Shown here: positions 1-64,000 of the stretch, piece after piece
Layout: each line of letters opens with the position of its first letter
Position numbering within the stretch: position 1 is the stretch's first letter
NCBI GenBank assembly: GCA_944390115.1
Contig: CALXOW010000002.1
Span: 1-64,000, forward strand
DNA length: 64,000 nucleotides
Direction: 5' to 3'
Source: an uncultured Anaerobiospirillum sp.
GTDB lineage: Bacteria; Pseudomonadota; Gammaproteobacteria; Enterobacterales; Succinivibrionaceae
Translations under genes and position numbers: made by a program
Notes under the pieces: generated by a model
Seen by the model: the letters and a program-made list of their open reading frames with translations, nothing else
The model's database searches: none
Told to the model about the DNA's origin: nothing

Positions 1-88
1 GTGTTGTTAGCTCGCCTAGCCAACTCTTTAATGCCAAAGCCTCAATAGGTTTTCGGTCAAGCAATCACTCTTTTTTTTAAGCAAAATC

Positions 89-123
89 TCTCTAGAAGCC
101 TTGTGCAATAAGGCTTCTAGAGA
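89..123. repeat. Perfect 14-bp inverted repeat (hairpin)
   Basis: Positions 89-102 and 110-123 are perfect reverse complements around a 7-nt loop (GTGCAAT). Only three T follow on the + strand and TTTT lies beyond the minus-strand side, so it is a poor terminator on either strand. It could be a terminator of a gene left of the window or a mobile-element end. The flanking sequence (1-88) shows no convincing coding frame. Confidence 0.5.
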
Positions 124-148
124 TTTATGTCTTCGAATGAACCTCTAA

Positions 149-232
149 AGTCAGGTAAAGATTGAGCGCAAGAACCTGATTCCAAAGAAGATTGAGAAGA
201 AGGAAATCGAGATGGAGTCGATGGACGACTAA
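149..232 (+). pseudogene. Possible 3' coding remnant, unknown protein
   Basis: A + strand frame open from 149 to the TAA at 230-232 ends in a lysine/glutamate-rich peptide finishing MESMDD. It has no start codon or ribosome binding site and is preceded in frame by TAA at 146-148. A GC-rich hairpin starts 8 bp after the stop, which is how a genuine gene end looks. It may be the tail of a deleted gene, perhaps a transposase, but nothing identifies the family, and chance is possible at this length. Confidence 0.25.
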
Positions 233-239
233 TAGCGCT

Positions 240-259
240 GAGCCCGGCTGGCCGGGCTC
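240..259 (+). terminator. GC-rich hairpin after the coding remnant
   Basis: GAGCCCGG and CCGGGCTC form an 8-bp stem with loop CTGG directly after the TAA of the 149-232 remnant. Only TCTTGT follows, so it is a weak intrinsic terminator at best. Confidence 0.4.
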
Positions 260-271
260 TTGTCGCACAAA

Positions 272-309
272 CACAAAACCCCAAAGGCTCACGCCTCTGG
301 GGTTTTGTG
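272..309 (-). terminator. Terminator of smpB, possibly bidirectional
   Basis: CACAAAACCCC at 272-282 pairs with GGGGTTTTGTG at 299-309, with an inner GGC/GCC pair. On the minus strand it follows the smpB stop by about 55 nt and runs into TTTGTG. On the + strand it runs into CTTTTG. It is probably the shared end of smpB and of whatever once lay to its left. Confidence 0.6.
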
Positions 310-364
310 CTTTTGCGGCGAACTGACCTAAACCGACTTCTTCGGCCTAAACCGTCTTCTGGTT

Positions 365-847
365 CTAAGCCGACTTCTTCATGACGCGGGCCTTTTCGCG
401 CTGCCACTGGCGCTCGCGAATGGTGTCACGCTTGTCATGCTCTTGCTTACCACGGGCTAGAGCCACCTCAAGCTTGGCCCACGAGCCCTTCCAGTAGAGG
501 CGCAGCGGCATCAAGGTGTAGCCCTGACGCTGGGCTAAGCCCATCAGCTTGTTGATCTCACGACGGTTCATGAGCAAGGTGCGGGTGCGCGTAGGATCGC
601 AGACCACGAAGGCACACGAGGTCTTAAGCGGATTGATGGTAGCGCCCAACAGCAGCATCTGACCATCCTTGACCGTAACGTAAGCCTCAGAAATGTTGGC
701 CTTACCGGCACGTAAGGCTTTGACTTCCCAGCCTTGTAAGGACAAGCCTGCTTCGTAGCGCTCTTCGATGAAGTAATCGTGGCGTGCCCGACGGTTTTCG
801 GCGATCAGGCTGCCGGAGTTACCATTATTTTTCTTTTTTCCAGCCAT
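365..847 (-). CDS. smpB: SsrA-binding protein SmpB
   Basis: SmpB binds tmRNA (SsrA) and takes it to stalled ribosomes for trans-translation. The 160-residue product matches the family length and shows the usual layout: a lysine-rich start (MAGKKK), the core segment beginning ENRRARHDYFIEE, GWEVKALRAGKANI, the NPLKTSCAFV-like strand, and a basic tail (RERQWQREKARVMKK) that folds into the mRNA channel. The start is the ATG at 847, with a GAGAGAG stretch about 9 nt upstream; a frame extension to 868 adds seven residues not expected for SmpB. No ssrA gene is visible in the window. Confidence 0.96.
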   Translation of the reverse strand: MAGKKKNNGNSGSLIAENRRARHDYFIEERYEAGLSLQGWEVKALRAGKANISEAYVTVKDGQMLLLGATINPLKTSCAFVVCDPTRTRTLLMNRREINKLMGLAQRQGYTLMPLRLYWKGSWAKLEVALARGKQEHDKRDTIRERQWQREKARVMKKSA

Positions 848-1196
848 ATGGCGTACTCTCTCAAACAAGTAGGCAGCAATAGGGCAAGCTGCCCTAGCCT
901 CAACCTATAACAACTCTTAGCACAGCCGTGACTGGGGATACGGCTAAGCTCAGCTCAGGCATCTTAGCACAATCCCTGGGAGCCGTGGGCCTATGGCATA
1001 TTTTTCGCTCAAGCAGAGCGATTTGCGCCTGAAAATCAAGGTGCCTAGGTCATAGCTTACTCTGTTAAGTGGTAAGATGTGACCTAAATTGGCTGCAGGG
1101 CCATTGCTATTAAAGTCGCACCACTATCTGGTAACAAAGGTGGCTGCGGCAGGGTAGCTGATGCGTGCGCCTCAGCGCACAAGCAAGGGTAGGACT
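848..1196. other. Intergenic region between smpB and the chemoreceptor gene
   Basis: These bases lie between divergent smpB and the chemoreceptor gene and should hold both promoters. I see no clear sigma-70 or flagellar sigma-28 promoter. Two in-frame ATG codons (1161 and 1197) near the right edge both have AGGG-like sites. Nothing else stands out. Confidence 0.4.
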
Positions 1197-3086
1197 ATGA
1201 CTGAGAACAATTCGGCGGTTAACTTCAATAAGACATCAGGTGATGATTTCGCCGCTTCTTATAACGAAGCTCAGATCACTGCCTCAGCCCCAGGTGAAAC
1301 TGCCGAGCAAGCTGGTAGCACCGCTCAGGGTAAGAGCTCACTTGATACCTTAGAGGCGGCACGCCAAGGTGCGAGCGCAGTGGTCGCACGTCCACACCTG
1401 CCTTTCTTATCCTCGCTGTTTACCCTGCGCTTTTCGGGTATGTCCATTGTCCACCGCCTCTATCTGTGCGTGGGCATCACCTTTCTCATGTTCTTAGTGG
1501 CCACAGTGGTCGTGTGCATCATGTCCCAGGGCCAAAAGAACGAGGTATCGGGTACCTCAGGTTTAGCCCAAGTCCAGCGCTACAGCAATGACATGAGTGC
1601 GGACATCCTTACTTTAGAAAATTCCATTCATGCCTTAGTGGTGGGACAAAGCCAAGGTAATTTAGCTGAGGCCAAGGTCACCGCTGCGCTGCAATCCTTG
1701 CAGCAAAATTTCAACAACCTGCGCCGGGCCGCAGGTACCGTAACTGAGGTCACTGCGCGTGCGGCCATTGATCGCACGATCTCCTCGGAGCTGACTGCGC
1801 ACATGAACAATTTGGCTACCAGCTCCCAGCAGATTTTAGCTACTTACAACTCAGATCGGGCGATGGCGGCGCGCTATGCCTACGAGCAGTCTTCAGGGGA
1901 GCTCATGCCTGCCTTAGCGGCAGTGCGCCGCCTCATTACCACGGTGACGACTCAGACCTTAGAGCGCCAGCAGGCCGCCAACGAGGTTATGGTTTGGATT
2001 CAAGCTTCGCTCTTCTTGGGCTTAGGTATTTCGCTGTGCGTTATCATCCTCACCAATATCACGATTCGCCACTCGCTGCGCCGTGACACCAATCGCTTGT
2101 TAAAGCGCTTAATGGGGATGGCCCAAGGCGATATGCGCTCCAAGGTTAAGATTCAGGCCCGTGATGAGATTGGCTCGATCGGTCGCTTAGTCGACTACGT
2201 GGTCGATAACACCAACGGTACCTTATCTTTGATGAAGAGCGACGTCGACAAGCTTTACCAAATGGTCAACACCAACTTAGCTTCGATTGATGCGGCCAAC
2301 GACGCAATTTCGGTACAGCGCAACACCGCCCAGAGTGTTGCCAGCTCGACGGCTGAGATGGAGAGCTCGGTTGAGAAGGTTACTGATTTTGCCAAGTCGA
2401 CCTTAAATGAGGTTAAGAGCGCCGAAGAGGCCTCGGACACCTGCCGTCGCACGATGCAGGACAATATTACGACCACCCACACGCTCTCCGACCGTCTGCG
2501 CGCGTCCTCTGAGGCGATCAACAAGATCCACATGATGAGCTCGCAAATCGAGTCCATTGTTAAGACCATTGCGGACATCGCCGACCAGACCAATCTGCTG
2601 GCTTTAAATGCCACGATTGAGTCGGCCCGTGCCGGTGAATCCGGCCGAGGCTTTGCGATCGTGGCCGATGAGATTCGTGAGCTGGCGATCAAGACCGCCA
2701 AGTCGACCAAGGAAGTAAGCCAGACCATCAACCTCCTGGAGCAGGCGGTTACCAACTCGGTCAACGTGATGGCCTCGTGCGAAAGCGAGATGGACAATTC
2801 GCTCCAGCAAAGCTCGCGCGCCAACTCCTCGATTGAGGAGATTATGGGCATCATCGCCACTATCTCGGACATGTCCGAGCAGATCGTAATGTCCTGTCAG
2901 CAGCAGACCAATTCGGCCTCGGAGATCAACCAAAGCATTGCCCATATCTCCAAGCTGGCCGAGGACAGCTACGACCAGATGGCCGAGCTGCAAACCAATA
3001 TGCACGAGCTCAACGATCTGGCGACCAACCAAGCCAAGGTCTTAGGCAAGTTCAAGCTCGCCGACACCGCAACGGCCCAGGCCTAA
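1197..3086 (+). CDS. Methyl-accepting chemotaxis protein
   Basis: A transmembrane chemoreceptor that signals to CheA/CheW. Residues count from the ATG at 1197. A cytoplasmic start of about 85 residues is followed by TM1 (about 86-110, [15 protein letters not shown]), a periplasmic sensor of about 150 residues without a recognisable ligand fold, TM2 (about 262-288), a HAMP segment and the long helical signalling domain. The conserved hairpin tip is at about 458-495 ([18 protein letters not shown], then [12 protein letters not shown]). AAGGG sits 7 nt before this ATG. An in-frame ATG at 1161 also has an AGGG site and would add 12 residues, so the start is ambiguous. The ligand cannot be inferred. 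No CheA or CheW gene lies nearby. Confidence 0.92.
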
Positions 3087-3109
3087 CTGATAAAAATTCT
3101 CAATTTCAA

Positions 3110-3144
3110 GAAGAGGCTGAGTGCTAAGCACCCGGCCTTTTTTT
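3110..3144 (+). terminator. Intrinsic terminator of the chemoreceptor gene
   Basis: GGC..GTGC-TAA-GCAC..GGCC hairpin followed by TTTTTTT, 24 nt after the stop. A copy with a single C/T difference over about 34 bp lies at 5632-5665, on the far side of the tnpB island. Confidence 0.85.
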
Positions 3145-3599
3145 CGTGCCCAACTTTACTTGCAACTTACGACAAACCGCATAAAATCGCGCATTTTTTA
3201 AGGTGCTTTTTCGCAAGCGCACGATCTCATAACGCGCCGCATTTGAGCTGAGGGTGTGAGTAAAGAGATCTGCTGCCAACACTGTCCCCCATAAATTAAA
3301 CTGTAACGTAAATTCTGAAATTGTAATTAAGTGTGAATGTAGATTTAAAATTATGCTCGTTTGGAACCGGGAGATGATTTGCGCGTTATAGACATTGGGA
3401 TAAGAATAAACGCGTACTTTAACTTATGACAAGTGCACTATATTGATATTGTTTAATTGGACAAGTGTACCTTACTGTTAAAAATATAAAAAGTATTCGA
3501 GGTAATGTTTTTTCTTTTTTCTGAAAATGCTCTACAACAGTACCCGTCTATCGTGAGAAATGCTTAAGGCGTTTGGTTCTAAAGGAAAGCGAGGTGATT
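3145..3599. other. AT-rich region upstream of tnpB
   Basis: This stretch is visibly richer in A+T than the neighbouring genes, especially about 3280-3540, suggesting acquired DNA or a strong promoter region. No complete gene is seen. If tnpB belongs to an IS200/IS605-type element, its left end should be here, but I cannot place it: no hairpin with a defined cleavage site stands out. Confidence 0.5.
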
Positions 3600-5069
3600 A
3601 TGGCAAACTCGAACGAACTGGCCGACGTTGCCGTCATCGTTTCTAAAGTCATGCAATTTCGACTTTACCCTACGCCTGAACAACAGGTGATGATTTGGAA
3701 AACGTTTGGCTGCCGCCGCTGGTACTGGAACCAAGCCCTTGCGGTTATCATCCAAGCTAATATCATCTTCCAAAAGGCGTATAACGCTGGTACGCTCGAC
3801 TGCTCTAAGATTGATCAAGACTACATTAAGAATCTCATTGCGACCGCAGCGAAGATTGTCAAGGAGAAGGACGAGTCAGAAAAGAACAAGTTTGATCTGT
3901 CTGACTTGAACATCCACTGGTTTAAGTTCTGGTGCCCTTCTGTTGCCTCGTTCAAGGCCGATAACCCTTTTTTGAAGGAGGTCGATTCTCAGGCTTTGAA
4001 TAGTGTTAGGAAAGATCTTCAGCAGTCATGCTACGCGCAGTTCCCTAAGGGTAAGTTGCCTGAGTTTTGTGCCAAGAATAAGCAGAAGCGCAGCTACACC
4101 GCACAATGCTGTTATGGGAATATAAGGATTGAAAGCAAGGGTCCTACTGATAACTTTATCCGGCTTCCTAAGGTTGGTCTAGTGAAGATCATCCTGCATC
4201 GGCCTATACCAGATGGTTGGGTGCTCAAGCACATTACCTTGACTGAGAAGGCGAGCGGTAAGTTCTATATCTCTATTTGTTTCGATGCCAAGCAAGCAGA
4301 GGTAAAACCTTTAACTGAGTTCAAGCAGGTTGAGGCCTTTGATTACAGCCTGCCGAACTTGGCGGTTTCTGCTTCAGGGCTCAACGATGTCTTCTCCGAT
4401 GACATTCACTGGTTCCGTAAGATGGAGGAAAAGCTAGCGTTCGAGCAGCATAAGCTCTCGCGCATGGAGTATGGTTCCAAGAATTACTGGGAGCAGCGCC
4501 ATCGCGTGGGGGCGATCAATGAGAAGATTGCCAATCGGCGCAAGGACTTTCTGCACAAGCTGTCACACAAGGTGGCCCAAGAGTTCGATGCCGTCGGTGT
4601 CGAGGACATTGATCTCCAGGCTATGGCCAAGTCTCTGAACTTTGGCAAAAGCGTCACTGACAATGGCTTTGGCATTTTCCGCAACCTGTTAGCTTATAAG
4701 CTCAAGGATCTGGGGAAGATTTTGGTCAAGGTCGGGCGCATGTTTGCCAGCTCTCAGACCTGTTCTGTGTGCGGCACGGTTAATCCTGAGGTGAAGGACC
4801 TCGATGTGCGCGAGTGGACCTGCCCGAAATGCGGCACGCACCATGACCGTGATAAGAACGCGGCTGAGAACATCAAGCAGGAAGCTATCAGGATGTTGAA
4901 TCTGTGGCTGAGCGGTGATAAGTCAGTGACAGTTACCACACGTGGTGAGCTGCGCCTTGCTTCAGCGGTTAAGGGCAAAAAGCGTAAGAAGAAAGATTCA
5001 ACGCCAGCCACTGAGCAGCTCAAGCAAGGCGTGGAACCAGATCCGTTTAAGAGCTTGCCTCTTGGCTAG
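3600..5069 (+). CDS. tnpB: Orphan TnpB, RNA-guided nuclease of IS200/IS605 type
   Basis: TnpB proteins are RNA-guided DNA endonucleases, ancestors of Cas12, using an omega RNA usually drawn from the 3' end of their own gene and the element's right end. The 489-residue product has the N-terminal OrfB helix-turn-helix (about 14-45, RLYPTPEQQ) and a complete split RuvC site: Asp248 (FDYSLPN), Glu335 (GVEDID) and Asp416/Asp418 (HDRDKNAA). The zinc ribbon is Cys388/391 and 408/411. The ATG at 3600 has GAGG 5 nt upstream; a TTG at 3573 is less likely. A basic tail of about 60 residues follows RuvC-III. No tnpA transposase is present. Structured RNA-like sequence follows. Confidence 0.93.
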   Translation: MANSNELADVAVIVSKVMQFRLYPTPEQQVMIWKTFGCRRWYWNQALAVIIQANIIFQKAYNAGTLDCSKIDQDYIKNLIATAAKIVKEKDESEKNKFDLSDLNIHWFKFWCPSVASFKADNPFLKEVDSQALNSVRKDLQQSCYAQFPKGKLPEFCAKNKQKRSYTAQCCYGNIRIESKGPTDNFIRLPKVGLVKIILHRPIPDGWVLKHITLTEKASGKFYISICFDAKQAEVKPLTEFKQVEAFDYSLPNLAVSASGLNDVFSDDIHWFRKMEEKLAFEQHKLSRMEYGSKNYWEQRHRVGAINEKIANRRKDFLHKLSHKVAQEFDAVGVEDIDLQAMAKSLNFGKSVTDNGFGIFRNLLAYKLKDLGKILVKVGRMFASSQTCSVCGTVNPEVKDLDVREWTCPKCGTHHDRDKNAAENIKQEAIRMLNLWLSGDKSVTVTTRGELRLASAVKGKKRKKKDSTPATEQLKQGVEPDPFKSLPLG

Positions 5070-5088
5070 GTTCCATCAACAGGGGTGC

Positions 5089-5143
5089 GGTACTTATTTG
5101 AGCAGAGCTCTTATCTTTGCGGTAAGGGCTATGCTATAGTACC
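5089..5143 (+). ncRNA. Nested hairpin just after tnpB, candidate omega RNA part
   Basis: GGTAC (5089-5093) pairs with GTACC (5139-5143) and encloses AGCTCTTA (5106-5113) paired with TAAGGGCT (5123-5130) through one G-U wobble. It starts 20 nt after the tnpB stop, where TnpB omega RNAs are normally encoded. The structure is read from the sequence; the role is inferred from the position. Confidence 0.5.
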
Positions 5144-5169
5144 AAGCAGGATTTTAACAATGATTACAA

Positions 5170-5264
5170 ACCGCTAGCTCAGTGGGGTTCGCTCGCGAAT
5201 GCTCACTTCTGAAAGGAAGTGTCGAACGAGAAGACAGCCTCGAAAGGGGAGTAGAGCGCTATAT
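5170..5264 (+). ncRNA. Structured RNA core, copy 1 (candidate omega RNA scaffold)
   Basis: A 95-bp block repeated at 5424-5517 with about 6 differences. Visible helices: CACTTC/GAAGTG, an outer CTCG/CGAG, and CCTC-GAAA-GGGG with a U-G wobble where copy 2 has a C-G pair. It ends AGTAGAGCGCTATAT. A GAAA-capped hairpin followed by GTAG resembles right ends of IS200/IS605-type elements as I recall them. If so, the divergent bases after 5264 would be the guide. Confidence 0.55.
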
Positions 5265-5268
5265 TCAG

Positions 5269-5401
5269 GAGTATAGATTTTATACTCTAGATAATGGACA
5301 AGCTCTTTTAAGAGCTTGGCAATGCAGTGGAGGTTAACTCCACCAAAAGTAGGCTGTAGTACTGCGCACCTCATTGAAATCACAGGTCGCGCAGAGACAG
5401 C
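5269..5401 (+). repeat. Four consecutive hairpins after core copy 1
   Basis: In order: GAGTATA/TATACTC (5269-5275 and 5281-5287), CAAGCTC/GAGCTTG (5299-5305 and 5312-5318), GTGGAG/CTCCAC (5327-5332 and 5338-5343), and a long nested one with GCTGT, CTGCGC, ACCT pairing AGGT, GCGCAG, ACAGC (5353-5401). No protein frame is convincing here. The density of perfect stems suggests selection at RNA or single-strand DNA level. Confidence 0.55.
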
Positions 5402-5423
5402 AAGGAGTTTCACCCTGGTTTCA

Positions 5424-5517
5424 ACCGCTAGCTCAGTGGGGTTCGCTCGTGAATGCTCACTTCCGAAGGAAGTGTCAAACGATAAGACAGCCCCGAAAGG
5501 GGAGTAGAGCGCTATAT
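5424..5517 (+). ncRNA. Structured RNA core, copy 2
   Basis: Second copy of the 5170-5264 core, one base shorter. Stems are kept: CACTTCC/GGAAGTG capped by GAA, TCGT/ACGA, and CCCC-GAAA-GGGG. The bases after 5517 are unrelated to those after copy 1, as expected if each scaffold carries its own guide or each copy is a separate element end. Confidence 0.55.
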
Positions 5518-5518
5518 C

Positions 5519-5617
5519 CAAGAATATATATCATTCTTGATTATGTGAACCATTATATAAAATGGTTCTTTTGGAAGGCATCACCTTGGTCAACTGACTC
5601 TGGTGAAAATGGCTTCC
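5519..5617 (+). repeat. Three consecutive hairpins after core copy 2
   Basis: CAAGAAT/ATTCTTG (5519-5525 and 5533-5539), GAACCAT/ATGGTTC (5547-5553 and 5562-5568), then GGAAG.CAT.CACC with GGTG.ATG.CTTCC (about 5572-5617). Offsets from the core resemble those of hairpins A to C after copy 1, yet the sequences are unrelated. Confidence 0.5.
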
Positions 5618-5631
5618 TTCTTATCAACTTT

Positions 5632-5667
5632 GAAGAGGCTGAGTGTTAAGCACCCGGCCTTTTTTAT
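5632..5667 (+). terminator. Terminator closing the tnpB/ncRNA island
   Basis: Near-identical copy (one C/T change in about 34 bp) of the chemoreceptor terminator at 3110-3144, ending in TTTTTTATT. It would stop transcripts from tnpB and the structured region. Confidence 0.8.
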
Positions 5668-5818
5668 TGCCAGCTGAAAATTGGGCTGGAGTTGTTCGGG
5701 GAAAGGGCGACTTTAGAGCTTTCATCGACTTAATCATGGTGCCTATTAAGCTTGACTTTTGGTTTTGCACCTAATTCATGTTGTATGGCATCTAGAATTT
5801 TGGCTTAAATTGGTGCAA

Positions 5819-5832
5819 TGTAAACGTTTACA
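5819..5832. promoter_or_regulatory. LacI/GalR-family operator palindrome
   Basis: TGTAAACGTTTACA is a perfect 14-bp palindrome with the central AACGTT typical of LacI-family operators and a close match to GalR-type sites. The identical 14-mer occurs at 24186-24199 upstream of glgC. It lies about 640 bp before sglT. No LacI-family gene is in the window, so the regulator is unknown. Confidence 0.7.
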
Positions 5833-6046
5833 GTGCAAGACAAAAATTTACTGCGTGATAAATGCACCATTTTGACAAGGCAATTTGAGATTGCAATGTG
5901 CACTGAGATCCCAGCTTTTGTGGCTACAATCCTAGATGGCATGGGATTTTATTACTTAACTACTAGTGGTCAAGTCCTAATTTAAGGGTAATATGCGCGC
6001 CACCTATTTGCGCAATATCATAGTTGAGGACATAAAACATAACCAG

Positions 6047-6068
6047 AAATGTGAGCTTCATTGCATTT
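6047..6068. promoter_or_regulatory. Possible CRP binding site upstream of sglT
   Basis: AAATGTGA-N6-TTGCATTT has a perfect left half-site (AAATGTGA) and an imperfect right half relative to the CRP consensus. A CRP site before a sugar symporter is reasonable but the match is partial. Confidence 0.3.
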
Positions 6069-6470
6069 TAGCGAAATGATAGCGTTTTCTGTTTTGGTGC
6101 ACGGACGTTTTCGGCTACAGTGGGCCGCGAGTCAACCCCTGGGTTGGCTGCGTAGCCATATCTATTTTGCTGCTTGGTGGAGTGGGGTTAGTTACCTGCA
6201 TTGGCAGTAGAGAGATGTGGTGATGTTGTGTTGTGAGGAAAGCACCAAAGCAATTGCGTTTTAGCGCGCGTCAGTGGTGTGACGGGCTTTGGTTTCGTCC
6301 TCATAAGTCGATGTGTGATGCCTAAGTTCACGGCGCGTGGGCAGCCCACCCTTGTTGGAGCTGTTCTTGCGGCAAGGCTATGCGCGTATCACCGTGCTTG
6401 GGGTGCAACTGTGTAAGTTGTGCATTGCGGTTGTTAACGCGCGGTGGACTTGGGGCCTCAGGAGAGTGTA

Positions 6471-8093
6471 ATGGAAACTGCAAGCTCAGGATTGGCGTTA
6501 GTTGATTACGCCATCTTTGGCGTGTATGTGGCAGTCATCATCTGTGTGGGTCTGCTCGTATCGCGTCGCAATCGCCAGAGCACGGAAGGTTACTTCCTTG
6601 CGGGCAAGTCCCTTCCTTGGTGGGCCGTCGGTGCCTCCTTAATTGCTGCTAACATCTCGGCCGAGCAGTTCATCGGTATGTCCGGTTCGGGCTTCTCGAT
6701 TGGTTTAGGTATCGCCTCCTATGAGTGGGCTAGTGCCTTGACCTTGCTGTTAGTGGGCAAATTCTTCTTGCCTATCTTCATCCGGCAGGAAATCTATACC
6801 ATCCCTCAATTCGTTGAGAAGCGCTATAACAACACCTTAAAGACTATTCTGGCGGTCTTCTGGGTTTGCTTATACATCTTCGTCAACCTGACCTCGGTTC
6901 TGTACTTAGGTGGCTTAGCCCTCCAGACCATTCTGGGCGTGCCAATGATGTACTCGATCTTCGGTCTGGCGCTCTTTGCTGTGGTTTACTCGGTCTATGG
7001 CGGTCTGTCGGCTGTAGTTTGGACTGACGTTATCCAGGTTGCTGTCTTAGTCTTCGGCGGTATGGCCACGACCATTATGGCTGTGTCCTTTATTGGCGGT
7101 GAAGAGGGCTTATTTGGCGGCTTTGGCGCTATGTACGATGCTGCTCCAGGTCACTTTGAGATGATTCTGGAAAAGGATAATCCTCAATTTATGAACCTTC
7201 CAGGTATTGCCGTATTAATTGGTGGTATGTGGATTGCCAATATGTATTATTGGGGTTTTAATCAGTATATTATCCAAAGAACCTTTGCATCTAAGTCGGT
7301 TAATGAGGCTCAAAAGGGCTTAATCTTTGCTGCATTCCTGAAGTTAATCATTCCATTCATTGTGGTTATCCCAGGTATTGCTGCCTTCGTTATCATCAAC
7401 GATCCTGAGTTAATGGCTAAGCTGGGTGATATGGCTACCTCGCATATGCCATCGGATGCCCACGCTGACTATGCTTATCCATGGTTAACCCAGTTCTTAC
7501 CAGCTGGTATTAAGGGTGTAGTATTCGCCGCCTTAGCCGCAGCTATCGTTTCGTCCTTAGCTTCGATGCTGAACTCCACGGCCACCATCTTCACCTTAGA
7601 TATTTACAAACAGTATATCGACAAGAAAGCCTCTGATTCTAAGTTAGTAAACATCGGTCGTATAACCAGTTTGGCAGCCATCGTAATCGCCTGTTTTGTG
7701 GCTCCATTACTGGGTTCTATCGGTCAAGCCTTCCAGTTTATACAAGAGTATACCGGCCTAGTATCACCAGGTATTCTAGCTGTATTTATGCTTGGTTTAT
7801 TCTGGAAGAAAACTACTTCTAAGGGTGCTATTGTTGGTGTCTTAGCTTCGATCCCGATCGCTCTGCTCCTCAAGTTCTTACCTCTTGAGATGCCTTTCTT
7901 GGATCAGATGTTCTACACCTTCATCCTGACTTGCGCTACCATCATCTTCGTTACCCTGAACACCTCTGAGCACGACGATGATCCAAATGGTATCCCACTG
8001 ACCAAGGACGTCTTTGCTACCAGCAGTGCCTTCAACATCGGTGCTTATGCCGTGCTGATCATCTTAGCTGTGCTGTACTCCGTCTTCTGGTAA
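6471..8093 (+). CDS. sglT: Sodium/glucose-galactose symporter, vSGLT-like
   Basis: An inner-membrane solute:sodium symporter (SSS, LeuT fold, about 14 helices) importing glucose or galactose with Na+. The 540-residue product resembles Vibrio vSGLT along its whole length, including YFLAGKSLPWWAVGAS, NISAEQFIGMSGSG, YYWGFNQYIIQRT with the gating Tyr, and AAIVSSLASMLNSTA with the Na+-site serines. The ATG at 6471 has CAGGAGAG 7 nt upstream; a GTG at 6444 is less likely. It appears monocistronic, with a strong terminator. Glucose versus galactose cannot be decided by eye; the GalR-like operator upstream mildly favours galactose. Confidence 0.93.
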   Translation: METASSGLALVDYAIFGVYVAVIICVGLLVSRRNRQSTEGYFLAGKSLPWWAVGASLIAANISAEQFIGMSGSGFSIGLGIASYEWASALTLLLVGKFFLPIFIRQEIYTIPQFVEKRYNNTLKTILAVFWVCLYIFVNLTSVLYLGGLALQTILGVPMMYSIFGLALFAVVYSVYGGLSAVVWTDVIQVAVLVFGGMATTIMAVSFIGGEEGLFGGFGAMYDAAPGHFEMILEKDNPQFMNLPGIAVLIGGMWIANMYYWGFNQYIIQRTFASKSVNEAQKGLIFAAFLKLIIPFIVVIPGIAAFVIINDPELMAKLGDMATSHMPSDAHADYAYPWLTQFLPAGIKGVVFAALAAAIVSSLASMLNSTATIFTLDIYKQYIDKKASDSKLVNIGRITSLAAIVIACFVAPLLGSIGQAFQFIQEYTGLVSPGILAVFMLGLFWKKTTSKGAIVGVLASIPIALLLKFLPLEMPFLDQMFYTFILTCATIIFVTLNTSEHDDDPNGIPLTKDVFATSSAFNIGAYAVLIILAVLYSVFW

Positions 8094-8127
8094 CAGAACA
8101 GGTCTACACTTTTTTAGTCAGTCAGTT

Positions 8128-8182
8128 GCTAAGCCTCGCGGCGCGAGGCTTAGCACCCCAAGGCCCGCGTCAGCGGGCTTTT
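8128..8182 (+). terminator. Double hairpin terminator of sglT
   Basis: A perfect 13-bp stem (8128-8140 with 8142-8154) is followed by GCCCGC-GTCA-GCGGGC and TTTTG near 8164-8182. The second hairpin is the likely intrinsic terminator. Confidence 0.75.
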
Positions 8183-8232
8183 GCGTCTTTGGACTAAAAT
8201 GAGACAGTTGCTGGATTGGTCTTTGGAGGAAT

Positions 8233-8547
8233 ATGACCGTGCCTAGAACTAAACAAGAAGTTAAGACAGAGCCTGTCAAGAAAACAGCGAAGAGAGTGCG
8301 TAAGCCCAAGCTGTTAGATCCAAGATTGGCTTTGTGGCCAGAGCCACCTTATAACCATGCCCATCAGATCTTGTTAGCTGGTTTTATGGGCACTATGCTG
8401 AGCTATCAACGAGAGGCAGCAAGTTGGGATTAGGTGGCCCAAAACGCTCGGATGCGGCACGATTATCTGCGCTTGTTCACCTCGGACAATGGGTTAGTGC
8501 TCACAGCCTTCTTTTATCTTGAATCCTTGGGGTTGCTGCTAGTGTAA
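8233..8547 (+). pseudogene. Broken 5' part of an unknown gene (in-frame stops)
   Basis: From the ATG at 8233, preceded by GGAGGA, 66 codons run to TAG at 8431-8433. The same frame continues 37 codons to TAA at 8545-8547, then 20 codons to TGA at 8608-8610, and joins without frame change the large frame starting at 8638. The first segment is basic (VKKTAKRVRKPK). The downstream 8638 ATG lacks a ribosome binding site, whereas this one has a good one. The simplest reading is one gene of about 490 codons that has decayed. The alternative is a real 66-residue protein plus an unrelated gene. Confidence 0.45.
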
Positions 8548-8637
8548 TTATTACACGCGCTGCGGTTCATAGCTGCGTCAGCTGCCATCTTGGATTCATC
8601 TTTGATTTGATGTGCCAAGTCGGCTCATTACATTTCT

Positions 8638-9705
8638 ATGATGAAGTTCCTATCGCTCAAGGATATGGTTGTTACAGCCTTAAACGGTTTACGTAATATC
8701 CAATTTGAGTCACGGGCCCTTCAATTCGATTTTGAGCGCGATAATGCGGTTAAAGCTCCAGGAGTCTTTTGTACCTTCCACTTGGTTGAGGCCAAACCCA
8801 TAACCAATCGTCCCACCATAACTGATAGATTTGGCTTGCCTAAGATTCCCCTCACGGTAGAAGAAAGTGCGCTTACGTCTCTGGCGCGCCTACTTGAGTG
8901 TTTGGATTTGCGAGGAGTTGAGCTTACCTGCGATAGCAAGCTGCCAGCAGTGGAGCTGGCTCAGTATGCTGGTGCTAATGGCGCTTGGTTCTTGGTTGGG
9001 TTAGGCTATCAGCAGCGCAAGCTCTTAAGTCAGGTGGAAAAAGTTGCTGTAGGGGCTCAGAGGTTAGATGAGTCAACTGCGGTTGAAGAGCATAAATTAG
9101 TGCGCATTGAGCGTCATTGTGAGACCTTTGCTGTTTCCGCCGATGCGGCGGCGCTTGATTGTGGGGTGAAGCTGTGGCACCAAGTCAAGACTATTGTTAA
9201 GGTCACAACTGCGGTGACTTCAATTCCACAAGTACCCGAGCCACAACCACTCAAGATCAAGCCAGGTCGAGTCGCACAGGTGCCATCCTTGATCGATTTA
9301 GCTCAAGCTGGGATCGTGGAGCGGCGTGAAGAAGTCCAATTCTTTGTGGCTAACAGCACCTTTAGCGCTCAGTCATACCTTGCGCGGATTAAGCAGGTGC
9401 GTCCAACCGATACGATTTGCTTGTCATTGGGCCAGCCTGTTTGTGAGCAACGCAATGTGGTTAAGTGCACTCAAGAAAATCTCTTGTGGATGAAAAAGCT
9501 GACGCGCATGATGGTCGATTCCTTAGAACTGCCGCCGCAATATGCCAAATCCTCGCTGCGTTCGCACCAGAAGCTCATTTGCCAAACGGAATCGTTGTGG
9601 CGCACAATTTTTGGGGTGCCTCAAGCGGAGCTGATGGTATCTGCCCTGACTGACTTCTTGTCAGCTTGGGCGGGGCAGAAGGAGCAGGGACAGAAGGATC
9701 AATAG
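8638..9705 (+). CDS. Hypothetical protein, possibly 3' part of a decayed gene
   Basis: A 355-codon frame of unknown function just before rpsO, where truB often lies in relatives; it is not TruB. I see no signal peptide, membrane segment or known motif. A proline/lysine-rich linker (PQVPEPQPLKIKPGR) near residues 200-215 suggests two domains. The ATG-ATG start has no Shine-Dalgarno sequence, and the frame continues upstream through three stop codons to a well-placed ATG at 8233. The 3' part is long and open, so it may still be expressed or may be recently broken. Confidence 0.5.
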   Translation: MMKFLSLKDMVVTALNGLRNIQFESRALQFDFERDNAVKAPGVFCTFHLVEAKPITNRPTITDRFGLPKIPLTVEESALTSLARLLECLDLRGVELTCDSKLPAVELAQYAGANGAWFLVGLGYQQRKLLSQVEKVAVGAQRLDESTAVEEHKLVRIERHCETFAVSADAAALDCGVKLWHQVKTIVKVTTAVTSIPQVPEPQPLKIKPGRVAQVPSLIDLAQAGIVERREEVQFFVANSTFSAQSYLARIKQVRPTDTICLSLGQPVCEQRNVVKCTQENLLWMKKLTRMMVDSLELPPQYAKSSLRSHQKLICQTESLWRTIFGVPQAELMVSALTDFLSAWAGQKEQGQKDQ

Positions 9706-9717
9706 CACGTTTTTGCC

Positions 9718-9745
9718 TTGCAATTGAGGAACGCTGTGATACAAT
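9718..9745 (+). promoter_or_regulatory. Sigma-70 promoter of rpsO
   Basis: TTGCAA (9718-9723), 16-bp spacer, TACAAT (9740-9745), with TGTGA just before the -10. The start site would fall near 9752, immediately before the pseudoknot. Confidence 0.65.
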
Positions 9746-9756
9746 GCGCGCCGCTA

Positions 9757-9805
9757 CCCTTCCTGAGTTTGTGATCGGAAAGGGCGTATCGTTATCACAA
9801 AGGAG
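9757..9805 (+). promoter_or_regulatory. rpsO leader pseudoknot overlapping the ribosome binding site
   Basis: Stem I: CCCTT and CC (9757-9763) with GG and AAGGG (9777-9784), one A bulged. Stem II: TTTGTGAT (9768-9775) with ATCACAAA (9794-9801). The 5' arm of stem II lies in the loop of stem I, giving an H-type pseudoknot that runs into AGGAG at 9801-9805. In E. coli, S15 represses its own translation through such a structure; the same role is inferred here. Confidence 0.75.
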
Positions 9806-9814
9806 CAATGCACA

Positions 9815-10084
9815 ATGGCATTATCTGTAGAGCAGAAGGCAAAGATCGTTTCTGAGTTTGGTCGTGGCGCTAATGACACTGGTTCGGCCGAGGTTCAAAT
9901 CGCTTTACTGACCTATCGTATCGCTGACCTTCAGCCACACTTCCAGGCTAACAAGAAGGATCACCACTCCCGTCGTGGTCTTCTGCGCATGGTAGCTCAG
10001 CGTCGTCGCTTATTAGACTACTTAAAGGCTAGCGACCACAGCCGCTACTTAGCCATCGTTGAGAAGTTAAAGCTCCGTCGCTAG
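9815..10084 (+). CDS. rpsO: 30S ribosomal protein S15
   Basis: A primary 16S rRNA-binding protein of the small-subunit platform that also represses its own mRNA. The 89-residue product has the usual length and the signature regions [33 protein letters not shown] and [15 protein letters not shown] lies about 10 nt before the ATG, inside the leader pseudoknot. It has its own promoter and terminator. pnp follows as in many gammaproteobacteria but after an unusually long gap of about 850 bp. Confidence 0.98.
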
Positions 10085-10131
10085 TTCGACCCATAGCTTG
10101 AGGTACTCCTGCCTCATTCCAGGAGAAAAAG

Positions 10132-10153
10132 GGCGACTTAGGTCGCCTTTTTT
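10132..10153 (+). terminator. Intrinsic terminator of rpsO
   Basis: GGCGAC-TTAG-GTCGCC followed by TTTTTT, 48 nt after the stop codon. Confidence 0.9.
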
Positions 10154-10938
10154 ATTGCCCGCGCGCCTTGCTCTCTGCCTCATATCTCTTTGCTGCCACC
10201 CGCGCCTTGTTCCCAGCCGTATCTCTCTTTGCTGCTACACGCCCCTTGCTCACTGCCTCGTATCCGTTTATTGCCGCGCACCCCTGGGCTTGAAGCCTTA
10301 TATCTGCTCGTGCCTTTGGCTGTGCTGCTCTGAGCCTACGCTTCCTTGCAGCTTAGCCTCTGATTGACCAGCTCTTTCTTGCAGATCCTAGGTTTGCTGA
10401 CATGTTGCTTCCAGTCTCTTTGCGTGCAGGCCTTTTGTTTATTGGCTCTTGTTACTTGGCCCCAGTCTTGCCGGGCGTGCCGGGGCGTGAAAATGACGTT
10501 TAGGCAACAATCTTGCGTAAACTAAGATGCCTTTAGCGGCGCTTTCACCTATAATTATGGGTCAACTTGTCACAAGGGTTTTGCTCGAGCGCCTACGCGG
10601 ATGTTGCCGCGTTTTCTGCGCTGAACATGTTTTTCTTTTGTCAAAGTTACCGCTTTTGTTGGTGGAACCTGTCCTCACATGACTGACCCGGTTCGGGCTG
10701 GACTAACCTGGCTTGGGCTGTTTGGTGGGCGATGGGACGCTGTGACCTCACATGGTGAGCCGAATTTTGTGGCACTGACGTCGTCTGATTGAGACCTGTC
10801 CCCTTCGTTGTTTGTTGAGCATCGGGCTGATGTAAGCCTTGTGGGTGAATCAAGGCTAGGGGGTAGGTTCTATGTCGTTTTGGTGTGATTGGACGGCGGG
10901 CCACGCGGAATTAAGCAAGGGATCGGAGAAGATTTTTG
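10154..10938. other. rpsO-pnp intergenic region
   Basis: About 785 bp without a supported gene. It begins with a 39-bp tandem repeat (10168-10323). The rest should contain the pnp promoter and its 5' leader, where E. coli has an RNase III/PNPase autoregulation hairpin, but I cannot single out either. Short frames on both strands lack ribosome binding sites and homology. Confidence 0.5.
10168..10323 (+). repeat. 39-bp degenerate tandem repeat, about 4 units
   Basis: Units at 10168-10206, 10207-10245 and 10246-10284 are each exactly 39 bp, sharing TTGYTC..GCC..TATC..TTTGCTGC and a CGCGCC-like end. A fourth, more diverged unit follows at 10285-10323. Because 39 is a multiple of 3, an open frame runs through it, but it encodes cysteine/leucine-rich repeats of no known type. 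Confidence 0.65.
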
Positions 10939-13071
10939 ATGAATTTACAGCCTATCACCCGCACCTTTAAGTATGGTCGCCATACTGTTACTTTAGAGAC
11001 AGGTGCTATTGGTCGTCAGGCAGACTCAGCTGTGATCGCCTCGATGGATGATACCGTCGTTTTAGCCACAGTAGTCTGCAAGCGTAAAGATGCGGTAGAA
11101 GGCCGCGACTTTTTCCCTCTGACCGTCAACTACCAAGAGCGTGCTTATGCCGCTGGTCGTATCCCGGTTAGCTTCTTCCGCCGTGAAGGTCGCCCAAGCG
11201 AGAGCGAGACTTTAATTGCTCGCCTCATCGACCGCCCACTGCGTCCTTTATTCCCAGATGGCTTTGTCAATGAAGTTCAGGTTGTGGTCACTGTAATGTC
11301 CGCTAACCCTGAGGTTCCAACTGACATTATCTCCATTATCGCCGCTTCGGCTGCTTTAGCTACCTCCGGCCTGCCATGGAATGGCCCATTAGGTGGTGCC
11401 CGCGTCGGCTTTATCAATGGTGAGTACGTCTTAAACCCAATCACCTCGGAAATGGCTAAGTCCGACCTCGATTTAGTGGTCGCTGGTACCAAGCAAGCCG
11501 TAGTGATGGTAGAGTCTGAGGCTAATATCCTGCCTGAGGACGTCATGTTAGGTGCGGTGATGTACGGTCACGAGCAGCAACAGGTCGTCATCGATGAGAT
11601 TGAGGCTTTCAAGGCCCAGGTTAACCGTCCAGTTTGGGATTGGGTCAAGCCACAAGAGGACGAAGAGTTAGTTAAGACCGTCCAAGACTTAGCCCGTGAG
11701 GATGTGGGTGCTGCCTTCTACATCGTTGATAAGCTCGAGCGTCAAGGTCGCTTAGAGTCGATCAAGGAAGAGGTCACCGCTAAGGTTACCGCGATGAAGG
11801 AGGAGTGGGCTGAGCTGGGCGATAAGATCGCCACCATCCTCTTTGAGCTGGAGCGCTCGATCGTCCGTGAGCGTATCTTATCGGGCGAGAAGCGTATCGA
11901 TGGTCGTACCTTGCGTATGATCCGCCCAATCACCGTCGCTACCGGCATTCTGCCACGCGTTCACGGTTCGGCTCTCTTCACTCGTGGTGAGACTCAGGCT
12001 ATCGCCACCTGCACCTTAGGCTCCGAGCGCGATGCTCAGACCATTGAGGATATGACCGGCACCCGCTCCGATCGCTTCATCCTCCACTACAACTTCCCAC
12101 CATACTGCGTGGGCGAGACCGGCTTAATCGGTTCGCCAAAGCGTCGTGAGATTGGTCACGGCCGTTTAGCTAAGCGCGCCTTACGTGCCGTCTTACCAGA
12201 TGCTGATAAGTTCCCATACACTATCCGCGTGGTTTCCGAGATTACTGAGTCGAATGGTTCCTCGTCGATGGCTTCGGTGTGCGGTGGTTCCCTGGCCTTA
12301 TTTGCTGCCGGTGTTCCATGCAAGGCTGCAGTTGCCGGTATCGCAATGGGCTTAGTTAAGGAAGGCGAGCGCGTCGCGATCTTAACCGACATCATGGGCG
12401 ATGAAGACCACTTAGGTGATATGGACTTCAAGGTCGCAGGTACCACCGAGGGCGTGACCGCCTTACAGATGGATATCAAGACCGACGGTATCACCCGTGA
12501 GATTATGCAGCAGGCCTTAACTGATGCTCACGCCGCCCGTATCCACCTGTTAAAGATTATGGGTAGCGCTCTGCCTGAGCCAGAGGCTGAGTTATCGCCA
12601 TTTGCTCCACGCATGATCTTAATCAATGTCCCAGCCGATAAGATTAAGGACATCATCGGTAAGGGTGGCGCTACGATTCGTGCTCTGCAAGCTGACACCA
12701 ATACTCAGATTGACTTAAGCGATGACGGCACCGTCCGCATTGCTGCTTGCTCTGAGGCTGATGGCAAGGCTGCGATTGCCCGCATCCACGAGTTAACCGC
12801 TGAGGTTGAGGTCGGTAAGGACTACAACGGTAAGGTCGTCCGCATCACCGAGTTTGGTGCCTTTGTGAACATCCTGCCAGGCCGTGACGGCTTAGTCCAC
12901 GTTTCGCAGATTGCCGATGAGCGTGTGGACAATGTAGCTGACTACTTACGTGTCGGCGACACTGTCCGCGTCCGTGTCTTAGGCGTAGACGAGACCAACG
13001 GTCGCATCCGCCTCTCGATTCGTGCTTGCCTGCAAGATGCTGAGGGCGAGGCTCCAGCTGACGCTGAGTAA
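10939..13071 (+). CDS. pnp: Polyribonucleotide nucleotidyltransferase (PNPase)
   Basis: A phosphorolytic 3'-5' exoribonuclease and degradosome component acting in mRNA decay. The 710-residue product has two RNase PH domains (about 1-140 and 310-540, with [10 protein letters not shown] and [16 protein letters not shown]), a KH domain near 550-610 ([17 protein letters not shown]) and an S1 domain near 620-690 ([28 protein letters not shown]). Length matches E. coli PNPase. The ATG at 10939 is used rather than the TTG one codon earlier; GGAGAA lies about 9 nt upstream. A 22-bp tandem repeat begins inside the last codons. Confidence 0.98.
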
Positions 13072-13118
13072 GATTCCAGCTAACGCTGAGTAGAACTCCA
13101 GCTGACGCTGAGTAAGAT
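13053..13118 (+). repeat. 22-bp tandem repeat (3 units) over the pnp stop codon
   Basis: Units at 13053-13074, 13075-13096 and 13097-13118 follow TCCAGCTRACGCTGAGTARR. Unit 1 includes the last pnp codons and the TAA; units 2 and 3 repeat the stop (TAG, TAA) downstream. Confidence 0.85.
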
Positions 13119-13138
13119 TAAACTCAGTTAGCTCAAAG

Positions 13139-13175
13139 AAAGCTCTGGTCTGAGGATCAGGGCTTTTTTTTTTTA
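13139..13175 (+). terminator. Intrinsic terminator of pnp
   Basis: AGCTCTG..CAGGGCT hairpin followed by a run of more than ten T. Confidence 0.85.
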
Positions 13176-13692
13176 TGGCTGCGTGCTGAACATTGGCTCT
13201 GCGCTACAGTGGGGCTTTGTGATCCTTTTTGGAGCGCATTTGATCATATTTGGGCTTTAGTCTTTAATAAGCAACTTTACTTGTTGCAGCTTGATTTTAC
13301 GCCAAAGCTTGCCCTAATGTGCTTTGGCGCTTGATTGCGGGCTCAGAGCCGGTGCGTGGCGTAGGATAGCCTATGGTGCGTACTTATGAGCCTGTGACCA
13401 AAAAATGCTGCAATTAGTTCAAAAATAGTGCAAACTAGGACGACTTAGTATAGGTTTGGCTTATTTTGGGGCGCGGGCGCCGTGCACGCTGAGGTCTATC
13501 CTCACGCGCGCTACACTTGTCACTACGCCTCTGTCTCTGCAAGAGTACTTCTTGCTCTGCCATGAAGAAGTTAGGCCCTGCTAAGTTCCGTGCTGCTTTC
13601 TTCCTTGATGCTCGGCGCAGGCTGAGCAGCGTTCATTTGTTTTGGTGAGCGCGCATGGAGAGGCTTGTTGGTTTTGGTTGGGATCCTTTTTT
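13176..13692. other. Intergenic region before the NSS transporter genes
   Basis: About 500 bp without a supported gene. An A-rich part (about 13390-13435) may hold a promoter. An upstream in-frame ATG at 13642 would extend the first transporter by 17 atypical residues and is not preferred. Confidence 0.45.
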
Positions 13693-15072
13693 ATGGCAAC
13701 CCGTGAACATTTCTCCACCCGCTTGGGCTTCTTATTGATTGCCGCAGGCTGTGCCATTGGCCTGGGTAATGTTTGGCGCTTCCCGTATATCACGGGCCAA
13801 TATGGCGGCGCTATCTTCGTTTTAATTTACATCTTCTTCTTGGTAGCCTTTGGCCTGCCACTTCTGATGATGGAGCTGGCGATCGGCCGTGCCTCGCGTC
13901 GTTCCCTGGCCGGCTCCTTTGAATGCCTGCAATCAAACCCTAATGGTAAGTGGCACTACAACAAGTACTGGATGATTGCTGGTAACTACATCTTAATGTC
14001 GTTCTACAGCGTCATTACCGGCTGGCTTCTGTACTATTGCATCAAGGGCTTTAGTGGCGAGTTTGGTGTTAACACTGATGCCGCTACCTCAGGGGCTGAG
14101 TTCACCGATATGCTGGCCTCGCCTTCTGATATGGTCATCAATATGATGGCAGTGGTCGCAGTGTCCTTTGGTATCTGCGCTTGCGGTCTGCGCAAGGGTG
14201 TCGAGCGTATCACCAAGCCAATGATGATCCTGCTCTTTGCTCTGCTCTTTTTCTTAGCCATTCGTTCGTGCATGCTCCCAGGTGTGTCCGAGGGTCTCGA
14301 GTACTATCTGATGCCAGACTTCTCCAAGATCGAGGGTCGCGTCATCGAGGTGCTGTCGGCGGCTATGGCTCAGGCCTTCTTCACCTTATCGATCGGTATT
14401 GGTGCGATGCAGATCTTCGGCACCTATATGGATTCGCGCCACACCTTGGCCTCTGAGGGCTTATCGATTCTGGCCTTAGACACCACCGTTGCCTTCTTAT
14501 CGGGCCTGGTCATTTTCCCTTCGTGCTTCTCCTATGGCATTGAGCCAGGTCAGGGTCCAAGCTTGATCTTCGTAACCCTGGTCTCGGTCTTTAGCCATAT
14601 GGATAATGGCGCCTTCTGGGGTGGCTTCTTCTTTATGTTCATGCTCTTTGCGGCTATGTCGACCCTGATTGCCGTATTTGAGAACATTATCGCCATCACC
14701 ATGGAGCTCTTTACCACCTCGCGTCGTCGTGCGGTTATGGTCAACTTCGTGATCATCCTGGTGATCTCGTTGCCATGCATCTTAGGCTTCAACTATCTGT
14801 CTGACTTCCACCCATTAGGTGGCAGCTCCTCGGTCTTAGATCTTGAGGACTTCCTCATTTCCTACAACATCCTGCCATTTGGTGCATTGCTGATCTGCAT
14901 CTTCATCACCGCTAAGAGTGGCTGGGGCTGGAATAAGTTCTTAACCGAGTGCAACACCGGCGAGGGCGTCAAGATGCCTTCCTGGGGCTTACAGTACTAT
15001 CGCTTTGTTGTCCCAGTAGTCATCTTCTTACTCATCGCTAACTGCTACTACACCGTCTTCTTTGCAGGCTAA
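13693..15072 (+). CDS. Sodium-dependent amino-acid transporter, NSS family (first of three)
   Basis: An inner-membrane neurotransmitter:sodium symporter homologue (LeuT/Tyt1/MhsT-like) that probably imports an amino acid with Na+. The 459-residue product begins with the hallmark first helix, GFLLIAAGCAIGLGNVWRFPY, where the unwound part binds substrate and Na+, and ends after roughly 11-12 helices. A second conserved region is FSYGIEPGQGPSL. The ATG at 13693 matches the starts of the two paralogues downstream; the ribosome binding site is weak. Substrate is not deducible. A 20-bp repeat of its own 3' end follows. Confidence 0.9.
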   Translation: MATREHFSTRLGFLLIAAGCAIGLGNVWRFPYITGQYGGAIFVLIYIFFLVAFGLPLLMMELAIGRASRRSLAGSFECLQSNPNGKWHYNKYWMIAGNYILMSFYSVITGWLLYYCIKGFSGEFGVNTDAATSGAEFTDMLASPSDMVINMMAVVAVSFGICACGLRKGVERITKPMMILLFALLFFLAIRSCMLPGVSEGLEYYLMPDFSKIEGRVIEVLSAAMAQAFFTLSIGIGAMQIFGTYMDSRHTLASEGLSILALDTTVAFLSGLVIFPSCFSYGIEPGQGPSLIFVTLVSVFSHMDNGAFWGGFFFMFMLFAAMSTLIAVFENIIAITMELFTTSRRRAVMVNFVIILVISLPCILGFNYLSDFHPLGGSSSVLDLEDFLISYNILPFGALLICIFITAKSGWGWNKFLTECNTGEGVKMPSWGLQYYRFVVPVVIFLLIANCYYTVFFAG

Positions 15073-15110
15073 TGGCTTGGCCTATGGGCTAATGGCCTGG
15101 CCTATGGGGT
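15067..15110 (+). repeat. 20-bp tandem repeat at the end of the first NSS gene
   Basis: GGCTAATGGCYTGGCCTATG occurs at 15067-15086 and 15087-15106, with a partial third copy (GGGTAAGGC). The unit starts in the last codon and copies the TAA stop. Confidence 0.75.
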
Positions 15111-15205
15111 AAGGCAGATATCCTTACCTCATGGACTAAGACGGCTGCCCTTGCCTTTTCGGGGCAAGGGCCTTAAATCATTTGTTCCTAAGGACTTTAT
15201 GACTT

Positions 15206-16573
15206 ATGGCGCGCGAACAGTTCTCATCGCGTTTGGGCTTCCTGTTAATTTCCGCTGGCTGTGCTATCGGATTAGGTAATGTCTGGCGCTTCCCTTACGT
15301 TGCCGGCCAATACGGCGGAGCCATTTTCGTTCTCATCTACCTTGCCATGATGTTCGCCATTGGCGTACCGCTCATGACCATGGAGCTGTCCATCGGTCGT
15401 GCCTCGCGCCAGAGCTTAGGCAAGTCTTTTGAGACCTTAAAGCCTGGGAGCAAGTGGTATCTCAACAAGTTCTGGATGATTCCAGGCAATTACGTCTTAA
15501 TGGGCTTCTACTCCTTAGTCACGGGCTGGATGTTTTATTACACCATCCTGGTGGGCTCAGGTAGTGTCGATGTCGGGATTGAGCAGGCACAGGCTGGAGC
15601 GATCTTCAACGACCTGTTGGCCAGCCCTAACACCATGCTTATCTGCATGTTGGTAGTGGTGATCGGCTCCTTTGCTGTCTGTGCCTTTGGTTTAGAGAAT
15701 GGCGTCGAGCGTATCAACAAGCCAATGATGCTGCTCTTATTTGCCTTGCTCATCTTCTTATCGCTGCGCTCGATTTGGTTGCCTGGTTTTGCTGAGGGTG
15801 TGTCCTACTACCTGATGCCAAACTATGAGCAGGTCAAAGAGCATGGCATTTTGAACGTACTTTCGGCGGCCTTAGGTCAGTGCTTCTTTGCCTTAGGCTT
15901 AGGCGTAGGCTCGATCCAGATTTTCGGCTCGTATATGAAGCGTAACAACACGCTCACCAACGAAGCCTTTACCATTACCTTCTTAGATGCCTTAGTCGCG
16001 GTGCTCGCAGGCTTTGTCGTCTTCCCAGCCTGCTTTAGCTATGGCGTTGAGCCAGGCTCAGGCCCAGGCCTAGTCTTTGTCACCTTAGTGACCGTGTTCT
16101 CGAATATGGCCTATGGCAGCATCTGGGGCGGTATCTTCTTCTTATTTATGCTCTTTGCGGCAGTTTCGACCTTGATTGCGGTCTTTGAAAACATCATTGC
16201 GATCTCGATGGAGGTTTTCAATATCTCGCGCTTAAAGTCGGTGCTCTTCAACTTCATCGTCGTGGTCTTACTGTGCTTGCCATGCCTCTACGGCTACAAC
16301 TACCTCTCGGATATCCATCCATTAGGTGGCCAAAGCACGATCTTAGACACCTACGATTTTGTGCTGAGCAATAACATCCTGCCATTGGGCACCACCTGCT
16401 ACGTACTCTTTGTCACCTTAAAGCGTGGCTGGGGCTTTGATAACTACTTACAAGAGACCAATTTTGGTGATGGTGTGAAGGTGCCACGCGGTACCTTCAA
16501 TTACTACCGCATCTTCTTGCCGGTCGTGATCTTGGCCCTGTTCATTCAAGGCTACGTCGGTATCTTTTGTTAA
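15206..16573 (+). CDS. Sodium-dependent amino-acid transporter, NSS family (second of three)
   Basis: A 455-residue paralogue of the 13693 and 16781 genes, colinear throughout: first helix with AIGLGNVWRFPYVAGQYG, FSYGVEPGSGPGL in the middle, and a short C-terminal tail after the last helix (VVILALFIQGYVGIF). It is probably an Na+-coupled amino-acid importer. AAGGA lies about 13 nt before the ATG at 15206, a long spacing. Sequence differences in the central helices suggest a different substrate from its neighbours, but this is inference. Confidence 0.9.
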   Translation: MAREQFSSRLGFLLISAGCAIGLGNVWRFPYVAGQYGGAIFVLIYLAMMFAIGVPLMTMELSIGRASRQSLGKSFETLKPGSKWYLNKFWMIPGNYVLMGFYSLVTGWMFYYTILVGSGSVDVGIEQAQAGAIFNDLLASPNTMLICMLVVVIGSFAVCAFGLENGVERINKPMMLLLFALLIFLSLRSIWLPGFAEGVSYYLMPNYEQVKEHGILNVLSAALGQCFFALGLGVGSIQIFGSYMKRNNTLTNEAFTITFLDALVAVLAGFVVFPACFSYGVEPGSGPGLVFVTLVTVFSNMAYGSIWGGIFFLFMLFAAVSTLIAVFENIIAISMEVFNISRLKSVLFNFIVVVLLCLPCLYGYNYLSDIHPLGGQSTILDTYDFVLSNNILPLGTTCYVLFVTLKRGWGFDNYLQETNFGDGVKVPRGTFNYYRIFLPVVILALFIQGYVGIFC

Positions 16574-16585
16574 CACGCAAGCTGT

Positions 16586-16749
16586 GAGCCCGCTACTGGG
16601 CTTAAATAGAGCCCAGCTAGGGTTCAGATTGAGCCTAAAACTGAGCTCAAATAGAGCCTGACTCAAGGCTCACCCCCGAGCCTAATCCTGGGCTCACATG
16701 CGAGCCTAACCTCGGGCTCAAATAAGAGGCTGACCCCGAGCTTAAATTA
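16586..16749 (+). repeat. 22-24 bp palindromic tandem repeat, 7 units
   Basis: Seven consecutive units begin GAGCC or GAGGC and contain GGGCTC-like partners: 16586, 16609, 16631, 16654, 16678, 16702 and 16726, each 22-24 bp, ending about 16749. Approximate consensus GAGCCTAAYYYYGGGCTCAA. Each unit can fold into a small GAGCC/GGCTC hairpin. It fills most of the gap between the second and third NSS genes. Confidence 0.8.
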
Positions 16750-16780
16750 AGCTGGGGGGCTGGTCCAAAAAGGAGTTTTT

Positions 16781-18160
16781 ATGTCGTCTCAACGCGAACA
16801 ATTTTCGTCGCGCCTAGGCTTCCTGCTCATCGCAGCAGGATGTGCGATCGGTCTTGGTAACGTGTGGCGCTTCCCGTACATCACGGGCCAATATGGTGGC
16901 GCGATCTTCGTTATCATGTACCTCGTGTTCTTGCTGTTAATCGGCGTGCCTCTTTTGACCATCGAGCTGTCGATCGGTCGTGCCTCGCGTCGTTCCCTCG
17001 CACGCTGCTATGAAGTGTTAGAAAAGCCAGGCAGCAAGTGGCACTTAAATAAGTTCTGGCAGATCCCAGGCAGCTATATCCTGACCTCGTTCTACGGCGT
17101 GATCACCGGCTGGCTCTTGTTCTACTGCATTGCCTTTATCATGGGCTACTTTGAGCCAGGCACGACCCAAGAGATCGCAGTTGAGAAGTTCAATGGCCTC
17201 TTAGCTGACCCTTACATCATGTATGTCTGCATGATTACGGTCGTGGCTGTGTCCTTTGCGATCGTAGCCTTGGGTGTGGTCAAGGGCGTCGAGCGTATCA
17301 CCAAGCCAATGATGATTCTGCTCTTTGCGCTGCTTTTCTTCATGGCTGCCCGCTCCTTTACCCTGCCGGGCTTTGCTGAGGGTATTTCCTATTACTTAAA
17401 CCCATCCTGGGACAATATGAAGACCGAGGGCTTCTTAGTCGCAGTGTGGGCCGCCTTAGGTCAGGTGTTCTTTACCCTCTCGATTGGTCAGGGCTCGATT
17501 GAGATCTTCGGTACCTATATGAGTAAGGATCACTCCTTACCTAAGGAATCGATCTTCATCTGCGTGCTTGATACGACTGTGGCCTTATTATCGGGCTTCA
17601 TTATCTTCCCAGCCTGCTTTAGCTACGGTATTGAGCCAGGCCAAGGCCCAAGCTTGCTCTTTATCACCTTAACCACAGTCTTCTCCAATATGGACGGTGG
17701 CTGGTTCTGGGGCTCGCTCTTCTTCTTATTCATGCTCTTTGCCGCGCTTTCGACCTTGATTGCGGTGTTCGAGAGTGTGGTCTCGATCTGCATGGACTTG
17801 TTTGGTCTGTCGCGTCTCAAGTCGGTGGCCTACAACCTGATCTTCTTAGCCCTGCTGTCCACACCATGCATCTTGGGCTTTAACTATTGGTCGGACTTCC
17901 ATCCATTAGGTGGTAGCTCCACTATCCTGGATTTCCAAGACTTCATCGTCTCCAACAACATCTTGCCTTTAGGCTCGATCGTCTTTGTGCTCTTTATCGT
18001 GGGCAAGACCGGTATGGGCTTTAAACGTTACCAAGAAGAGTGCAATATCGGTAATGGTCCGAAGCTGCCAAATTGGATGGAGTGGTACTTAAAGGTGGTA
18101 CTGCCACCAGTAGTGCTCGTCATTCTCTTGGTAGGCTACTACAACATCTTCTTAGCCTAG
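16781..18160 (+). CDS. Sodium-dependent amino-acid transporter, NSS family (third of three)
   Basis: A 459-residue NSS symporter with a good AGGAG 6 nt before its ATG. It has the same landmarks as its neighbours: LIAAGCAIGLGNVWRFPYIT, VKGVERITKPMM, FSYGIEPGQGPSL and a C-terminal helix ending in YYNIFLA. It resembles the first copy more than the second in the middle region. Tandem triplication implies either a broadened amino-acid range or dosage. A GC-rich inverted repeat (GCCCC.GCTT/AAGC.GGGGC) lies near 18205-18226 downstream. Confidence 0.9.
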   Translation: MSSQREQFSSRLGFLLIAAGCAIGLGNVWRFPYITGQYGGAIFVIMYLVFLLLIGVPLLTIELSIGRASRRSLARCYEVLEKPGSKWHLNKFWQIPGSYILTSFYGVITGWLLFYCIAFIMGYFEPGTTQEIAVEKFNGLLADPYIMYVCMITVVAVSFAIVALGVVKGVERITKPMMILLFALLFFMAARSFTLPGFAEGISYYLNPSWDNMKTEGFLVAVWAALGQVFFTLSIGQGSIEIFGTYMSKDHSLPKESIFICVLDTTVALLSGFIIFPACFSYGIEPGQGPSLLFITLTTVFSNMDGGWFWGSLFFLFMLFAALSTLIAVFESVVSICMDLFGLSRLKSVAYNLIFLALLSTPCILGFNYWSDFHPLGGSSTILDFQDFIVSNNILPLGSIVFVLFIVGKTGMGFKRYQEECNIGNGPKLPNWMEWYLKVVLPPVVLVILLVGYYNIFLA

Positions 18161-18669
18161 TAAGAAGCAAAAATACAAAAGGACCGCACTTGCGGCCCCC
18201 ACCAGGCCCCGGCTTAAAAGCTGGGGCTTGGCGCTTTATGGGCCCCAGTAGGCCCAGCGCGTTGCTGACCGCAACGCTCTGGGGGCAGCGCTATAGGGGC
18301 AACGCTGGGGTGGTCCCGGCTCTGGGGTGGTACCAGCGTCGGCAGGCGCGTGTGCGGTAGGTAGGAGGAGGGTCTGTGCGCCTGATTTGTCAAAAGCTCG
18401 TTGCACACAAAGCACGCAAAAATGAACTTAAAGGCGGAACATCGGTCGAAAAGGGTAACGGCATTAAGCGCTCAGGCTGTAATTAAGCGGCGGGCGTGCC
18501 GTAAGCGTTTGCGCTTATTTATGCGCTTTTGTTCTACCTAGCTAGATATGGTAGTCGGCCAAGATCTTGCTAGTGATGGTTGACAAACCAATATAACGAA
18601 TGCCGCTGCCGTCAGGGGCAAGTTCGTAGTTGTTGGTGCAACTTTCAAGTGGATCACAGGGGGATCATT
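18161..18669. other. Intergenic region between the NSS genes and slt
   Basis: About 500 bp. It contains GC-rich inverted repeats near 18180-18350 and then the slt upstream region. No gene is supported; short frames on both strands are proline/arginine-rich noise. Confidence 0.45.
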
Positions 18670-20913
18670 ATGGTCGCAAAGAACCTCGCAGAGCTCAGCT
18701 CTCAGCCTTGCGCCACTGACGTTAAGCTCAGTGGTCGCTCCGCAAAGAGCTGCCTTATGGCTATGATCTGGTCCAAGCTCAATTCAACTCCTGTGATATG
18801 GGGCTCCTCGCTGGTACTGATCATTGCGATGGTGACTATGGTGAGCCTCGGCCTCTTTTCTAGTAACCGGGCGCTTGCGGCCACTAATGTCGGCCACAAT
18901 GGCATCAATGCTGATGGCACGGTTGATCCAAGCTTTGCGCTCTCGCTCAATGAGAGTATGAACGAGCGCTTAGAGCATATCACCTTAGATTCCTTTAACG
19001 CGCTGCCTAAGTCGCGTATCTCCAAGATGCGTGAGGCCTATGTGCAGGCGGTCAATGCGATCAAGCGCGGCGATGAAGCGCAGGGCCTGAAAATTCAGCA
19101 CGAACAGCTCCAAGGCTATCCGCTCAACCTCTGGCTTAACTACTACTATCTGGCCTATAACGTCCGTGCCGATAAGGTGCCTGCGGTACTGCAATTTATT
19201 CAAAGCAGCCAGCAGCATGAACTGGCGGCGCTGCTCAAGGAGCGCTATGCCGAGTTCTTGTCCGATGAGCACGACTATCAGAATCTGGCGACCTTGATGG
19301 GGCAAAAGAGTATCGACGAGACTCAGGTCAGCAAATTAAGCTTCAATCAGAAAAAGGAGCTGTGCCGCTTTTATGAGGCCAATTGGGCCTTAGATCGCGT
19401 CAACGAAGACGCAGTTAGCTTTGCCTCGCGCGTTTACCTCGATTTAAGCACCCGCCCTAAGGCCTGTGAGCCGCTCATGGCCTTATTTGACGCCAAGGGC
19501 TATCTCACCGACAAGCTGGTGTTAAAGCGTTTTGAGAGTGCTTACGTTAAGCGCTCCTACCAAGACACCACCAAGACCTTAGCCAACGTCTTAAAGCGCA
19601 CCGAGTTTAAGGAGCGCGTGGATACCTTGCTGAAGCTCTACTCGGAGCCGAGCAAGCTCTTTGAGCAAATTCAAACCAATGAGCCGACCGATCACCGCGT
19701 CGCGGTCTTAGCCTTTAAGCGCTATGCTAACATCGCTCCACGCTCAGCACGCGCGGATTTAGAGCGCTTTATCAAGCTCTATCAGCCGTCTTCGACCGAG
19801 CTTATCGGTATCTACCAGATGTTTGCGCTCAACTTCTTAGGGCGCTCCTATGAGAAGGCCGATATCGCTTGGGTCGACCAAAATCTCCCAGCCTTAGCCT
19901 GGAATGATGAGTTAAAGGAGATGCGCCTGCGCCGCGCGATCTACTTTGCTCAGTGGGATAAGGTCTATATCTTAATCGACCACTTAGCTCCAGATATCAG
20001 AACCGCAATCAATTGGCGCTATTGGAAGGGCCGCTCGGCCCAAGAGTTAGGGCTCCATAAGGAAGCCAACGAGATCTTAGCGGAGGTGGCTAAGGATCGA
20101 AGCTTCTTTGGCTTCTACGCCGCCCAAAGCTTAGGCCTTGATTACGCTTTCAACTACGTCAAGATCGAGCCTAATTTCGCTTTCCCTATGGATATCGCCT
20201 CCAACAAGGCCGCGCTGCGCTTCTTTGAGCTCTATGCCTTAGACGATGACAACGCGATCTATGAGTGGCGCGAGATCGCCAAGCGCTCACCGGAGCATGA
20301 GGCGATGGTGATGGCCCAATGGGCACTGCAAACGGGCAATATCAGCTATGCGATCGACTATGTGATTAGCTCAGGTAAGTGGGACGCCTTAGACTATCGC
20401 TTCCCAATTGCCTATCGCAATTTCTATGAGAAGTACGCCCAGCAAAACGACGTTGATTTGTCCTTCCTCTATGGCATTTCGCGCCAGGAGAGCATGTTAA
20501 ACCACAAGATTCGCTCGTGGGCCGGTGCGGTCGGCCTGATGCAGGTGATGCCTGGCACGGCGCGCGATATTGCCCGCAAAGAGCAGTGGAAGTTTCGCGG
20601 GGCCAACAGCTTAACCGATCCTGAAACCAATATTCGCTATGGCAGCACCTATATCCGCTGGATGTTAGATAAGTTTGACAACAACCGCGTCCTTGCCGCC
20701 GCAGCCTACAACGCAGGTCCCGGCCGCATCCCGCAATGGGCCTCGGACGACGCCCAAAAGCGTGATGTCGCGATGTACGTCGAGACTATCCCATTTACCG
20801 AGACGCGCAAGTATGTGCAGAACGTGATCCTCTACGACGCGATCTACAACTTCTTGCTCACCGGCAAGCAGGGCGACCTCATTAAGCCTAATGAGCTCAG
20901 CTACGCTTACTAA
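18670..20913 (+). CDS. slt: Soluble lytic murein transglycosylase
   Basis: A periplasmic Slt70-type enzyme that cleaves the MurNAc-GlcNAc bond to give 1,6-anhydro-muropeptides. The 747-residue product has a long cationic start with one hydrophobic segment (about 35-60) ending ALA-like, a probable signal peptide. A large alpha-helical U-domain follows, then the C-terminal SLT domain with catalytic Glu607 (GISRQES), GAVGLMQVMPGTA and AAYNAGPGR. GGGGGA lies 7 nt before the ATG at 18670; an upstream extension to 18580 is unlikely. AmpG at 46719 would import its products. Confidence 0.94.
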   Translation: MVAKNLAELSSQPCATDVKLSGRSAKSCLMAMIWSKLNSTPVIWGSSLVLIIAMVTMVSLGLFSSNRALAATNVGHNGINADGTVDPSFALSLNESMNERLEHITLDSFNALPKSRISKMREAYVQAVNAIKRGDEAQGLKIQHEQLQGYPLNLWLNYYYLAYNVRADKVPAVLQFIQSSQQHELAALLKERYAEFLSDEHDYQNLATLMGQKSIDETQVSKLSFNQKKELCRFYEANWALDRVNEDAVSFASRVYLDLSTRPKACEPLMALFDAKGYLTDKLVLKRFESAYVKRSYQDTTKTLANVLKRTEFKERVDTLLKLYSEPSKLFEQIQTNEPTDHRVAVLAFKRYANIAPRSARADLERFIKLYQPSSTELIGIYQMFALNFLGRSYEKADIAWVDQNLPALAWNDELKEMRLRRAIYFAQWDKVYILIDHLAPDIRTAINWRYWKGRSAQELGLHKEANEILAEVAKDRSFFGFYAAQSLGLDYAFNYVKIEPNFAFPMDIASNKAALRFFELYALDDDNAIYEWREIAKRSPEHEAMVMAQWALQTGNISYAIDYVISSGKWDALDYRFPIAYRNFYEKYAQQNDVDLSFLYGISRQESMLNHKIRSWAGAVGLMQVMPGTARDIARKEQWKFRGANSLTDPETNIRYGSTYIRWMLDKFDNNRVLAAAAYNAGPGRIPQWASDDAQKRDVAMYVETIPFTETRKYVQNVILYDAIYNFLLTGKQGDLIKPNELSYAY

Positions 20914-20933
20914 ATTTTCCCGCAATTAACCCT

Positions 20934-20961
20934 GCAAGCCCGATCTTACGACCGGGCTTGC
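20934..20961 (+). terminator. Hairpin terminator of slt
   Basis: GCAAGCCCG (20934-20942) pairs with CGGGCTTGC (20953-20961), followed by GCATCTTTG, a weak U-tract. Confidence 0.6.
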
Positions 20962-21131
20962 GCATCTTTGCGCCCAGTGCTTCATGGCGGTACGGCATTT
21001 AGGCAGGTGGAGCTTGCGGCCAAGCGGCGGGAGGAGGGAGTGCTTGGCCTAGTAGGCGCTAAGTAAGGGGTAGAGCGCCGTAAGCAGGGAAGCCGGAGTG
21101 GCTAGTAGCAGCCGTTTAACGAAGTGGCTCT

Positions 21132-21209
21132 GCGCTGCGGCTGAGCAGAGAGGCTGAGCGCTGCGGCTGAGCAGAGAGGCTGAGCGCTGCGGCCGAGCAC
21201 AGCGCTTGT
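21132..21209. repeat. 26-bp tandem repeat, about 3 units, slt-smrA gap
   Basis: GCGCTGCGGCTGAGCAGAGA followed by GGCTGA repeats at 21132-21157 and 21158-21183, then a diverged third copy to about 21209. It ends just before the smrA stop codon (minus strand). Confidence 0.85.
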
Positions 21210-21218
21210 TCAGCTGCG

Positions 21219-21860
21219 CTAGCGGCGGCGGCGCGCGTGCAGCTCACGATTGTGCAGAGACTCCTTGGAGCTCTTCTTGACGATGATCATCAAGGCGCCG
21301 GTACCGCCCTTCCACTCGGGAGCGGAGTGGTAGGCAATGACCTCCGGCATTTGCTTGAGCCAGTGGGCCACGTAGCTTTTGATCGTGGCTTGCTTGCGCG
21401 CGTGGTCGCGGTCACCCTTGCCGTGGATAATCAGGACGCAGCGAAAGCCCTCGTCGTGGGCGTGGGCGATGAAGCGGCGCGTCAGCTCATAGGCTTGTTC
21501 AACCGTCTTGCCGTGCAGATCGATAAAGTCGGCCTCGCGGTACTCGCCGCGCTTGAGCTTGGTGAGCATATAAGGCTGGGCACCAGCACTGCGGTAGGAC
21601 AGGACTTCGTTGGGTAGCACCTGCGGCACAAAGCTCGAGGAAACATGATCAACCGTTTCCTCCTTAGTGTCACGCGTAGCGGAGTCCTGGCGGATCTTGG
21701 CTATTTCCTTGTCCATAACTGGGGCCGGGGCGGCGACCTTGTCTTGGACGATCTTGGTGATCTTGTTGATCTTCGGTACCAGATCGATATTATCGACCTC
21801 TTGAATCAGCTCCTGCTCGAGCAGATCCTCAAAGGAAAAATCAGGATTATCCTTGGACAT
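21219..21860 (-). CDS. smrA: Smr-domain endonuclease, SmrA-like
   Basis: A small MutS-related (Smr) domain protein; such proteins are DNA nicking or mRNA-cleaving endonucleases. The 213-residue product has a charged N-terminal half without known fold and a C-terminal Smr domain with the three hallmark motifs: DFIDLHGKTVEQA, LIIHGKGDRDH and GGTGALMIIVKK. The arginine-rich tail (HARRRR) is typical. The start is the ATG at 21860 with AGGAGGGAAC before it, better than the in-frame start at 21878. SmrA versus SmrB is decided on general resemblance to YdaL and is not certain. Confidence 0.85.
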   Translation of the reverse strand: MSKDNPDFSFEDLLEQELIQEVDNIDLVPKINKITKIVQDKVAAPAPVMDKEIAKIRQDSATRDTKEETVDHVSSSFVPQVLPNEVLSYRSAGAQPYMLTKLKRGEYREADFIDLHGKTVEQAYELTRRFIAHAHDEGFRCVLIIHGKGDRDHARKQATIKSYVAHWLKQMPEVIAYHSAPEWKGGTGALMIIVKKSSKESLHNRELHARRRR

Positions 21861-21895
21861 GTTCCCTCCTGAAACCACTTAGCACCCATCCTGGG

Positions 21896-23086
21896 CTAGA
21901 CATTAAGATCAATCAGAATGGCACAGACTAACAGAATTAGGCCGCACATTCTAATCTTACGCATGGCAGAGAGGATCGACTCGCGGCTTGGATTATTGCT
22001 GCCGCCCACTTTTGGCAGGCGCACGACGTTACCTTGATAATAGCGTGGACCGCCTAAGCTCAAATCGAGTGCGCCACCGATTGCCCCTAAGACAAAGCCT
22101 GAAACCGCTGCCGGGTAGACTTTAAAACCTTCCTTACCACAGTGCAGAGCTTGGAGTGGCTTTTTAGAAATGAGTAAGCACGGCACTAGGATTAAGGCCG
22201 GAAGCGCCAGCATAATCTGCTGGACGCGAAAGATGTACTTACCAAAGAGTGCATTGCCACGCAGCTTGTAGTTGTACTCACGGGCTAAAATCGTGATGGT
22301 CTGCATCACCACCGCGCCTTCTAAGCCTGCGATTAAGAACCAGACCATAACCGCAAACCAGCCACTGAAGATGCGCAAAATCGCGCTTTCGGCGCAGGCC
22401 TTGGCAATACCCAGCTCCGAGAGCATTGAGGTCTCACGCAGCACCATTGGGGCTAACAGCCCCTTGGCCTTGTCCTTAAAGCCCTCGCGTAAAGCGCGCT
22501 CCACTTGGACGCTACCTTCCTGGGCAAAACGCAGCTCTAGGACCAAGACCAGCACCACTAAGGCGACGAGCAAGTCAAAACCGGCAATCAAGTCCAAGGT
22601 CAGCACTAAGAATAAGAGCACCGATACGATTAAGGTCGGCAGCATCACTCCGGCAAAGGCGCGTTGCTGGTTGCTAAAGCCGGTGCGATTGACCTTGCGT
22701 GCCAGGCCCGCAAAGACCGAGGATAAGCCGCTGAGCTTGAGCTTCTTGGGCAGCGGAATGATCATCTCGATTAAGACCGCGAGCGCGAGCACCAGGCTTG
22801 GTTCACTGACCAAGAGCCCGACATCAACTTGGTCTAAGTTAAAGCCAGGGCCTGCGTCGGTCTGCGCATTAGTCTCGCGCTGCGCGAACGCCTGGGAGGC
22901 GCGCTCTAAGGCTGAGTCGTTATCATTTGGAGTGCGATCATAGGGGGCGCTGTAGGGCGCACTATGCTCCTCACGCGGCGTGCCTTGCTCATTAAAGTGC
23001 TGATAGGCTTGATCGAAGATCGATTCGGAAGCCGCCCCCAGCACCACGGTGATGTCAGGCAGCTCCATGCTGGTTGAAAAAGTCAT
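21896..23086 (-). CDS. CobD/CbiB-family membrane protein
   Basis: Resembles adenosylcobinamide-phosphate synthase (CobD/CbiB), which attaches the aminopropanol arm in cobalamin synthesis. The 396-residue product has several membrane helices, an ELGIAKACAESAI-like stretch and the DLSLGGPRYYQG motif that matches the LGGP region of CbiB proteins. As in vibrios, it sits next to mtnN, and such orphan copies occur without other cobalamin genes, so its actual substrate is doubtful. Residues about 35-100 form a low-complexity loop absent from classical CobD. Start ATG 23086 follows AGGAGGTGTT. Confidence 0.7.
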   Translation of the reverse strand: MTFSTSMELPDITVVLGAASESIFDQAYQHFNEQGTPREEHSAPYSAPYDRTPNDNDSALERASQAFAQRETNAQTDAGPGFNLDQVDVGLLVSEPSLVLALAVLIEMIIPLPKKLKLSGLSSVFAGLARKVNRTGFSNQQRAFAGVMLPTLIVSVLLFLVLTLDLIAGFDLLVALVVLVLVLELRFAQEGSVQVERALREGFKDKAKGLLAPMVLRETSMLSELGIAKACAESAILRIFSGWFAVMVWFLIAGLEGAVVMQTITILAREYNYKLRGNALFGKYIFRVQQIMLALPALILVPCLLISKKPLQALHCGKEGFKVYPAAVSGFVLGAIGGALDLSLGGPRYYQGNVVRLPKVGGSNNPSRESILSAMRKIRMCGLILLVCAILIDLNV

Positions 23087-23117
23087 AACACCTCCTAGGC
23101 GTGTGGGCGGCAATAGG

Positions 23118-23843
23118 TTAGAGGGCGTCGATTAAGCCCAAGAGCAATTTGGCACTATTGTCAGCGGCCAGCTGGACAAACTTTTCAAAATCAGCCGGGC
23201 TGGTACCACTGGCGGTATCCGAGGCCGAGCGGATCACCAAGAATGGGACCTTAAAGTCGGTGCATACTTGGGCCACGGCAGCGCCTTCCATCTCCACCAT
23301 GCAGGCCTCAGGGAAAAATTCCTTCATCGCCAGGCTCTGGACCTTTTGCGAGATGAATTGATCGCCGGTTAAGATCGTGCCGGTGACGATAGTAGGCAGG
23401 GAGTCGCCCGGCTGTTGGAACTTACCCTCTTGCTTGAGCTTAGCGGCGACCGCTTCGGCCTTGGCGACCAAGGCATGGTCGGCGGTAAAGTACTGCTCAT
23501 AGCTTGGGACTTGGCCCTTCTTATAGTTGAAGATAGTCAGGTCGAAGTCTTGGTAGGCGAGCTTATCGGAGAGCACGATATCGCCGATCTTAAGTTGATC
23601 TGCGATCGAGCCGGCGCAACCGGAGTTTACGATCGCATCGACCTTGAAGGTATTAACCAAGACGGTGGCAGCGGTAGCGGCACAGACCTTACCGATACCG
23701 GACTTAACTAAGACCACTTCGTGATCGTGATAGGTGCCGACCTGATAGGTGCGGCCGCCAATGGTTTGGGGCTCCTTAATGGTAAAGGCCGCTTGGAGCA
23801 GGGCTACTTCTTCATCCATAGGGCCAATAATACCGATCCGCAT
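23118..23843 (-). CDS. mtnN: 5'-methylthioadenosine/S-adenosylhomocysteine nucleosidase
   Basis: MtnN (Pfs) hydrolyses MTA and SAH to adenine plus thioribose derivatives, in methionine salvage and the AI-2 pathway. The 241-residue protein has the family start MRIGIIGPMDEEVALL with the catalytic Glu near residue 12, the phosphorylase-like VNSGCAGSI, the ribose-binding MVEMEGAAVAQV and the catalytic Asp in IRSASDTA. AAGGAG lies before the ATG. The cobD-like gene starts 31 bp downstream, so the two are probably cotranscribed, perhaps with smrA. Confidence 0.96.
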   Translation of the reverse strand: MRIGIIGPMDEEVALLQAAFTIKEPQTIGGRTYQVGTYHDHEVVLVKSGIGKVCAATAATVLVNTFKVDAIVNSGCAGSIADQLKIGDIVLSDKLAYQDFDLTIFNYKKGQVPSYEQYFTADHALVAKAEAVAAKLKQEGKFQQPGDSLPTIVTGTILTGDQFISQKVQSLAMKEFFPEACMVEMEGAAVAQVCTDFKVPFLVIRSASDTASGTSPADFEKFVQLAADNSAKLLLGLIDAL

Positions 23844-24662
23844 CTGTATCTCCTTGATTTATAAAAGACAAACAGCACCTTATCAATAGCACCTTAATTG
23901 ACCAGTGCGCCGGGCTGCAAGTTCCAGCACCAGCATGGGGCAGTGCCCTAAGGTGTACCAATTCCCCATTGTAGGCGATTGCCACCCAGATAGTGGATTT
24001 TTAGGTCATCACGCCACACGGTTAGCTCTGAGGCTTAATCACAAGCGTTTGTAGGGCACGGCCCCTGAGCGTCACAGAAGCAACAAAGAAGCAAGCCCTT
24101 GGAGCGCCAGAATCAGAGCTGCATCAGAGCAGAGACGAAGCAGGGGGCGCCAGGGGCTTGAGGTACGGACCGATCCTACACATTATGTAAACGTTTACAA
24201 AAACACGGAAGCGCCTAGATATCAGCTTCGAGAGCTAAAGTTACCAACTTTTACAAGCCTGTGATCAAATTTGCACATTGAGCAAAACCCAATGCCACGG
24301 CCGCTTGCACCCCTTTAAACCACTTTTTAGCAACGCTTGCAATTAAGTTTGAGACCTCTCACAAAAGCCATCATTGCTCATAGCGAAATAAGGCGTGCTG
24401 GTGCACAATCGCAATCAGTTAGTTTGTGACATCGCCTGCGCTGCGAAGTTGGACTTGACAGTGTACCAAGCTACGGCAGAAGTCCCCATCAAGACGGCTT
24501 GAGCCGTAATTGAGCGGCACTTGTAGTAAGAGAGTCTGCAAGTGCTTTTGTTGTCGCTTGGAAGCGTGCGCTGACGCTTGTAAGCGGATGGGGAGCATCT
24601 GAGTAGGTTGAGGTGCGATGTTGCCTAGTTAGGTTTTCTTGTTTGAGAATGTAAGAGGTTCT
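23844..24662. other. Divergent mtnN-glgC regulatory region
   Basis: About 820 bp with no supported gene. It contains the LacI/GalR-type operator at 24186-24199 and a small AAGCGT/ACGCTT hairpin near 24548-24565. Promoters for mtnN (leftward) and glgC (rightward) must lie here but are not clearly recognisable. Confidence 0.5.
24186..24199. promoter_or_regulatory. LacI/GalR-family operator palindrome upstream of glgC
   Basis: TGTAAACGTTTACA, identical over 14 bp to the site at 5819-5832 upstream of sglT. It is about 460 bp before the glgC start. Confidence 0.7.
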
Positions 24663-25982
24663 ATGGAAAACGCACGTGATGTGGCCAAGCAAACCTTAGC
24701 TTTGGTGCTTGCTGGTGGCCGTGGCAGCAGACTGCACATGTTAACCGATCGTCGTGCTAAGCCTGCTGTATTCTTTGGTGGCAAGTTCAGAATTATTGAC
24801 TTTGCCCTGTCCAACTGCGTCAATTCCGGCATCACTCGTATTGGTGTTGTCACCCAGTACAAGTCTCACTCCTTACTGCGTCACATCCAGGCTGGTTGGT
24901 CGTTCTTACGTGGCCAATTCAACGAGTTTATCGACTTATTGCCAGCTCAGCAGCGTGTTGATGAAGAGCACTGGTACCAAGGTACTGCCGACGCTGTTTA
25001 CCAGAATATCGACATTATCCGTAACCACCACCCTAAGTACATCGTAATCTTAGCCGGTGACCACATCTACAAGATGGACTACACCGCTATGGTTATGGAT
25101 CATATCAACAGCGGCTGCCCAGTTACCGTTGCTTGCATCGCTATTCCACGTAGCGAGGCTTCGGCTTATGGCGTTATGCAGGTTGATAGCAACAGCATGA
25201 TCACTGACTTCTTAGAGAAGCCAAAGGATCCACCTGCTATGCCAGGCGACGATACCAAGAGCTTAGCCTCGATGGGTATCTACGTCTTCAATGCTGACTT
25301 CCTCTACGAAGTTTTACAAAAGGACGCTGCTACCGAGGGTTCGCGTCGTGACTTCGGCTTTGACATCATTCCAGCCTTAGTACGCGAGCACAAGGCTCAC
25401 GCTCACGACTTTGCCTTATCGTGCATCCGCAACCAAGGTAACCCAGAGCTGTGCTACTGGCGTGACGTCGGTACGATCGACGCTTACTGGGAAGCCAATA
25501 TGGATATCGCTGCCGTTCAGCCACAACTGGATGTTTACGATACCGCATGGCCAATTTGGACCCACCAAGTTCAGCTGCCACCTGCCAAGTATGTCCAAGA
25601 CATCAACGGCGCTTCTTCGGTCGTCATGAACTCGGTTTGCTCGGCTGGCTGCATTATCTCCGGTTCGTCGATCAGCCACTCGGTTCTGTTCTCGAACTCG
25701 CGCGTCCACTCCAACTGCTCCTTAAATGAGGCTGTAGTTCTGCCTTCGTGCGTCATTCACCGTGGCTGCCGCTTAACCAAGGTCGTCTTAGATCGTGGTT
25801 GCGAGTTACCTCGTAACTTAATCATTGGTGAGGATGCTGAGCTCGACGCTAAGCGCTTCTATCGCTCTGAGGGCGGTGTCGTCTTAGTAACCCGCGAAAT
25901 GTTAGCTAAGTTACGTGAGAATGAGCCTGGCTTATTCGAGGGCTTTGAGTCCTATCGTGGCCACCCATCTCCAATCGCCTAA
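24663..25982 (+). CDS. glgC: Glucose-1-phosphate adenylyltransferase
   Basis: ADP-glucose pyrophosphorylase, the committing and allosterically controlled step of glycogen synthesis (glucose-1-P + ATP to ADP-glucose). The 439-residue protein has [12 protein letters not shown] (nucleotide binding), [18 protein letters not shown] (activator and substrate site), the [12 protein letters not shown] segment, the FLEKPKDPP lysine region and a C-terminal left-handed beta-helix. Length fits E. coli GlgC. The ATG at 24663 follows AAGAGG. glgA, glgB and glgP are not in the window, so glgC stands alone. Confidence 0.96.
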
Positions 25983-26020
25983 TAGCTAGTTATCAAACCC
26001 CGCTCGGGTTCGTTTACTAG

Positions 26021-26066
26021 CCTAAGCCTCCTGTGGGTGTAAGCCTATGGGAGGCTTAGTCATTTC
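26021..26066 (+). terminator. Hairpin terminator of glgC
   Basis: TAAGCCTCC and GGAGGCTTA pair around a 17-nt loop, followed by GTCATTTC. The U-tract is poor, so termination strength is uncertain. Confidence 0.5.
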
Positions 26067-26267
26067 TGGCCTCCCTCAAAGTAGCGCCACAAAAAAAAAA
26101 AGGAAATGCCGTGCGTTGCGGCCTTATGGCGTGGAGGCGGGCGTTTTTTCCCTTTAAGGCCCTTTAGTGGTAAAATTGTCAAGATTTTTTCTGTGATTTT
26201 GGTTGATAGAACTAGGTTGGCCGCCTAAGTGCTAGCTCTAGTCGTTTTGGGAATTGCGGAGCCTGTA

Positions 26268-27485
26268 ATGAGTGACACTGTCCTCAAGGACAAAACCCCA
26301 GTGATGTCGAGTGAGGATGCCATCTTTGATGACATCCGCCCATGTCGTGATGACGAAGCACCCCAGGAACTGGCCAAAATTGCCCAAGATGAATCCTTAA
26401 TCACCGGTATTGTGCGCCTGCGCTTCCCGACCTTAAGCAAGTGGTTAGGGCCGGTGCTGCGCATCTTTGTGCGCCGTTATATCCACAAGCAGCTGGAGCA
26501 AATCCACACGATTCAGGATTTCCAGTTGCAGGTGGCCAAGGCCATGGAGAGCATGATCGCCAATACCACCGATGGCCTGACTTATCGCGGCTTTGATAAC
26601 TTAGATCCAAGCAAGAGCTATCTCTTTATCTCCAATCACCGCGATATCTCGCTCGATCCTGCCTTTATCGACTTTGCGCTCCACAATAAGAGCCATCGTA
26701 CGCTGCGCATCGCCATTGGCGACAATCTGCTCAAGATGCCAGCGGCGACCGCCTTAATGCGCCTCAATAAGAGCTTTATCGTCAAGCGTGCTGTCGCCTC
26801 GCCGCGCGAGCGCTTAAAGGAAGTCACGCACTTGTCCCAATACATGGGCCTGTCGCTGCAAGAGGGCCATTGCATCTGGATTGCTCAGCGTGAGGGCCGC
26901 GCCAAGAACGGCGATGACCGCACCGAAGAGTCCGTACTCAAGATGATCTATATGTACGGCCGCAGCCAGAAAGAGGACTTTGCCTCGTACATGAGCAAGC
27001 TCAACATCGTGCCGGTCTCGATCAACTATGAGTTTGACCCGAACGACTACGACAAAGCCCACGAGTTAGATGAAAAAGAGCGCAACAACGGCGTCTATCA
27101 CAAGGGCGAGTTTGAGGACATCAAGAGTATCGTCAAGGGCATCAAGGGCTACAAGGGCCACGTCACCATTGTCGCTGGCCAACCGATTACCAAGGGCTTT
27201 AGCACCCCAGAGGAGTTAGCGCAGCTCATCGATGACTTCATCTACCAGCACTATGAGCTCTTCCCAAGCGTCCTGATTGCCGCACACGAGCTGGGCTTAG
27301 CCTCGGATGATGAGGTCGTGGACGTGACCGCCGAGGAGAAGCAAAAGTTCTTAGAGCGCATTCACGCCTATCCGCAGCAGCTGCAAGAGCGGGTGCTCAA
27401 GATGTACGCCTATCCTTATATCAATCAAAAGGCCTCGCTTGCAGGCACCAAGCGCCACTTGGAGCCAAAGGACGCAGCAGCCTAG
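26268..27485 (+). CDS. PlsC-like glycerolipid acyltransferase
   Basis: A membrane-associated acyltransferase of the LPLAT superfamily, probably acting on (lyso)phosphatidic acid or another lipid acceptor. The 405-residue product carries FISNHRDISLDPAF at about 105-120, a variant of the catalytic NHxxxxD motif with one extra residue between His and Asp, and WIAQREGRAKNGDD, equivalent to the EGTR motif. No long membrane helix is obvious. The ATG at 26268 has GGAG 6 nt upstream; a frame extension to 26229 is less likely. It stands alone. The variant motif makes the exact acceptor uncertain. Confidence 0.8.
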   Translation: MSDTVLKDKTPVMSSEDAIFDDIRPCRDDEAPQELAKIAQDESLITGIVRLRFPTLSKWLGPVLRIFVRRYIHKQLEQIHTIQDFQLQVAKAMESMIANTTDGLTYRGFDNLDPSKSYLFISNHRDISLDPAFIDFALHNKSHRTLRIAIGDNLLKMPAATALMRLNKSFIVKRAVASPRERLKEVTHLSQYMGLSLQEGHCIWIAQREGRAKNGDDRTEESVLKMIYMYGRSQKEDFASYMSKLNIVPVSINYEFDPNDYDKAHELDEKERNNGVYHKGEFEDIKSIVKGIKGYKGHVTIVAGQPITKGFSTPEELAQLIDDFIYQHYELFPSVLIAAHELGLASDDEVVDVTAEEKQKFLERIHAYPQQLQERVLKMYAYPYINQKASLAGTKRHLEPKDAAA

Positions 27486-27505
27486 GTCACTGTGTTTCAT
27501 ATTTT

Positions 27506-27539
27506 GCAAAAAGCCCAAGGATTACCTTGGGCTTTTTGC
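27506..27539. terminator. Bidirectional terminator between convergent genes
   Basis: A perfect 15-bp stem (27506-27520 with 27525-27539, loop ATTA) with TTTTT in the 3' arm on either strand. It serves the acyltransferase (+) and the dprA-like gene (-). Confidence 0.9.
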
Positions 27540-27598
27540 TGGGCCAGAGTGCACTGCTTGGTGCAAGCAAAGTGGGTCGTGAGGGCCTGCTGCGGTGC

Positions 27599-28516
27599 TT
27601 AGCTTAGGATTGGGGGCTCGATTTCATTGCCGAAAAGATCCACGGGCTGGGCTCCGAGGGCGATGAGTTGGTTATTGGCGCAAAGCTCGTTGGCTTCAGG
27701 CTGGCGGACAAAAATGGACCGCTGAGCGCGCAGCCCTTCTTTGGCGCCTTCCCACGTACCGCCTGAGTCACCACTTTGCGCGACGTAGGTATGAGTTGCC
27801 AAGCCATAGACGAGCTTGTTACGCGCCATCGCACGCCAAGTGCTCCAACGATCGGTCGGAGCATAACTGCTGATTACTAAGAGCTTGCCCGCTACGAGGG
27901 CCTGATAGTACTGTTTGAACCCTGCGCTGAAAGTATCGATGCCTTGAGCTAACACTACGACACTGGAGCCACCGCAGGCAAGCACGGCCTCAAGAGCGCG
28001 TTGATCTACTCCTTTAGCGCCGCCGCTGACCACCACCTGGCCTGATTGCGCCGCCTTTTGGGCAATATGGTCGGTGAACTGCAACGAAATTGCACTGGCA
28101 TCCCGTGACCCCACGATAGCCGTCATAGGCTGGTGCAAGAGCTCCACATTGCCTTTGGCAAAGAGCAGGGTCGGGGTGCGGCGCTTTAAGTTGGTTTTGA
28201 GGCTCTTTGGGTAGCGCGCGTCATGAAAAGGAATGAGCTCATAACCTTGATTGAGCCATTGCTCGATTTGGAACGAGTAGTTAGTAAGCTCACTATAGCC
28301 TTGGGTGAAGGCTTGGCATTCTTCAGCCGTGAGGCCGAGCTTAGGCCACAGTTCTTTGCGCTCAAAGAGCTCGACAATGGACAGTCGCGGCTCATGTTGG
28401 AACGCGGCAATGTAAAGGTTGTTTCTGCGCTCGGTGGTTAAGCTGTTGCTACGCCCTTTGCCCGTGCCGGGCATAAAAGCCAGAGCGTACCAGTACGCCA
28501 GATTTTGTAAGCTCAC
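27599..28516 (-). CDS. DprA/Smf-like DNA-processing protein
   Basis: DprA proteins bind incoming single-stranded DNA and load RecA during transformation. The 305-residue product has the family landmarks: RYPKSLKTNLKRRTPTLLF, AIVGSRDAS, VVSGGAKGVDQRALEAVLA in the Rossmann fold, and ARNKLVYGLA, equivalent to RNRxIAGL. The region after it (VAQSGDSGGTWEGAKEGLR) differs from canonical DprA and there is no C-terminal winged helix, so it belongs to a divergent branch. The GTG start at 28516 follows GGGAGG 6 nt away. No competence genes adjoin, and the flank 28517-28760 is AT-richer, so acquisition is possible. Confidence 0.75.
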   Translation of the reverse strand: MSLQNLAYWYALAFMPGTGKGRSNSLTTERRNNLYIAAFQHEPRLSIVELFERKELWPKLGLTAEECQAFTQGYSELTNYSFQIEQWLNQGYELIPFHDARYPKSLKTNLKRRTPTLLFAKGNVELLHQPMTAIVGSRDASAISLQFTDHIAQKAAQSGQVVVSGGAKGVDQRALEAVLACGGSSVVVLAQGIDTFSAGFKQYYQALVAGKLLVISSYAPTDRWSTWRAMARNKLVYGLATHTYVAQSGDSGGTWEGAKEGLRAQRSIFVRQPEANELCANNQLIALGAQPVDLFGNEIEPPILS

Positions 28517-28920
28517 TGTGCACCTCCCATGGTTTGGGTCAAAGTTGCTCTGCCTTGTTTGAGCAGTGTCCTCTTAGTCAACTTACCAAAGATTAAAGGC
28601 TATTGTGGGCACTTTTGGGTAAATGGTGCTGTAACTAGCAAATTTTGCGTTGGATATCTATGTGGGCTTGCTACAATAATATCAACTGGGGTATTGTTTG
28701 GAGCTGATGCGCGCTTGGATCGTTCTATGCTTATCCCTGTTTAGGAATTGCTTTCTTATGCAGAATTGAGCTTAGTGCAAGCTCTGATTCTGTCGCACTT
28801 GCCCACCCCAAAAAGAGTCCTGGCTTGTAGTCCTTTGGCTGAACTCTTTTCTGGTCGCAAGGATTGGCGGCTAATGGTGGAGCGTAGGATGCGTTTGGTG
28901 TCTTGTGAGGGAAGGTCGCT
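28517..28920. other. Divergent region between dprA-like and pilin-like genes
   Basis: About 400 bp, AT-richer on the left. A 71-codon + frame (28529-28744) lacks a ribosome binding site and recognisable sequence, so I do not call it. Confidence 0.4.
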
Positions 28921-29811
28921 GTGGTAGGCCGGAGTTTTTGGGCGCGTTTTAGATTTGCGCCGTTGCGTTACAACGATGGCACCCCGTGCTATTTTCGCGC
29001 GGCGTGTCTTACTGTCTTGGCGCTGTGCTTAGTCGCGCAAGGACTGGTACTCGGTGCGCGCAAAGATGCTCAGTCGGCCCAGCTGGCGCAAGCAGGTGAG
29101 AATGTCTCAAGCGCTCAGAGCTTACAGCAAGACCAGCTGACCCAAGGGGTCAGCGGTACCTTACAGGTCGGGCAATCGGTCAGTGCCACTGCGGTCGGTT
29201 CATCCCTGTCTCGCACCACGGTGAGCGCCCCGATCTCCTCGCATTTGGCGATTGCCCCTAATGGTACGAACGCCGCTTTAGCTGAGCATAGCCTTGCAGC
29301 CACTTCATCTTTAAGCTCAGCGCACGTGGCTCCACCGCGTTCGGAGCTTGATGTCACCTTACAGCCATCAGGCTTTTGGTCGATGCTGGGTCTATCCTCC
29401 GATGAGGACAAGCTCAAGGCGCAGCTGTTAAAGAACCGCCGTGCCGCCTTAGTTGAGCTCTTAGACAGTGCGGCTTACTTCAATTCCTGCGGCACGATTA
29501 ACTCCAGCTATGCCGGGTGCAATTACCGCTTCTCCAAGCGCCTCAAGGCCCTCTATGACATTTCGGTCAAGGCTGACCCTAAGGGTTACATCATCGCGAT
29601 TACTGCTAAGGGCGAGCAGGCCCAAGACCCATGCGCCCGCTTTACGGTCAACGCGCAGGGTGAGTACTTTGCCTACGATCAAAACGGTGCTCACAACCTC
29701 AAGTGTTTTGAAAATACCGAGGTGCCTAAGCAGATTATGGCGATCAGCCAAGCGCTGCAGCTTCTAAACTCAGAGGGTGATGAGGGTTCGGCCTTAGCCG
29801 CCCGCCCATAA
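28921..29811 (+). CDS. Membrane-anchored protein with type IV pilin-like C-terminus
   Basis: A 296-residue protein: short basic start, one hydrophobic segment (about 28-46, ACLTVLALCLVAQGLVLG), a Ser/Ala/Thr/Gln-rich linker to about residue 150, then a globular C-terminal domain. Near residues 180-270 the pattern YFNSCGTINSSYAGC, then YIIAITAKGEQAQDPC, FTVNAQGE and KCF resembles the C-terminal domain of PilE-like pilins, including their disulfides. The classical prepilin peptidase site and pilin N-terminal helix are absent, which would preclude normal pilus assembly. GTG start; GAGGGAAGG lies upstream. Function unknown; the pilin resemblance is by eye. Confidence 0.55.
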   Translation: MVGRSFWARFRFAPLRYNDGTPCYFRAACLTVLALCLVAQGLVLGARKDAQSAQLAQAGENVSSAQSLQQDQLTQGVSGTLQVGQSVSATAVGSSLSRTTVSAPISSHLAIAPNGTNAALAEHSLAATSSLSSAHVAPPRSELDVTLQPSGFWSMLGLSSDEDKLKAQLLKNRRAALVELLDSAAYFNSCGTINSSYAGCNYRFSKRLKALYDISVKADPKGYIIAITAKGEQAQDPCARFTVNAQGEYFAYDQNGAHNLKCFENTEVPKQIMAISQALQLLNSEGDEGSALAARP

Positions 29812-30065
29812 GAGACTGCACGAGTCTGATGCCCTGGCCCAGCGCTCTTTTGAGTACTGGGCTTTGTTGTCTTTAGTGGGCCTAAGTGAGAGTAATTTGC
29901 CGCTGGGCGTAAGACTTGGGCCCATCGTGTATAATCGCAAACGGGCCGTAGTGCTCTTTGTCCTTACGACCATGGGCGCCCAGCTTTGGTCTGGGGCTAT
30001 CAAGGATTTAGACGCTCCTGCACAGTTTGCTTGGTTGGGGGGCGTATTTGGGATGGTGAGAACTT

Positions 30066-30851
30066 ATGCAAGTTGCAAATAACACGGTAGTTACGGTTTC
30101 TTACGTTGTAACGGACGAAGAGGGCCAGGTCGTCGGTCGTACCGATCCAAAGCGCCCAGTAGTAGCCTTAATCGGTCACGGCTATCTGGTTCCAGGCCTT
30201 GAGGCTGCCTTACAAGGTAAGGAAGCAGGCGTTGAGTTTGCCCTGCGCTTAGAGCCTAAGGATGCTTTTGGTGAGTTCAATCAGGGGCTGGTTCAGACCA
30301 TCGACCGCTCGATGTTCGGTACCTTCCCAGTTGAGGTGGGTAATGCTTTTGAGGCTGATACCTCCGCCGGTCCACGTCTGGTCGTAGTCAAGGAAGTCAC
30401 CGATTCCACCGTCACCGTCGACGGCAACCACCCATTAGCTGGTAAGACCTTAAACTTCATCGGCACGATCGATGAGGTCCGTGAGGCTACCGAAGAAGAA
30501 ATCGCTCACGGCCACGCCCACCGCGATGGCGTTTGCCCTTCAGAGGAAGGCGAGCACCACTGCTGCTGCGGCCACCACCACGATGACGAGGAAGGCGGCG
30601 AGCACCACTGCTGCCATCACCATCACCATGATGACGATGATGGCGAGCACCACTGCTGCCACCACCATCACCACGATGACGAGGATGGCGAGCACCACTG
30701 CTGCCACCACCATCACCACGATGATGATGAGGATGGCGGCGAACATCATTGCTGCGGTCATCACCACCATGAGGACGGCGAGCATCACTGCTGCGGCCAC
30801 CACCATCATGAGGATGGGGAGCACCACTGCCACCACCACGACGACAAATAG
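30066..30851 (+). CDS. slyD: FKBP-type peptidyl-prolyl isomerase SlyD with extreme His/Cys tail
   Basis: SlyD is a cytoplasmic prolyl isomerase/chaperone and Ni2+ metallochaperone for hydrogenase. Residues 1-150 give the FKBP core with inserted IF domain (VVTDEEGQVVGRTDPKRP, YLVPGLEAALQGK, DAFGEFNQGL). From about residue 150 the protein is almost only His, Cys, Asp, Glu and Gly: seven repeats built on GEHHCC plus HHHH and DD/ED, with more than 40 His and about 15 Cys. At 261 residues it exceeds E. coli SlyD (196). The DNA of the tail is a tandem repeat of about 40-50 bp. It is monocistronic. Confidence 0.93.
   Translation: MQVANNTVVTVSYVVTDEEGQVVGRTDPKRPVVALIGHGYLVPGLEAALQGKEAGVEFALRLEPKDAFGEFNQGLVQTIDRSMFGTFPVEVGNAFEADTSAGPRLVVVKEVTDSTVTVDGNHPLAGKTLNFIGTIDEVREATEEEIAHGHAHRDGVCPSEEGEHHCCCGHHHDDEEGGEHHCCHHHHHDDDDGEHHCCHHHHHDDEDGEHHCCHHHHHDDDEDGGEHHCCGHHHHEDGEHHCCGHHHHEDGEHHCHHHDDK
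30540..30848 (+). repeat. Tandem repeat encoding the SlyD metal-binding tail
   Basis: GAGCACCACTGCTGC plus CACCACCATCACCA and a GAT/GAC/GAG-rich stretch recurs about seven times at 39-51 bp spacing, always in frame, encoding GEHHCC-H4/5-D/E units. Confidence 0.85.
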
Positions 30852-30876
30852 TCGTCGCGCCTGTTAGGCTAATCCT

Positions 30877-30918
30877 TTGAGAAAAGACGCGCTGCCTACT
30901 GGTAGCGCGTCTTTTCGC
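30877..30918 (+). terminator. Intrinsic terminator of slyD
   Basis: GAAAAGACGCGCT pairs with AGCGCGTCTTTTC around about 10 nt. T-rich 3' arm, strong stem. Confidence 0.8.
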
Positions 30919-30985
30919 ATAAATGAGCCGTTTAGTGTAAGATAGCCGCGCTTTTTTGTTGGTTTCCTAGGTTCTTTTGTCTGCT

Positions 30986-32449
30986 ATGAAATTCATTCTC
31001 CGCCTTTTCCCTGAAATCTCGATTAAGAGCCGCCCAGTGCGCAACCGCCTGATCAAGGTGCTGATGCAAAACCTCTTTAATGTGGCGCAGCATCACGGCT
31101 TTGACATTAAGGTGCAGGCCCAGTGGGATAAGCTCATCGTTAAGGTGGGCGGGGATGATGAGTCCGACAAGACCCAAGCTCTGGCCGTGCGTGAGCTCTC
31201 GCGTGTGCCGGGCATTCACTCCTTCCTTGAGGTCAAGGAGTTTGAGTTCACCACCTTTGAGGACATCTTTGCGGTAGCAGGCCCAATTTATGGCCCGTCG
31301 CTCGAGGGTAAGACCTTTGCCGTACGCGTCCGTCGCCGTGGTAACCACAGCTTTACCTCCCAAGAGGTCGAGCGCATGGTCGGTGGTATGTTCAAGTCCC
31401 ACTACCCTAATGCGGGCGTGTCCTTAAATCACCCGGACGTCCAGATCGACATCGAGATCGACCAAAACCGCGCCTTTGTCATCACCCACAAATACCAGGG
31501 CATGGGCGGCTATCCGGTCGGCTCGCAGGGTGCAGCCTTATCCTTAATCTCGGGCGGCTTTGATAGCGGCGTTTCGACCTATAAGGCCATTCACCGTGGT
31601 ATGAAGGTCAATTACCTCTTCTTTAACATGGGTGGCACCGCCCATGAGTTAGGCGTCAAGCAAGAGGCTTACTTCATTTGGGATCGCTATGCGGCTTCCC
31701 ATCGCGTCAAGTTCATCACCATTCCGTTTGAGCGCATCGTAGGCCAGATCTTAGAGCGTACCCACCATGGCGTCCGGGGCGTGATCTTAAAGCGCATGAT
31801 GATGCGCGTGGGCTCTGCGATCGCTCAGCGCATTAAGGCTGAGGCCTTAATCACGGGCGAGAGCGTGGGCCAGGTGTCCTCGCAGACCGTCACCAACTTA
31901 GGCCATATCGATGCCGCCGCCGACGTGGTGGTGCTGCGTCCTTTAGTGATGGAGGATAAGCAGGACATCGTGGATCAGGCCTGGGCCATCGGCACGGCGG
32001 GTTTTGCTGAGAGCATGCCGGAGTACTGCGGCGTTATATCCGATCACCCGAACGTCTGCCCAACCCGCGCCTTTGTCGAGGAAGAAGAGGCCAAGATGGA
32101 TGCTGACTTGGTGGCCGATGCGGTAGAAAAGGCCGCCTTCCTGGAGATCAAGGAGATCCCTGAGAACACCTCCAAGCTCGAAGTTGAAGTCGAGACGGTC
32201 TCAACCTTAGGCTTAAACGACGTAGTGCTCGACGTACGCGCTCCAGATGACGCAGCTAAGGCTCCGCTAAAGGTGGAGGGTCATGAAGTGATTGAGTTGC
32301 CGTTCTACAAGGTCGCCTCCGAGTTTGAGAAGCTCGATGAGCTCAAGACCTATGCGCTCTTCTGCGATCAAGGCGTTATGAGCACGATGCAGGCGCGCGA
32401 GTTAAAGGAGCGCGGCCACCACAACGTGAAGATCTACCGTCCAGAGTAA
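30986..32449 (+). CDS. thiI: tRNA 4-thiouridine synthase ThiI with rhodanese domain
   Basis: ThiI adenylates U8 of tRNA and transfers sulfur to make 4-thiouridine; it also feeds thiazole synthesis. The 487-residue protein is colinear with E. coli ThiI: start MKFILRLFPEISIKS, THUMP domain (about 60-165), PP-loop SGGFDSGVS near 180-190, Cys in MPEYCGVIS, and a C-terminal rhodanese domain with active Cys in FCDQGVMS. The ATG at 30986 matches E. coli; a TTG three codons earlier is less likely. The presence of the rhodanese cysteine indicates the sulfurtransferase route is intact. Confidence 0.96.
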   Translation: MKFILRLFPEISIKSRPVRNRLIKVLMQNLFNVAQHHGFDIKVQAQWDKLIVKVGGDDESDKTQALAVRELSRVPGIHSFLEVKEFEFTTFEDIFAVAGPIYGPSLEGKTFAVRVRRRGNHSFTSQEVERMVGGMFKSHYPNAGVSLNHPDVQIDIEIDQNRAFVITHKYQGMGGYPVGSQGAALSLISGGFDSGVSTYKAIHRGMKVNYLFFNMGGTAHELGVKQEAYFIWDRYAASHRVKFITIPFERIVGQILERTHHGVRGVILKRMMMRVGSAIAQRIKAEALITGESVGQVSSQTVTNLGHIDAAADVVVLRPLVMEDKQDIVDQAWAIGTAGFAESMPEYCGVISDHPNVCPTRAFVEEEEAKMDADLVADAVEKAAFLEIKEIPENTSKLEVEVETVSTLGLNDVVLDVRAPDDAAKAPLKVEGHEVIELPFYKVASEFEKLDELKTYALFCDQGVMSTMQARELKERGHHNVKIYRPE

Positions 32450-32775
32450 TGTCTTAGCTCTTTTGGTGGGCTCGCATGCCTCGGGTGAGTGCACCTGAGG
32501 CATGCGCATTTTTGCGCCAGGTGCCTTGCGACACATTGGGCTGATTTGAGTGCGGTGAGCCGAGGGGCGGCTGGTGAACCCTTTGGGACGGTAGGTGAGC
32601 CCTTGGGGTGACTGGTGGGCTCTTGTGGCGGTTGGTGCCTTGGGGCGGGCGCTGCATGGGGTGAGTGTGCGTTTTTGTGGCTTGAGCGGCATTTTGGGGG
32701 CTTGTGCTGCAAGCTAGGGCTGTCATTTCCTATAATGGGATGAGTGCCTAATTCAAGCTAAGGGGTGAAGGAGCG
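32450..32775. other. thiI-AKR intergenic region
   Basis: Contains a GCATGCCTC/GAGGCATGC hairpin (about 32472-32503) followed by GCATTTTTGCG, probably the thiI terminator, then the tandem repeat at 32554-32650, then the promoter region of the reductase gene. Overlapping minus-strand frames here are repeat-derived. Confidence 0.5.
32554..32650 (+). repeat. 19-21 bp degenerate tandem repeat, 5 units
   Basis: Units starting GGTGA/GGTGG at 32554, 32573, 32594, 32614 and 32634, each roughly GGTGAGCCCTTGGGGYGGCT. Non-coding on the + strand. Confidence 0.7.
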
Positions 32776-33624
32776 ATGCAACATTTGTTGTTAAATAACG
32801 GGGTGCGCATTCCCGTGCTGGGCTTTGGCGTGTTCCAAATCCCCGATCACGAGGAGTGTGAGCGCGTCGTGCAACAGGCTTTAGCCGTGGGCTATCGCCT
32901 GATCGACACCGCGCAAGCCTACGATAACGAAGAGGCGGTGGGCCGTGCCATTAAAAGCTCGGGCGTGCCGCGTGCCGATATCTTCTTAACCTCGAAGGTT
33001 TGGGTTTCCAATTCTGGTGAACAGGCGGCGATGGCTTCGATCGAAGAGTCGCTGCGTAAGCTTGACACCGATTACCTCGACCTCATGCTCATTCACCAGC
33101 CTTTTGGCGATTATTACGGCACCTATCGGGCCTTAGAGCGCGCCTTAAAAGAAGGAAAGTGCCGCGCGATTGGCGTCTCGAACTTTTTTGCTGATCGCTT
33201 GGTCGATCTCTGTAACTTCTTTGAGGTTAAGCCGCAGGTCAACCAAATGGAGACGCACGTGTTCCAGCAGCAGGTGGCCTTGCGCCCTTACCTTGATAAG
33301 TACAAGGTGCAGCTGCAATCATGGGGACCTTTGGCCGAGGGCAAAAACGATTTCTTCAATCAGCCGGTGCTCAAGAAGATCGGCGCTAAGCACCACAAGA
33401 ACGTCGCTCAGGTGGCGCTGCGCTTTTTAGTGCAAAGTGGCATTGTCGCGATTCCTAAGTCCAGTTCGCGTGCGCATATGGAGCAAAATATCGACATCTT
33501 CGATTTTGAGCTGACTCACGCCGAGATCGAGCTCATTCGTAACCTCGATACGCGCCGCAGCCTCTTTTGCAATCACCACGATCCTAAGTTTGTTGAGGCG
33601 TTAACGGAGCTCAAGCTCAGTTAA
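32776..33624 (+). CDS. Aldo/keto reductase
   Basis: An NADPH-dependent aldo/keto reductase of the 2,5-diketogluconate reductase/AKR5-like type, a cytoplasmic (beta/alpha)8 barrel. The 282-residue product shows the catalytic set: Asp and Tyr in LIDTAQAYDNEEAVG, Lys in FLTSKVW and His in LMLIHQPFGDYYG. IGVSNFF and the cofactor motif IPKSSSRAHMEQN are also present. AAGGAG lies before the ATG. Substrate unknown. A tandem copy of its 3' end follows the stop. Confidence 0.9.
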   Translation: MQHLLLNNGVRIPVLGFGVFQIPDHEECERVVQQALAVGYRLIDTAQAYDNEEAVGRAIKSSGVPRADIFLTSKVWVSNSGEQAAMASIEESLRKLDTDYLDLMLIHQPFGDYYGTYRALERALKEGKCRAIGVSNFFADRLVDLCNFFEVKPQVNQMETHVFQQQVALRPYLDKYKVQLQSWGPLAEGKNDFFNQPVLKKIGAKHHKNVAQVALRFLVQSGIVAIPKSSSRAHMEQNIDIFDFELTHAEIELIRNLDTRRSLFCNHHDPKFVEALTELKLS

Positions 33625-33667
33625 GTGCAGTGAGCTCAGTTAAGAGAGTGAGCTCAGCTAAGAGAGG
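33613..33667 (+). repeat. 18-bp tandem repeat over the AKR stop codon
   Basis: GAGCTCAGYTAAGAGAGK at 33632-33649 and 33650-33667, preceded by a diverged copy at 33613-33631 that includes the last codons and the TAA. Confidence 0.75.
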
Positions 33668-33767
33668 GGGCGCAGAAACTTGAGTTCATTTTGCAAGTCA
33701 ATTAATAGTGGAGTGTAGTTTGCACGAAGGATTAGTTTGAGGTTTTTTCGGTAAGGTAGGTTGTGAG

Positions 33768-35069
33768 TTGGGCTGGTTAAATCACTCTGTGCTCTTTATC
33801 GCGCAGCGCTATATTAAGGGCTCCAGAAAGCAGCGCTTTGCTTCCTTGGTGGCATTGCTTGCGACCTTGGGCATCGCTATTGGCGTGGGTGCGCTGATTG
33901 TAGTGAGCTCGATTATGCAGGGCCTGCAAGAGCGCCTCAAAGCCAACATTCTGACCGATTGTGCCCATGTCGTGGTCCAAGCGCAAGAGCGTGATATCCC
34001 GTACTTGCTCTCCTTGCCTTATGTCAATGCCTTGGCTCCCCACGTACAGGGCGAGGCGATGATGCAGTATGGCGATGATATCTCCATGGTGACGCTGCAA
34101 GCGACCGATCACAATAGCCTCTACGTAAGTCCTAAGTACTCCGCCTCCTTTGGCCTAACTTCGCGCCGGGTCGACGCCTTTACGCTCGGCGTGGGCGATC
34201 AAGGCACGCCGATGCAAGCTGTGGTCAAGATGCCATCGGTTGATCGCATGGGCTATCAGTACGGCTCGATCTTTCCTTTTATCCCGGATAATTACGATCT
34301 GGCCCTCAATTACGCCACAATCTTGCAGTACAACATTGCCCTGGGCACCGAGGCTAAGGTGCGCCTCATCTCAACCCAAAATGCGCGCTATACCCCCTTT
34401 GGCCTGACCCCAATTCAGCGTAACTTCAAGGTTATGGCGGTGCTCAACTCGATTGATAAGTCCGCCGCGCCGACCGTGATTGGCAATTACGAGGATGTGC
34501 GCCGTTTTCTGCGCCTGGGCGCCTCGGAAATGTACTATCGCCTGTACTTGACCGATCCGTTCGTGGTCGAGCAGGTCGTGTCCTACCTCGATGGTCGCTA
34601 CAACTATATCGATTGGCGAGCCCGCTACGGCGATTTCTTTAGAGCAGTGGGCTTAGAGAAGGTCACGATGTCGCTTATGCTCTGCCTGATTGTCCTGGTT
34701 GCGGCCTTTAATATCCTCTCTTCGCTGACGATGGTGGTGAGCTCGCGCGTGAGTGAAATCGCGATCCTCAAGACCTTGGGCCTGAGCAATTTAGAGCTAC
34801 TCTCGGTGTTCCTCTTGGTGGGAATGAGCGCGAGTATCGTGGGCTCGCTCTTGGGCCTGGCGCTGGGCATTCCTTTTGCCCTCAATGCGCAAGATATCTT
34901 AAGCTTTATGGGAGTCAGTATCGTTCAAGGGGAGCTGCCGATCGAGCTTAATATCAGCAATATCGTCATTATCGTGGTCTTGTGCCAAGTGGTTTCGTTC
35001 TTATGCACCTTCTATCCGGCCTATTACGCCAGCAAGGCCGATCCTGTGGAGCATTTGGTGCACAGTTAG
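33768..35069 (+). CDS. lolC: Lipoprotein-releasing system permease LolC
   Basis: An inner-membrane subunit of LolCDE, which extracts outer-membrane lipoproteins and hands them to LolA. About 433 residues, with one N-terminal helix (FASLVALLATLGIAIGVGALIVV), a large periplasmic MacB-like domain, and three C-terminal helices (about 305-420) of the FtsX type, ending PAYYASKADPVEHL. The TTG at 33768 has AAGG and TAGG sequences upstream; a GTG at 33789 is an alternative start. lolD follows 15 bp later. LolC versus LolE is assigned by order. Confidence 0.88.
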   Translation: MGWLNHSVLFIAQRYIKGSRKQRFASLVALLATLGIAIGVGALIVVSSIMQGLQERLKANILTDCAHVVVQAQERDIPYLLSLPYVNALAPHVQGEAMMQYGDDISMVTLQATDHNSLYVSPKYSASFGLTSRRVDAFTLGVGDQGTPMQAVVKMPSVDRMGYQYGSIFPFIPDNYDLALNYATILQYNIALGTEAKVRLISTQNARYTPFGLTPIQRNFKVMAVLNSIDKSAAPTVIGNYEDVRRFLRLGASEMYYRLYLTDPFVVEQVVSYLDGRYNYIDWRARYGDFFRAVGLEKVTMSLMLCLIVLVAAFNILSSLTMVVSSRVSEIAILKTLGLSNLELLSVFLLVGMSASIVGSLLGLALGIPFALNAQDILSFMGVSIVQGELPIELNISNIVIIVVLCQVVSFLCTFYPAYYASKADPVEHLVHS

Positions 35070-35084
35070 GTCTGGGAGTTGGTC

Positions 35085-35927
35085 ATGCACAAAGTTTTAT
35101 TGAAAGGACGCGCCATTGAGCACTCGTACCAAGAGGGCAAGATTAAGACTCCGGTCTTAAAGGGCGTCGACATCGATATCGAAGCCTCGGTCATGACGGC
35201 GATTGTCGGTAAGTCAGGCTCAGGTAAGAGCACGCTGCTCCATATCTTGGGCACGCTCGACACCCCCAATAAAGGCGTGATTTACTTTCAAAACACCAAT
35301 ATCTTGACCTTGAGTGCACGCGAAAAGGCCCGTTTTCGTAATCGGCGCCTAGGCTTTGTCTATCAATTTCACCATCTGCTGGGCGACTTTAACGCGCTTG
35401 AGAACGTGATGCTGCCCTTGCTAATTGACAAGGTGAAGCCGTCGTTAGCGCGCGATCGTGCTTCGTACTTGTTAGAGCGGGTGGGTCTTGCCGACGTGAT
35501 GCGCCATCTGCCCAGCGAAATGTCAGGCGGTGAGCGCCAGCGTGTCGCCATTGCCCGTGCCTTGGTCTATTCCCCTGATTTGGTTCTAGCCGATGAGCCG
35601 ACTGGCAACCTCGACGAGCAAAACGCCAATCTGGTCTTTAATTTATTCCGCGAACTGGTGCACGACGAAGGCGCCGCAGTCGTGATGGTGACCCACGATC
35701 GCACCCTGGCCCAAAAGTGCGACCACTGCTTTGAGATGGTCGATGGCGTGATTGTCAATGGCACCTTTGACGATGCGGTCACGCTGGAGCCAGAAGCCGA
35801 CGAGGATTACGATGAGAAGCCGGGGACAATGGCTTCCACGATCCCAGACTATAAGGTCAAGGGCGAGCAGGCTAAGCCTAAGCTTAAGCGCTCAAGTGAA
35901 GCTGTGATTTTTGATCAGGAGCGGTGA
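35085..35927 (+). CDS. lolD: Lipoprotein-releasing ATPase LolD
   Basis: The ATP-binding subunit of LolCDE. The 280-residue product shows Walker A (GKSGSGKST), signature MSGGERQRVAIARAL, Walker B LVLADEPTG and the H-loop VMVTHD. A C-terminal extension of about 50 residues, acidic then basic, is absent from E. coli LolD (233 residues). The ATG at 35085 follows GGGAG; a TTG two codons earlier is less likely. Its stop codon overlaps the lolE start (TGATG), implying translational coupling. Confidence 0.94.
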   Translation: MHKVLLKGRAIEHSYQEGKIKTPVLKGVDIDIEASVMTAIVGKSGSGKSTLLHILGTLDTPNKGVIYFQNTNILTLSAREKARFRNRRLGFVYQFHHLLGDFNALENVMLPLLIDKVKPSLARDRASYLLERVGLADVMRHLPSEMSGGERQRVAIARALVYSPDLVLADEPTGNLDEQNANLVFNLFRELVHDEGAAVVMVTHDRTLAQKCDHCFEMVDGVIVNGTFDDAVTLEPEADEDYDEKPGTMASTIPDYKVKGEQAKPKLKRSSEAVIFDQER

Positions 35928-37615
35928 TGCTGAAGCTGAAGTTAGCCCTGCGCTTTGTGCGCTCACGCCGTAAGGGAGCGCTCACGCGCTTTATCTCCTT
36001 TGCCTCGACCTGTGGCATCGCAATCGGCGTCTTTGCTGCCATCGTGGGCTTTTCGGCCATGAACGGCTTTGAATATGAGCTCGAGCATCGGGTGCTCTCG
36101 ATTATTCCGTCGGCCCAGCTCAATTCATCGGAGCCGTACTTTAGCGATCCTGATGATTTGCAGCATGTGTTGTCCTTAGGATCAGGCATCGTAGCGACAT
36201 CGCCTGCGATCGACCAACGCGCGATTGTTTCGGCCAACCGCGCCTTTGCGCCGCTCATGATTTCGGGCATTCAAAGCGCGCAAGAAAAGAAGGTGATCGC
36301 TATTCAGCGCTTTGTCAGCATTGATCTCGACTGCTTAAATGGCAAGCTCCATCCGGCCTTAAGTGGTAAGTGTGACTTAGGCTCCTCCAAGGATCGGACC
36401 TCGTGGGTCAATCAACACATCGAGCTGGATGACAGCGCCGATAATATCTTGGGCTATGCCACGGAAACCGATCAGGGCAAGGTCTTAGCAAGCTTACGCG
36501 CCCAGGCTAAGGAAACCGAAGTGGCCTTGGAGGAGCACAGCGGCACCCATCTTCAGGCTGGTACCAGTGCCACCGGGCAGCTCAACGCCGGGGCCGGTAT
36601 TGGTGTGGGTAACGCCATTAGCGGCGTGGTCCAGTCCAAGACGGAGTTATCTGAGATTACCTTAGAGGAAATTGCCGCCGCGCGCGCCCACAGCTCGGGC
36701 TCGGTGGCCTATAGCCCTGAGGCCGATCCCTTTAGTACGGGGATGGGCAGCTCGCAAGATAGCAGCACCTTGCCACGCATTATCTTAGGTTCGGGCATTG
36801 CCAAGAAGCTGGAAGTAGGCGTGGGCGATGAAATCAACGTCGTGACCTTAGATAACACTGCGCTTGAGCAAAATGAAACCATGAAGGCAGGTAGCATCAA
36901 GCGCTCCTTGAAGACGCCACAGCGCCACAAGGCGGTGGTGATCGGCATTATCCATATCGGCGGTCAGCTGGATTCGGCGATCTCCTTGATGAACTTTGAC
37001 GATCTCAAGACGATTGCCAATTTGCAGGGGCCAAACAGCATTCATATTCGCACGAGCGATCAACAAAGCACCAATCAAATCGTCTTTGCGGCGACCAGTG
37101 GCAAGATCAAGGAAAACGCCTATCTCTTGACCTGGATGAGTTCGCAGGGCAAGCTCTACCACGACATCCAGATGATCCGCCAGATAATGTTTATCTCCAT
37201 GTTCTTAGTCTTGGCGGTGGCGTGCTTTAATATCATCTCGAATTTGATGATGCTGGTCGGCGAGAAACGCCGTGAAATCGCGATTTTGCTCACGATGGGC
37301 ATGAAGCCGCGCCACGTGATCACCACCTTTTCGCTTATGGCCTTGATCTCAGGCGGCTATGGCGCCTTAATCGGCCTAGTCTTGGGTGTGGCTACGTCCT
37401 TGACCCTAACGCCGCTGACCCTGTCCTTTAAGGACTGGTTTGGCTTTGATCTCTTAAACGAAGAGGTGTACTTCATCAACTTCATTCCATGCCGCTTAGA
37501 GGTCATGGATGTGGTCTTGGTGCTGACCATTTCCTTAGTCATGAGCTGGCTTGCAGCGCTTTACCCGGCGTTCCGGGCAGCCCGCATTGCTCCAGCCAAA
37601 GAGTTAAATCTGTAG
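35927..37615 (+). CDS. lolE: Lipoprotein-releasing system permease LolE with periplasmic insertion
   Basis: The second permease of LolCDE. FtsX/MacB architecture: first helix in FASTCGIAIGVFAAIVGFSAMNGFE, a periplasmic domain, then three helices in the last 150 residues, ending AALYPAFRAARIAPAKEL. At 562 residues it is about 150 longer than E. coli LolE. The excess is a Ser/Ala/Gly/Thr-rich insertion at about residues 155-285 of the periplasmic domain, probably a surface loop. AGGAG lies upstream of the ATG, which overlaps the lolD stop. Confidence 0.9.
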   Translation: MLKLKLALRFVRSRRKGALTRFISFASTCGIAIGVFAAIVGFSAMNGFEYELEHRVLSIIPSAQLNSSEPYFSDPDDLQHVLSLGSGIVATSPAIDQRAIVSANRAFAPLMISGIQSAQEKKVIAIQRFVSIDLDCLNGKLHPALSGKCDLGSSKDRTSWVNQHIELDDSADNILGYATETDQGKVLASLRAQAKETEVALEEHSGTHLQAGTSATGQLNAGAGIGVGNAISGVVQSKTELSEITLEEIAAARAHSSGSVAYSPEADPFSTGMGSSQDSSTLPRIILGSGIAKKLEVGVGDEINVVTLDNTALEQNETMKAGSIKRSLKTPQRHKAVVIGIIHIGGQLDSAISLMNFDDLKTIANLQGPNSIHIRTSDQQSTNQIVFAATSGKIKENAYLLTWMSSQGKLYHDIQMIRQIMFISMFLVLAVACFNIISNLMMLVGEKRREIAILLTMGMKPRHVITTFSLMALISGGYGALIGLVLGVATSLTLTPLTLSFKDWFGFDLLNEEVYFINFIPCRLEVMDVVLVLTISLVMSWLAALYPAFRAARIAPAKELNL

Positions 37616-37648
37616 GCCCATTGGGTCTGTCTTGTTGGGAGAGATGCT

Positions 37649-38206
37649 ATGCCTAAAGCTTTAGTGGCTTATGCTAACGGTTCTGAGGATATGGAGGTAA
37701 CGGCGGTTGCCTCGATTTTATGCCGTGGTGGCGTTGAGGTGGTTCGTGCCGCCATCATTCCTGAGGGCAAGGAAATCGTGCTCTCGCACGGCCAGCGCAC
37801 CCTGTGCGATGTGAATATTACGCAGTGCAAGGGGCAACAATACGATCTGATCGTAGTCCCAGGGGGCTTAGAGGGCTCCAAGAACTGCGCGGGCTGCCCA
37901 GTTTTAACTGAGCTGTTAAAGGAGCAAAAGGCCGCTGGTCGTTATATCGGTGCGATCTGCGCCGCTCCAGGCTTTGTCTTAGAGCACCACGGCTTAATCG
38001 GTGAGGCTCAGGCCACGGGCTATCCAGGCTGCAGCGATAACATCAAGCACTACACCGGTGCAGGCACCACCATTGATACAGGTGCCAAGATCGTCACCGG
38101 CAAGGGCCCAGCCTTTGCCATCGACTTTGGCTTAGCTTGCCTCTCAGTCTTAGTACCAGAGGCCACTTTAGCTCAGGTTAAGGCCGGTATGCTCTACCAA
38201 GGCTAA
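37649..38206 (+). CDS. yajL: DJ-1/YajL family protein
   Basis: A DJ-1/PfpI superfamily protein; family members act as oxidative-stress chaperones or glyoxalase/deglycase-like enzymes. The 185-residue product has the conserved Glu in GSEDMEV, the nucleophile elbow IGAICAAPGFVL with the reactive Cys, and YDLIVVPGGLEGSKN. GGGAGAGATGCT precedes the ATG. It follows lolE by 33 bp and could be cotranscribed. Length fits YajL; the enzymatic role of this family is debated. Confidence 0.9.
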   Translation: MPKALVAYANGSEDMEVTAVASILCRGGVEVVRAAIIPEGKEIVLSHGQRTLCDVNITQCKGQQYDLIVVPGGLEGSKNCAGCPVLTELLKEQKAAGRYIGAICAAPGFVLEHHGLIGEAQATGYPGCSDNIKHYTGAGTTIDTGAKIVTGKGPAFAIDFGLACLSVLVPEATLAQVKAGMLYQG

Positions 38207-38226
38207 ACCAAGCCAAAATAAGAAAA

Positions 38227-38288
38227 AAATTGAAAGGCGTGCCTTAGGGGTGCCACCGTGGTGGTGTCCTTGGGGCGCGCCTTTTGCG
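38227..38288 (+). terminator. Hairpin terminator after yajL
   Basis: An imperfect long stem: AAAGGCGTGCC with GGCGCGCCTTTT, enclosing paired GGTGCCACC/GGTGGTGTCC stretches. Confidence 0.65.
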
Positions 38289-38365
38289 CCTTGCCGCCAC
38301 TAGCGGCCCCGTACGCCTGGCCCCGGCCTCGGCGCAACCCCTTGAGGACGCTGTCGGGCGCCCTT

Positions 38366-38394
38366 TTGCGCTTTGGCTGAGCACGTGCGATAAT
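38366..38394 (+). promoter_or_regulatory. Possible sigma-70 promoter of pheS
   Basis: TTGCGC (38366-38371), 17-bp spacer, GATAAT (38389-38394), about 105 bp before pheS. Two mismatches to consensus in the -35. Confidence 0.4.
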
Positions 38395-38456
38395 TGCTTG
38401 ATTTTGCTGGGCTCAAAAGCGCACTTTTAAGCCATTTGAGCTCAAAAGTTGGGTAG

Positions 38457-39482
<1,026 letters not shown>

Positions 39483-39526
39483 GGCAAAAGCTAGTGCCCA
39501 GGGGGGGGCCCGCTAGCCTGCCCGAT

Positions 39527-39645
39527 GAGCGCAGCTAACGTGCCTGTGAGCGCAGCTAACGTGCCTGTGAGCGCAGCTAGCCTGCCTAGTGAGCGCAGCT
39601 AACGTGCCTGTGGGCCCAGCTAGCCTGCCTGGTGAGCCCGTGGGC
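39527..39645 (+). repeat. 21-22 bp tandem repeat, 5-6 units, between pheS and pheT
   Basis: GAGCGCAGCTAACGTGCCTG units at 39527, 39548, 39569 (22 bp variant), 39591 and 39612, then a partial unit. Units 1, 2 and 4 are identical over 21 bp. They contain the pronounced AGCTAACG/AGCTAGCC core. Confidence 0.9.
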
Positions 39646-39762
39646 GCAACAAGCACCTTGCTTAACGTCATTTTCTCAGTTTTTCACTAGTCCCTGCCCG
39701 CATCTTAAGGCCGACTTGGCGTCGGCCGGGGCGTAAGAGCAGGGGGCTAGAGGTTTTTTAGT

Positions 39763-42141
39763 ATGAAGTTCAATAAAAGTTGGGTTGATGAGTGGGTCGC
39801 TAACAACTTAAGCGCCCAAGAGCTCTCCGATGCCATTACTATGGCCGGTTTAGAGGTGGACACCTGCGAGCCGGTATGCGGCGACTTCTCGCAAGTCGTC
39901 GTTGCCTCGGTCGTGGAGTGCTGGGATCACCCTGATTCCGATCACTTACACGTCACCAAGGTGGACGCCGGTCAAGGCGAGCTCTTGCAGATCGTGTGTG
40001 GTGCTCCTAATTGCCGCGCCGGTTTGAAGGTTGCCTGCGCTTTAGTCGGCGCCCAGGTCGGTGATCTCAAGATCAAAAAGGCTAAGCTGCGTGGCGTTGA
40101 GTCTAGCGGTATGCTCTGCTCGTATCGTGAGCTGGGTATGTCCGAAGATCACAACGGCATTATGGAGCTGCCTGAGGACGCCCCAATTGGTGTCGATCTG
40201 CACGAATACATGCAGTTAAACGACAGCACCATTGACGTCGACTTAACCACCAATCGTCCTGATTGCTTGAGCATTCGCGGTATCGCCCGTGAGGTTGCCG
40301 TATTAACTCACGGCACGGTCAAGGAGCCTGCTTTAACTGAGGTTCCAGCTACCATCGCTGATACCTTCCCGGTTACGGTGGAAGATGGCACCGCTTGCCC
40401 ACGCTACTTAGGTCGTGTCATTCGCGGCGTCAACCAAAAGGCAGTTTCGCCCCTGTGGATGACCGAGAAGCTGCGTCGCTGCGGCATTCGTTCGGTTTCG
40501 CCAATCGTCGATGTCACCAATTACGTGATGTTAGAGTTAGGCCAGCCGCTGCACTCCTTTGACTTAAACCGTCTGCACGACGGGATCGTGGTCCGTTTTG
40601 CTAAGGAAGGCGAGACCTTAGTCCTGCTCTCGGGCGAAAAAGTTGACCTCACCCCTAACACCTTAGTGATTGCCGACAGCCAGGGCCCATTAGGCCTTGC
40701 TGGTATCTTTGGCGGCGAGAGCTCGGGCATCAATGAGGAGACCCACGATGTCTTCTTAGAGGCCGCTTTCTTCGCACCTCTGGCGATCAAGGGCCGCGCT
40801 CGCCACTACGGCTTAAAGACCGATGCTTCGCACCGCTTTGAGCGTGGTGTTGACCCACAATTACAGCGCCGCGCCATGGAGCGTGCCACCGAGCTGTTAT
40901 TACAGGTCGGCGGCGGTGAGGCAGGTCCAATTGTTGAGGTCGCTTGCGAAAGCGAGCTCAAGGCCGAGCACCACATCAACTTACGCTTAGATCGTTTAGC
41001 CAAGGTCTTAGGCTGCGCGGTTCCAGTTTCTGAGGTCGAGCACATCTTAGCTACCTTAGGCTTAAACCCAGTTAAGACTGAGACGGGCTACACCACCACA
41101 GCTCCTTCCTTCCGCTTTGATCTCGAGATCGAAGAGGACTTAATCGAGGAAGTTGCTCGTATCTACGGCTACAACCAGATTCCAAACACGCTGCCAATGG
41201 CCACTATGGTCATGAGCGCTGAGAAGGAAGAGGTCTTAACGGCCCGTGCCTTACGCCACAGCTTAGTCCAGTCGGGCTACCAAGAGGCGATCACTTACTC
41301 CTTCACTGAGCCTAAGGCCTTAAAGGTCTTCAGCGACCAAGAGCCAATGGTGTTAGCTAACCCAATCTCGGTTGAGATGTCGGCGATGCGTACCAGCCTG
41401 CTGGCAGGCCTGGCCTTAGCTGCCAAGTACAACGTCAACCGCCAGCAAAAGCGTGTCCGTCTCTTTGAGCTGGGCTTAAGCTACAACCCAGATGAAAAGG
41501 CTGAGTTTGGCGTGCGTCAAGAGCCAATGATCGCCGGTATCGCCATCGGTGACGCTGAGACCGAGAGCTGGGCTCACCCAAGCCGCCATGTCGACTTCTT
41601 CGACATCAAGGGCGACGTTGAGGCGATGTTAGCTTTAACCGCTCGTCCTGAGGCTTACCGCTGGCAGGTCACCACTTGCCCATTCTTACACCCAGGTCAG
41701 GGTGCCGACCTCTACTTTGAGGGCCGTAAGGTAGGCTGCGTGGGTATGCTCCACCCAACTGCCCAAAAGGCTTTAGGCTTCAAGCAACAGGTCGCAGTCT
41801 TTGAGATTGAGCGTGCCGCCCTTGCGACCCGCATCATTCCGCAAAGCCGTGAGATCTCGAAGTTCCCAGCAGTTCGTCGTGACTTTGCCTTCGTCTTAGA
41901 TCAGAAGTATCACGCTGACGAGCTGGTAGCTGAGATCAAAAACGCCGGTGGTGCTCTGGTCAGCGACGTCACGATCTTCGACGTCTTCGCAAGCGAGAGC
42001 TTAGGCGACAAGCGTTCGCTCGCCTTAGGGGTCACCTTGCACGACAACAGCCACACCTTAGAGGATGCTGAGGTTGAGGCCGTGGTCGCCAAGATCTTAG
42101 AGGCGGTCAAGACCAAGTTTGACGCCACCTTACGTCAGTAA
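39763..42141 (+). CDS. pheT: Phenylalanine--tRNA ligase beta subunit
   Basis: The tRNA-binding and editing subunit of phenylalanyl-tRNA synthetase. The 792-residue protein is near E. coli length (795) and starts with KFNKSWVDEWV. It has the EMAP/tRNA-binding-like domain at about 40-150 (VVASVVECWDHPDSDHLHVTKVD), the B3/B4 editing region near 200-400 (YVMLELGQPLHSFDL), the catalytic-like core and the C-terminal anticodon-binding ferredoxin fold (SKFPAVRRDFAFVL). AGAGG precedes the ATG. Confidence 0.97.
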   Translation: MKFNKSWVDEWVANNLSAQELSDAITMAGLEVDTCEPVCGDFSQVVVASVVECWDHPDSDHLHVTKVDAGQGELLQIVCGAPNCRAGLKVACALVGAQVGDLKIKKAKLRGVESSGMLCSYRELGMSEDHNGIMELPEDAPIGVDLHEYMQLNDSTIDVDLTTNRPDCLSIRGIAREVAVLTHGTVKEPALTEVPATIADTFPVTVEDGTACPRYLGRVIRGVNQKAVSPLWMTEKLRRCGIRSVSPIVDVTNYVMLELGQPLHSFDLNRLHDGIVVRFAKEGETLVLLSGEKVDLTPNTLVIADSQGPLGLAGIFGGESSGINEETHDVFLEAAFFAPLAIKGRARHYGLKTDASHRFERGVDPQLQRRAMERATELLLQVGGGEAGPIVEVACESELKAEHHINLRLDRLAKVLGCAVPVSEVEHILATLGLNPVKTETGYTTTAPSFRFDLEIEEDLIEEVARIYGYNQIPNTLPMATMVMSAEKEEVLTARALRHSLVQSGYQEAITYSFTEPKALKVFSDQEPMVLANPISVEMSAMRTSLLAGLALAAKYNVNRQQKRVRLFELGLSYNPDEKAEFGVRQEPMIAGIAIGDAETESWAHPSRHVDFFDIKGDVEAMLALTARPEAYRWQVTTCPFLHPGQGADLYFEGRKVGCVGMLHPTAQKALGFKQQVAVFEIERAALATRIIPQSREISKFPAVRRDFAFVLDQKYHADELVAEIKNAGGALVSDVTIFDVFASESLGDKRSLALGVTLHDNSHTLEDAEVEAVVAKILEAVKTKFDATLRQ

Positions 42142-42154
42142 GGATAAAAAAAAT

Positions 42155-42204
42155 GGCAGCCCCTTAGGGCTGCCGCCTCAGGCCGCCTCATACGAGGCGG
42201 CTTT
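42155..42204 (+). terminator. Hairpin terminator of pheT
   Basis: GGCAGCCCC-TTA-GGGCTGCC followed by GCCGCCTC-ATAC-GAGGCGGC and TTTC. Two consecutive stems with a short U-tract. Confidence 0.7.
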
Positions 42205-42367
42205 CTGGCAGCAAGAGGGTTGGGCTCAAAGCTTGCGCGCGTACTTTGAGCCCAGCGCTTTTATCTGAAGTTGCGGTAAAAATCACCAACTGGCATTTCT
42301 TTGCACCAATTGCTTGGCGCCCTTGCGATAATAACAGGGGGCGTAAGCCCACTTAGGTGAGGTAGTT

Positions 42368-42703
42368 ATGGCACAAGAAGGCTTAAAGAATTTAGATCAG
42401 GGCTTGCTTGAGCTCGAGGCATTAGTCAAAGAGCTTGAGAACAGCAATTTGAGCATTGATGATGCGATCGAAAAGTACGCTCAGGGCATGGAGCTGGCGG
42501 TCGCCTGCCGTCGCAGCTTAAACGACATGTCCCGTAAGGTCGCAATTGTGCGCGAAAAGGCCATGCGCGATATGAATGAGTTAAATCAAGCCGAGGCCGC
42601 CCAGGCTCAGCAGCTGGGGGCCCAGCCGAACGCTATCCCTAATGCTCAGGTCGCAGGTCAGATGCCAGGTTTGCCGAGCAATGGCAATCAAGGCTCATGG
42701 TAG
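42368..42703 (+). CDS. xseB: Exodeoxyribonuclease VII small subunit
   Basis: XseB helps XseA degrade single-stranded DNA. A helical hairpin of about 75 residues (LLELEALVKELENSNLSIDDAIEKYAQGMEL) gives the Pfam-type signature. Residues 78-111 are an Ala/Gln/Pro/Gly-rich tail that extends the 80-residue E. coli protein. GAGG lies before the ATG. ispA and dxs follow, the conserved xseB-ispA-dxs order. A GGTAGCG repeat starts at its stop codon. Confidence 0.94.
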   Translation: MAQEGLKNLDQGLLELEALVKELENSNLSIDDAIEKYAQGMELAVACRRSLNDMSRKVAIVREKAMRDMNELNQAEAAQAQQLGAQPNAIPNAQVAGQMPGLPSNGNQGSW

Positions 42704-42787
42704 CGCCGAGATATTGGTAGCGCCTAGATAGAGGTAGCGTCCTAGGTTGGCGTAGCGCTACATGGTAGCGTTAGGATCGTGGTAGCG
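42699..42787 (+). repeat. GGTAGCG-containing degenerate repeats at the xseB end
   Basis: GGTAGCG occurs at 42699, 42716, 42733, 42764 and 42781, with GCGTAGCG at about 42750, at 13-17 bp spacing. The first copy contains the xseB TAG stop. Confidence 0.7.
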
Positions 42788-42838
42788 CGGTGCGCTGTGA
42801 GGTAGTTCTGCCCCAAGCTTGGGGTTAAGGAGCGGACG

Positions 42839-43792
42839 ATGGCATGTGCCGATAATTTGGTGTCCTTTGGACAGCGCGTTAATGATTTTCTCAAGCGCAA
42901 GATTGAGAGCTTGCCCGATGAGCCTAAAGAGCTCAAGCAGGCCATGGCCTATGCGCTGCTGCAAGGCGGCAAGCGCGTGCGTCCGTACCTGGTCTATACC
43001 GTAGGGCGCGAGTTTAATGCCTCGGTCTATCAGCTCGATTACCCGGCTGCCGCCGTGGAGTGCATCCATGCTTACTCCTTAATCCACGACGATATGCCGG
43101 AGATGGATAACGATATGCTGCGCCGGGGCCAGCCGACGGTGCACGCCAAATTTGGCGCTGCGACCGCGCTCTTGGCCGGTGATACGCTCCAGGCCTTGGC
43201 CTTTGATATCTTGACTGACGCCAAGTGCACGATCGCAGGCGAGGTTAAGGCGCAAATGTGTGCTTGCTTAGCGCAGGCCGCAGGTTTTGTGGGTATGTGC
43301 GGCGGTCAGGCCTTGGACTTAAAGGCTGAGCACCACAAGCTTACCCAAGCTCAGTTAGAGCACATGCATTCCTTGAAGACCGGCGCCTTGATTTTGTGCG
43401 CGGTCAAGTTAGGTTACATGACCGCACGCTACCAAGAGGCCTACGACAATGCTCAAGGCGATCGTATGAGCCAGGCCTTTGGCTTTGTCGAGCAGCCGCA
43501 GTTAAAGCGCGAACAAGAGCTCTTAACCACCTTTGGTAAAAAGCTCGGCCTGGCCTTCCAGGTCTGGGATGACGTCTTGGATGTGGCCGGCGATACCGCA
43601 ACCTTAGGTAAGACCGTGGGCTCGGATGTCGCTAACGATAAGAGCACCTTTGTTACCTTGTTAGGTTTAGAGGGCGCCAAGAGTTACGCCGGTGCTTTGG
43701 CTCAAGAGGCCAAGGCGGCGCTGGCGCAGCTGCCGTGCCAGAGCAAGGAGCTGGCAGCATTTGTCGACTTTGTGGTCACGCGCGACCACTAA
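42839..43792 (+). CDS. ispA: Farnesyl diphosphate synthase
   Basis: A polyprenyl synthase making C15 farnesyl-PP from DMAPP and two IPP in the cytoplasm. The 317-residue protein has LLQGGKRVRPYL, the first Asp-rich motif LIHDDMPEMDNDMLRRG and the second DDVLDVAGD, with GGQALDL and KTGALI between. AAGGAG precedes the ATG. It lies between xseB and dxs, together supplying isoprenoid precursors. About 20 residues longer than E. coli IspA, mainly in the helix H region (GDRMSQAFGFVEQPQLK). Confidence 0.95.
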   Translation: MACADNLVSFGQRVNDFLKRKIESLPDEPKELKQAMAYALLQGGKRVRPYLVYTVGREFNASVYQLDYPAAAVECIHAYSLIHDDMPEMDNDMLRRGQPTVHAKFGAATALLAGDTLQALAFDILTDAKCTIAGEVKAQMCACLAQAAGFVGMCGGQALDLKAEHHKLTQAQLEHMHSLKTGALILCAVKLGYMTARYQEAYDNAQGDRMSQAFGFVEQPQLKREQELLTTFGKKLGLAFQVWDDVLDVAGDTATLGKTVGSDVANDKSTFVTLLGLEGAKSYAGALAQEAKAALAQLPCQSKELAAFVDFVVTRDH

Positions 43793-43932
43793 AGAGCATA
43801 TCCCTGAACTTTGGGGCGAGCCCCTAGTTTTGGGCTGGGCCCCTTTTGTTTTTGGGAATACCCCTGCGGGGGTAAGAGGATTGGGCTGTGAGGGAAATGA
43901 CCTAAGAGCGCTCTTAGGTCAAAAAGGCGTTA

Positions 43933-46077
43933 GTGGTGGAATCAGTTACATACCAATTGCTTGATCGTATTGATAGTGCGGCCGATGTACGGGCCGTGCC
44001 GCGTGAGGAATTACCGCAGCTGTGTGCTGAGGTACGCTCGTGTCTGATCGACACCGTAAGTAAGACGGCGGGGCATTTGGCTTCGGGCCTAGGCGTGGTT
44101 GAGCTGACCGTGGCCTTGCACTATGTCTATAACACCCCACACGATGTCTTGGTGTGGGACGTAGGTCATCAAGCCTATCCACATAAGATCCTCACCGGCC
44201 ACCGTAAAGAATTTGCCACGATCCGCCAGCATGGCGGTCTGCACGCCTTTATCTGGCGCGGCGAGACCCCCTATGATGTGCTCTCGACCGGACACGCCTC
44301 GACCTCGATTGGCTCGGCTTTGGGCCTGGCGGTGGCCGAGCGCAATAAGCCTGATAATGAGCGCCGTAAGGTGGTTGCCATTATTGGCGATGGCGCGATG
44401 TCGGGCGGCTGCGCCTTTGAGGCCTTAAATCATGCGGGCTCCTTTCAAGATCGCGATGTCGATCTCACCGTCATCTTAAATGACAATGAGATGAGCATCT
44501 CTGAGAATGTCGGTGGTTTAGCTCAGGGCCTGGCGCACATCATCGCAAGTCCCCACTACGTCAAGTTAGTCGAAGGGGGCAAGCGCATTTTAAAGGCGCT
44601 GCCGACGGTGCGCGAGCTGGCGCTGCGTGCTCAAGAGCATGCCAAGGGCATGATTATGCCGGGCACCTTATTCGAGGAATTTGGCTTTAACTATATCGGC
44701 CCAATTGACGGCCACGACGTCGACCGCTTAGTCACCATCTTGCAGAATGTACGCAAGATGAAGGGCCTGACCTTCCTGCATGTGGTGACCAAGAAGGGCA
44801 AGGGCTATGCCCCCGCCGAGCAAGACCCAATCTGCTATCACGGCGTACCGACCTTCAATCCGCACGAGGGCATTGCCCACAACGAGCAAAAGGAAGATCT
44901 CTCCTACTCTGGTGCCTTTGGGCGCTGGATGTGTGATAAGGCCGAGACCGACCGCAAGTTAATGGCGGTCACTCCGGCGATGCGCGTGGGCTCAGGCTTG
45001 AGCGAATTTGCCGCCAAGTATCCGCACCAATTTTTTGATGTGGCCATTGCCGAGCAGCACGCGATGGTCTTTGCCTCAGGTTTAGCCGCAGGCGGCATGC
45101 GCCCGGTGGTGAATATCTACAGCTCCTTTATGCAGCGCGCCTACGACGGCTTAATCCACGATATGGCGGTGCAGAACCTCCCGATCGTCCTATGCCTTGA
45201 TCGTGGCGGCGTGGTGGGCCCGGATGGCCCAACCCATAATGGCAGCTTTGATATCGCCTATACTCGCGCGGTGCCAAACTTAGTGATTATGGCTCCGGCC
45301 ACACGCCACGAGCTCTATACCATGCTCAATACTGCGTATGCCTTAGAGCGCCCGGTGGTAGTGCGCTATCCGCGCTCGAGCGGTGAGAGCCTCAACGCCC
45401 CAGATCCAAGCAGTGTAAAGTCGCTGCTGGGGCGCGCCCTGCTTAAGGATGCTCCGAGCTCTGAACAGAATACGGCGGCGCTGCTTGCGCCGCTTATTGA
45501 TGCAGAGCGGGCGGTAGGTGAGGAGCGCTTGAACCTCGAGCGCACCATCACCTTAGGCCAAGTGGAGACGCTTCATCTTGGTTGGGCGCACTGCCTCAAC
45601 TTGATGAAAAAGGCTGAGGGCAAGACCTTTGAGCTCTTAGGCCTGCCACTTAAGGTCGATAAGCTGAAGGCACAGGCGCTGCCTGCAAGCCTGCCGCGTG
45701 CGCCAAAGTCACAGCGCGTGGTCGCCGTGCTCGCCTTTGGCCCGGTGGCCTATGATTTAGTCGACGCCTGTGTCGCTGCGGATTACACCTTGATCAATAT
45801 GCGCTTTATCAAGCCGTTAAATGAGGAGCTCATCACGGCGCTGGCGCAAAGCTGCGACCTCATGGTCACGGTCGAGGAAGGCGCCCGCTTAGGTGGTATC
45901 GGCGAGCACATTGCAGCCATTGTCGCCCAAGGTCCAGGCTTAAGCCGCGTCCTCAATTTGGGCCTGCATGATGAGTTCATCATGGAGGGTACCCGCGCCG
46001 AGATTTTGGACGAGCAGGGCTTATCCGTGGCGCAGATTATGGCAGCTATCACGAGCTTCCAAGAGCAGAGCCGCTAG
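43933..46077 (+). CDS. dxs: 1-deoxy-D-xylulose-5-phosphate synthase with insertion
   Basis: Dxs condenses pyruvate and glyceraldehyde-3-P using thiamine diphosphate, the first MEP pathway step. Landmarks: VWDVGHQAYPHKILTGH, the TPP motif GDGAMSGGCAFEALNHAG through NDNEMSIS, IDGHD, the DRAG-like LDRGGVVGPDGPTHNGSFD and MAPATRHEL. The product is 714 residues against about 620 in E. coli. The extra stretch, about residues 490-593, lies between the pyrimidine-binding and C-terminal domains and has no known motif. GTG start at 43933 or 43936; AAGGCG upstream. Confidence 0.94.
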   Translation: MVESVTYQLLDRIDSAADVRAVPREELPQLCAEVRSCLIDTVSKTAGHLASGLGVVELTVALHYVYNTPHDVLVWDVGHQAYPHKILTGHRKEFATIRQHGGLHAFIWRGETPYDVLSTGHASTSIGSALGLAVAERNKPDNERRKVVAIIGDGAMSGGCAFEALNHAGSFQDRDVDLTVILNDNEMSISENVGGLAQGLAHIIASPHYVKLVEGGKRILKALPTVRELALRAQEHAKGMIMPGTLFEEFGFNYIGPIDGHDVDRLVTILQNVRKMKGLTFLHVVTKKGKGYAPAEQDPICYHGVPTFNPHEGIAHNEQKEDLSYSGAFGRWMCDKAETDRKLMAVTPAMRVGSGLSEFAAKYPHQFFDVAIAEQHAMVFASGLAAGGMRPVVNIYSSFMQRAYDGLIHDMAVQNLPIVLCLDRGGVVGPDGPTHNGSFDIAYTRAVPNLVIMAPATRHELYTMLNTAYALERPVVVRYPRSSGESLNAPDPSSVKSLLGRALLKDAPSSEQNTAALLAPLIDAERAVGEERLNLERTITLGQVETLHLGWAHCLNLMKKAEGKTFELLGLPLKVDKLKAQALPASLPRAPKSQRVVAVLAFGPVAYDLVDACVAADYTLINMRFIKPLNEELITALAQSCDLMVTVEEGARLGGIGEHIAAIVAQGPGLSRVLNLGLHDEFIMEGTRAEILDEQGLSVAQIMAAITSFQEQSR

Positions 46078-46120
46078 GCCTGATTTTCTGTAGATTTCCT
46101 TTGATTGTTAGGGAGGCATC

Positions 46121-46615
46121 ATGCCATCTTTCGATATCGTTTCTGAGTTAAAGAAAGACGAGTTACAAAATGCGGTGGACAATGCCAACCGCGAATTGCA
46201 AAGCCGCTACGACTTCCGAGGCGTTGAGGCCAGCTACACCTTGGTCAAGGCTGAGAACTTGGTCAAGCTCGAGGCTGATGAGGAGTTCCAAATCCAGCAG
46301 ATGGACGATATCTTGATGCAGAAGCTGATCAAGCGCGGCATCGAGGCTACCTCGGCTGAGTTCAAGGAGATCACGCGCTCGGGCAAGAAGTCGCTGCAAC
46401 AAGTCGTGTTCAAGGAAGGCATCGACAAGGACTTGGGCAAGAAGATCGTCAAGCTGATCAAGGACGAAAAGCTCAAGGTCGACGCCAAGATGAACGATGA
46501 CACGGTGCGCGTCACCGGTAAGAAGCGCGACGATCTGCAAGCGGCAATCGCAGCAGTCCGCGCCAAGCAAGGCGATTTAGGCCAGCCGCTGCAATTTACC
46601 AATTTCCGCGACTAG
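46121..46615 (+). CDS. yajQ: YajQ family nucleotide-binding protein
   Basis: YajQ-type proteins bind nucleotides such as GTP, and in Xanthomonas cyclic-di-GMP; the cellular role is unclear. The 164-residue product has the characteristic start PSFDIVSELKKDELQNAVDNA, SRYDFRGVEAS and the C-terminal VRVTGKKRDDLQ and GQPLQFTNFRD. GGGAGG precedes the ATG at 46121, 43 bp after dxs, so it may be the last gene of the xseB-ispA-dxs run. Confidence 0.95.
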   Translation: MPSFDIVSELKKDELQNAVDNANRELQSRYDFRGVEASYTLVKAENLVKLEADEEFQIQQMDDILMQKLIKRGIEATSAEFKEITRSGKKSLQQVVFKEGIDKDLGKKIVKLIKDEKLKVDAKMNDDTVRVTGKKRDDLQAAIAAVRAKQGDLGQPLQFTNFRD

Positions 46616-46641
46616 CGTTCAGCTCTTTTGCTCTAAGCCCT

Positions 46642-46664
46642 AAAGCCCTTGGTTTTGGGGCTTT
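46642..46664 (+). terminator. Intrinsic terminator of yajQ
   Basis: AAAGCCC (46642-46648) pairs with GGGCTTT (46658-46664); the following GTGCCCTTT is a weak U-tract. Confidence 0.6.
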
Positions 46665-46718
46665 GTGCCCTTTAGGCCCATTTAGCGGCCCCTGTTTCAT
46701 TGCATCCAAGGATCTCCC

Positions 46719-48224
46719 ATGGCTGACCTCAATTCCCCTAAGACGCCGACAGCGGCGCCTGAATCAAGTGCCGCGTACAGCGCCGCGCCCGAGCGCTCAG
46801 CGCAAGCAGAGAGCGCCGCGCTAGCGGCGCGCGCAAGGGAAGCCGTGGGCCCCTCTCAGAGCAGTGCCGCTCAAAGCAGTGCTGCTGCGTCTAGTGCTGC
46901 GAGCAGCGCAGCAGCGGCTGGGGCGGGCGCTGAGCTCGGGGCGGGCGCGGAGCGGGAGGCGCAGACCACGCAGCGCTCGGTGTGGCGCGAGATTTGGTCC
47001 AAGCGCATGGGCATTTGCGTGGTCACGGGCTTTGCCTCGGGCATGCCGCTCTTTGTCCTGATCAATCTTTTGGCAGCGTACCTGCGCAAGGAGGGCCTGG
47101 ACCTTAAAGTCATCGGTATCTTCTCCTTGATGACGATGCCTTACACCTGGAAGTTTGTCTGGGCCCCAATCGTCGATCGCTATCAGATCTTCCACTTGGG
47201 ACGGCGCAAAGACTGGATTTTGCTATCGCAGATCGTGCTGATTATCGCTATTGCGGCGATGGGCTGGTACTCGCCGCAAGAGCATATCGGCATTATTGCA
47301 ACCTTGGCCATCGTGGTGGCCTTTGCCTCGGCAACCCAAGACATCGTGCTCGATGCCTACCGCCGCGAGTTTTTACCGACCTATGAGCTGGGTCTTGGTA
47401 ACGCCATCTTCGTGAACGCCTATCGCGTCGCGGGCTTGGTGCCTGGCGGTATCTCCCTGATTTTGGCCGATTACGTGTCGTGGACCACGGTCTTTATCTT
47501 TACGGCGGCCTGTTTGGTGCCGTGCCTGGTGCTCACAATTTTCCTGCGTGAACAAGAGATCGGGCATGCTCCGCGCTCGCTTAAGGAAGCGGTGGTCGAG
47601 CCTTTTGCCGAGTTTATCGGGCGTCGGGGCGTTAAAGCCGCGCTCTTTACCGTCTGCTTTGTGTTCCTGTACAAAATTGGCGATAGCATGGCCTTGGCCT
47701 TGGCCACGCCGTTTTATATGGACTTGGGCTATGACCTGACCACGATCGGCATTGTGGCCAAGAACGTGGGCCTGTGGTCGACTGTGGTGGGCGGCCTGTT
47801 AGGCGGCGTCTTTATGCTCAAGCTCGGCATCAACCGCGCCTTGTGGATCTTTGGTCTTATCCAGCTCGTCACCATTTTGGGCTTCTATCTCTTGGCGCAC
47901 TTGGGGCAAAGCGGTACGCCGTCGGTGTGGATCTTAGCCTTGGTCTTAATTGGCGAGTACGGCGGCGGCGGCTTGGGCACGGCGGCCTTTGTCGCCTTCT
48001 TGGCTAAGGAAACCAATCCGGCCTATACCGCGACGCAGCTGGCGCTGCTCACCAGCTTCTCGGCGATTCCACGCACCTTCTGCAATGCCACGACCGGCTA
48101 CTTGGTCGAGGGCTTAGGCTGGGAAAATTTCTTCTTGTTCTGTACTGTTCTGGCGGTGCCAGGCATGCTCTTGCTCTTTAAAGTGGCTCCGTGGTCGGCG
48201 CCGGATGAGGCGCGGCGCGCCTAG
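46719..48224 (+). CDS. ampG: AmpG-type muropeptide permease (MFS)
   Basis: AmpG imports GlcNAc-anhydroMurNAc peptides from the periplasm for wall recycling, and Slt (18670) produces them. After an atypical Ala/Ser-rich cytoplasmic start of about 85 residues, a 12-14 helix MFS body begins at GICVVTGFASGMPLFVLINL. AmpG-like segments include DLKVIGIFSLMTMPYTWKFVWAPIVDRY, ATQDIVLDAYRREFLP, YKIGDSMALALATPF and the C-terminal TQLALLTSFSAIPRTFCNATTG. AAGGA precedes the ATG. The long N-terminal extension is absent in E. coli AmpG. Confidence 0.9.
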   Translation: MADLNSPKTPTAAPESSAAYSAAPERSAQAESAALAARAREAVGPSQSSAAQSSAAASSAASSAAAAGAGAELGAGAEREAQTTQRSVWREIWSKRMGICVVTGFASGMPLFVLINLLAAYLRKEGLDLKVIGIFSLMTMPYTWKFVWAPIVDRYQIFHLGRRKDWILLSQIVLIIAIAAMGWYSPQEHIGIIATLAIVVAFASATQDIVLDAYRREFLPTYELGLGNAIFVNAYRVAGLVPGGISLILADYVSWTTVFIFTAACLVPCLVLTIFLREQEIGHAPRSLKEAVVEPFAEFIGRRGVKAALFTVCFVFLYKIGDSMALALATPFYMDLGYDLTTIGIVAKNVGLWSTVVGGLLGGVFMLKLGINRALWIFGLIQLVTILGFYLLAHLGQSGTPSVWILALVLIGEYGGGGLGTAAFVAFLAKETNPAYTATQLALLTSFSAIPRTFCNATTGYLVEGLGWENFFLFCTVLAVPGMLLLFKVAPWSAPDEARRA

Positions 48225-48404
48225 GCGCTAATTTGGTGCACAGACCAGTGTTAATATGACAGATCGGTTGCTTTTGCCTGTAATTTGCAAGCGGGCGCGC
48301 CTATCATGGCAAGACAACCATTCCAGTTTTGAGAGCGGCAACTCAAAATTTTTCTGATGGTTCGCCGCAGCGCCGCGCTTTTAGGCGCGGGGTAAGGAGC
48401 CGCT

Positions 48405-49667
48405 ATGCGTACCATGTCTTGGCAGGCCAAGCTTTGGACCTACACTGTTTGCATCTTTTTCACTTCAGCCAGCTACACCATGTGCATTCCGTTTTTGCCG
48501 GTGTATTTGCTGGAATTGGGCGCCCCCGAATCCAGTATTGAGGTGTGGTCGGCTTTAGTCTTTTCCGCGTGCTTTTTGATCGCCGGTGTGATGGCGCCGG
48601 TCTGGGGCAAGATTTCCGATACCCATGGCAAGAAGAGTATGGCCATGCGCTCTTCGATTTTGCTGGCGCTGTGCTATACCCTAGGTGGCCTGGTGACCGC
48701 CCCAATTCAGCTCTTGGGCGTACGTATCCTCCAGGGCTTTGCCAACGGCTACCTGCCGGTCATTATGTCGATTGTCTCCGAGGAGAGCCCGAAAGAAAAA
48801 CTCGGCACCTCGATGAGCTTTATTCAATCAGCGCAATTGGTCGGCACCGTCAGTGGTCCTTTAATCGGCGGTTCGCTGGCCCATATCTTTGGCTATCGCG
48901 CTTCGTTTATTATCGCGGGCTGCTTTTTGACCTTAGTGGTGATCATCACCTACTTAGTACCGGGCACCAAGAAGGCTGCTGACGCCGTTAAAGCTGCTCC
49001 GCCTACCAGTATCGTGGCCGATCTCAAGTACTGCTTTGTTAACCCGATTGTGCGTGAGCTTCTGATTGCCGGTGCTATCTTCTCGATGTTGATGCTGGCG
49101 ATCCAGCCGCTGTTATCGCTCTATGTAGCGCAGCTTATTGGCGGTTATGAGGACGTGGCCTTCTATGCCGGTATTGCCTGTTCGCTGCCACCGATGATCG
49201 GTGCCTTTACCTCGCCGCTGTGGGGTTATTTAGGGCAGCGTCGCGGCTACTATCGTGTGATTGCTCTTACCACCTTTGGCGCGGGCTTGTTCTTAGCAAT
49301 CCAATCGCTAGCTCCGACTTACTTCATTCTCATGATCATGTCGGGCTTAATGGGCTTCTTTATCGTGGGCTTTAACCCGGCGCTGTGCGCCTCGCTGACC
49401 TTAGCCACACCTGATGACTTTAAGGGCAGAGCCTTTGGCGCTCTGACCATGGCCGGACAATTAGGCTGCATGGTAGGCCCGTTCTTAGGGGCAGCGGTCT
49501 CCAGCGGCCTTGAGATGCGCTATCAGTTCACGGTCTCAGGCGCAGTCCTCATTTTATTGAGCATCTACTTTGGCTATCGCTTTATTATGCTGCGCCACGC
49601 CAAGCGCCAAGGCGCCTTACGCGCCTTAACCGAGGACAGCGCCTTAGGCCTCGACGACAAGGCCTAA
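48405..49667 (+). CDS. MFS efflux transporter, MdtG-like
   Basis: A 12-helix major facilitator of the drug:H+ antiporter type. The 420-residue product resembles MdtG of E. coli in VWSALVFSACFLIAGVMAPVWG, motif A GKISDTHGKKSMAMRSS, the RILQGFANGYLPV segment and PLLSLYVAQLIG. AAGGAG precedes the ATG at 48405. Substrate is unknown and assignment as a multidrug pump is by family only. It is not obviously cotranscribed with ampG (180-bp gap). Confidence 0.8.
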   Translation: MRTMSWQAKLWTYTVCIFFTSASYTMCIPFLPVYLLELGAPESSIEVWSALVFSACFLIAGVMAPVWGKISDTHGKKSMAMRSSILLALCYTLGGLVTAPIQLLGVRILQGFANGYLPVIMSIVSEESPKEKLGTSMSFIQSAQLVGTVSGPLIGGSLAHIFGYRASFIIAGCFLTLVVIITYLVPGTKKAADAVKAAPPTSIVADLKYCFVNPIVRELLIAGAIFSMLMLAIQPLLSLYVAQLIGGYEDVAFYAGIACSLPPMIGAFTSPLWGYLGQRRGYYRVIALTTFGAGLFLAIQSLAPTYFILMIMSGLMGFFIVGFNPALCASLTLATPDDFKGRAFGALTMAGQLGCMVGPFLGAAVSSGLEMRYQFTVSGAVLILLSIYFGYRFIMLRHAKRQGALRALTEDSALGLDDKA

Positions 49668-49678
49668 CCCGCTCAGTG

Positions 49679-49791
49679 GCCCAGCCAGCAGGGCATTTTC
49701 CGCCCAGCTCGCAGGGCAGGGCATTTCGCGCCCAGCTCGCAGGGCTTGCCCCACCAAGTCCTCAGGGCATTCCTCGCCCAGCTCGCAGGGC
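49679..49791. repeat. Palindromic 16-mer repeated four times
   Basis: GCCCAGCTCGCAGGGC or a close variant starts at 49679, 49702, 49730 and 49776, just after the MFS stop codon. Each is an imperfect palindrome (GCCC/GGGC). Confidence 0.75.
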
Positions 49792-50313
49792 AGGGCCTGC
49801 TGGTTCTTTGAGCTGAATTGCTTGCAGAGCCGGGCTGGTCCCAGAGTCAGGATTGTCGGCGCGAGCGATTGCCCCATTTGAGGGCAGAGCCGCCCGCGCG
49901 GCGGGGTAAAGGGCCGAGGTAATAGGGCTTGGCCCCTGCCCTAAAAGGGCTATTTTATGCCCCATAATGTGCCGCTAACACTGGTATGGTAGTGCCGTAA
50001 TTTCGCCCGCATTAAGGCCGTAGCTTGGGCTTTTGCGTTACTTATCTGAGTAGGGATTAACTTACGGTAATGGTGGTTAGACCTGGTGATCCTTGGGGCT
50101 TTTCCCCTTTTTTCTAAGTAGCTCACAATCGCGTGAATAGGGCCCTTTAGACCATATTGGGCCTAGATGTTTTGTGCTAAAATCCGTCAATTGATGCCTA
50201 CCTGAAAAGGGGTGGTGGGTACCTTTTGCACTCTTCTCATAACGCGTCGCGAAGACTAGGCAAAAGCTAATTTTTTAATTGGTATTTGTTTAGTACGCTC
50301 GCTCCGCGTCCAA

Positions 50314-50380
50314 GACAACCTGGGCTAGGTTGTCGTGCTAAGTCTTTTCTTCAAACCTCAGTTTGGGCAAAAAACTTAGC
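50314..50380 (+). promoter_or_regulatory. Structured leader-like element upstream of nqrA
   Basis: GACAACCT/AGGTTGTC (50314-50321 and 50327-50334) is followed by GCTAAGT (50337-50343) paired with ACTTAGC (50374-50380), which encloses CAAAC/GTTTG (50352-50356 and 50361-50365). About 540 bp before nqrA. It could be a leader RNA element or an attenuator; no known riboswitch is recognised. Confidence 0.35.
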
Positions 50381-50921
50381 AAGACAACGGTAGCTACTGG
50401 TGGCTCTTAATGCCAGATTATCAGTCACTGCTGCTCTGCCCTGTGGCGCAAAAGCCGCTCTCACTTCTCTCCTCGTTGCATCTTATCCCTGTGTGCTTTA
50501 GTTACGGTCATCCCTTTAGGCGTGACGCTGAGCTCAGCTTGCCTGATGCTTGGGGTTAGTCCTACCGTGAACGAAGCGCAGATATGAGAGGCAATTGGGA
50601 TGGGTGAGTGGTCCTAGAGTGCAGTGCGTAGTGGTACTCATTGTTTTTTGAATTTTGTGGGCAGCCACACAGCACCCAAATTCAAGCTGTGATGTCATAG
50701 CTGAAGTTGGTGCTGCTGAAAGTAGGGACCAAGCTACCTTGTGGTGGCTTAGTGCTTGCTCGGTGGTAGGCCATAGAGTAAAGCAGAAGGTATGCGGTGA
50801 GCTCCCTTATCCGTGCCGTGCAAACGGTTACGGTGAGGCTTCTTGACGCATCATCCCTAACTCAGGTTAGCAGAACACATATGTGGAGCCGTGGCTCCGT
50901 ATAAGTTTATTGGAACCGCCT

Positions 50922-52274
50922 ATGATTAACATCAAAAAAGGATTGGATCTGCCTATCAGCGGCCAACCTGTACAGACCATAGGCACAGGTCCAGAGGTAA
51001 AGCACGTTGCCTTGTTAGCTAGTGATTACCCTGGCTTGCGCCCTTCGATGTCTGTAGAGGTGGGTGAGGCCGTTAAGAAAGGCCAGGTACTGTTCGAGGA
51101 CAAAAAGAACCCAGGTCCACGCTTTACCGCTCCGGCCTCGGGTACTGTGGTTGCTATCAACCGTGGTGCACGTCGTGCTTTCCAATCGATTGTCATCGAA
51201 GTTGATCCGGCCCAGGCTGGCGTTGAGTTCACCAAGACTCCAGCTGACAAGTTAGGTGAGTTGAGCGCCGAGGCTGTTAAGGCTCAGCTCAACGAGGCTG
51301 GTCTGTTCACTGCTTTCCGTACCCGTCCTTTTGACAAGGTACCGCGCCTTGACAGCATGCCACATTCGATCTTTGTTACCGCTATGGATACCAATCCATT
51401 AGCCGTTGATCCAAAGATCGTGATTGCGCGCGAGGCCGATGCTTTCGTTAATGGCTTGATGGTTTTAAGCCGCTTAGGCGTTACCGTCTACGTTTGCCAC
51501 GACGATAAGTCTATTCCACTGTGCACTGCTCCTAATGTCAAGGAAGAGATGTTTGTGGGCCCACACCCAGCAGGTCTGCCGGGCACTCACATCCACTTCT
51601 TAGATCCTGTTTCTGAGAACAAGACCGTTTGGCATATCGGCTATCAAGACGTGATCGCTATTGGTCACCTCTTTGTCGAGGGCGAGTACTACAACAAGCG
51701 TTATATCGCTTTAGGTGGCCCTAACGCTAAAGAGCCACGCGTGGTTGAGACCCTGCAAGGCGCTTCGGTCGCTGAGCTGACCCAAGATGAGGTCGTACCA
51801 TCGGAGTATGGTGTGCGCGTCATTTCCGGCTCGGTACTGTGGGGTAACAATGCAGTCGGCCCTTGGGCTTACTTAGGCCGTCACCACCTCCAAGTCTCGC
51901 TGCTCGAAGAGGGCAAGATGCACGACTTCGTGCTCAAGAGCTGGATGGGTCTGGGCCTCAAGCGTCACTCGGTTTCGGCCGCTTTTGCCTCCCACTTCAT
52001 CAAGCCTGCTGAGTACACCTTCAACACTGCTTTAAACGGCGGTGCTCGTCCAATGGTGCCAATTGGGCTGTACGAGAAGGTCGTACCTCTTGATATGGAG
52101 CCTACCATGCTCCTGCGCGCCATTGAAATCAATGACGTCGATCAAGCTAAGCTCTTAGGCTGTTTAGAGCTGTCTGAGGAAGATGTCGCTTTATGCACCT
52201 ACGTCTGCCCAGGCAAGACTGATTACGGTCAGCTCTTACGTCGCAGCTTAACTAAGATTGAGCTGGAGGGTTAA
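50922..52274 (+). CDS. nqrA: Na+-translocating NADH:quinone reductase subunit A
   Basis: A cytoplasmic-side subunit of the six-subunit Na+-NQR, which couples NADH oxidation and ubiquinone reduction to Na+ export. The 450-residue product begins MINIKKGLDLPISGQP as in Vibrio, with a lipoyl-like domain (GEAVKKGQVLFEDKKNPG, APASGTVVAINRGARRAFQ) and SLF-like regions. The ATG at 50922 has only a weak GGAA upstream; a GTG at 50883 adds 13 unrelated residues. First gene of nqrABCDEF. Confidence 0.96.
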   Translation: MINIKKGLDLPISGQPVQTIGTGPEVKHVALLASDYPGLRPSMSVEVGEAVKKGQVLFEDKKNPGPRFTAPASGTVVAINRGARRAFQSIVIEVDPAQAGVEFTKTPADKLGELSAEAVKAQLNEAGLFTAFRTRPFDKVPRLDSMPHSIFVTAMDTNPLAVDPKIVIAREADAFVNGLMVLSRLGVTVYVCHDDKSIPLCTAPNVKEEMFVGPHPAGLPGTHIHFLDPVSENKTVWHIGYQDVIAIGHLFVEGEYYNKRYIALGGPNAKEPRVVETLQGASVAELTQDEVVPSEYGVRVISGSVLWGNNAVGPWAYLGRHHLQVSLLEEGKMHDFVLKSWMGLGLKRHSVSAAFASHFIKPAEYTFNTALNGGARPMVPIGLYEKVVPLDMEPTMLLRAIEINDVDQAKLLGCLELSEEDVALCTYVCPGKTDYGQLLRRSLTKIELEG

Positions 52275-52277
52275 ACC

Positions 52278-53522
52278 GTGCTGTTAGAACTTTTCAAAAA
52301 GTTAGAGCCAATGTTCGAGAAGGATGGCTTATTAGCTAAGCTCTATCCTCTCTACGAAGGTGCTTTTACTTTATTCTTCTCCTCAGGCAAGGTCACCACC
52401 GGCAATACTCACGTGCGCGATTACATCGATTTAAAGCGCATCATGATTATTGTCTACTTTGCTGTATTCCCAACCATGATTTGGGGTTGGTACAACGTCG
52501 GTGCTCAGACCGTAGCTGCTATTGCGAGCATGGCGAACGGTGCTGATATCGCCTCCTTTGACTATGCTTTATTTAGCATGGACTATCACTTTGCATTAGT
52601 CCAGCTCTTAGGCGGCTCCTTGGGCACTGATGCGGGTCTGTACAGCAAGCTCTTAATTGGTCTCGTGCACTTCCTTCCTATTTACATCGTCGTCTTTGCC
52701 GTCGGTGCTTTCTGGGAAGTCTTGTTCTGCGTTGTGCGCAAGCATGAGGTCAATGAGGGTTTCTTCGTTACCTCCATCCTCTTTGCCTTGATCGTTCCTC
52801 CTACGATCCCACTGTGGCAGGCCGCCTTAGGTATTTCCTTTGGCGTCGTTATCGCTAAGGAACTGTTCGGCGGTACTGGTCGTAACTTCATGAACCCAGC
52901 CTTAGCTGGCCGTGCCTTCTTATTCTTTGCTTACCCTGCTTCTATCTCTGGTACCAATTGCTGGGTCCCAGTTGATGGCTTCTCGGGTGCAACTCCACTT
53001 GCTCAGTGGATGGAAGGCGGCGAGGCTGCTTTAGTTAATGCCTTAGGCGAGAAGATCACTTGGTTTGATGCCTTCTTAGGTAACATCCCAGGCTGTATCG
53101 GTGAAGGCTCCACCTTAATGATCTTAGTAGGTGCTGCTATCATCTTAGTCATGGGTATTGCCTCGTGGCGTATTATGGTCGGTATCTTAATTGGTGCCTT
53201 CCTGTGCTCTTCCCTCTTCAATGCCATCGGCTCTGACACCAACAACATGTTCTCGATGACCTTCATCTGGCACATCGTTTTAGGTGGCTTTGCTTTTGGT
53301 GCTGTCTTTATGGCAACCGATCCTGTATCTTCGGCCTTTACCAACAATGGTAAGTGGTGCTTTGGTATTCTGATTGGTGTCATGGTTGTGTTAATTCGTG
53401 TAGTCAACCCAGCCTACCCAGAAGGCATGATGCTCGCCATCTTATTTGCTAACTGCTGGGCTCCTCTGTTTGACTACTTAGCAACCAACCGCAATATCAA
53501 GAGGAGACTTGGCCGTGCTTAA
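52278..53522 (+). CDS. nqrB: Na+-translocating NADH:quinone reductase subunit B
   Basis: A multi-helix membrane subunit carrying covalent FMN and riboflavin and forming part of the Na+ path and quinone site. The 414-residue product shows [34 protein letters not shown] and SGATPLAQW with the Thr that carries FMN. GTG start 3 bp after the nqrA stop, with AGGG upstream. Its last codons overlap the nqrC start by 8 bp. Confidence 0.96.
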
Positions 53523-54300
53523 GTTCAATAAAGACTCTGTATTTGGCACGTTCACTGTCATTATCGGTCTGTGCTTGATCTGCTCGGTGTTGGTCTCAAG
53601 TGCCGTTGTGGCCTTAGGCCCATTCCAGCAAGCTGCGATCAACAATGACCGCCAGGTAAATATTCTGAAGGTATCTGGCTATGACATTGAGGGTACGGTT
53701 GCTGATACCTTTAAGGCTCATATCGAAGCACGCTTAGTTGATTTAGACTCGGGTAAGTTCGTCCCTGATGTCACCTCTGAGCAAGCTGAGGCCTTTAACT
53801 TCCAATCCTTATCCAAGGATCCTAACTACAACACTGCAATCCCAGCCGATGTCGATTACGCTAAGATGCGTTTCCGCACCAAGAACATGCCGGTTTACTT
53901 AGCTAAGAACGACAAGGGTGAAGTCGAGCGTTACTTATTACCATTCTATGGTCAGGCTCTGTGGTCGACCGTATATGGTTATGTCGCTATTGCTCCTGAT
54001 GGCAATACCATCAAGGGTGTTACCTTCTACAGCCACGGTGAGACCCCAGGCTTAGGTGGTGAGATCGACAACCCACGCTGGCAGGCCTTATGGGTTGATA
54101 AGAAGATTTGGCGTGACGACGGCACTCCAGGCTTCGTCATCACCAAGGGTGCTGATCACTTTGGTGCCGACAAGGACTATGAAGTGGATGCCCTCTCGGG
54201 TGCTACTTTAACCGCTGTGGGCGTTAACAACGCTGCTCACTACTGGTTGCACGTAGCTTACAAGCCTTTCTTAGAGAACGTCCGCAAGGGGGAAATCTAA
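53515..54300 (+). CDS. nqrC: Na+-translocating NADH:quinone reductase subunit C
   Basis: The periplasmic FMN-bearing subunit, with one N-terminal membrane anchor ([21 protein letters not shown]) and the flavinylation motif [13 protein letters not shown] containing the acceptor Thr near the C-terminus. FMN attachment requires ApbE, which is not in this window. The GTG at 53515 lies inside the end of nqrB, with GAGGAG about 9 nt upstream; a TTG two codons earlier is possible. 261 residues, near the usual length. Confidence 0.95.
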
Positions 54301-54963
54301 ATGAGTGAAGCTAAGGCTCCAACATGGAAGGAAGTCCTAGTTGACCCGCTCATCGCAAATAATCCTGTGATGGTGCAGGTCTTAGGTATCTGCTCTTCCT
54401 TAGCCGTTACGTCGTCGATGAAGACGGCCTTCGTTATGGGCCTCTCGGTCACTGCTGTCTGCGGCTTCTCTAATCTGGCTGTTTCTTGGGTTCGTAACTA
54501 CATCCCAAGCTCGGTCCGTATTATTGCCCAGATGACCATTATTGCCTCGCTGGTAATTCTGGTCGATCAGGTCTTAAAGGCTTTTGCTTATGACCTGTCC
54601 AAGCAATTGTCCGTGTACGTCGGTCTGATTATTACCAACTGTATCGTTATGGGTCGTACTGAGGGCTTTGCCTTGAAGTACCCTCCAGTTACCTCCTTCT
54701 TTGACGGTATTGGTAATGGCCTAGGTTACATGCTGGTTCTGTGCGTTATCGCTACGATTCGTGAGCTCTTTGGCTCGGGTTCGTGGTTTGGCATCACCAT
54801 CATGCAAACTATCAACAATGGCGGCTGGTACAACCCATGCGGTCTGTTAGTTATGCCACCATCGGGCTTCTTCTTAATTGGTCTCTTGATTTGGTTAGTT
54901 AAGGTTTACCGCAAGGACTTAATTGAGCAGCCTGAGTACGAGACCCACAGGGAGGATTACTAA
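54301..54963 (+). CDS. nqrD: Na+-translocating NADH:quinone reductase subunit D
   Basis: An integral membrane subunit with six helices, paired with NqrE and related to RnfE; together they hold the intramembrane iron centre. The 220-residue product includes [19 protein letters not shown], the conserved [20 protein letters not shown] and [12 protein letters not shown]. The ATG directly follows the nqrC stop, with GGGGGAA upstream, and its stop overlaps the nqrE start. Confidence 0.96.
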
Positions 54964-55562
54964 TGTTAGAGCATTACCTCTCTTTATTGGTGAAGAGTAT
55001 CTTCATCGAGAACATGGCTTTAGCCTTCTTCCTTGGTATGTGTACCTTCTTGGCTGTGTCCAAGAAAGTTACTACCTCTATGGGCTTAGGCTTAGCGGTG
55101 GTGCTGGTTCAGGTCTTATCGGTACCTGCGAACAATCTCATCAATACCTACATCTTAAAGGCTGATGCCTTAGTTCCAGGTCTTGATCTCTCGTTCTTAA
55201 GCTTCATTACCTACATCGGTGTGATCGCTGCGATCGTGCAGATCTTGGAGATGTTCTTAGACAAGTTCGTACCGTCCCTGTACAGCGCCTTAGGTATCTT
55301 CTTACCTCTGATCACCGTTAACTGCGTTATCTTCGCAGGCGTATCGTTCATGGTACAACGCGAGTACACCTTCGCTGAGTCGGTGGTTTACGCTTTCGGT
55401 TCGGGTTCGTCGTGGGCTCTGGCTATTGTGCTGTTAGCTGCTATTCGTGAGCGCTTAAAGTACTCCGATGCTCCAGCTGGTGTGCGTGGTTTAAGCTTAG
55501 TCTTTATCACCGCTGGCCTGATGGCAATTGGCTTCATGTCCTTCTCCGGCATTCAGCTCTAA
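54963..55562 (+). CDS. nqrE: Na+-translocating NADH:quinone reductase subunit E
   Basis: A membrane subunit homologous to RnfA and partner of NqrD. The 199-residue product carries [22 protein letters not shown], with the conserved Cys that helps bind the intramembrane iron, and the matching [12 protein letters not shown] segment. The ATG overlaps the nqrD stop (TAATG), with GGAGGA upstream, indicating coupled translation. Confidence 0.96.
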
Positions 55563-55571
55563 GAGGTACGC

Positions 55572-56801
55572 ATGTTTACAATCGTCTCGGGCGTTTTGAT
55601 GTTCGTGATTGGCGTTGCCATCTTAGTGGCATGCATTCTCGTAGCAAAGCGCTTCTTAGTCAGTTCGGGCGATATCACCATTGGTATCAATGGCGATGAC
55701 AAGCTCGCATTTAAGTGCCCAGCGGGCAATAAGTTGTTAAACAACTTATCTGACCGTGGTATCTTCGTTTCGTCCGCTTGCGGTGGCCGTGGTGCTTGCG
55801 GTCAGTGCAAGGTTAAGGTCGTCAAGGGTGGCGGCGACGTGCTGCCAATTGAGTACTCGCACTTCACCAAGCGTCAGATCCGCGAGGGTTGGCGTTTAGC
55901 CTGCCAGGTTACGGTCAAGAATGACTGTGAGCTGCAGCTGCCAGCTGAGATCTTCGGCGTTAAGAAGTGGGAGTGCGAGGTTATCTCCAACGATAACGTT
56001 GCTACCTTCATTAAGGAGTTACGCCTCAAGGTACCTGAGGGCGAGGAAGTTCCATTCCGCGCCGGTGGTTACATTCAGATCGAGGCTCCAGCTCACACCG
56101 TTTACTACAAGGACTTCGATATCCCTGAGCAGTATCGCGGTGACTGGGAAAAGTTTGGTCTGTTTGACTTGGTTTCCAAGGTCGACACCCCAACTATCCG
56201 TGCTTACTCGATGGCTAACTACCCTGATGAGAAGGGTCTCATTATGCTCAACGTGCGTATTGCGACCCCACCTTTACGTCAGTTAAAGGAGCTGCCACCA
56301 GGCATTATGTCCTCCTACATTTGGAGCTTAAAGCCAGGCGACAAGGTCACGATCTCCGGTCCATTCGGCGAGTTCTTTGCTCGCGATACCGACAACGAGA
56401 TGGTCTTCATCGGTGGTGGTGCCGGTATGGCTCCAATGCGTTCGCACATCTTCGACCAGTTAAAGCGCCTCAACTCTAAGCGTCGTATCTCCTTCTGGTA
56501 TGGTGCGCGTTCGCTCAAGGAAGCTTTCTACGTCGACGAGTTCGATCAGTTAGCCAAGGAGCATCCAAACTTCACTTGGACCTTAGCTTTATCTGATGCC
56601 CTCCCAGAGGACAATTGGACTGGCGCAACGGGCTTTATTCACAACGTTCTCTATGAGAACTATCTGAAGAATCACAAGGCCCCAGAGGACTGCGAGTTCT
56701 ACATGTGCGGCCCGCCAATGATGACCAAGTCCTGCGTCAATATGCTGCATGACTTAGGCGTTGAAGACGAGAACATCTTGTTCGATAACTTCGGCGGCTA
56801 A
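55572..56801 (+). CDS. nqrF: Na+-translocating NADH:quinone reductase subunit F
   Basis: The NADH-oxidising entry subunit: an N-terminal membrane helix ([19 protein letters not shown]), a 2Fe-2S ferredoxin domain with [13 protein letters not shown] and a fourth Cys in LACQV, then an FAD/NADH reductase domain with [29 protein letters not shown] and the C-terminal MCGPPMM. 409 residues as in Vibrio. GAGG precedes the ATG. Last gene of the operon. Confidence 0.97.
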
Positions 56802-56812
56802 CCCCCAGCCCG

Positions 56813-56920
56813 CAGCGCCAGCCAGCTTGCTTTGCAAGCTGCGCTGGCGCTGCCCCGAGCGCAGGCTGCGCCTGCGCTCTCAAGCAAAGCCCCATGGCCT
56901 CACGGCCACGGGGCTTTGTT
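56813..56920 (+). terminator. Triple hairpin end of the nqr operon
   Basis: Hairpin 1 spans 56813-56852, an 18-bp stem with one bulge. Hairpin 2 spans 56857-56879, 10 bp with loop TGC. Hairpin 3 is AAAGCCCC..GGCC with GGCC..GGGGCTTT (56886-56917), followed by GTTTT, and is the likely intrinsic terminator. Confidence 0.85.
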
Positions 56921-56957
56921 TTACCCCAACATAACCATAAGTTGTATCTATGAAAAA

Positions 56958-57142
56958 GTTGCGGCATATGGCGTACCAATGAGCTGATCAATGTCACATT
57001 TTTCGCTGACCGTCGTTCCAGTGCCAGCTTCATTGATAGCTCTGAAAGCCCTTATATTAAGGCAGCAAGTCATGTTAGTATAAAATTTAATCCTGCAATT
57101 TTGTGACATTGATCAGCTCATTGGTACGCCATAGTTGCGGCA
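56958..57142. mobile_element. MITE-like element with 32-bp perfect inverted repeats and 9-bp target duplication
   Basis: Terminal arms at 56967-56998 and 57102-57133 are exact reverse complements over 32 bp, starting TATGGCGTACC. They are flanked directly by GTTGCGGCA at 56958-56966 and 57134-57142, a perfect 9-bp direct repeat. The 167-bp element has about 103 bp of interior without a coding frame. This is the structure of a non-autonomous miniature inverted-repeat element mobilised by a transposase encoded elsewhere. No matching transposase is in the window. Confidence 0.9.
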
Positions 57143-57229
57143 GTGCTGTGGGCTGTTATCCTAGAACCAGCTGGGGAGCTTTTTGCTGGTGATAGTCGGG
57201 CTCGGCTGTGTCCTTGAAGATTCGTGAAA

Positions 57230-57262
57230 GAAAAAATGGCTTGAGCGATCTACACTCAAGCC
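57230..57262 (-). terminator. Intrinsic terminator of the small membrane protein gene
   Basis: On the minus strand GGCTTGAG-TGTAGATCG-CTCAAGCC is followed by ATTTTTTC, 27 nt after the stop codon at 57290. Confidence 0.85.
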
Positions 57263-57289
57263 AAGTTAACACAAGCGTAACAAGCAGAT

Positions 57290-57595
57290 TTAGCGCTGGC
57301 GCAGGCGCTGTACCTCGATAACCAGCGTAATAGCGACGATCACGTCCACGATGTTCCACAGAACGCGCCCTAAGCTTAGCGGGGCAAAGGGCTGGAACAG
57401 GGCCGCCAGCACCGAGGCCGCAATCATTTGCACTTGTTCTTTGCGCTGGCTATAGCCCCAAGCAAGCAGTAGGAAGCCCACGGTGGCAGAAAATCGTACC
57501 AAGATGAAATAGCCATAGGGCAGCGGGGCTAGGCAACCAAAGAACAAGGTGGCCAGAATCAGCTCGACGATGATGAGATTTTGGGCTTTGGACAT
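57290..57595 (-). CDS. Small integral membrane protein (DUF6804-like)
   Basis: A 101-residue, mostly hydrophobic protein with about three to four membrane helices (LIIVELILATLFFGCLA, FSATVGFLLLAWGY, MIAASVLAALFQPF, VDVIVAITLVIEV) and a basic C-terminus. The FQPFAPLSLGRVLWNIVD stretch resembles a family of small uncharacterised membrane proteins I recall as DUF6804, but this is from memory. AAGGAG precedes the ATG. It has its own terminator. No function can be assigned. Confidence 0.75.
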   Translation of the reverse strand: MSKAQNLIIVELILATLFFGCLAPLPYGYFILVRFSATVGFLLLAWGYSQRKEQVQMIAASVLAALFQPFAPLSLGRVLWNIVDVIVAITLVIEVQRLRQR

Positions 57596-57812
57596 AGGAA
57601 ACTCCTTTTCAATGCTCTAGATTAAGCTTAGACTGTGCCGCCCTAAGCTGGTAGGTCAAGCAGCAGCGCTGGTATGTCAGTTTGTGAGCTGGGCGCAAGA
57701 TTTGATGAGAGCGCTGGAGTACAATGAGCGTATTGCCATAAGGGTGCCCGAAGCTTGTGGCTTTGGGGTTGACCTGTTGTGGCGTACCACACTGATTGAG
57801 GAGCAATTAAGC

Positions 57813-58268
57813 ATGTTAGCTACTTCCCTTGAGCTTGCTACTAAGTACGATTACCTGGCTGAGAAGTTCCAAAAGAGCTTTGAGTGGCTTAAGAACAACG
57901 ATGCCACCAAGCTTGAGAATGGCCGCTATGACATCTGCGAGGGTGCCTTTGCGTTAGTTCAACGCTACACCACCGTTCCATTTGAGGCTATTCGCTTCGA
58001 GGCTCACAACGATTACTTCGATATCCAGTACTTAGCCCAAGGTCAAGAATCCTTCAACGTTTGCCTGCGCAAGGACTGCCAGGTAACCGAGGAGGATCCA
58101 GCTAATGATATGGTTTACTTGAGCACTCCTGAGGTTTACACCTCCGTTACCTTAAAGCCAGGTGAGTTCGCTATCGTTCCACCTGAGGAAGGCCACCAGC
58201 CACGTATTGCCTACCAAGGCAAGCCAGTTGACGTGGTCAAGGTCGTCGTCAAGGTAGCTGTCAAGTAA
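57813..58268 (+). CDS. nanQ: YhcH/NanQ family N-acetylneuraminate anomerase
   Basis: The YhcH/YjgK/YiaL family is a cupin-like fold; E. coli NanQ (YhcH) speeds opening of alpha-sialic acid for NanA. The 151-residue product matches the family length, with RYDICEGAFALVQRYTT, RFEAHNDYFDIQYLAQGQE and FAIVPPEEGHQPRIAY, which supply the metal-site His, Asp, Glu and His. The start is the ATG at 57813 with GAGGAG upstream; the open frame continues 43 codons further upstream but without family resemblance. It converges on the nan genes, which run on the minus strand. Confidence 0.88.
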   Translation: MLATSLELATKYDYLAEKFQKSFEWLKNNDATKLENGRYDICEGAFALVQRYTTVPFEAIRFEAHNDYFDIQYLAQGQESFNVCLRKDCQVTEEDPANDMVYLSTPEVYTSVTLKPGEFAIVPPEEGHQPRIAYQGKPVDVVKVVVKVAVK

Positions 58269-58335
58269 GCTCAAAGTTTTGAAGCCCCTAGAGCGCGGGT
58301 GCCAATAAGTGCTCGGGGCTTGGTGTGTGGAAAGA

Positions 58336-58372
58336 AAAAGGCGTAGCCAGTTAATCTGACTACGCCTTTTTT
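58336..58372 (+). terminator. Intrinsic terminator of nanQ
   Basis: AAAAAGGCGTAG pairs with CTACGCCTTTTT around a 13-nt loop. Confidence 0.9.
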
Positions 58373-58617
58373 ATCGGATCCTGCATGGCTGGGCCCCAGT
58401 GTGGTTTATCCATACTAAACTGAGCCTGGTGCCGAGCAGAGCTAACTTGAAGCAGGGCTAGGTGCTTAGCCCAAAGCCTTGGGCTAGGCGCAAAGCCTAG
58501 TGCCAGGACTAATTCCACATAAGCTGCCGCCGGACTTAGTCCGATGCCCAGTGCACGCAGGTGCTGTGCTCAGACTAAAGCTTGGCAGAGTTCAGGCGCG
58601 GGCTGGTGCGGCCTAGG
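58373..58617. other. Gap between convergent nanQ and nanK
   Basis: About 245 bp, GC-rich, with AGTCCG/CGGACT and similar short inverted repeats near 58500-58545 that may serve nanK termination. No gene seen. Confidence 0.35.
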
Positions 58618-59523
58618 CTAGAGGCCTTGGCGCTGCTTGAAGTGGAAAAAGCCGCCTAACATGCCAGCGTCGTTGCGCAGCTTGGCAAACTCGATGCGGG
58701 TAGCGTCGAGCACAATCTTTCTGAGCTTGCCCTCTAAGGCCTTTTCAATGCGAGGACGCAGATAGTCCTCGCGCGCCATAATGCCGCCGCCTAAGACCAC
58801 GGCTTGTGGGTTTTGCACCGAGACGACATTGGTGATGCCGTCCGTGAGGTGCTCAACTAAATCGGCGATCGCGTCTTGGGCTACTGGGTCGCCTGCTTCG
58901 GCTTCATTGAAGATGCGAATGCCGTTGACCTCGCTGATATCGCAGCCACGTAACTTAGCGTAGTACTTAACTAAGTGGGTGGTCGAGGCCAGCTCGTGGA
59001 GCATGCCACCTGGAACGCGCATATAGGCGATTTCACCGGCGCTGTTGGAGGCACCGCTGATTAAGCGCTCATTGCAGATCATGGCGCCGCCGATCGAGGT
59101 GCCAATCGTCATACAGAATATGCTGTGGCAGCCCTTGCCCGCACCCAACCACATCTCGCCTAAAGCGGCGCAGTTAACGTCGTTTTCGACCTCGCAAGGC
59201 AGGTCAAACTCGTTTTTGATGATTTCCTTGTAGTTGACGCCAGTGTAGTTGGGGATAGCGTCCGGCAGGGCATAGACAATCTTGCCTTGGTCGGGATCGA
59301 CCATACCAGCCGTGGAAATGGAAACGCCACCAATCTGCTCCTTGCCGTACTTCTCAAGGGCCTGCTGGCAGATATTCTTGACCTTGGCGACGATGCCGGG
59401 ACCGCCGTGTGCTTGGGCCTCGGTCGGCAGCTCGCCACGCTCTTGCAGAGTGCCATCGATCGTCGCGATGCCATGCTTAATGGCAGTGCCGCCGATATCA
59501 ATGAGCACGTAAACCTTTTGCAT
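58618..59523 (-). CDS. nanK: ROK-family sugar kinase, probable N-acetylmannosamine kinase
   Basis: Probably phosphorylates ManNAc, released by NanA, to ManNAc-6-P. The 301-residue product has the ROK ATP site VLIDIGGTAIKHGI, the catalytic Asp in EVENDVNCAALGEMWLG, and TIGTSIGGAMI. After SAGEIAYM the His/Cys zinc motif of classical ROK kinases is missing, as in several BglK-like members, so substrate assignment rests on the nan neighbours. A beta-glucoside kinase is the main alternative. ATG at 59523 follows CAGGA; an ATG five codons upstream is less likely. Confidence 0.75.
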   Translation of the reverse strand: MQKVYVLIDIGGTAIKHGIATIDGTLQERGELPTEAQAHGGPGIVAKVKNICQQALEKYGKEQIGGVSISTAGMVDPDQGKIVYALPDAIPNYTGVNYKEIIKNEFDLPCEVENDVNCAALGEMWLGAGKGCHSIFCMTIGTSIGGAMICNERLISGASNSAGEIAYMRVPGGMLHELASTTHLVKYYAKLRGCDISEVNGIRIFNEAEAGDPVAQDAIADLVEHLTDGITNVVSVQNPQAVVLGGGIMAREDYLRPRIEKALEGKLRKIVLDATRIEFAKLRNDAGMLGGFFHFKQRQGL

Positions 59524-59768
59524 AAATCCTGACCTCATTTTGTCACACTGCCATCTTACTCTAAGGCTCCTGATAGAGAGCCCTGCTGTTAGGTTGGGAT
59601 GCAGGTGCTGCGGTTTTTGTAGGGGCCAAAATGAAAAAGCAGGGCAAGCCCTGCTTTTTGCTTGTCGCCTTGGGGCAAGGCCTGTGCTCGGCCGCCAAGA
59701 CGCTCTCTTTTGTTTCGCTTTAGGGCGCCCCCAAGGGTTGAGGGCACGCCAGGAATGCTAATTTATGA

Positions 59769-61307
59769 TTAAGCTTCCTTCTTGGTAGCCGAAGCGTAGG
59801 TCGAACCATCGCGAGCCTCGAACTCTTGACCGGTAACCATAGCTTGGATCTTCGATACTACGATACCTACGATTAAGGTAACGATGATCGCGATTAAAGC
59901 ATACATCCAGAACGAGATGCTTGGGACGTTGTACTTTAAGTAGAAGACCGAAGCGGTAGCGCACAGGAAGCCGATAAAGGCACTTAAAGCAGTGGTCTTC
60001 TTGGTTGCGACACCTAAGACGAAGACACCAGCTAAGGCACCTAAGGCCTGGCCTAAGAACGAGTTGAAGAGCTCGTAAGCGGACTTAACATCAAGACGTG
60101 CTAACCACATGGCAACTAAGATCGCGAAGATACCAACTGCTAAGGAGATGTACTGAGCGATCTTGGTCTGACGCTGGAAGGTCATGTTTGGCGTGATGAT
60201 GGTCTGGATGTCCATAACCCACGAAGTAGCAACCGAGTTGATGCCGGTCGAGAGGGTCGATTGGGCGGCAGCGTAGAGCGCAGCTAAGATGATACCAGTG
60301 ACGCCGACTGGCAGCTCATAGGTGATGAAGTAAGCGAATACCTGATCTTGAGCGGTGCGGAAGGTGTCAGTGATGAGATCTGGGTTCTGTTGATAGTACA
60401 GGTACAGACCAGTACCAACTAAGTAGAAGACCGAAGCGCAGAAGATGGAGAGTACACCGTTGCCGATGGTCATCTTATTAAGCTGCTTGATATCGGTGGT
60501 GGTGGTGAAACGCTGTACTACGTCCTGCGAGGAAATGTAGTTACAGAAGGTGGTTAAACCGCCGCCGACCAAGGTAACAATTACCGAGGTGCCTAAGAGG
60601 TTGGCCCAATCCATCCACTTTTCGGTATCAGCTAAGAAGCGACCGCCCTCGGTTAACGAGTAGGTGATGTCGCTTAAACCATTGTCTAACATGTAGATGA
60701 TGTAGAACATGGTTAAGGTGATACCGCCGATTAAGATCACGCCTTGGATGAAGTCGGTCCACAGAACCGCCTTCAGACCGCCGGTGTAGGAGTACACAAT
60801 AGCGATTGCGCCCATAGCGATAATCAGTACGTCCACGCTAATGCCGGTTAAGTTAGCTAAGGCTAAGCATGGTAAGTACATAACGATCGACATACGGCCC
60901 AGCTGGAAGAGCACGAACATCAGAGCGCCTAAGACACGCAGGCCACGGGAGTTAAAGCGCAGCTCTAAGTAGTGGTAAGCGGTGTCGATATCGAGCTTGG
61001 CGTAAACTGGGAGGAAGTAACGGATAGTCAGTGGAATAGCGATGATCATACCGATCTGAGCAAACCACAGCATCCAAGTACCGCCGTAGGAGTTACCAGG
61101 CAGGGCTAAGAAGGAAATAGGCGACAGTAAGGTTGCGAAAATGGATACGCAGGTAACCCACCAAGGTACGGTACCGTCACTCTTGAAGAATTCCTTACCT
61201 TGCATCTCCTTCTTGGAGAAGTAAATACCACCTAAGAGCACGGCGATCATATAGACCACCAGCACCGTGGTATCAATCCAAGTAAAACCTTGAAGCTCCT
61301 CAGTCAT
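59769..61307 (-). CDS. SSS-family sodium:solute symporter, probable sialic acid transporter
   Basis: A 13-14 helix inner-membrane SSS symporter. The 512-residue product resembles SiaT-type sialic acid symporters: YFSKKEMQGKEFFKSDGTVPWW, SIFATLLSPISFLALPGNSYGG, YLELRFNSRGLR, YTGGLKAVLWTDFIQG and AAQSTLSTGINSVATSW. AGAGG precedes the ATG at 61307. It lies between nanK and nanA, which supports sialic acid as substrate; Na+ coupling would use the gradient made by NQR. It is only distantly related to the sglT gene at 6471. Confidence 0.85.
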   Translation of the reverse strand: MTEELQGFTWIDTTVLVVYMIAVLLGGIYFSKKEMQGKEFFKSDGTVPWWVTCVSIFATLLSPISFLALPGNSYGGTWMLWFAQIGMIIAIPLTIRYFLPVYAKLDIDTAYHYLELRFNSRGLRVLGALMFVLFQLGRMSIVMYLPCLALANLTGISVDVLIIAMGAIAIVYSYTGGLKAVLWTDFIQGVILIGGITLTMFYIIYMLDNGLSDITYSLTEGGRFLADTEKWMDWANLLGTSVIVTLVGGGLTTFCNYISSQDVVQRFTTTTDIKQLNKMTIGNGVLSIFCASVFYLVGTGLYLYYQQNPDLITDTFRTAQDQVFAYFITYELPVGVTGIILAALYAAAQSTLSTGINSVATSWVMDIQTIITPNMTFQRQTKIAQYISLAVGIFAILVAMWLARLDVKSAYELFNSFLGQALGALAGVFVLGVATKKTTALSAFIGFLCATASVFYLKYNVPSISFWMYALIAIIVTLIVGIVVSKIQAMVTGQEFEARDGSTYASATKKEA

Positions 61308-61867
61308 AGAAACCTCTAATTACTCACTTGCAGAAGACTAGGATTGACCAAAAGCAGTAAGCAGATAAGCAAAGGAGCGCTCGGCTTAGTACTTTTGAAA
61401 TTGAGATGGCGCCATGGGCTTACCTAACGCCTTATTGAGCGTATCGGGTTAAACCATCTGCTACGTTTGTTCCTTAGCAACTGACTGCACGCAGCTTACG
61501 CTGAGCGTTAAGCTTCGCTTTTCAAGCTGGGCCTTGCTAAGGTCTAAGCATGTGGGCGCTGTGAGCGACCAGCAAAAAACGTAAAACGCAAACATGACAG
61601 AACAAACTGTTTCAGGTTCACACCTATCTAGGGCACAAAACCCCCAATAAGGAGGTGCACACTGGGTTTGCTCGCTTCATGTAACACAAACTAAATAGCC
61701 CCCTGAAGAGAGTCAAAGCTAACAAAGGTACGCTTTCTAACTTCAGGTCTCGCCTCAAGGGGACTAGAGTGTGTGTGGTTGGGTTAGTAGCAGGAGCGGG
61801 CGCCGTGCCCTGCTACATCTGCCTAGAGCTTGCACTCTAAGCAGGAAATAGGGTTCTACCTAACTTC
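61308..61867. other. Intergenic region between nanA and the symporter gene
   Basis: About 560 bp. An inverted repeat GTAGCAGG/CCTGCTAC (about 61788-61818) lies downstream of nanA and may end its transcript, though no U-tract follows. The rest should hold the symporter promoter. AAGGAGG at about 61649 on the + strand has no downstream gene. No gene is supported. Confidence 0.4.
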
Positions 61868-62749
61868 TTAGAAGTACTTGTGGTAGATTTCCTTAGCACG
61901 GGTGATCATCTCTTCGCTGTATGGGCCCATTGGCTTGCGGCAGTAGCCAGCGTCAACACCAGCCTCTTGCAGGCAGATCTTTAAGGTGCCATATAAGCCG
62001 TTGGCTAAGACGTCAGAGATGAAGTCGTTGGTTACGTGCTGGGTCTCTAAAGCAGTCTTGATATCACCGGCACGGGCAGCCTCGAAGATCTTGCGAGCGC
62101 GAACGCCGTTGACGTTGAAGGTCGAGCCGATAGCACCATCAACACCTAAAACGGTGGCTGGTAACATCATCTCATCGAAGCCGGCAAATAAGGTCTTGTC
62201 TGGGAAGGCCTTGCGGAAGCGCTCTAATAAGAAGAAGTCGCCTGCGGTGAACTTAACACCGGTGATCTTCTCGTTCTCGAACAGAGACTTGAACTGATCA
62301 ACCGAGATGTTAACGCCGGTTAAGAATGGGATGAAGTAAACGACCATCTGGTTGTCAGCGGCAGCGGTGATGGTGTTGTAGTAGTCCTTGATCTCGTCGA
62401 ACGAGAACTTGTAGTAGAAAGGAGTTACTGCCGATAAGGAATCGTAGCCTAAGTCGGTAACGAACTTAGCTAACTCAACGGACTCGTTGATGTTTAAGGA
62501 ACCAACCTGAGCGATGAGTTGAACCTGATCCTTGGCCTCGTCCTTAGCGATCTCAAAGATCTTCTTCTTCTCGGCGGTGCTTAATAAGAAGTTCTCACCG
62601 GTAGAACCGCCAACGTACAGACCATCGACCTTGCAAACATCGATGTTGTGACGGACTAACTGGCGAACGCCATTCTCGTTAACGTTGCCATCCTTATCAA
62701 AGGAAGTTAACAGAGCAGAGTAAATACCGCCAAGCTTCTTATATGCCAT
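61868..62749 (-). CDS. nanA: N-acetylneuraminate lyase
   Basis: A class I aldolase cleaving sialic acid to ManNAc and pyruvate. The 293-residue barrel protein has GGIYSALLTSFD, the pyruvate-binding GGSTGENFLLS, the catalytic Tyr in TPFYYKFSFDEI and the Schiff-base Lys in GVKFTAGD. Length fits E. coli NanA. The start is the ATG at 62749 with GGAGA 7 nt upstream; the frame continues 19 codons upstream without family resemblance. Together with nanE and nanK it forms the catabolic core. Confidence 0.95.
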   Translation of the reverse strand: MAYKKLGGIYSALLTSFDKDGNVNENGVRQLVRHNIDVCKVDGLYVGGSTGENFLLSTAEKKKIFEIAKDEAKDQVQLIAQVGSLNINESVELAKFVTDLGYDSLSAVTPFYYKFSFDEIKDYYNTITAAADNQMVVYFIPFLTGVNISVDQFKSLFENEKITGVKFTAGDFFLLERFRKAFPDKTLFAGFDEMMLPATVLGVDGAIGSTFNVNGVRARKIFEAARAGDIKTALETQHVTNDFISDVLANGLYGTLKICLQEAGVDAGYCRKPMGPYSEEMITRAKEIYHKYF

Positions 62750-63066
62750 TTTAAGTCTCCACTTAAGTGAACTAGGCTCGAGGCTGATATCACTTGAAGC
62801 TTGCACAAAAGATAGTGTGGATGCAGCTTGTGTGAATGCTCAGGCCCAAAATTGGGGGCTCGGGTCCAAGCCTTGGGGTAAGCCCAGACTTGGGGGCGAG
62901 CGATAAATCTAGGGTGCAAGAAAAGCACAACGTAAAGCGCAATCCGCAATGCGGTAGGAGCTCCGGCAAGAGCTGTGGGGTTCGTGCTTTTCTTGCTTGT
63001 CTGTAGTTAATCTTGCTAGGTCGTGCCTGCCGTGTGGCAGGTACGCCTGTGTTCTGACCTTGGTCT
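62750..63066. other. nanE-nanA intergenic region
   Basis: About 315 bp containing palindromic stretches (for example AGCTCC.GGCAAGAGCT near 62960) and frames in several readings, none with a start and ribosome binding site. The gap suggests nanA has its own promoter. Confidence 0.4.
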
Positions 63067-63741
63067 TTAAACCTTTGGTAAGGCGTCGATGAACCACTTG
63101 CCGATGACTTGTGGGCGGGTGATCGCCGAACCCACGATGGCACCGTAGGCGCCAACCTCGTAAGCGATACGCAGGTCATCTGGAGTGTTGATGCGGCCTT
63201 CGGCAAATACCGGGATCTTTAAGGTCGAGGCTAAGCGTGCAACTAAGCCAAAGTCTGGGCCCTTTAAGTGTGGGGTGTATGGGGTGTAACCAGACAGGGT
63301 GGTCGAAACTGCGTCAAAGCCAATCTTCTCGGCGTTGTGGCCTTCCTCGTCGTTGGAGATATCAGCTAAAGACAGACGGCCAGCATCCTTGATCATCTTG
63401 ACCAAGTCCTCTAACTTCTCATCGTTAGGGCGCTTACGTAAGGTGGCGTCTAAGGCGATAATCTCGCAGCCGCAGTCGATTAAGGCTTGGATTTCCTTCT
63501 TGGTTGGGGTGATATAGATCTCGCTGTCATCGTAGTTCTGCTTGATAAGGCCGATAACAGGCAGACCGGTTACCTTCTTGATCTCAACGATATCGTCAAC
63601 GGACTGGCAGCGAATGGCGACAGCTCCTACTTGCTTAGCAGCTAAGGCCATACGACCCATAATAAATGGGCTGTGCAGTGGCTCGTCAGGCAGAGCTTGG
63701 CAGGAGATAATTAACTTATTCTTGAATTGTTCAAACAGCAT
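63067..63741 (-). CDS. nanE: N-acetylmannosamine-6-phosphate 2-epimerase
   Basis: Converts ManNAc-6-P to GlcNAc-6-P, linking sialic acid to amino-sugar catabolism. The 224-residue barrel protein shows IISCQALPDEPLHSPFIM, GAVAIRC, PVIGLIKQNYDDSEIYITP, the catalytic Lys in LRKRP, GYTPYTPHLKGPDF and VFAEGRINTPDD. GAGG lies before the ATG at 63741. First gene of the minus-strand nan run within the window; nagA and nagB are not here. Confidence 0.95.
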   Translation of the reverse strand: MLFEQFKNKLIISCQALPDEPLHSPFIMGRMALAAKQVGAVAIRCQSVDDIVEIKKVTGLPVIGLIKQNYDDSEIYITPTKKEIQALIDCGCEIIALDATLRKRPNDEKLEDLVKMIKDAGRLSLADISNDEEGHNAEKIGFDAVSTTLSGYTPYTPHLKGPDFGLVARLASTLKIPVFAEGRINTPDDLRIAYEVGAYGAIVGSAITRPQVIGKWFIDALPKV

Positions 63742-63800
63742 GGGTTCAACCTCGTATCGTGCGGTCGCTAACGATCGTTGTAACTGATTGCGAATTTAAA

Positions 63801-63840
63801 CTTCCTTAAAGGAAGCATCCTGCTAAGCCTTAGAGCTTAG
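63801..63840. promoter_or_regulatory. Two adjacent palindromes upstream of nanE
   Basis: CTTCCTTAAAGGAAG (63801-63815) is a perfect odd palindrome and CTAAGC-CTTAGA-GCTTAG (63823-63840) is a 6-bp inverted repeat. They lie 60-100 bp upstream of nanE, a natural operator position. No regulator is identifiable and they could be hairpins instead. Confidence 0.4.
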
Positions 63841-64000
63841 GCAACGCGTAAAAGAGATATAGAGCCAAAGTCCCAAAAATTTTGTGGTCGAGGCGCGTTT
63901 TAAAAGCTGGGATGAGGTCATTACCTCCAAGCTGGCATTAGCTAAACTCAAGCTAGCATTAGCTCAATTTACCACGTAAGCTTGTTTGAATATGACATCA

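Follow-up and report, generated by a model that had tools for sequence, protein, structure and literature searches.

Can a transposon nuclease that works with one guide RNA give rise to a system with several guides, and by what route? TnpB, a bacterial relative of Cas12, the CRISPR enzyme, as a rule stores the site where its element inserted in a single RNA guide (PMC11870625). The route from such a single-guide nuclease to a multi-guide system is an open question, and it is addressed by a locus that we analyzed in a 64,000-nt window of a contig from an uncultured Anaerobiospirillum sp. (CALXOW010000002.1). Here one TnpB gene is apparently followed by two guide-RNA copies instead of one, and the locus may represent an early stage in the passage from a jumping gene to a system with several guides.

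We asked first what the repeated unit is. An earlier note on this DNA had described a 95-bp core that recurs behind tnpB with about 6 differences and had tentatively read both copies as TnpB omega-RNA scaffolds. Sequence comparison agreed with the description to within one base: the core at 5169-5264 recurs at 5423-5517 with six differences (five substitutions and one 1-nt deletion). Over the 91 nt of the scaffold proper, 6 differences leave the copies about 93% identical. We then used a covariance model (R2) made from 18 IS200/IS605 omega-RNA scaffolds taken from loci found with a motif pattern (described below), one plasmid, and viral records, with the window sequence excluded. In the window, up to E = 10, R2 matched only the two cores (Table 1); its match on copy 2 extends to 5534, the 3' part being misaligned. 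That a model holding no window sequence finds exactly both cores identifies the two by homology as IS605-type TnpB omega-RNA scaffolds, in line with the earlier reading. R2 also placed scaffolds at the 3' side of the relatives' tnpB in 10 of 17 loci at E ≤ 0.01 (an eleventh scored 0.17; L008 and L018 among the 17 are one place). Copy 2 has one C-U mismatch in stem 2 (5446/5483) and a lower R2 score than copy 1.

Table 1. Features of the locus, with positions in the window (R2, covariance model)
Feature	Position	Strand	Remarks
Left terminator-like hairpin	3110..3143	+	direct repeat flanking the insert
Orphan tnpB	3573..5069	+	498 aa from TTG 3573; 473 aa if read from 3648
Omega-RNA scaffold copy 1 (predicted)	5169..5259	+	R2, 38.2 bits, E 5.4e-9 (E-value rough)
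Copy 1 hairpin 1	5171-5185	+	R2 match
Copy 1 pseudoknot 5' strand GCUC	5177..5180	+	pairs with 5254-5257 GAGC; family alignment
Copy 1 stem 2	5192-5195/5227-5230	+	R2 match
Copy 1 apical hairpin	5204-5221	+	R2 match
Copy 1 right-end hairpin	5238-5249	+	R2 match
Copy 1 pseudoknot 3' strand GAGC	5254..5257	+	positions -6 to -3 before the guide
Candidate guide 1, TATATTCAGGAGTATA	5260..5275	+	16 nt; +7 to +13 within hairpin A 5' arm
Structured tail copy 1	5266..5354	+	hairpins A, B, C; z -3.41 and -3.60 for 5260-5354
Copy 1 hairpin A	5266-5272/5284-5290	+	in register with copy 2
Copy 1 hairpin B	5299-5318	+	folding
Copy 1 hairpin C	5327-5343	+	folding
Omega-RNA scaffold copy 2 (predicted)	5423..5512	+	R2, 29.5 bits, E 1.4e-6 (E-value rough); end 5512 by copy 1's letters
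Copy 2 pseudoknot 5' strand GCUC	5431..5434	+	pairs with 5507-5510 GAGC; letters read directly
Copy 2 pseudoknot 3' strand GAGC	5507..5510	+	letters read directly; same as copy 1
Candidate guide 2, TATATCCAAGAATATA	5513..5528	+	16 nt; 13/16 identical to guide 1
Structured tail copy 2	5519..5617	+	hairpins A, B, C; z -6.07 and -5.85 for 5513-5631
Copy 2 hairpin A	5519-5525/5533-5539	+	folding
Copy 2 hairpin B	5547-5568	+	folding
Copy 2 hairpin C	5573-5617	+	folding
Right terminator-like hairpin and T-run	5632..5665	+	continuous with host sequence of the empty site

The same kind of RNA accompanies tnpB elsewhere. In the plasmid and the phage TnpB relatives that were listed as best (39.3% and 38.8% identity), tnpB is followed directly on its 3' side by the sequence AACCGTGGGACACACGGGG(T/A)TAGCTCGCTTATGC...TATCGAACGAGAA...GGGGAGGATGTCAC, a plain likeness to the cores. 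A pattern for this scaffold motif matched at least 119 stretches in genome_contigs and 2 in viral_contigs (121 matches in 121 loci); among the 80 titles listed, gut and rumen Clostridia predominate. Rfam gave no family for the cores at gathering scores, nor over the cores at E ≤ 5; its best match was L20_leader at 5570-5671 (E 0.16), below its cut-off. A model from the two cores alone (R1) was dropped as too narrow: it matched 0 of 16 relative loci and, across 395 genomes, gave one weak match (E 0.0045) besides the own genome.

Across the 123 contigs (3.64 Mb) of the own genome, BLAST with 5160-5290 at E ≤ 0.001 detected the core in its two copies at this locus and nowhere else. When 11 genomes of the genus were searched with a limit of E ≤ 1, the core was found only in its own, the best other match being 25 nt long (E 0.064). 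Neither plasmids nor phages yielded a BLAST match to 5160-5535, and exact pieces of the core were absent from viral_contigs. Could the pair be chance similarity or an artifact of a 123-contig assembly? We consider this highly improbable, because both the core and its flanks differ between the copies, the right flank runs on into host sequence known from a sister species, and the independent covariance model recovers both copies.

Folding the scaffolds alone as nested structures gave unexceptional results for copy 1 (z -0.71; 53 of 200 shuffles as good) and copy 2 (z -1.89; 9 of 200), so the case for scaffolds rests on homology and on a pseudoknot. In ISDra2, the bases that immediately precede the guide form pairs with a loop close to the 5' end of the scaffold (PMC10097598). 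Pairing of the hairpin-1 loop with the pre-guide bases is likewise present in copy 1, by alignment, and in copy 2, by direct reading. Across 70 aligned scaffolds, the four pairs of this helix are 93.0% paired and three of the four show both-side changes; R2 did not contain the helix, so the 70-row alignment was not fitted to it. Pseudoknot and hairpin 1 together, the latter of which R2 did contain, have 95.8% of cells paired; the figure for shuffles is 74.8%, with 0 of 500 reaching the observed value, and for slid controls it is 26.9-45.9%. The number of both-side-changed pairs in the two helices, 8, was matched by 22 of 500 shuffles.

Relative to the commonest pairs of the family (G-C, A-U, C-G, A-U), the copy 1 pseudoknot (G-C, C-G, U-A, C-G) has three pairs changed on both sides. 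The altered helix is identical in the two copies; the copy 2 row of the alignment counts two of four pseudoknot cells as unpaired through misalignment at its 3' end, and its letters read directly equal those of copy 1. Being common to both copies, these changes represent one evolutionary history and not two independent ones. The earlier note had based conservation of a helix on a U-G to C-G change in the CCUC/CCCC-GAAA-GGGG hairpin. The change is present between the copies, but a single change is weak evidence of covariation; the covariation in the pseudoknot is stronger. An outer stem, CGCU/AGCG, from the nested minimum-energy fold was rejected, as the family supports hairpin 1 and the pseudoknot.

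Is the TnpB that would use these scaffolds intact? The protein matches PF01385, PF07282, PF12323, and NF040570 above cut-offs (OrfB_IS605, Cas12f1-like TNB domains, guided_TnpB), and its best match, NF038281, stays under the 425-bit cut-off of that model. The description of an orphan TnpB upstream of the cores thus held, both by these domains and by the absence of tnpA from the insert. Alignment to ISDra2 TnpB (8bf8/8h1j) revealed that D, E, and D at the catalytic positions are kept, as are both zinc-ribbon CxxC pairs. TnpB therefore looks intact at its active site. At 4896-5066, about 57 residues, many of them basic, lie beyond the end of the ISDra2 alignment (33 in the ISDra2 chain). A search for TnpB gave one place in the own genome, and a peptide-pattern search for relatives found none in genome_contigs and viral_contigs. 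We also compared the locus with TldR proteins, nuclease-dead TnpB repressors that, according to PMC13418256, likewise combine a TnpB relative with a guide RNA, are possibly domesticated, and have an inactivated RuvC domain. TldR identity was rejected on account of the intact RuvC D-E-D.

The element ends tell a different story from a canonical element. Letters at the right end in 70 rows were TCAC in 40, TCAA in 20, and other in 10 (one of three TCAT rows being the misaligned copy 2); GCGC occurs only in the window, where both copies carry it (copy 2 by direct reading). Upstream of tnpB, the left ends of two relatives gave matches of 7-8 nt at most, a comparison that could miss a diverged end. 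A Y1_Tnp search of the own genome found three places, none on the contig of the window, and the insert is without tnpA. TnpA needs left and right end motifs for excision. With a GCGC right end, a left end that is not recognized, and no tnpA in the insert, the locus looks immobilized, and canonical excision by TnpA seems unlikely. One of the three Y1 matches is a full-length gene on another contig, through which mobilization in trans would be conceivable. The other two are partial matches near contig starts (G000:C41:77-265 and G000:C92:88-291), perhaps pieces of repeated elements.

How did the unit arrive? A 33-bp copy of a chemoreceptor-gene terminator stands on either side of the insert, which measures about 2.49 kb. 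This direct repeat (3110-3143 and 5632-5665) is near-perfect, and a search for the terminator motif (23 bp, ≤ 3 mismatches) found only two occurrences in the own genome, both here. In a sister species of the same genus (G003) the site is empty: a chemoreceptor gene, one terminator, and a sodium symporter gene (names assigned from Pfam) are contiguous. Window 2464-3143 aligns with G003 1-679 (93.4%), and window 5633-7277 with G003 647-2304 (95.8%); the 33-bp stretch is thus single there and double in the window. IS605 elements are not known to make target duplications, and the repeat is thus not expected from an IS605 insertion. Recombination at a terminator carried by the insert would fit the repeat, and so would loss of the insert in G003 by recombination between repeats. 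The hairpin at 5632-5665 is likely the end of the omega-RNA transcript; a consensus terminator scan did not list it, and the name terminator rests on its fold and T-run. The accompanying scan listed no plus-strand promoter-like sites between tnpB and copy 2.

Do the two scaffolds carry different guides? By homology the scaffold 3' end is at 5259, and the core of the earlier note overlaps the guide by its first 5 nt. That note had called the sequence right after each core unrelated. Our comparison contradicts this: about 40 nt 3' of the scaffold can be aligned between the copies (1 of 2,000 shuffled pairs as good or better), as can 35 nt 5' of it (4 of 2,000 as good); similarity is not detectable farther out, between 5301-5400 and 5553-5632 (135 of 500 shuffles as good). 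Over +1 to +16, the guides are identical at 13 of 16 positions, including the first five bases, and from this we infer that both candidate guides descend from one ancestral guide. The proposal that one TnpB is served by two scaffolds with different guides is consequently supported in part: R2 supports two scaffolds, and the guides are not unrelated. A CRISPR-like array, which implies several repeats with unrelated spacers, was rejected for two scaffolds with such similar guides.

With up to 2 mismatches allowed, CTATATYCARGARTATA was found in the own genome at both copies and at three further sites, where it has 2 mismatches in every case. TTTAW followed by the first 11 guide bases, with at most one mismatch, had no match there; TTTAW was read by eye from the left ends of five relatives and may not be the TAM of this TnpB. 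The absence of a TTTAW-flanked match suggests that the target of the guides is likely foreign DNA or a lost element site. TTTAN plus guide matched 7 viral contigs, always inside open frames, three of them in the same gene, which we presume to be topoisomerase-like. We do not count these viral matches as targets, since by a rough estimate their number is near chance for AT-rich sequence.

We also looked at what follows each guide. Regions 5070-5400 and 5370-5670 both fold better than 100 of 100 dinucleotide shuffles (z -3.96 and -4.11), and most of the excess stability comes from the tails (z -3.41 and -6.07, versus +0.24, +1.03, and -1.07 for three nearby control stretches). One in 100 distinct family scaffold flanks is as stable over 95 nt as either tail; over the first 40 nt, 13 and 24 of 100 fold at least equally well. 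The whole tail is unusual, and hairpin A alone is not. Hairpin A forms 6 of 7 pairs in copy 1 (CAGGAGT/ACTCTAG; one G-U pair and one A-A mismatch) and 7 of 7 in copy 2 (CAAGAAT/ATTCTTG), the two differing by four substitutions that include a double change of one G-C pair to A-U. Hairpins B and C occur in both tails, but sequence similarity between the copies was not detectable in them. Hairpins before the scaffolds were considered as part of the unit and left aside for weak folding support: 6 of 300 shuffles do as well as the one before copy 1 (z -2.56), and 21 of 300 as well as the one before copy 2 (z -1.68).

The tails raise the possibility that the scaffolds have ceased to serve as guide RNAs: the hairpin would sequester the guide, and the RNAs would act as decoys or regulators of TnpB. 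Guide bases are indeed largely paired (mean 0.67 in copy 1 and 0.63 in copy 2, versus a family median of 0.41; 8 and 10 of 100 flanks reach the values of the two copies), and the compensatory change preserves hairpin A. We nevertheless regard this explanation as improbable: the pseudoknot and most scaffold pairs are retained, pairing is just as high in some members of the family whose flanks are ordinary, and 3' trimming would release the guide.

Are two scaffolds behind one TnpB found elsewhere? R2 was run on 150 comparison entries, in sets of 17, 100, 29, and four (L067, L068, L189, and L190) at E thresholds of 1, 0.01, 0.1, and 0.01, and 143 of them had at least one match (11, 100, 28, and 4). 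Two scaffolds lay within 1 kb in 1 of the 150, the viral contig L189, which is a lower bound because many loci end near the scaffold. Extra matches in L166, L118, and L138 are at least 3 kb away. A further 19 loci (L170-L188), covered by the pattern alone, had one match each; since the first scaffold of L189 escapes this pattern, pairs can be missed by it. R2 matched in 27 of 395 genomes of the order, with no two of the matches listed lying within 1 kb of each other; the search took 9 candidates from each genome, did not recover copy 2 of the window, and can miss tandem pairs. Tandem omega-RNAs behind TnpB were not found among the listed literature matches, which comprise titles and the starts of abstracts of chiefly open-access papers. 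PMC13418256 describes one Oscillibacter genome with four tldR loci whose guides cross-target, and a figure legend there states that a broken tldR locus may still supply guide RNAs in trans; as described, this multiplexing uses separate loci and not tandem scaffolds.

The viral case bears directly on a rival origin of copy 2, in which a second element, since lost, or a nested insertion left its right end behind; copy 2 would then have persisted by chance, with only copy 1 or neither functional. In L189 (IMGVR_UViG_3300031760_000274; 10446-11864), a TnpB (10446-11564) is followed on one strand by a scaffold with its guide (11577-11692). Next come a repeated piece of the tnpB 3' end and another scaffold (11768-11864), whose guide is unrelated. 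This close parallel and the stem-2 mismatch in copy 2 make a lost element, which the earlier note had also suggested, a possibility to be taken seriously, albeit a less probable one. L189 differs from our locus in its unrelated guides, canonical TCAC ends, and tnpB-tail repeat between the scaffolds, and tblastn of the window TnpB against 5070-5700 gave nothing at E ≤ 10. Moreover, the unusual GAGCGC before the guide, the first five guide bases, and about 35 nt upstream are common to both copies, which is unexpected from independent insertions, and the scaffolds have kept their identity while the outer flanks diverged past alignment. Because no tnpB remnant was found before copy 2 in the window, local duplication of the RNA unit is our preferred, though not proven, origin. 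L189 indicates that tandem scaffolds behind TnpB arose elsewhere too.

Taken together, these data lead us to favor, with restrained confidence, an IS200/IS605-type TnpB locus that is immobilized, may have been domesticated, and has undergone duplication of its omega-RNA unit. The locus resembles IS200/IS605 TnpB-omega-RNA systems (ISDra2 type, Ruminococcus-type omega-RNA family) in its TnpB domains and active site and in hairpin 1, stem 2, the apical hairpin, the right-end hairpin, and the pseudoknot. It departs from them in having two scaffolds, GCGC in place of TCAC/TCAA with a compensating pseudoknot, a 4-bp right-end hairpin, structured tails, an unrecognized left end, and an insert without tnpA. 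Under the favored scenario, the omega-RNA unit would have duplicated locally behind one TnpB; tnpB and both scaffolds would be read as one transcript ending at 5632-5665; TnpB would bind and process both scaffolds; and two TnpB complexes would carry related yet distinct guides. Less certainly, the post-scaffold hairpin might partly hide the guide in the precursor until 3' trimming.

A more specific version, which we regard as doubtful, is that domestication took in a catalytically competent TnpB along with a cassette of two omega-RNAs, in which an evolved scaffold incompatible with TnpA was duplicated and retained in both copies, and the guides, diverging from one ancestor, are gated by hairpins. 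Such a cassette, if real, would be an intermediate between transposon and multi-guide system, with new guides arising from duplication of entire omega-RNA units and not from added spacers. A TnpB with seemingly lost ends and two scaffolds sharing a coevolved pseudoknot makes that route testable.

Two minor observations accompany these results. In a comparison locus (L089, from 6603), the right-end hairpin and GATGTCAC are repeated about 60 nt downstream, a partial right-end duplication. Elsewhere in the window, an S15 leader (RF00114) lies at 9755-9871, before rpsO.
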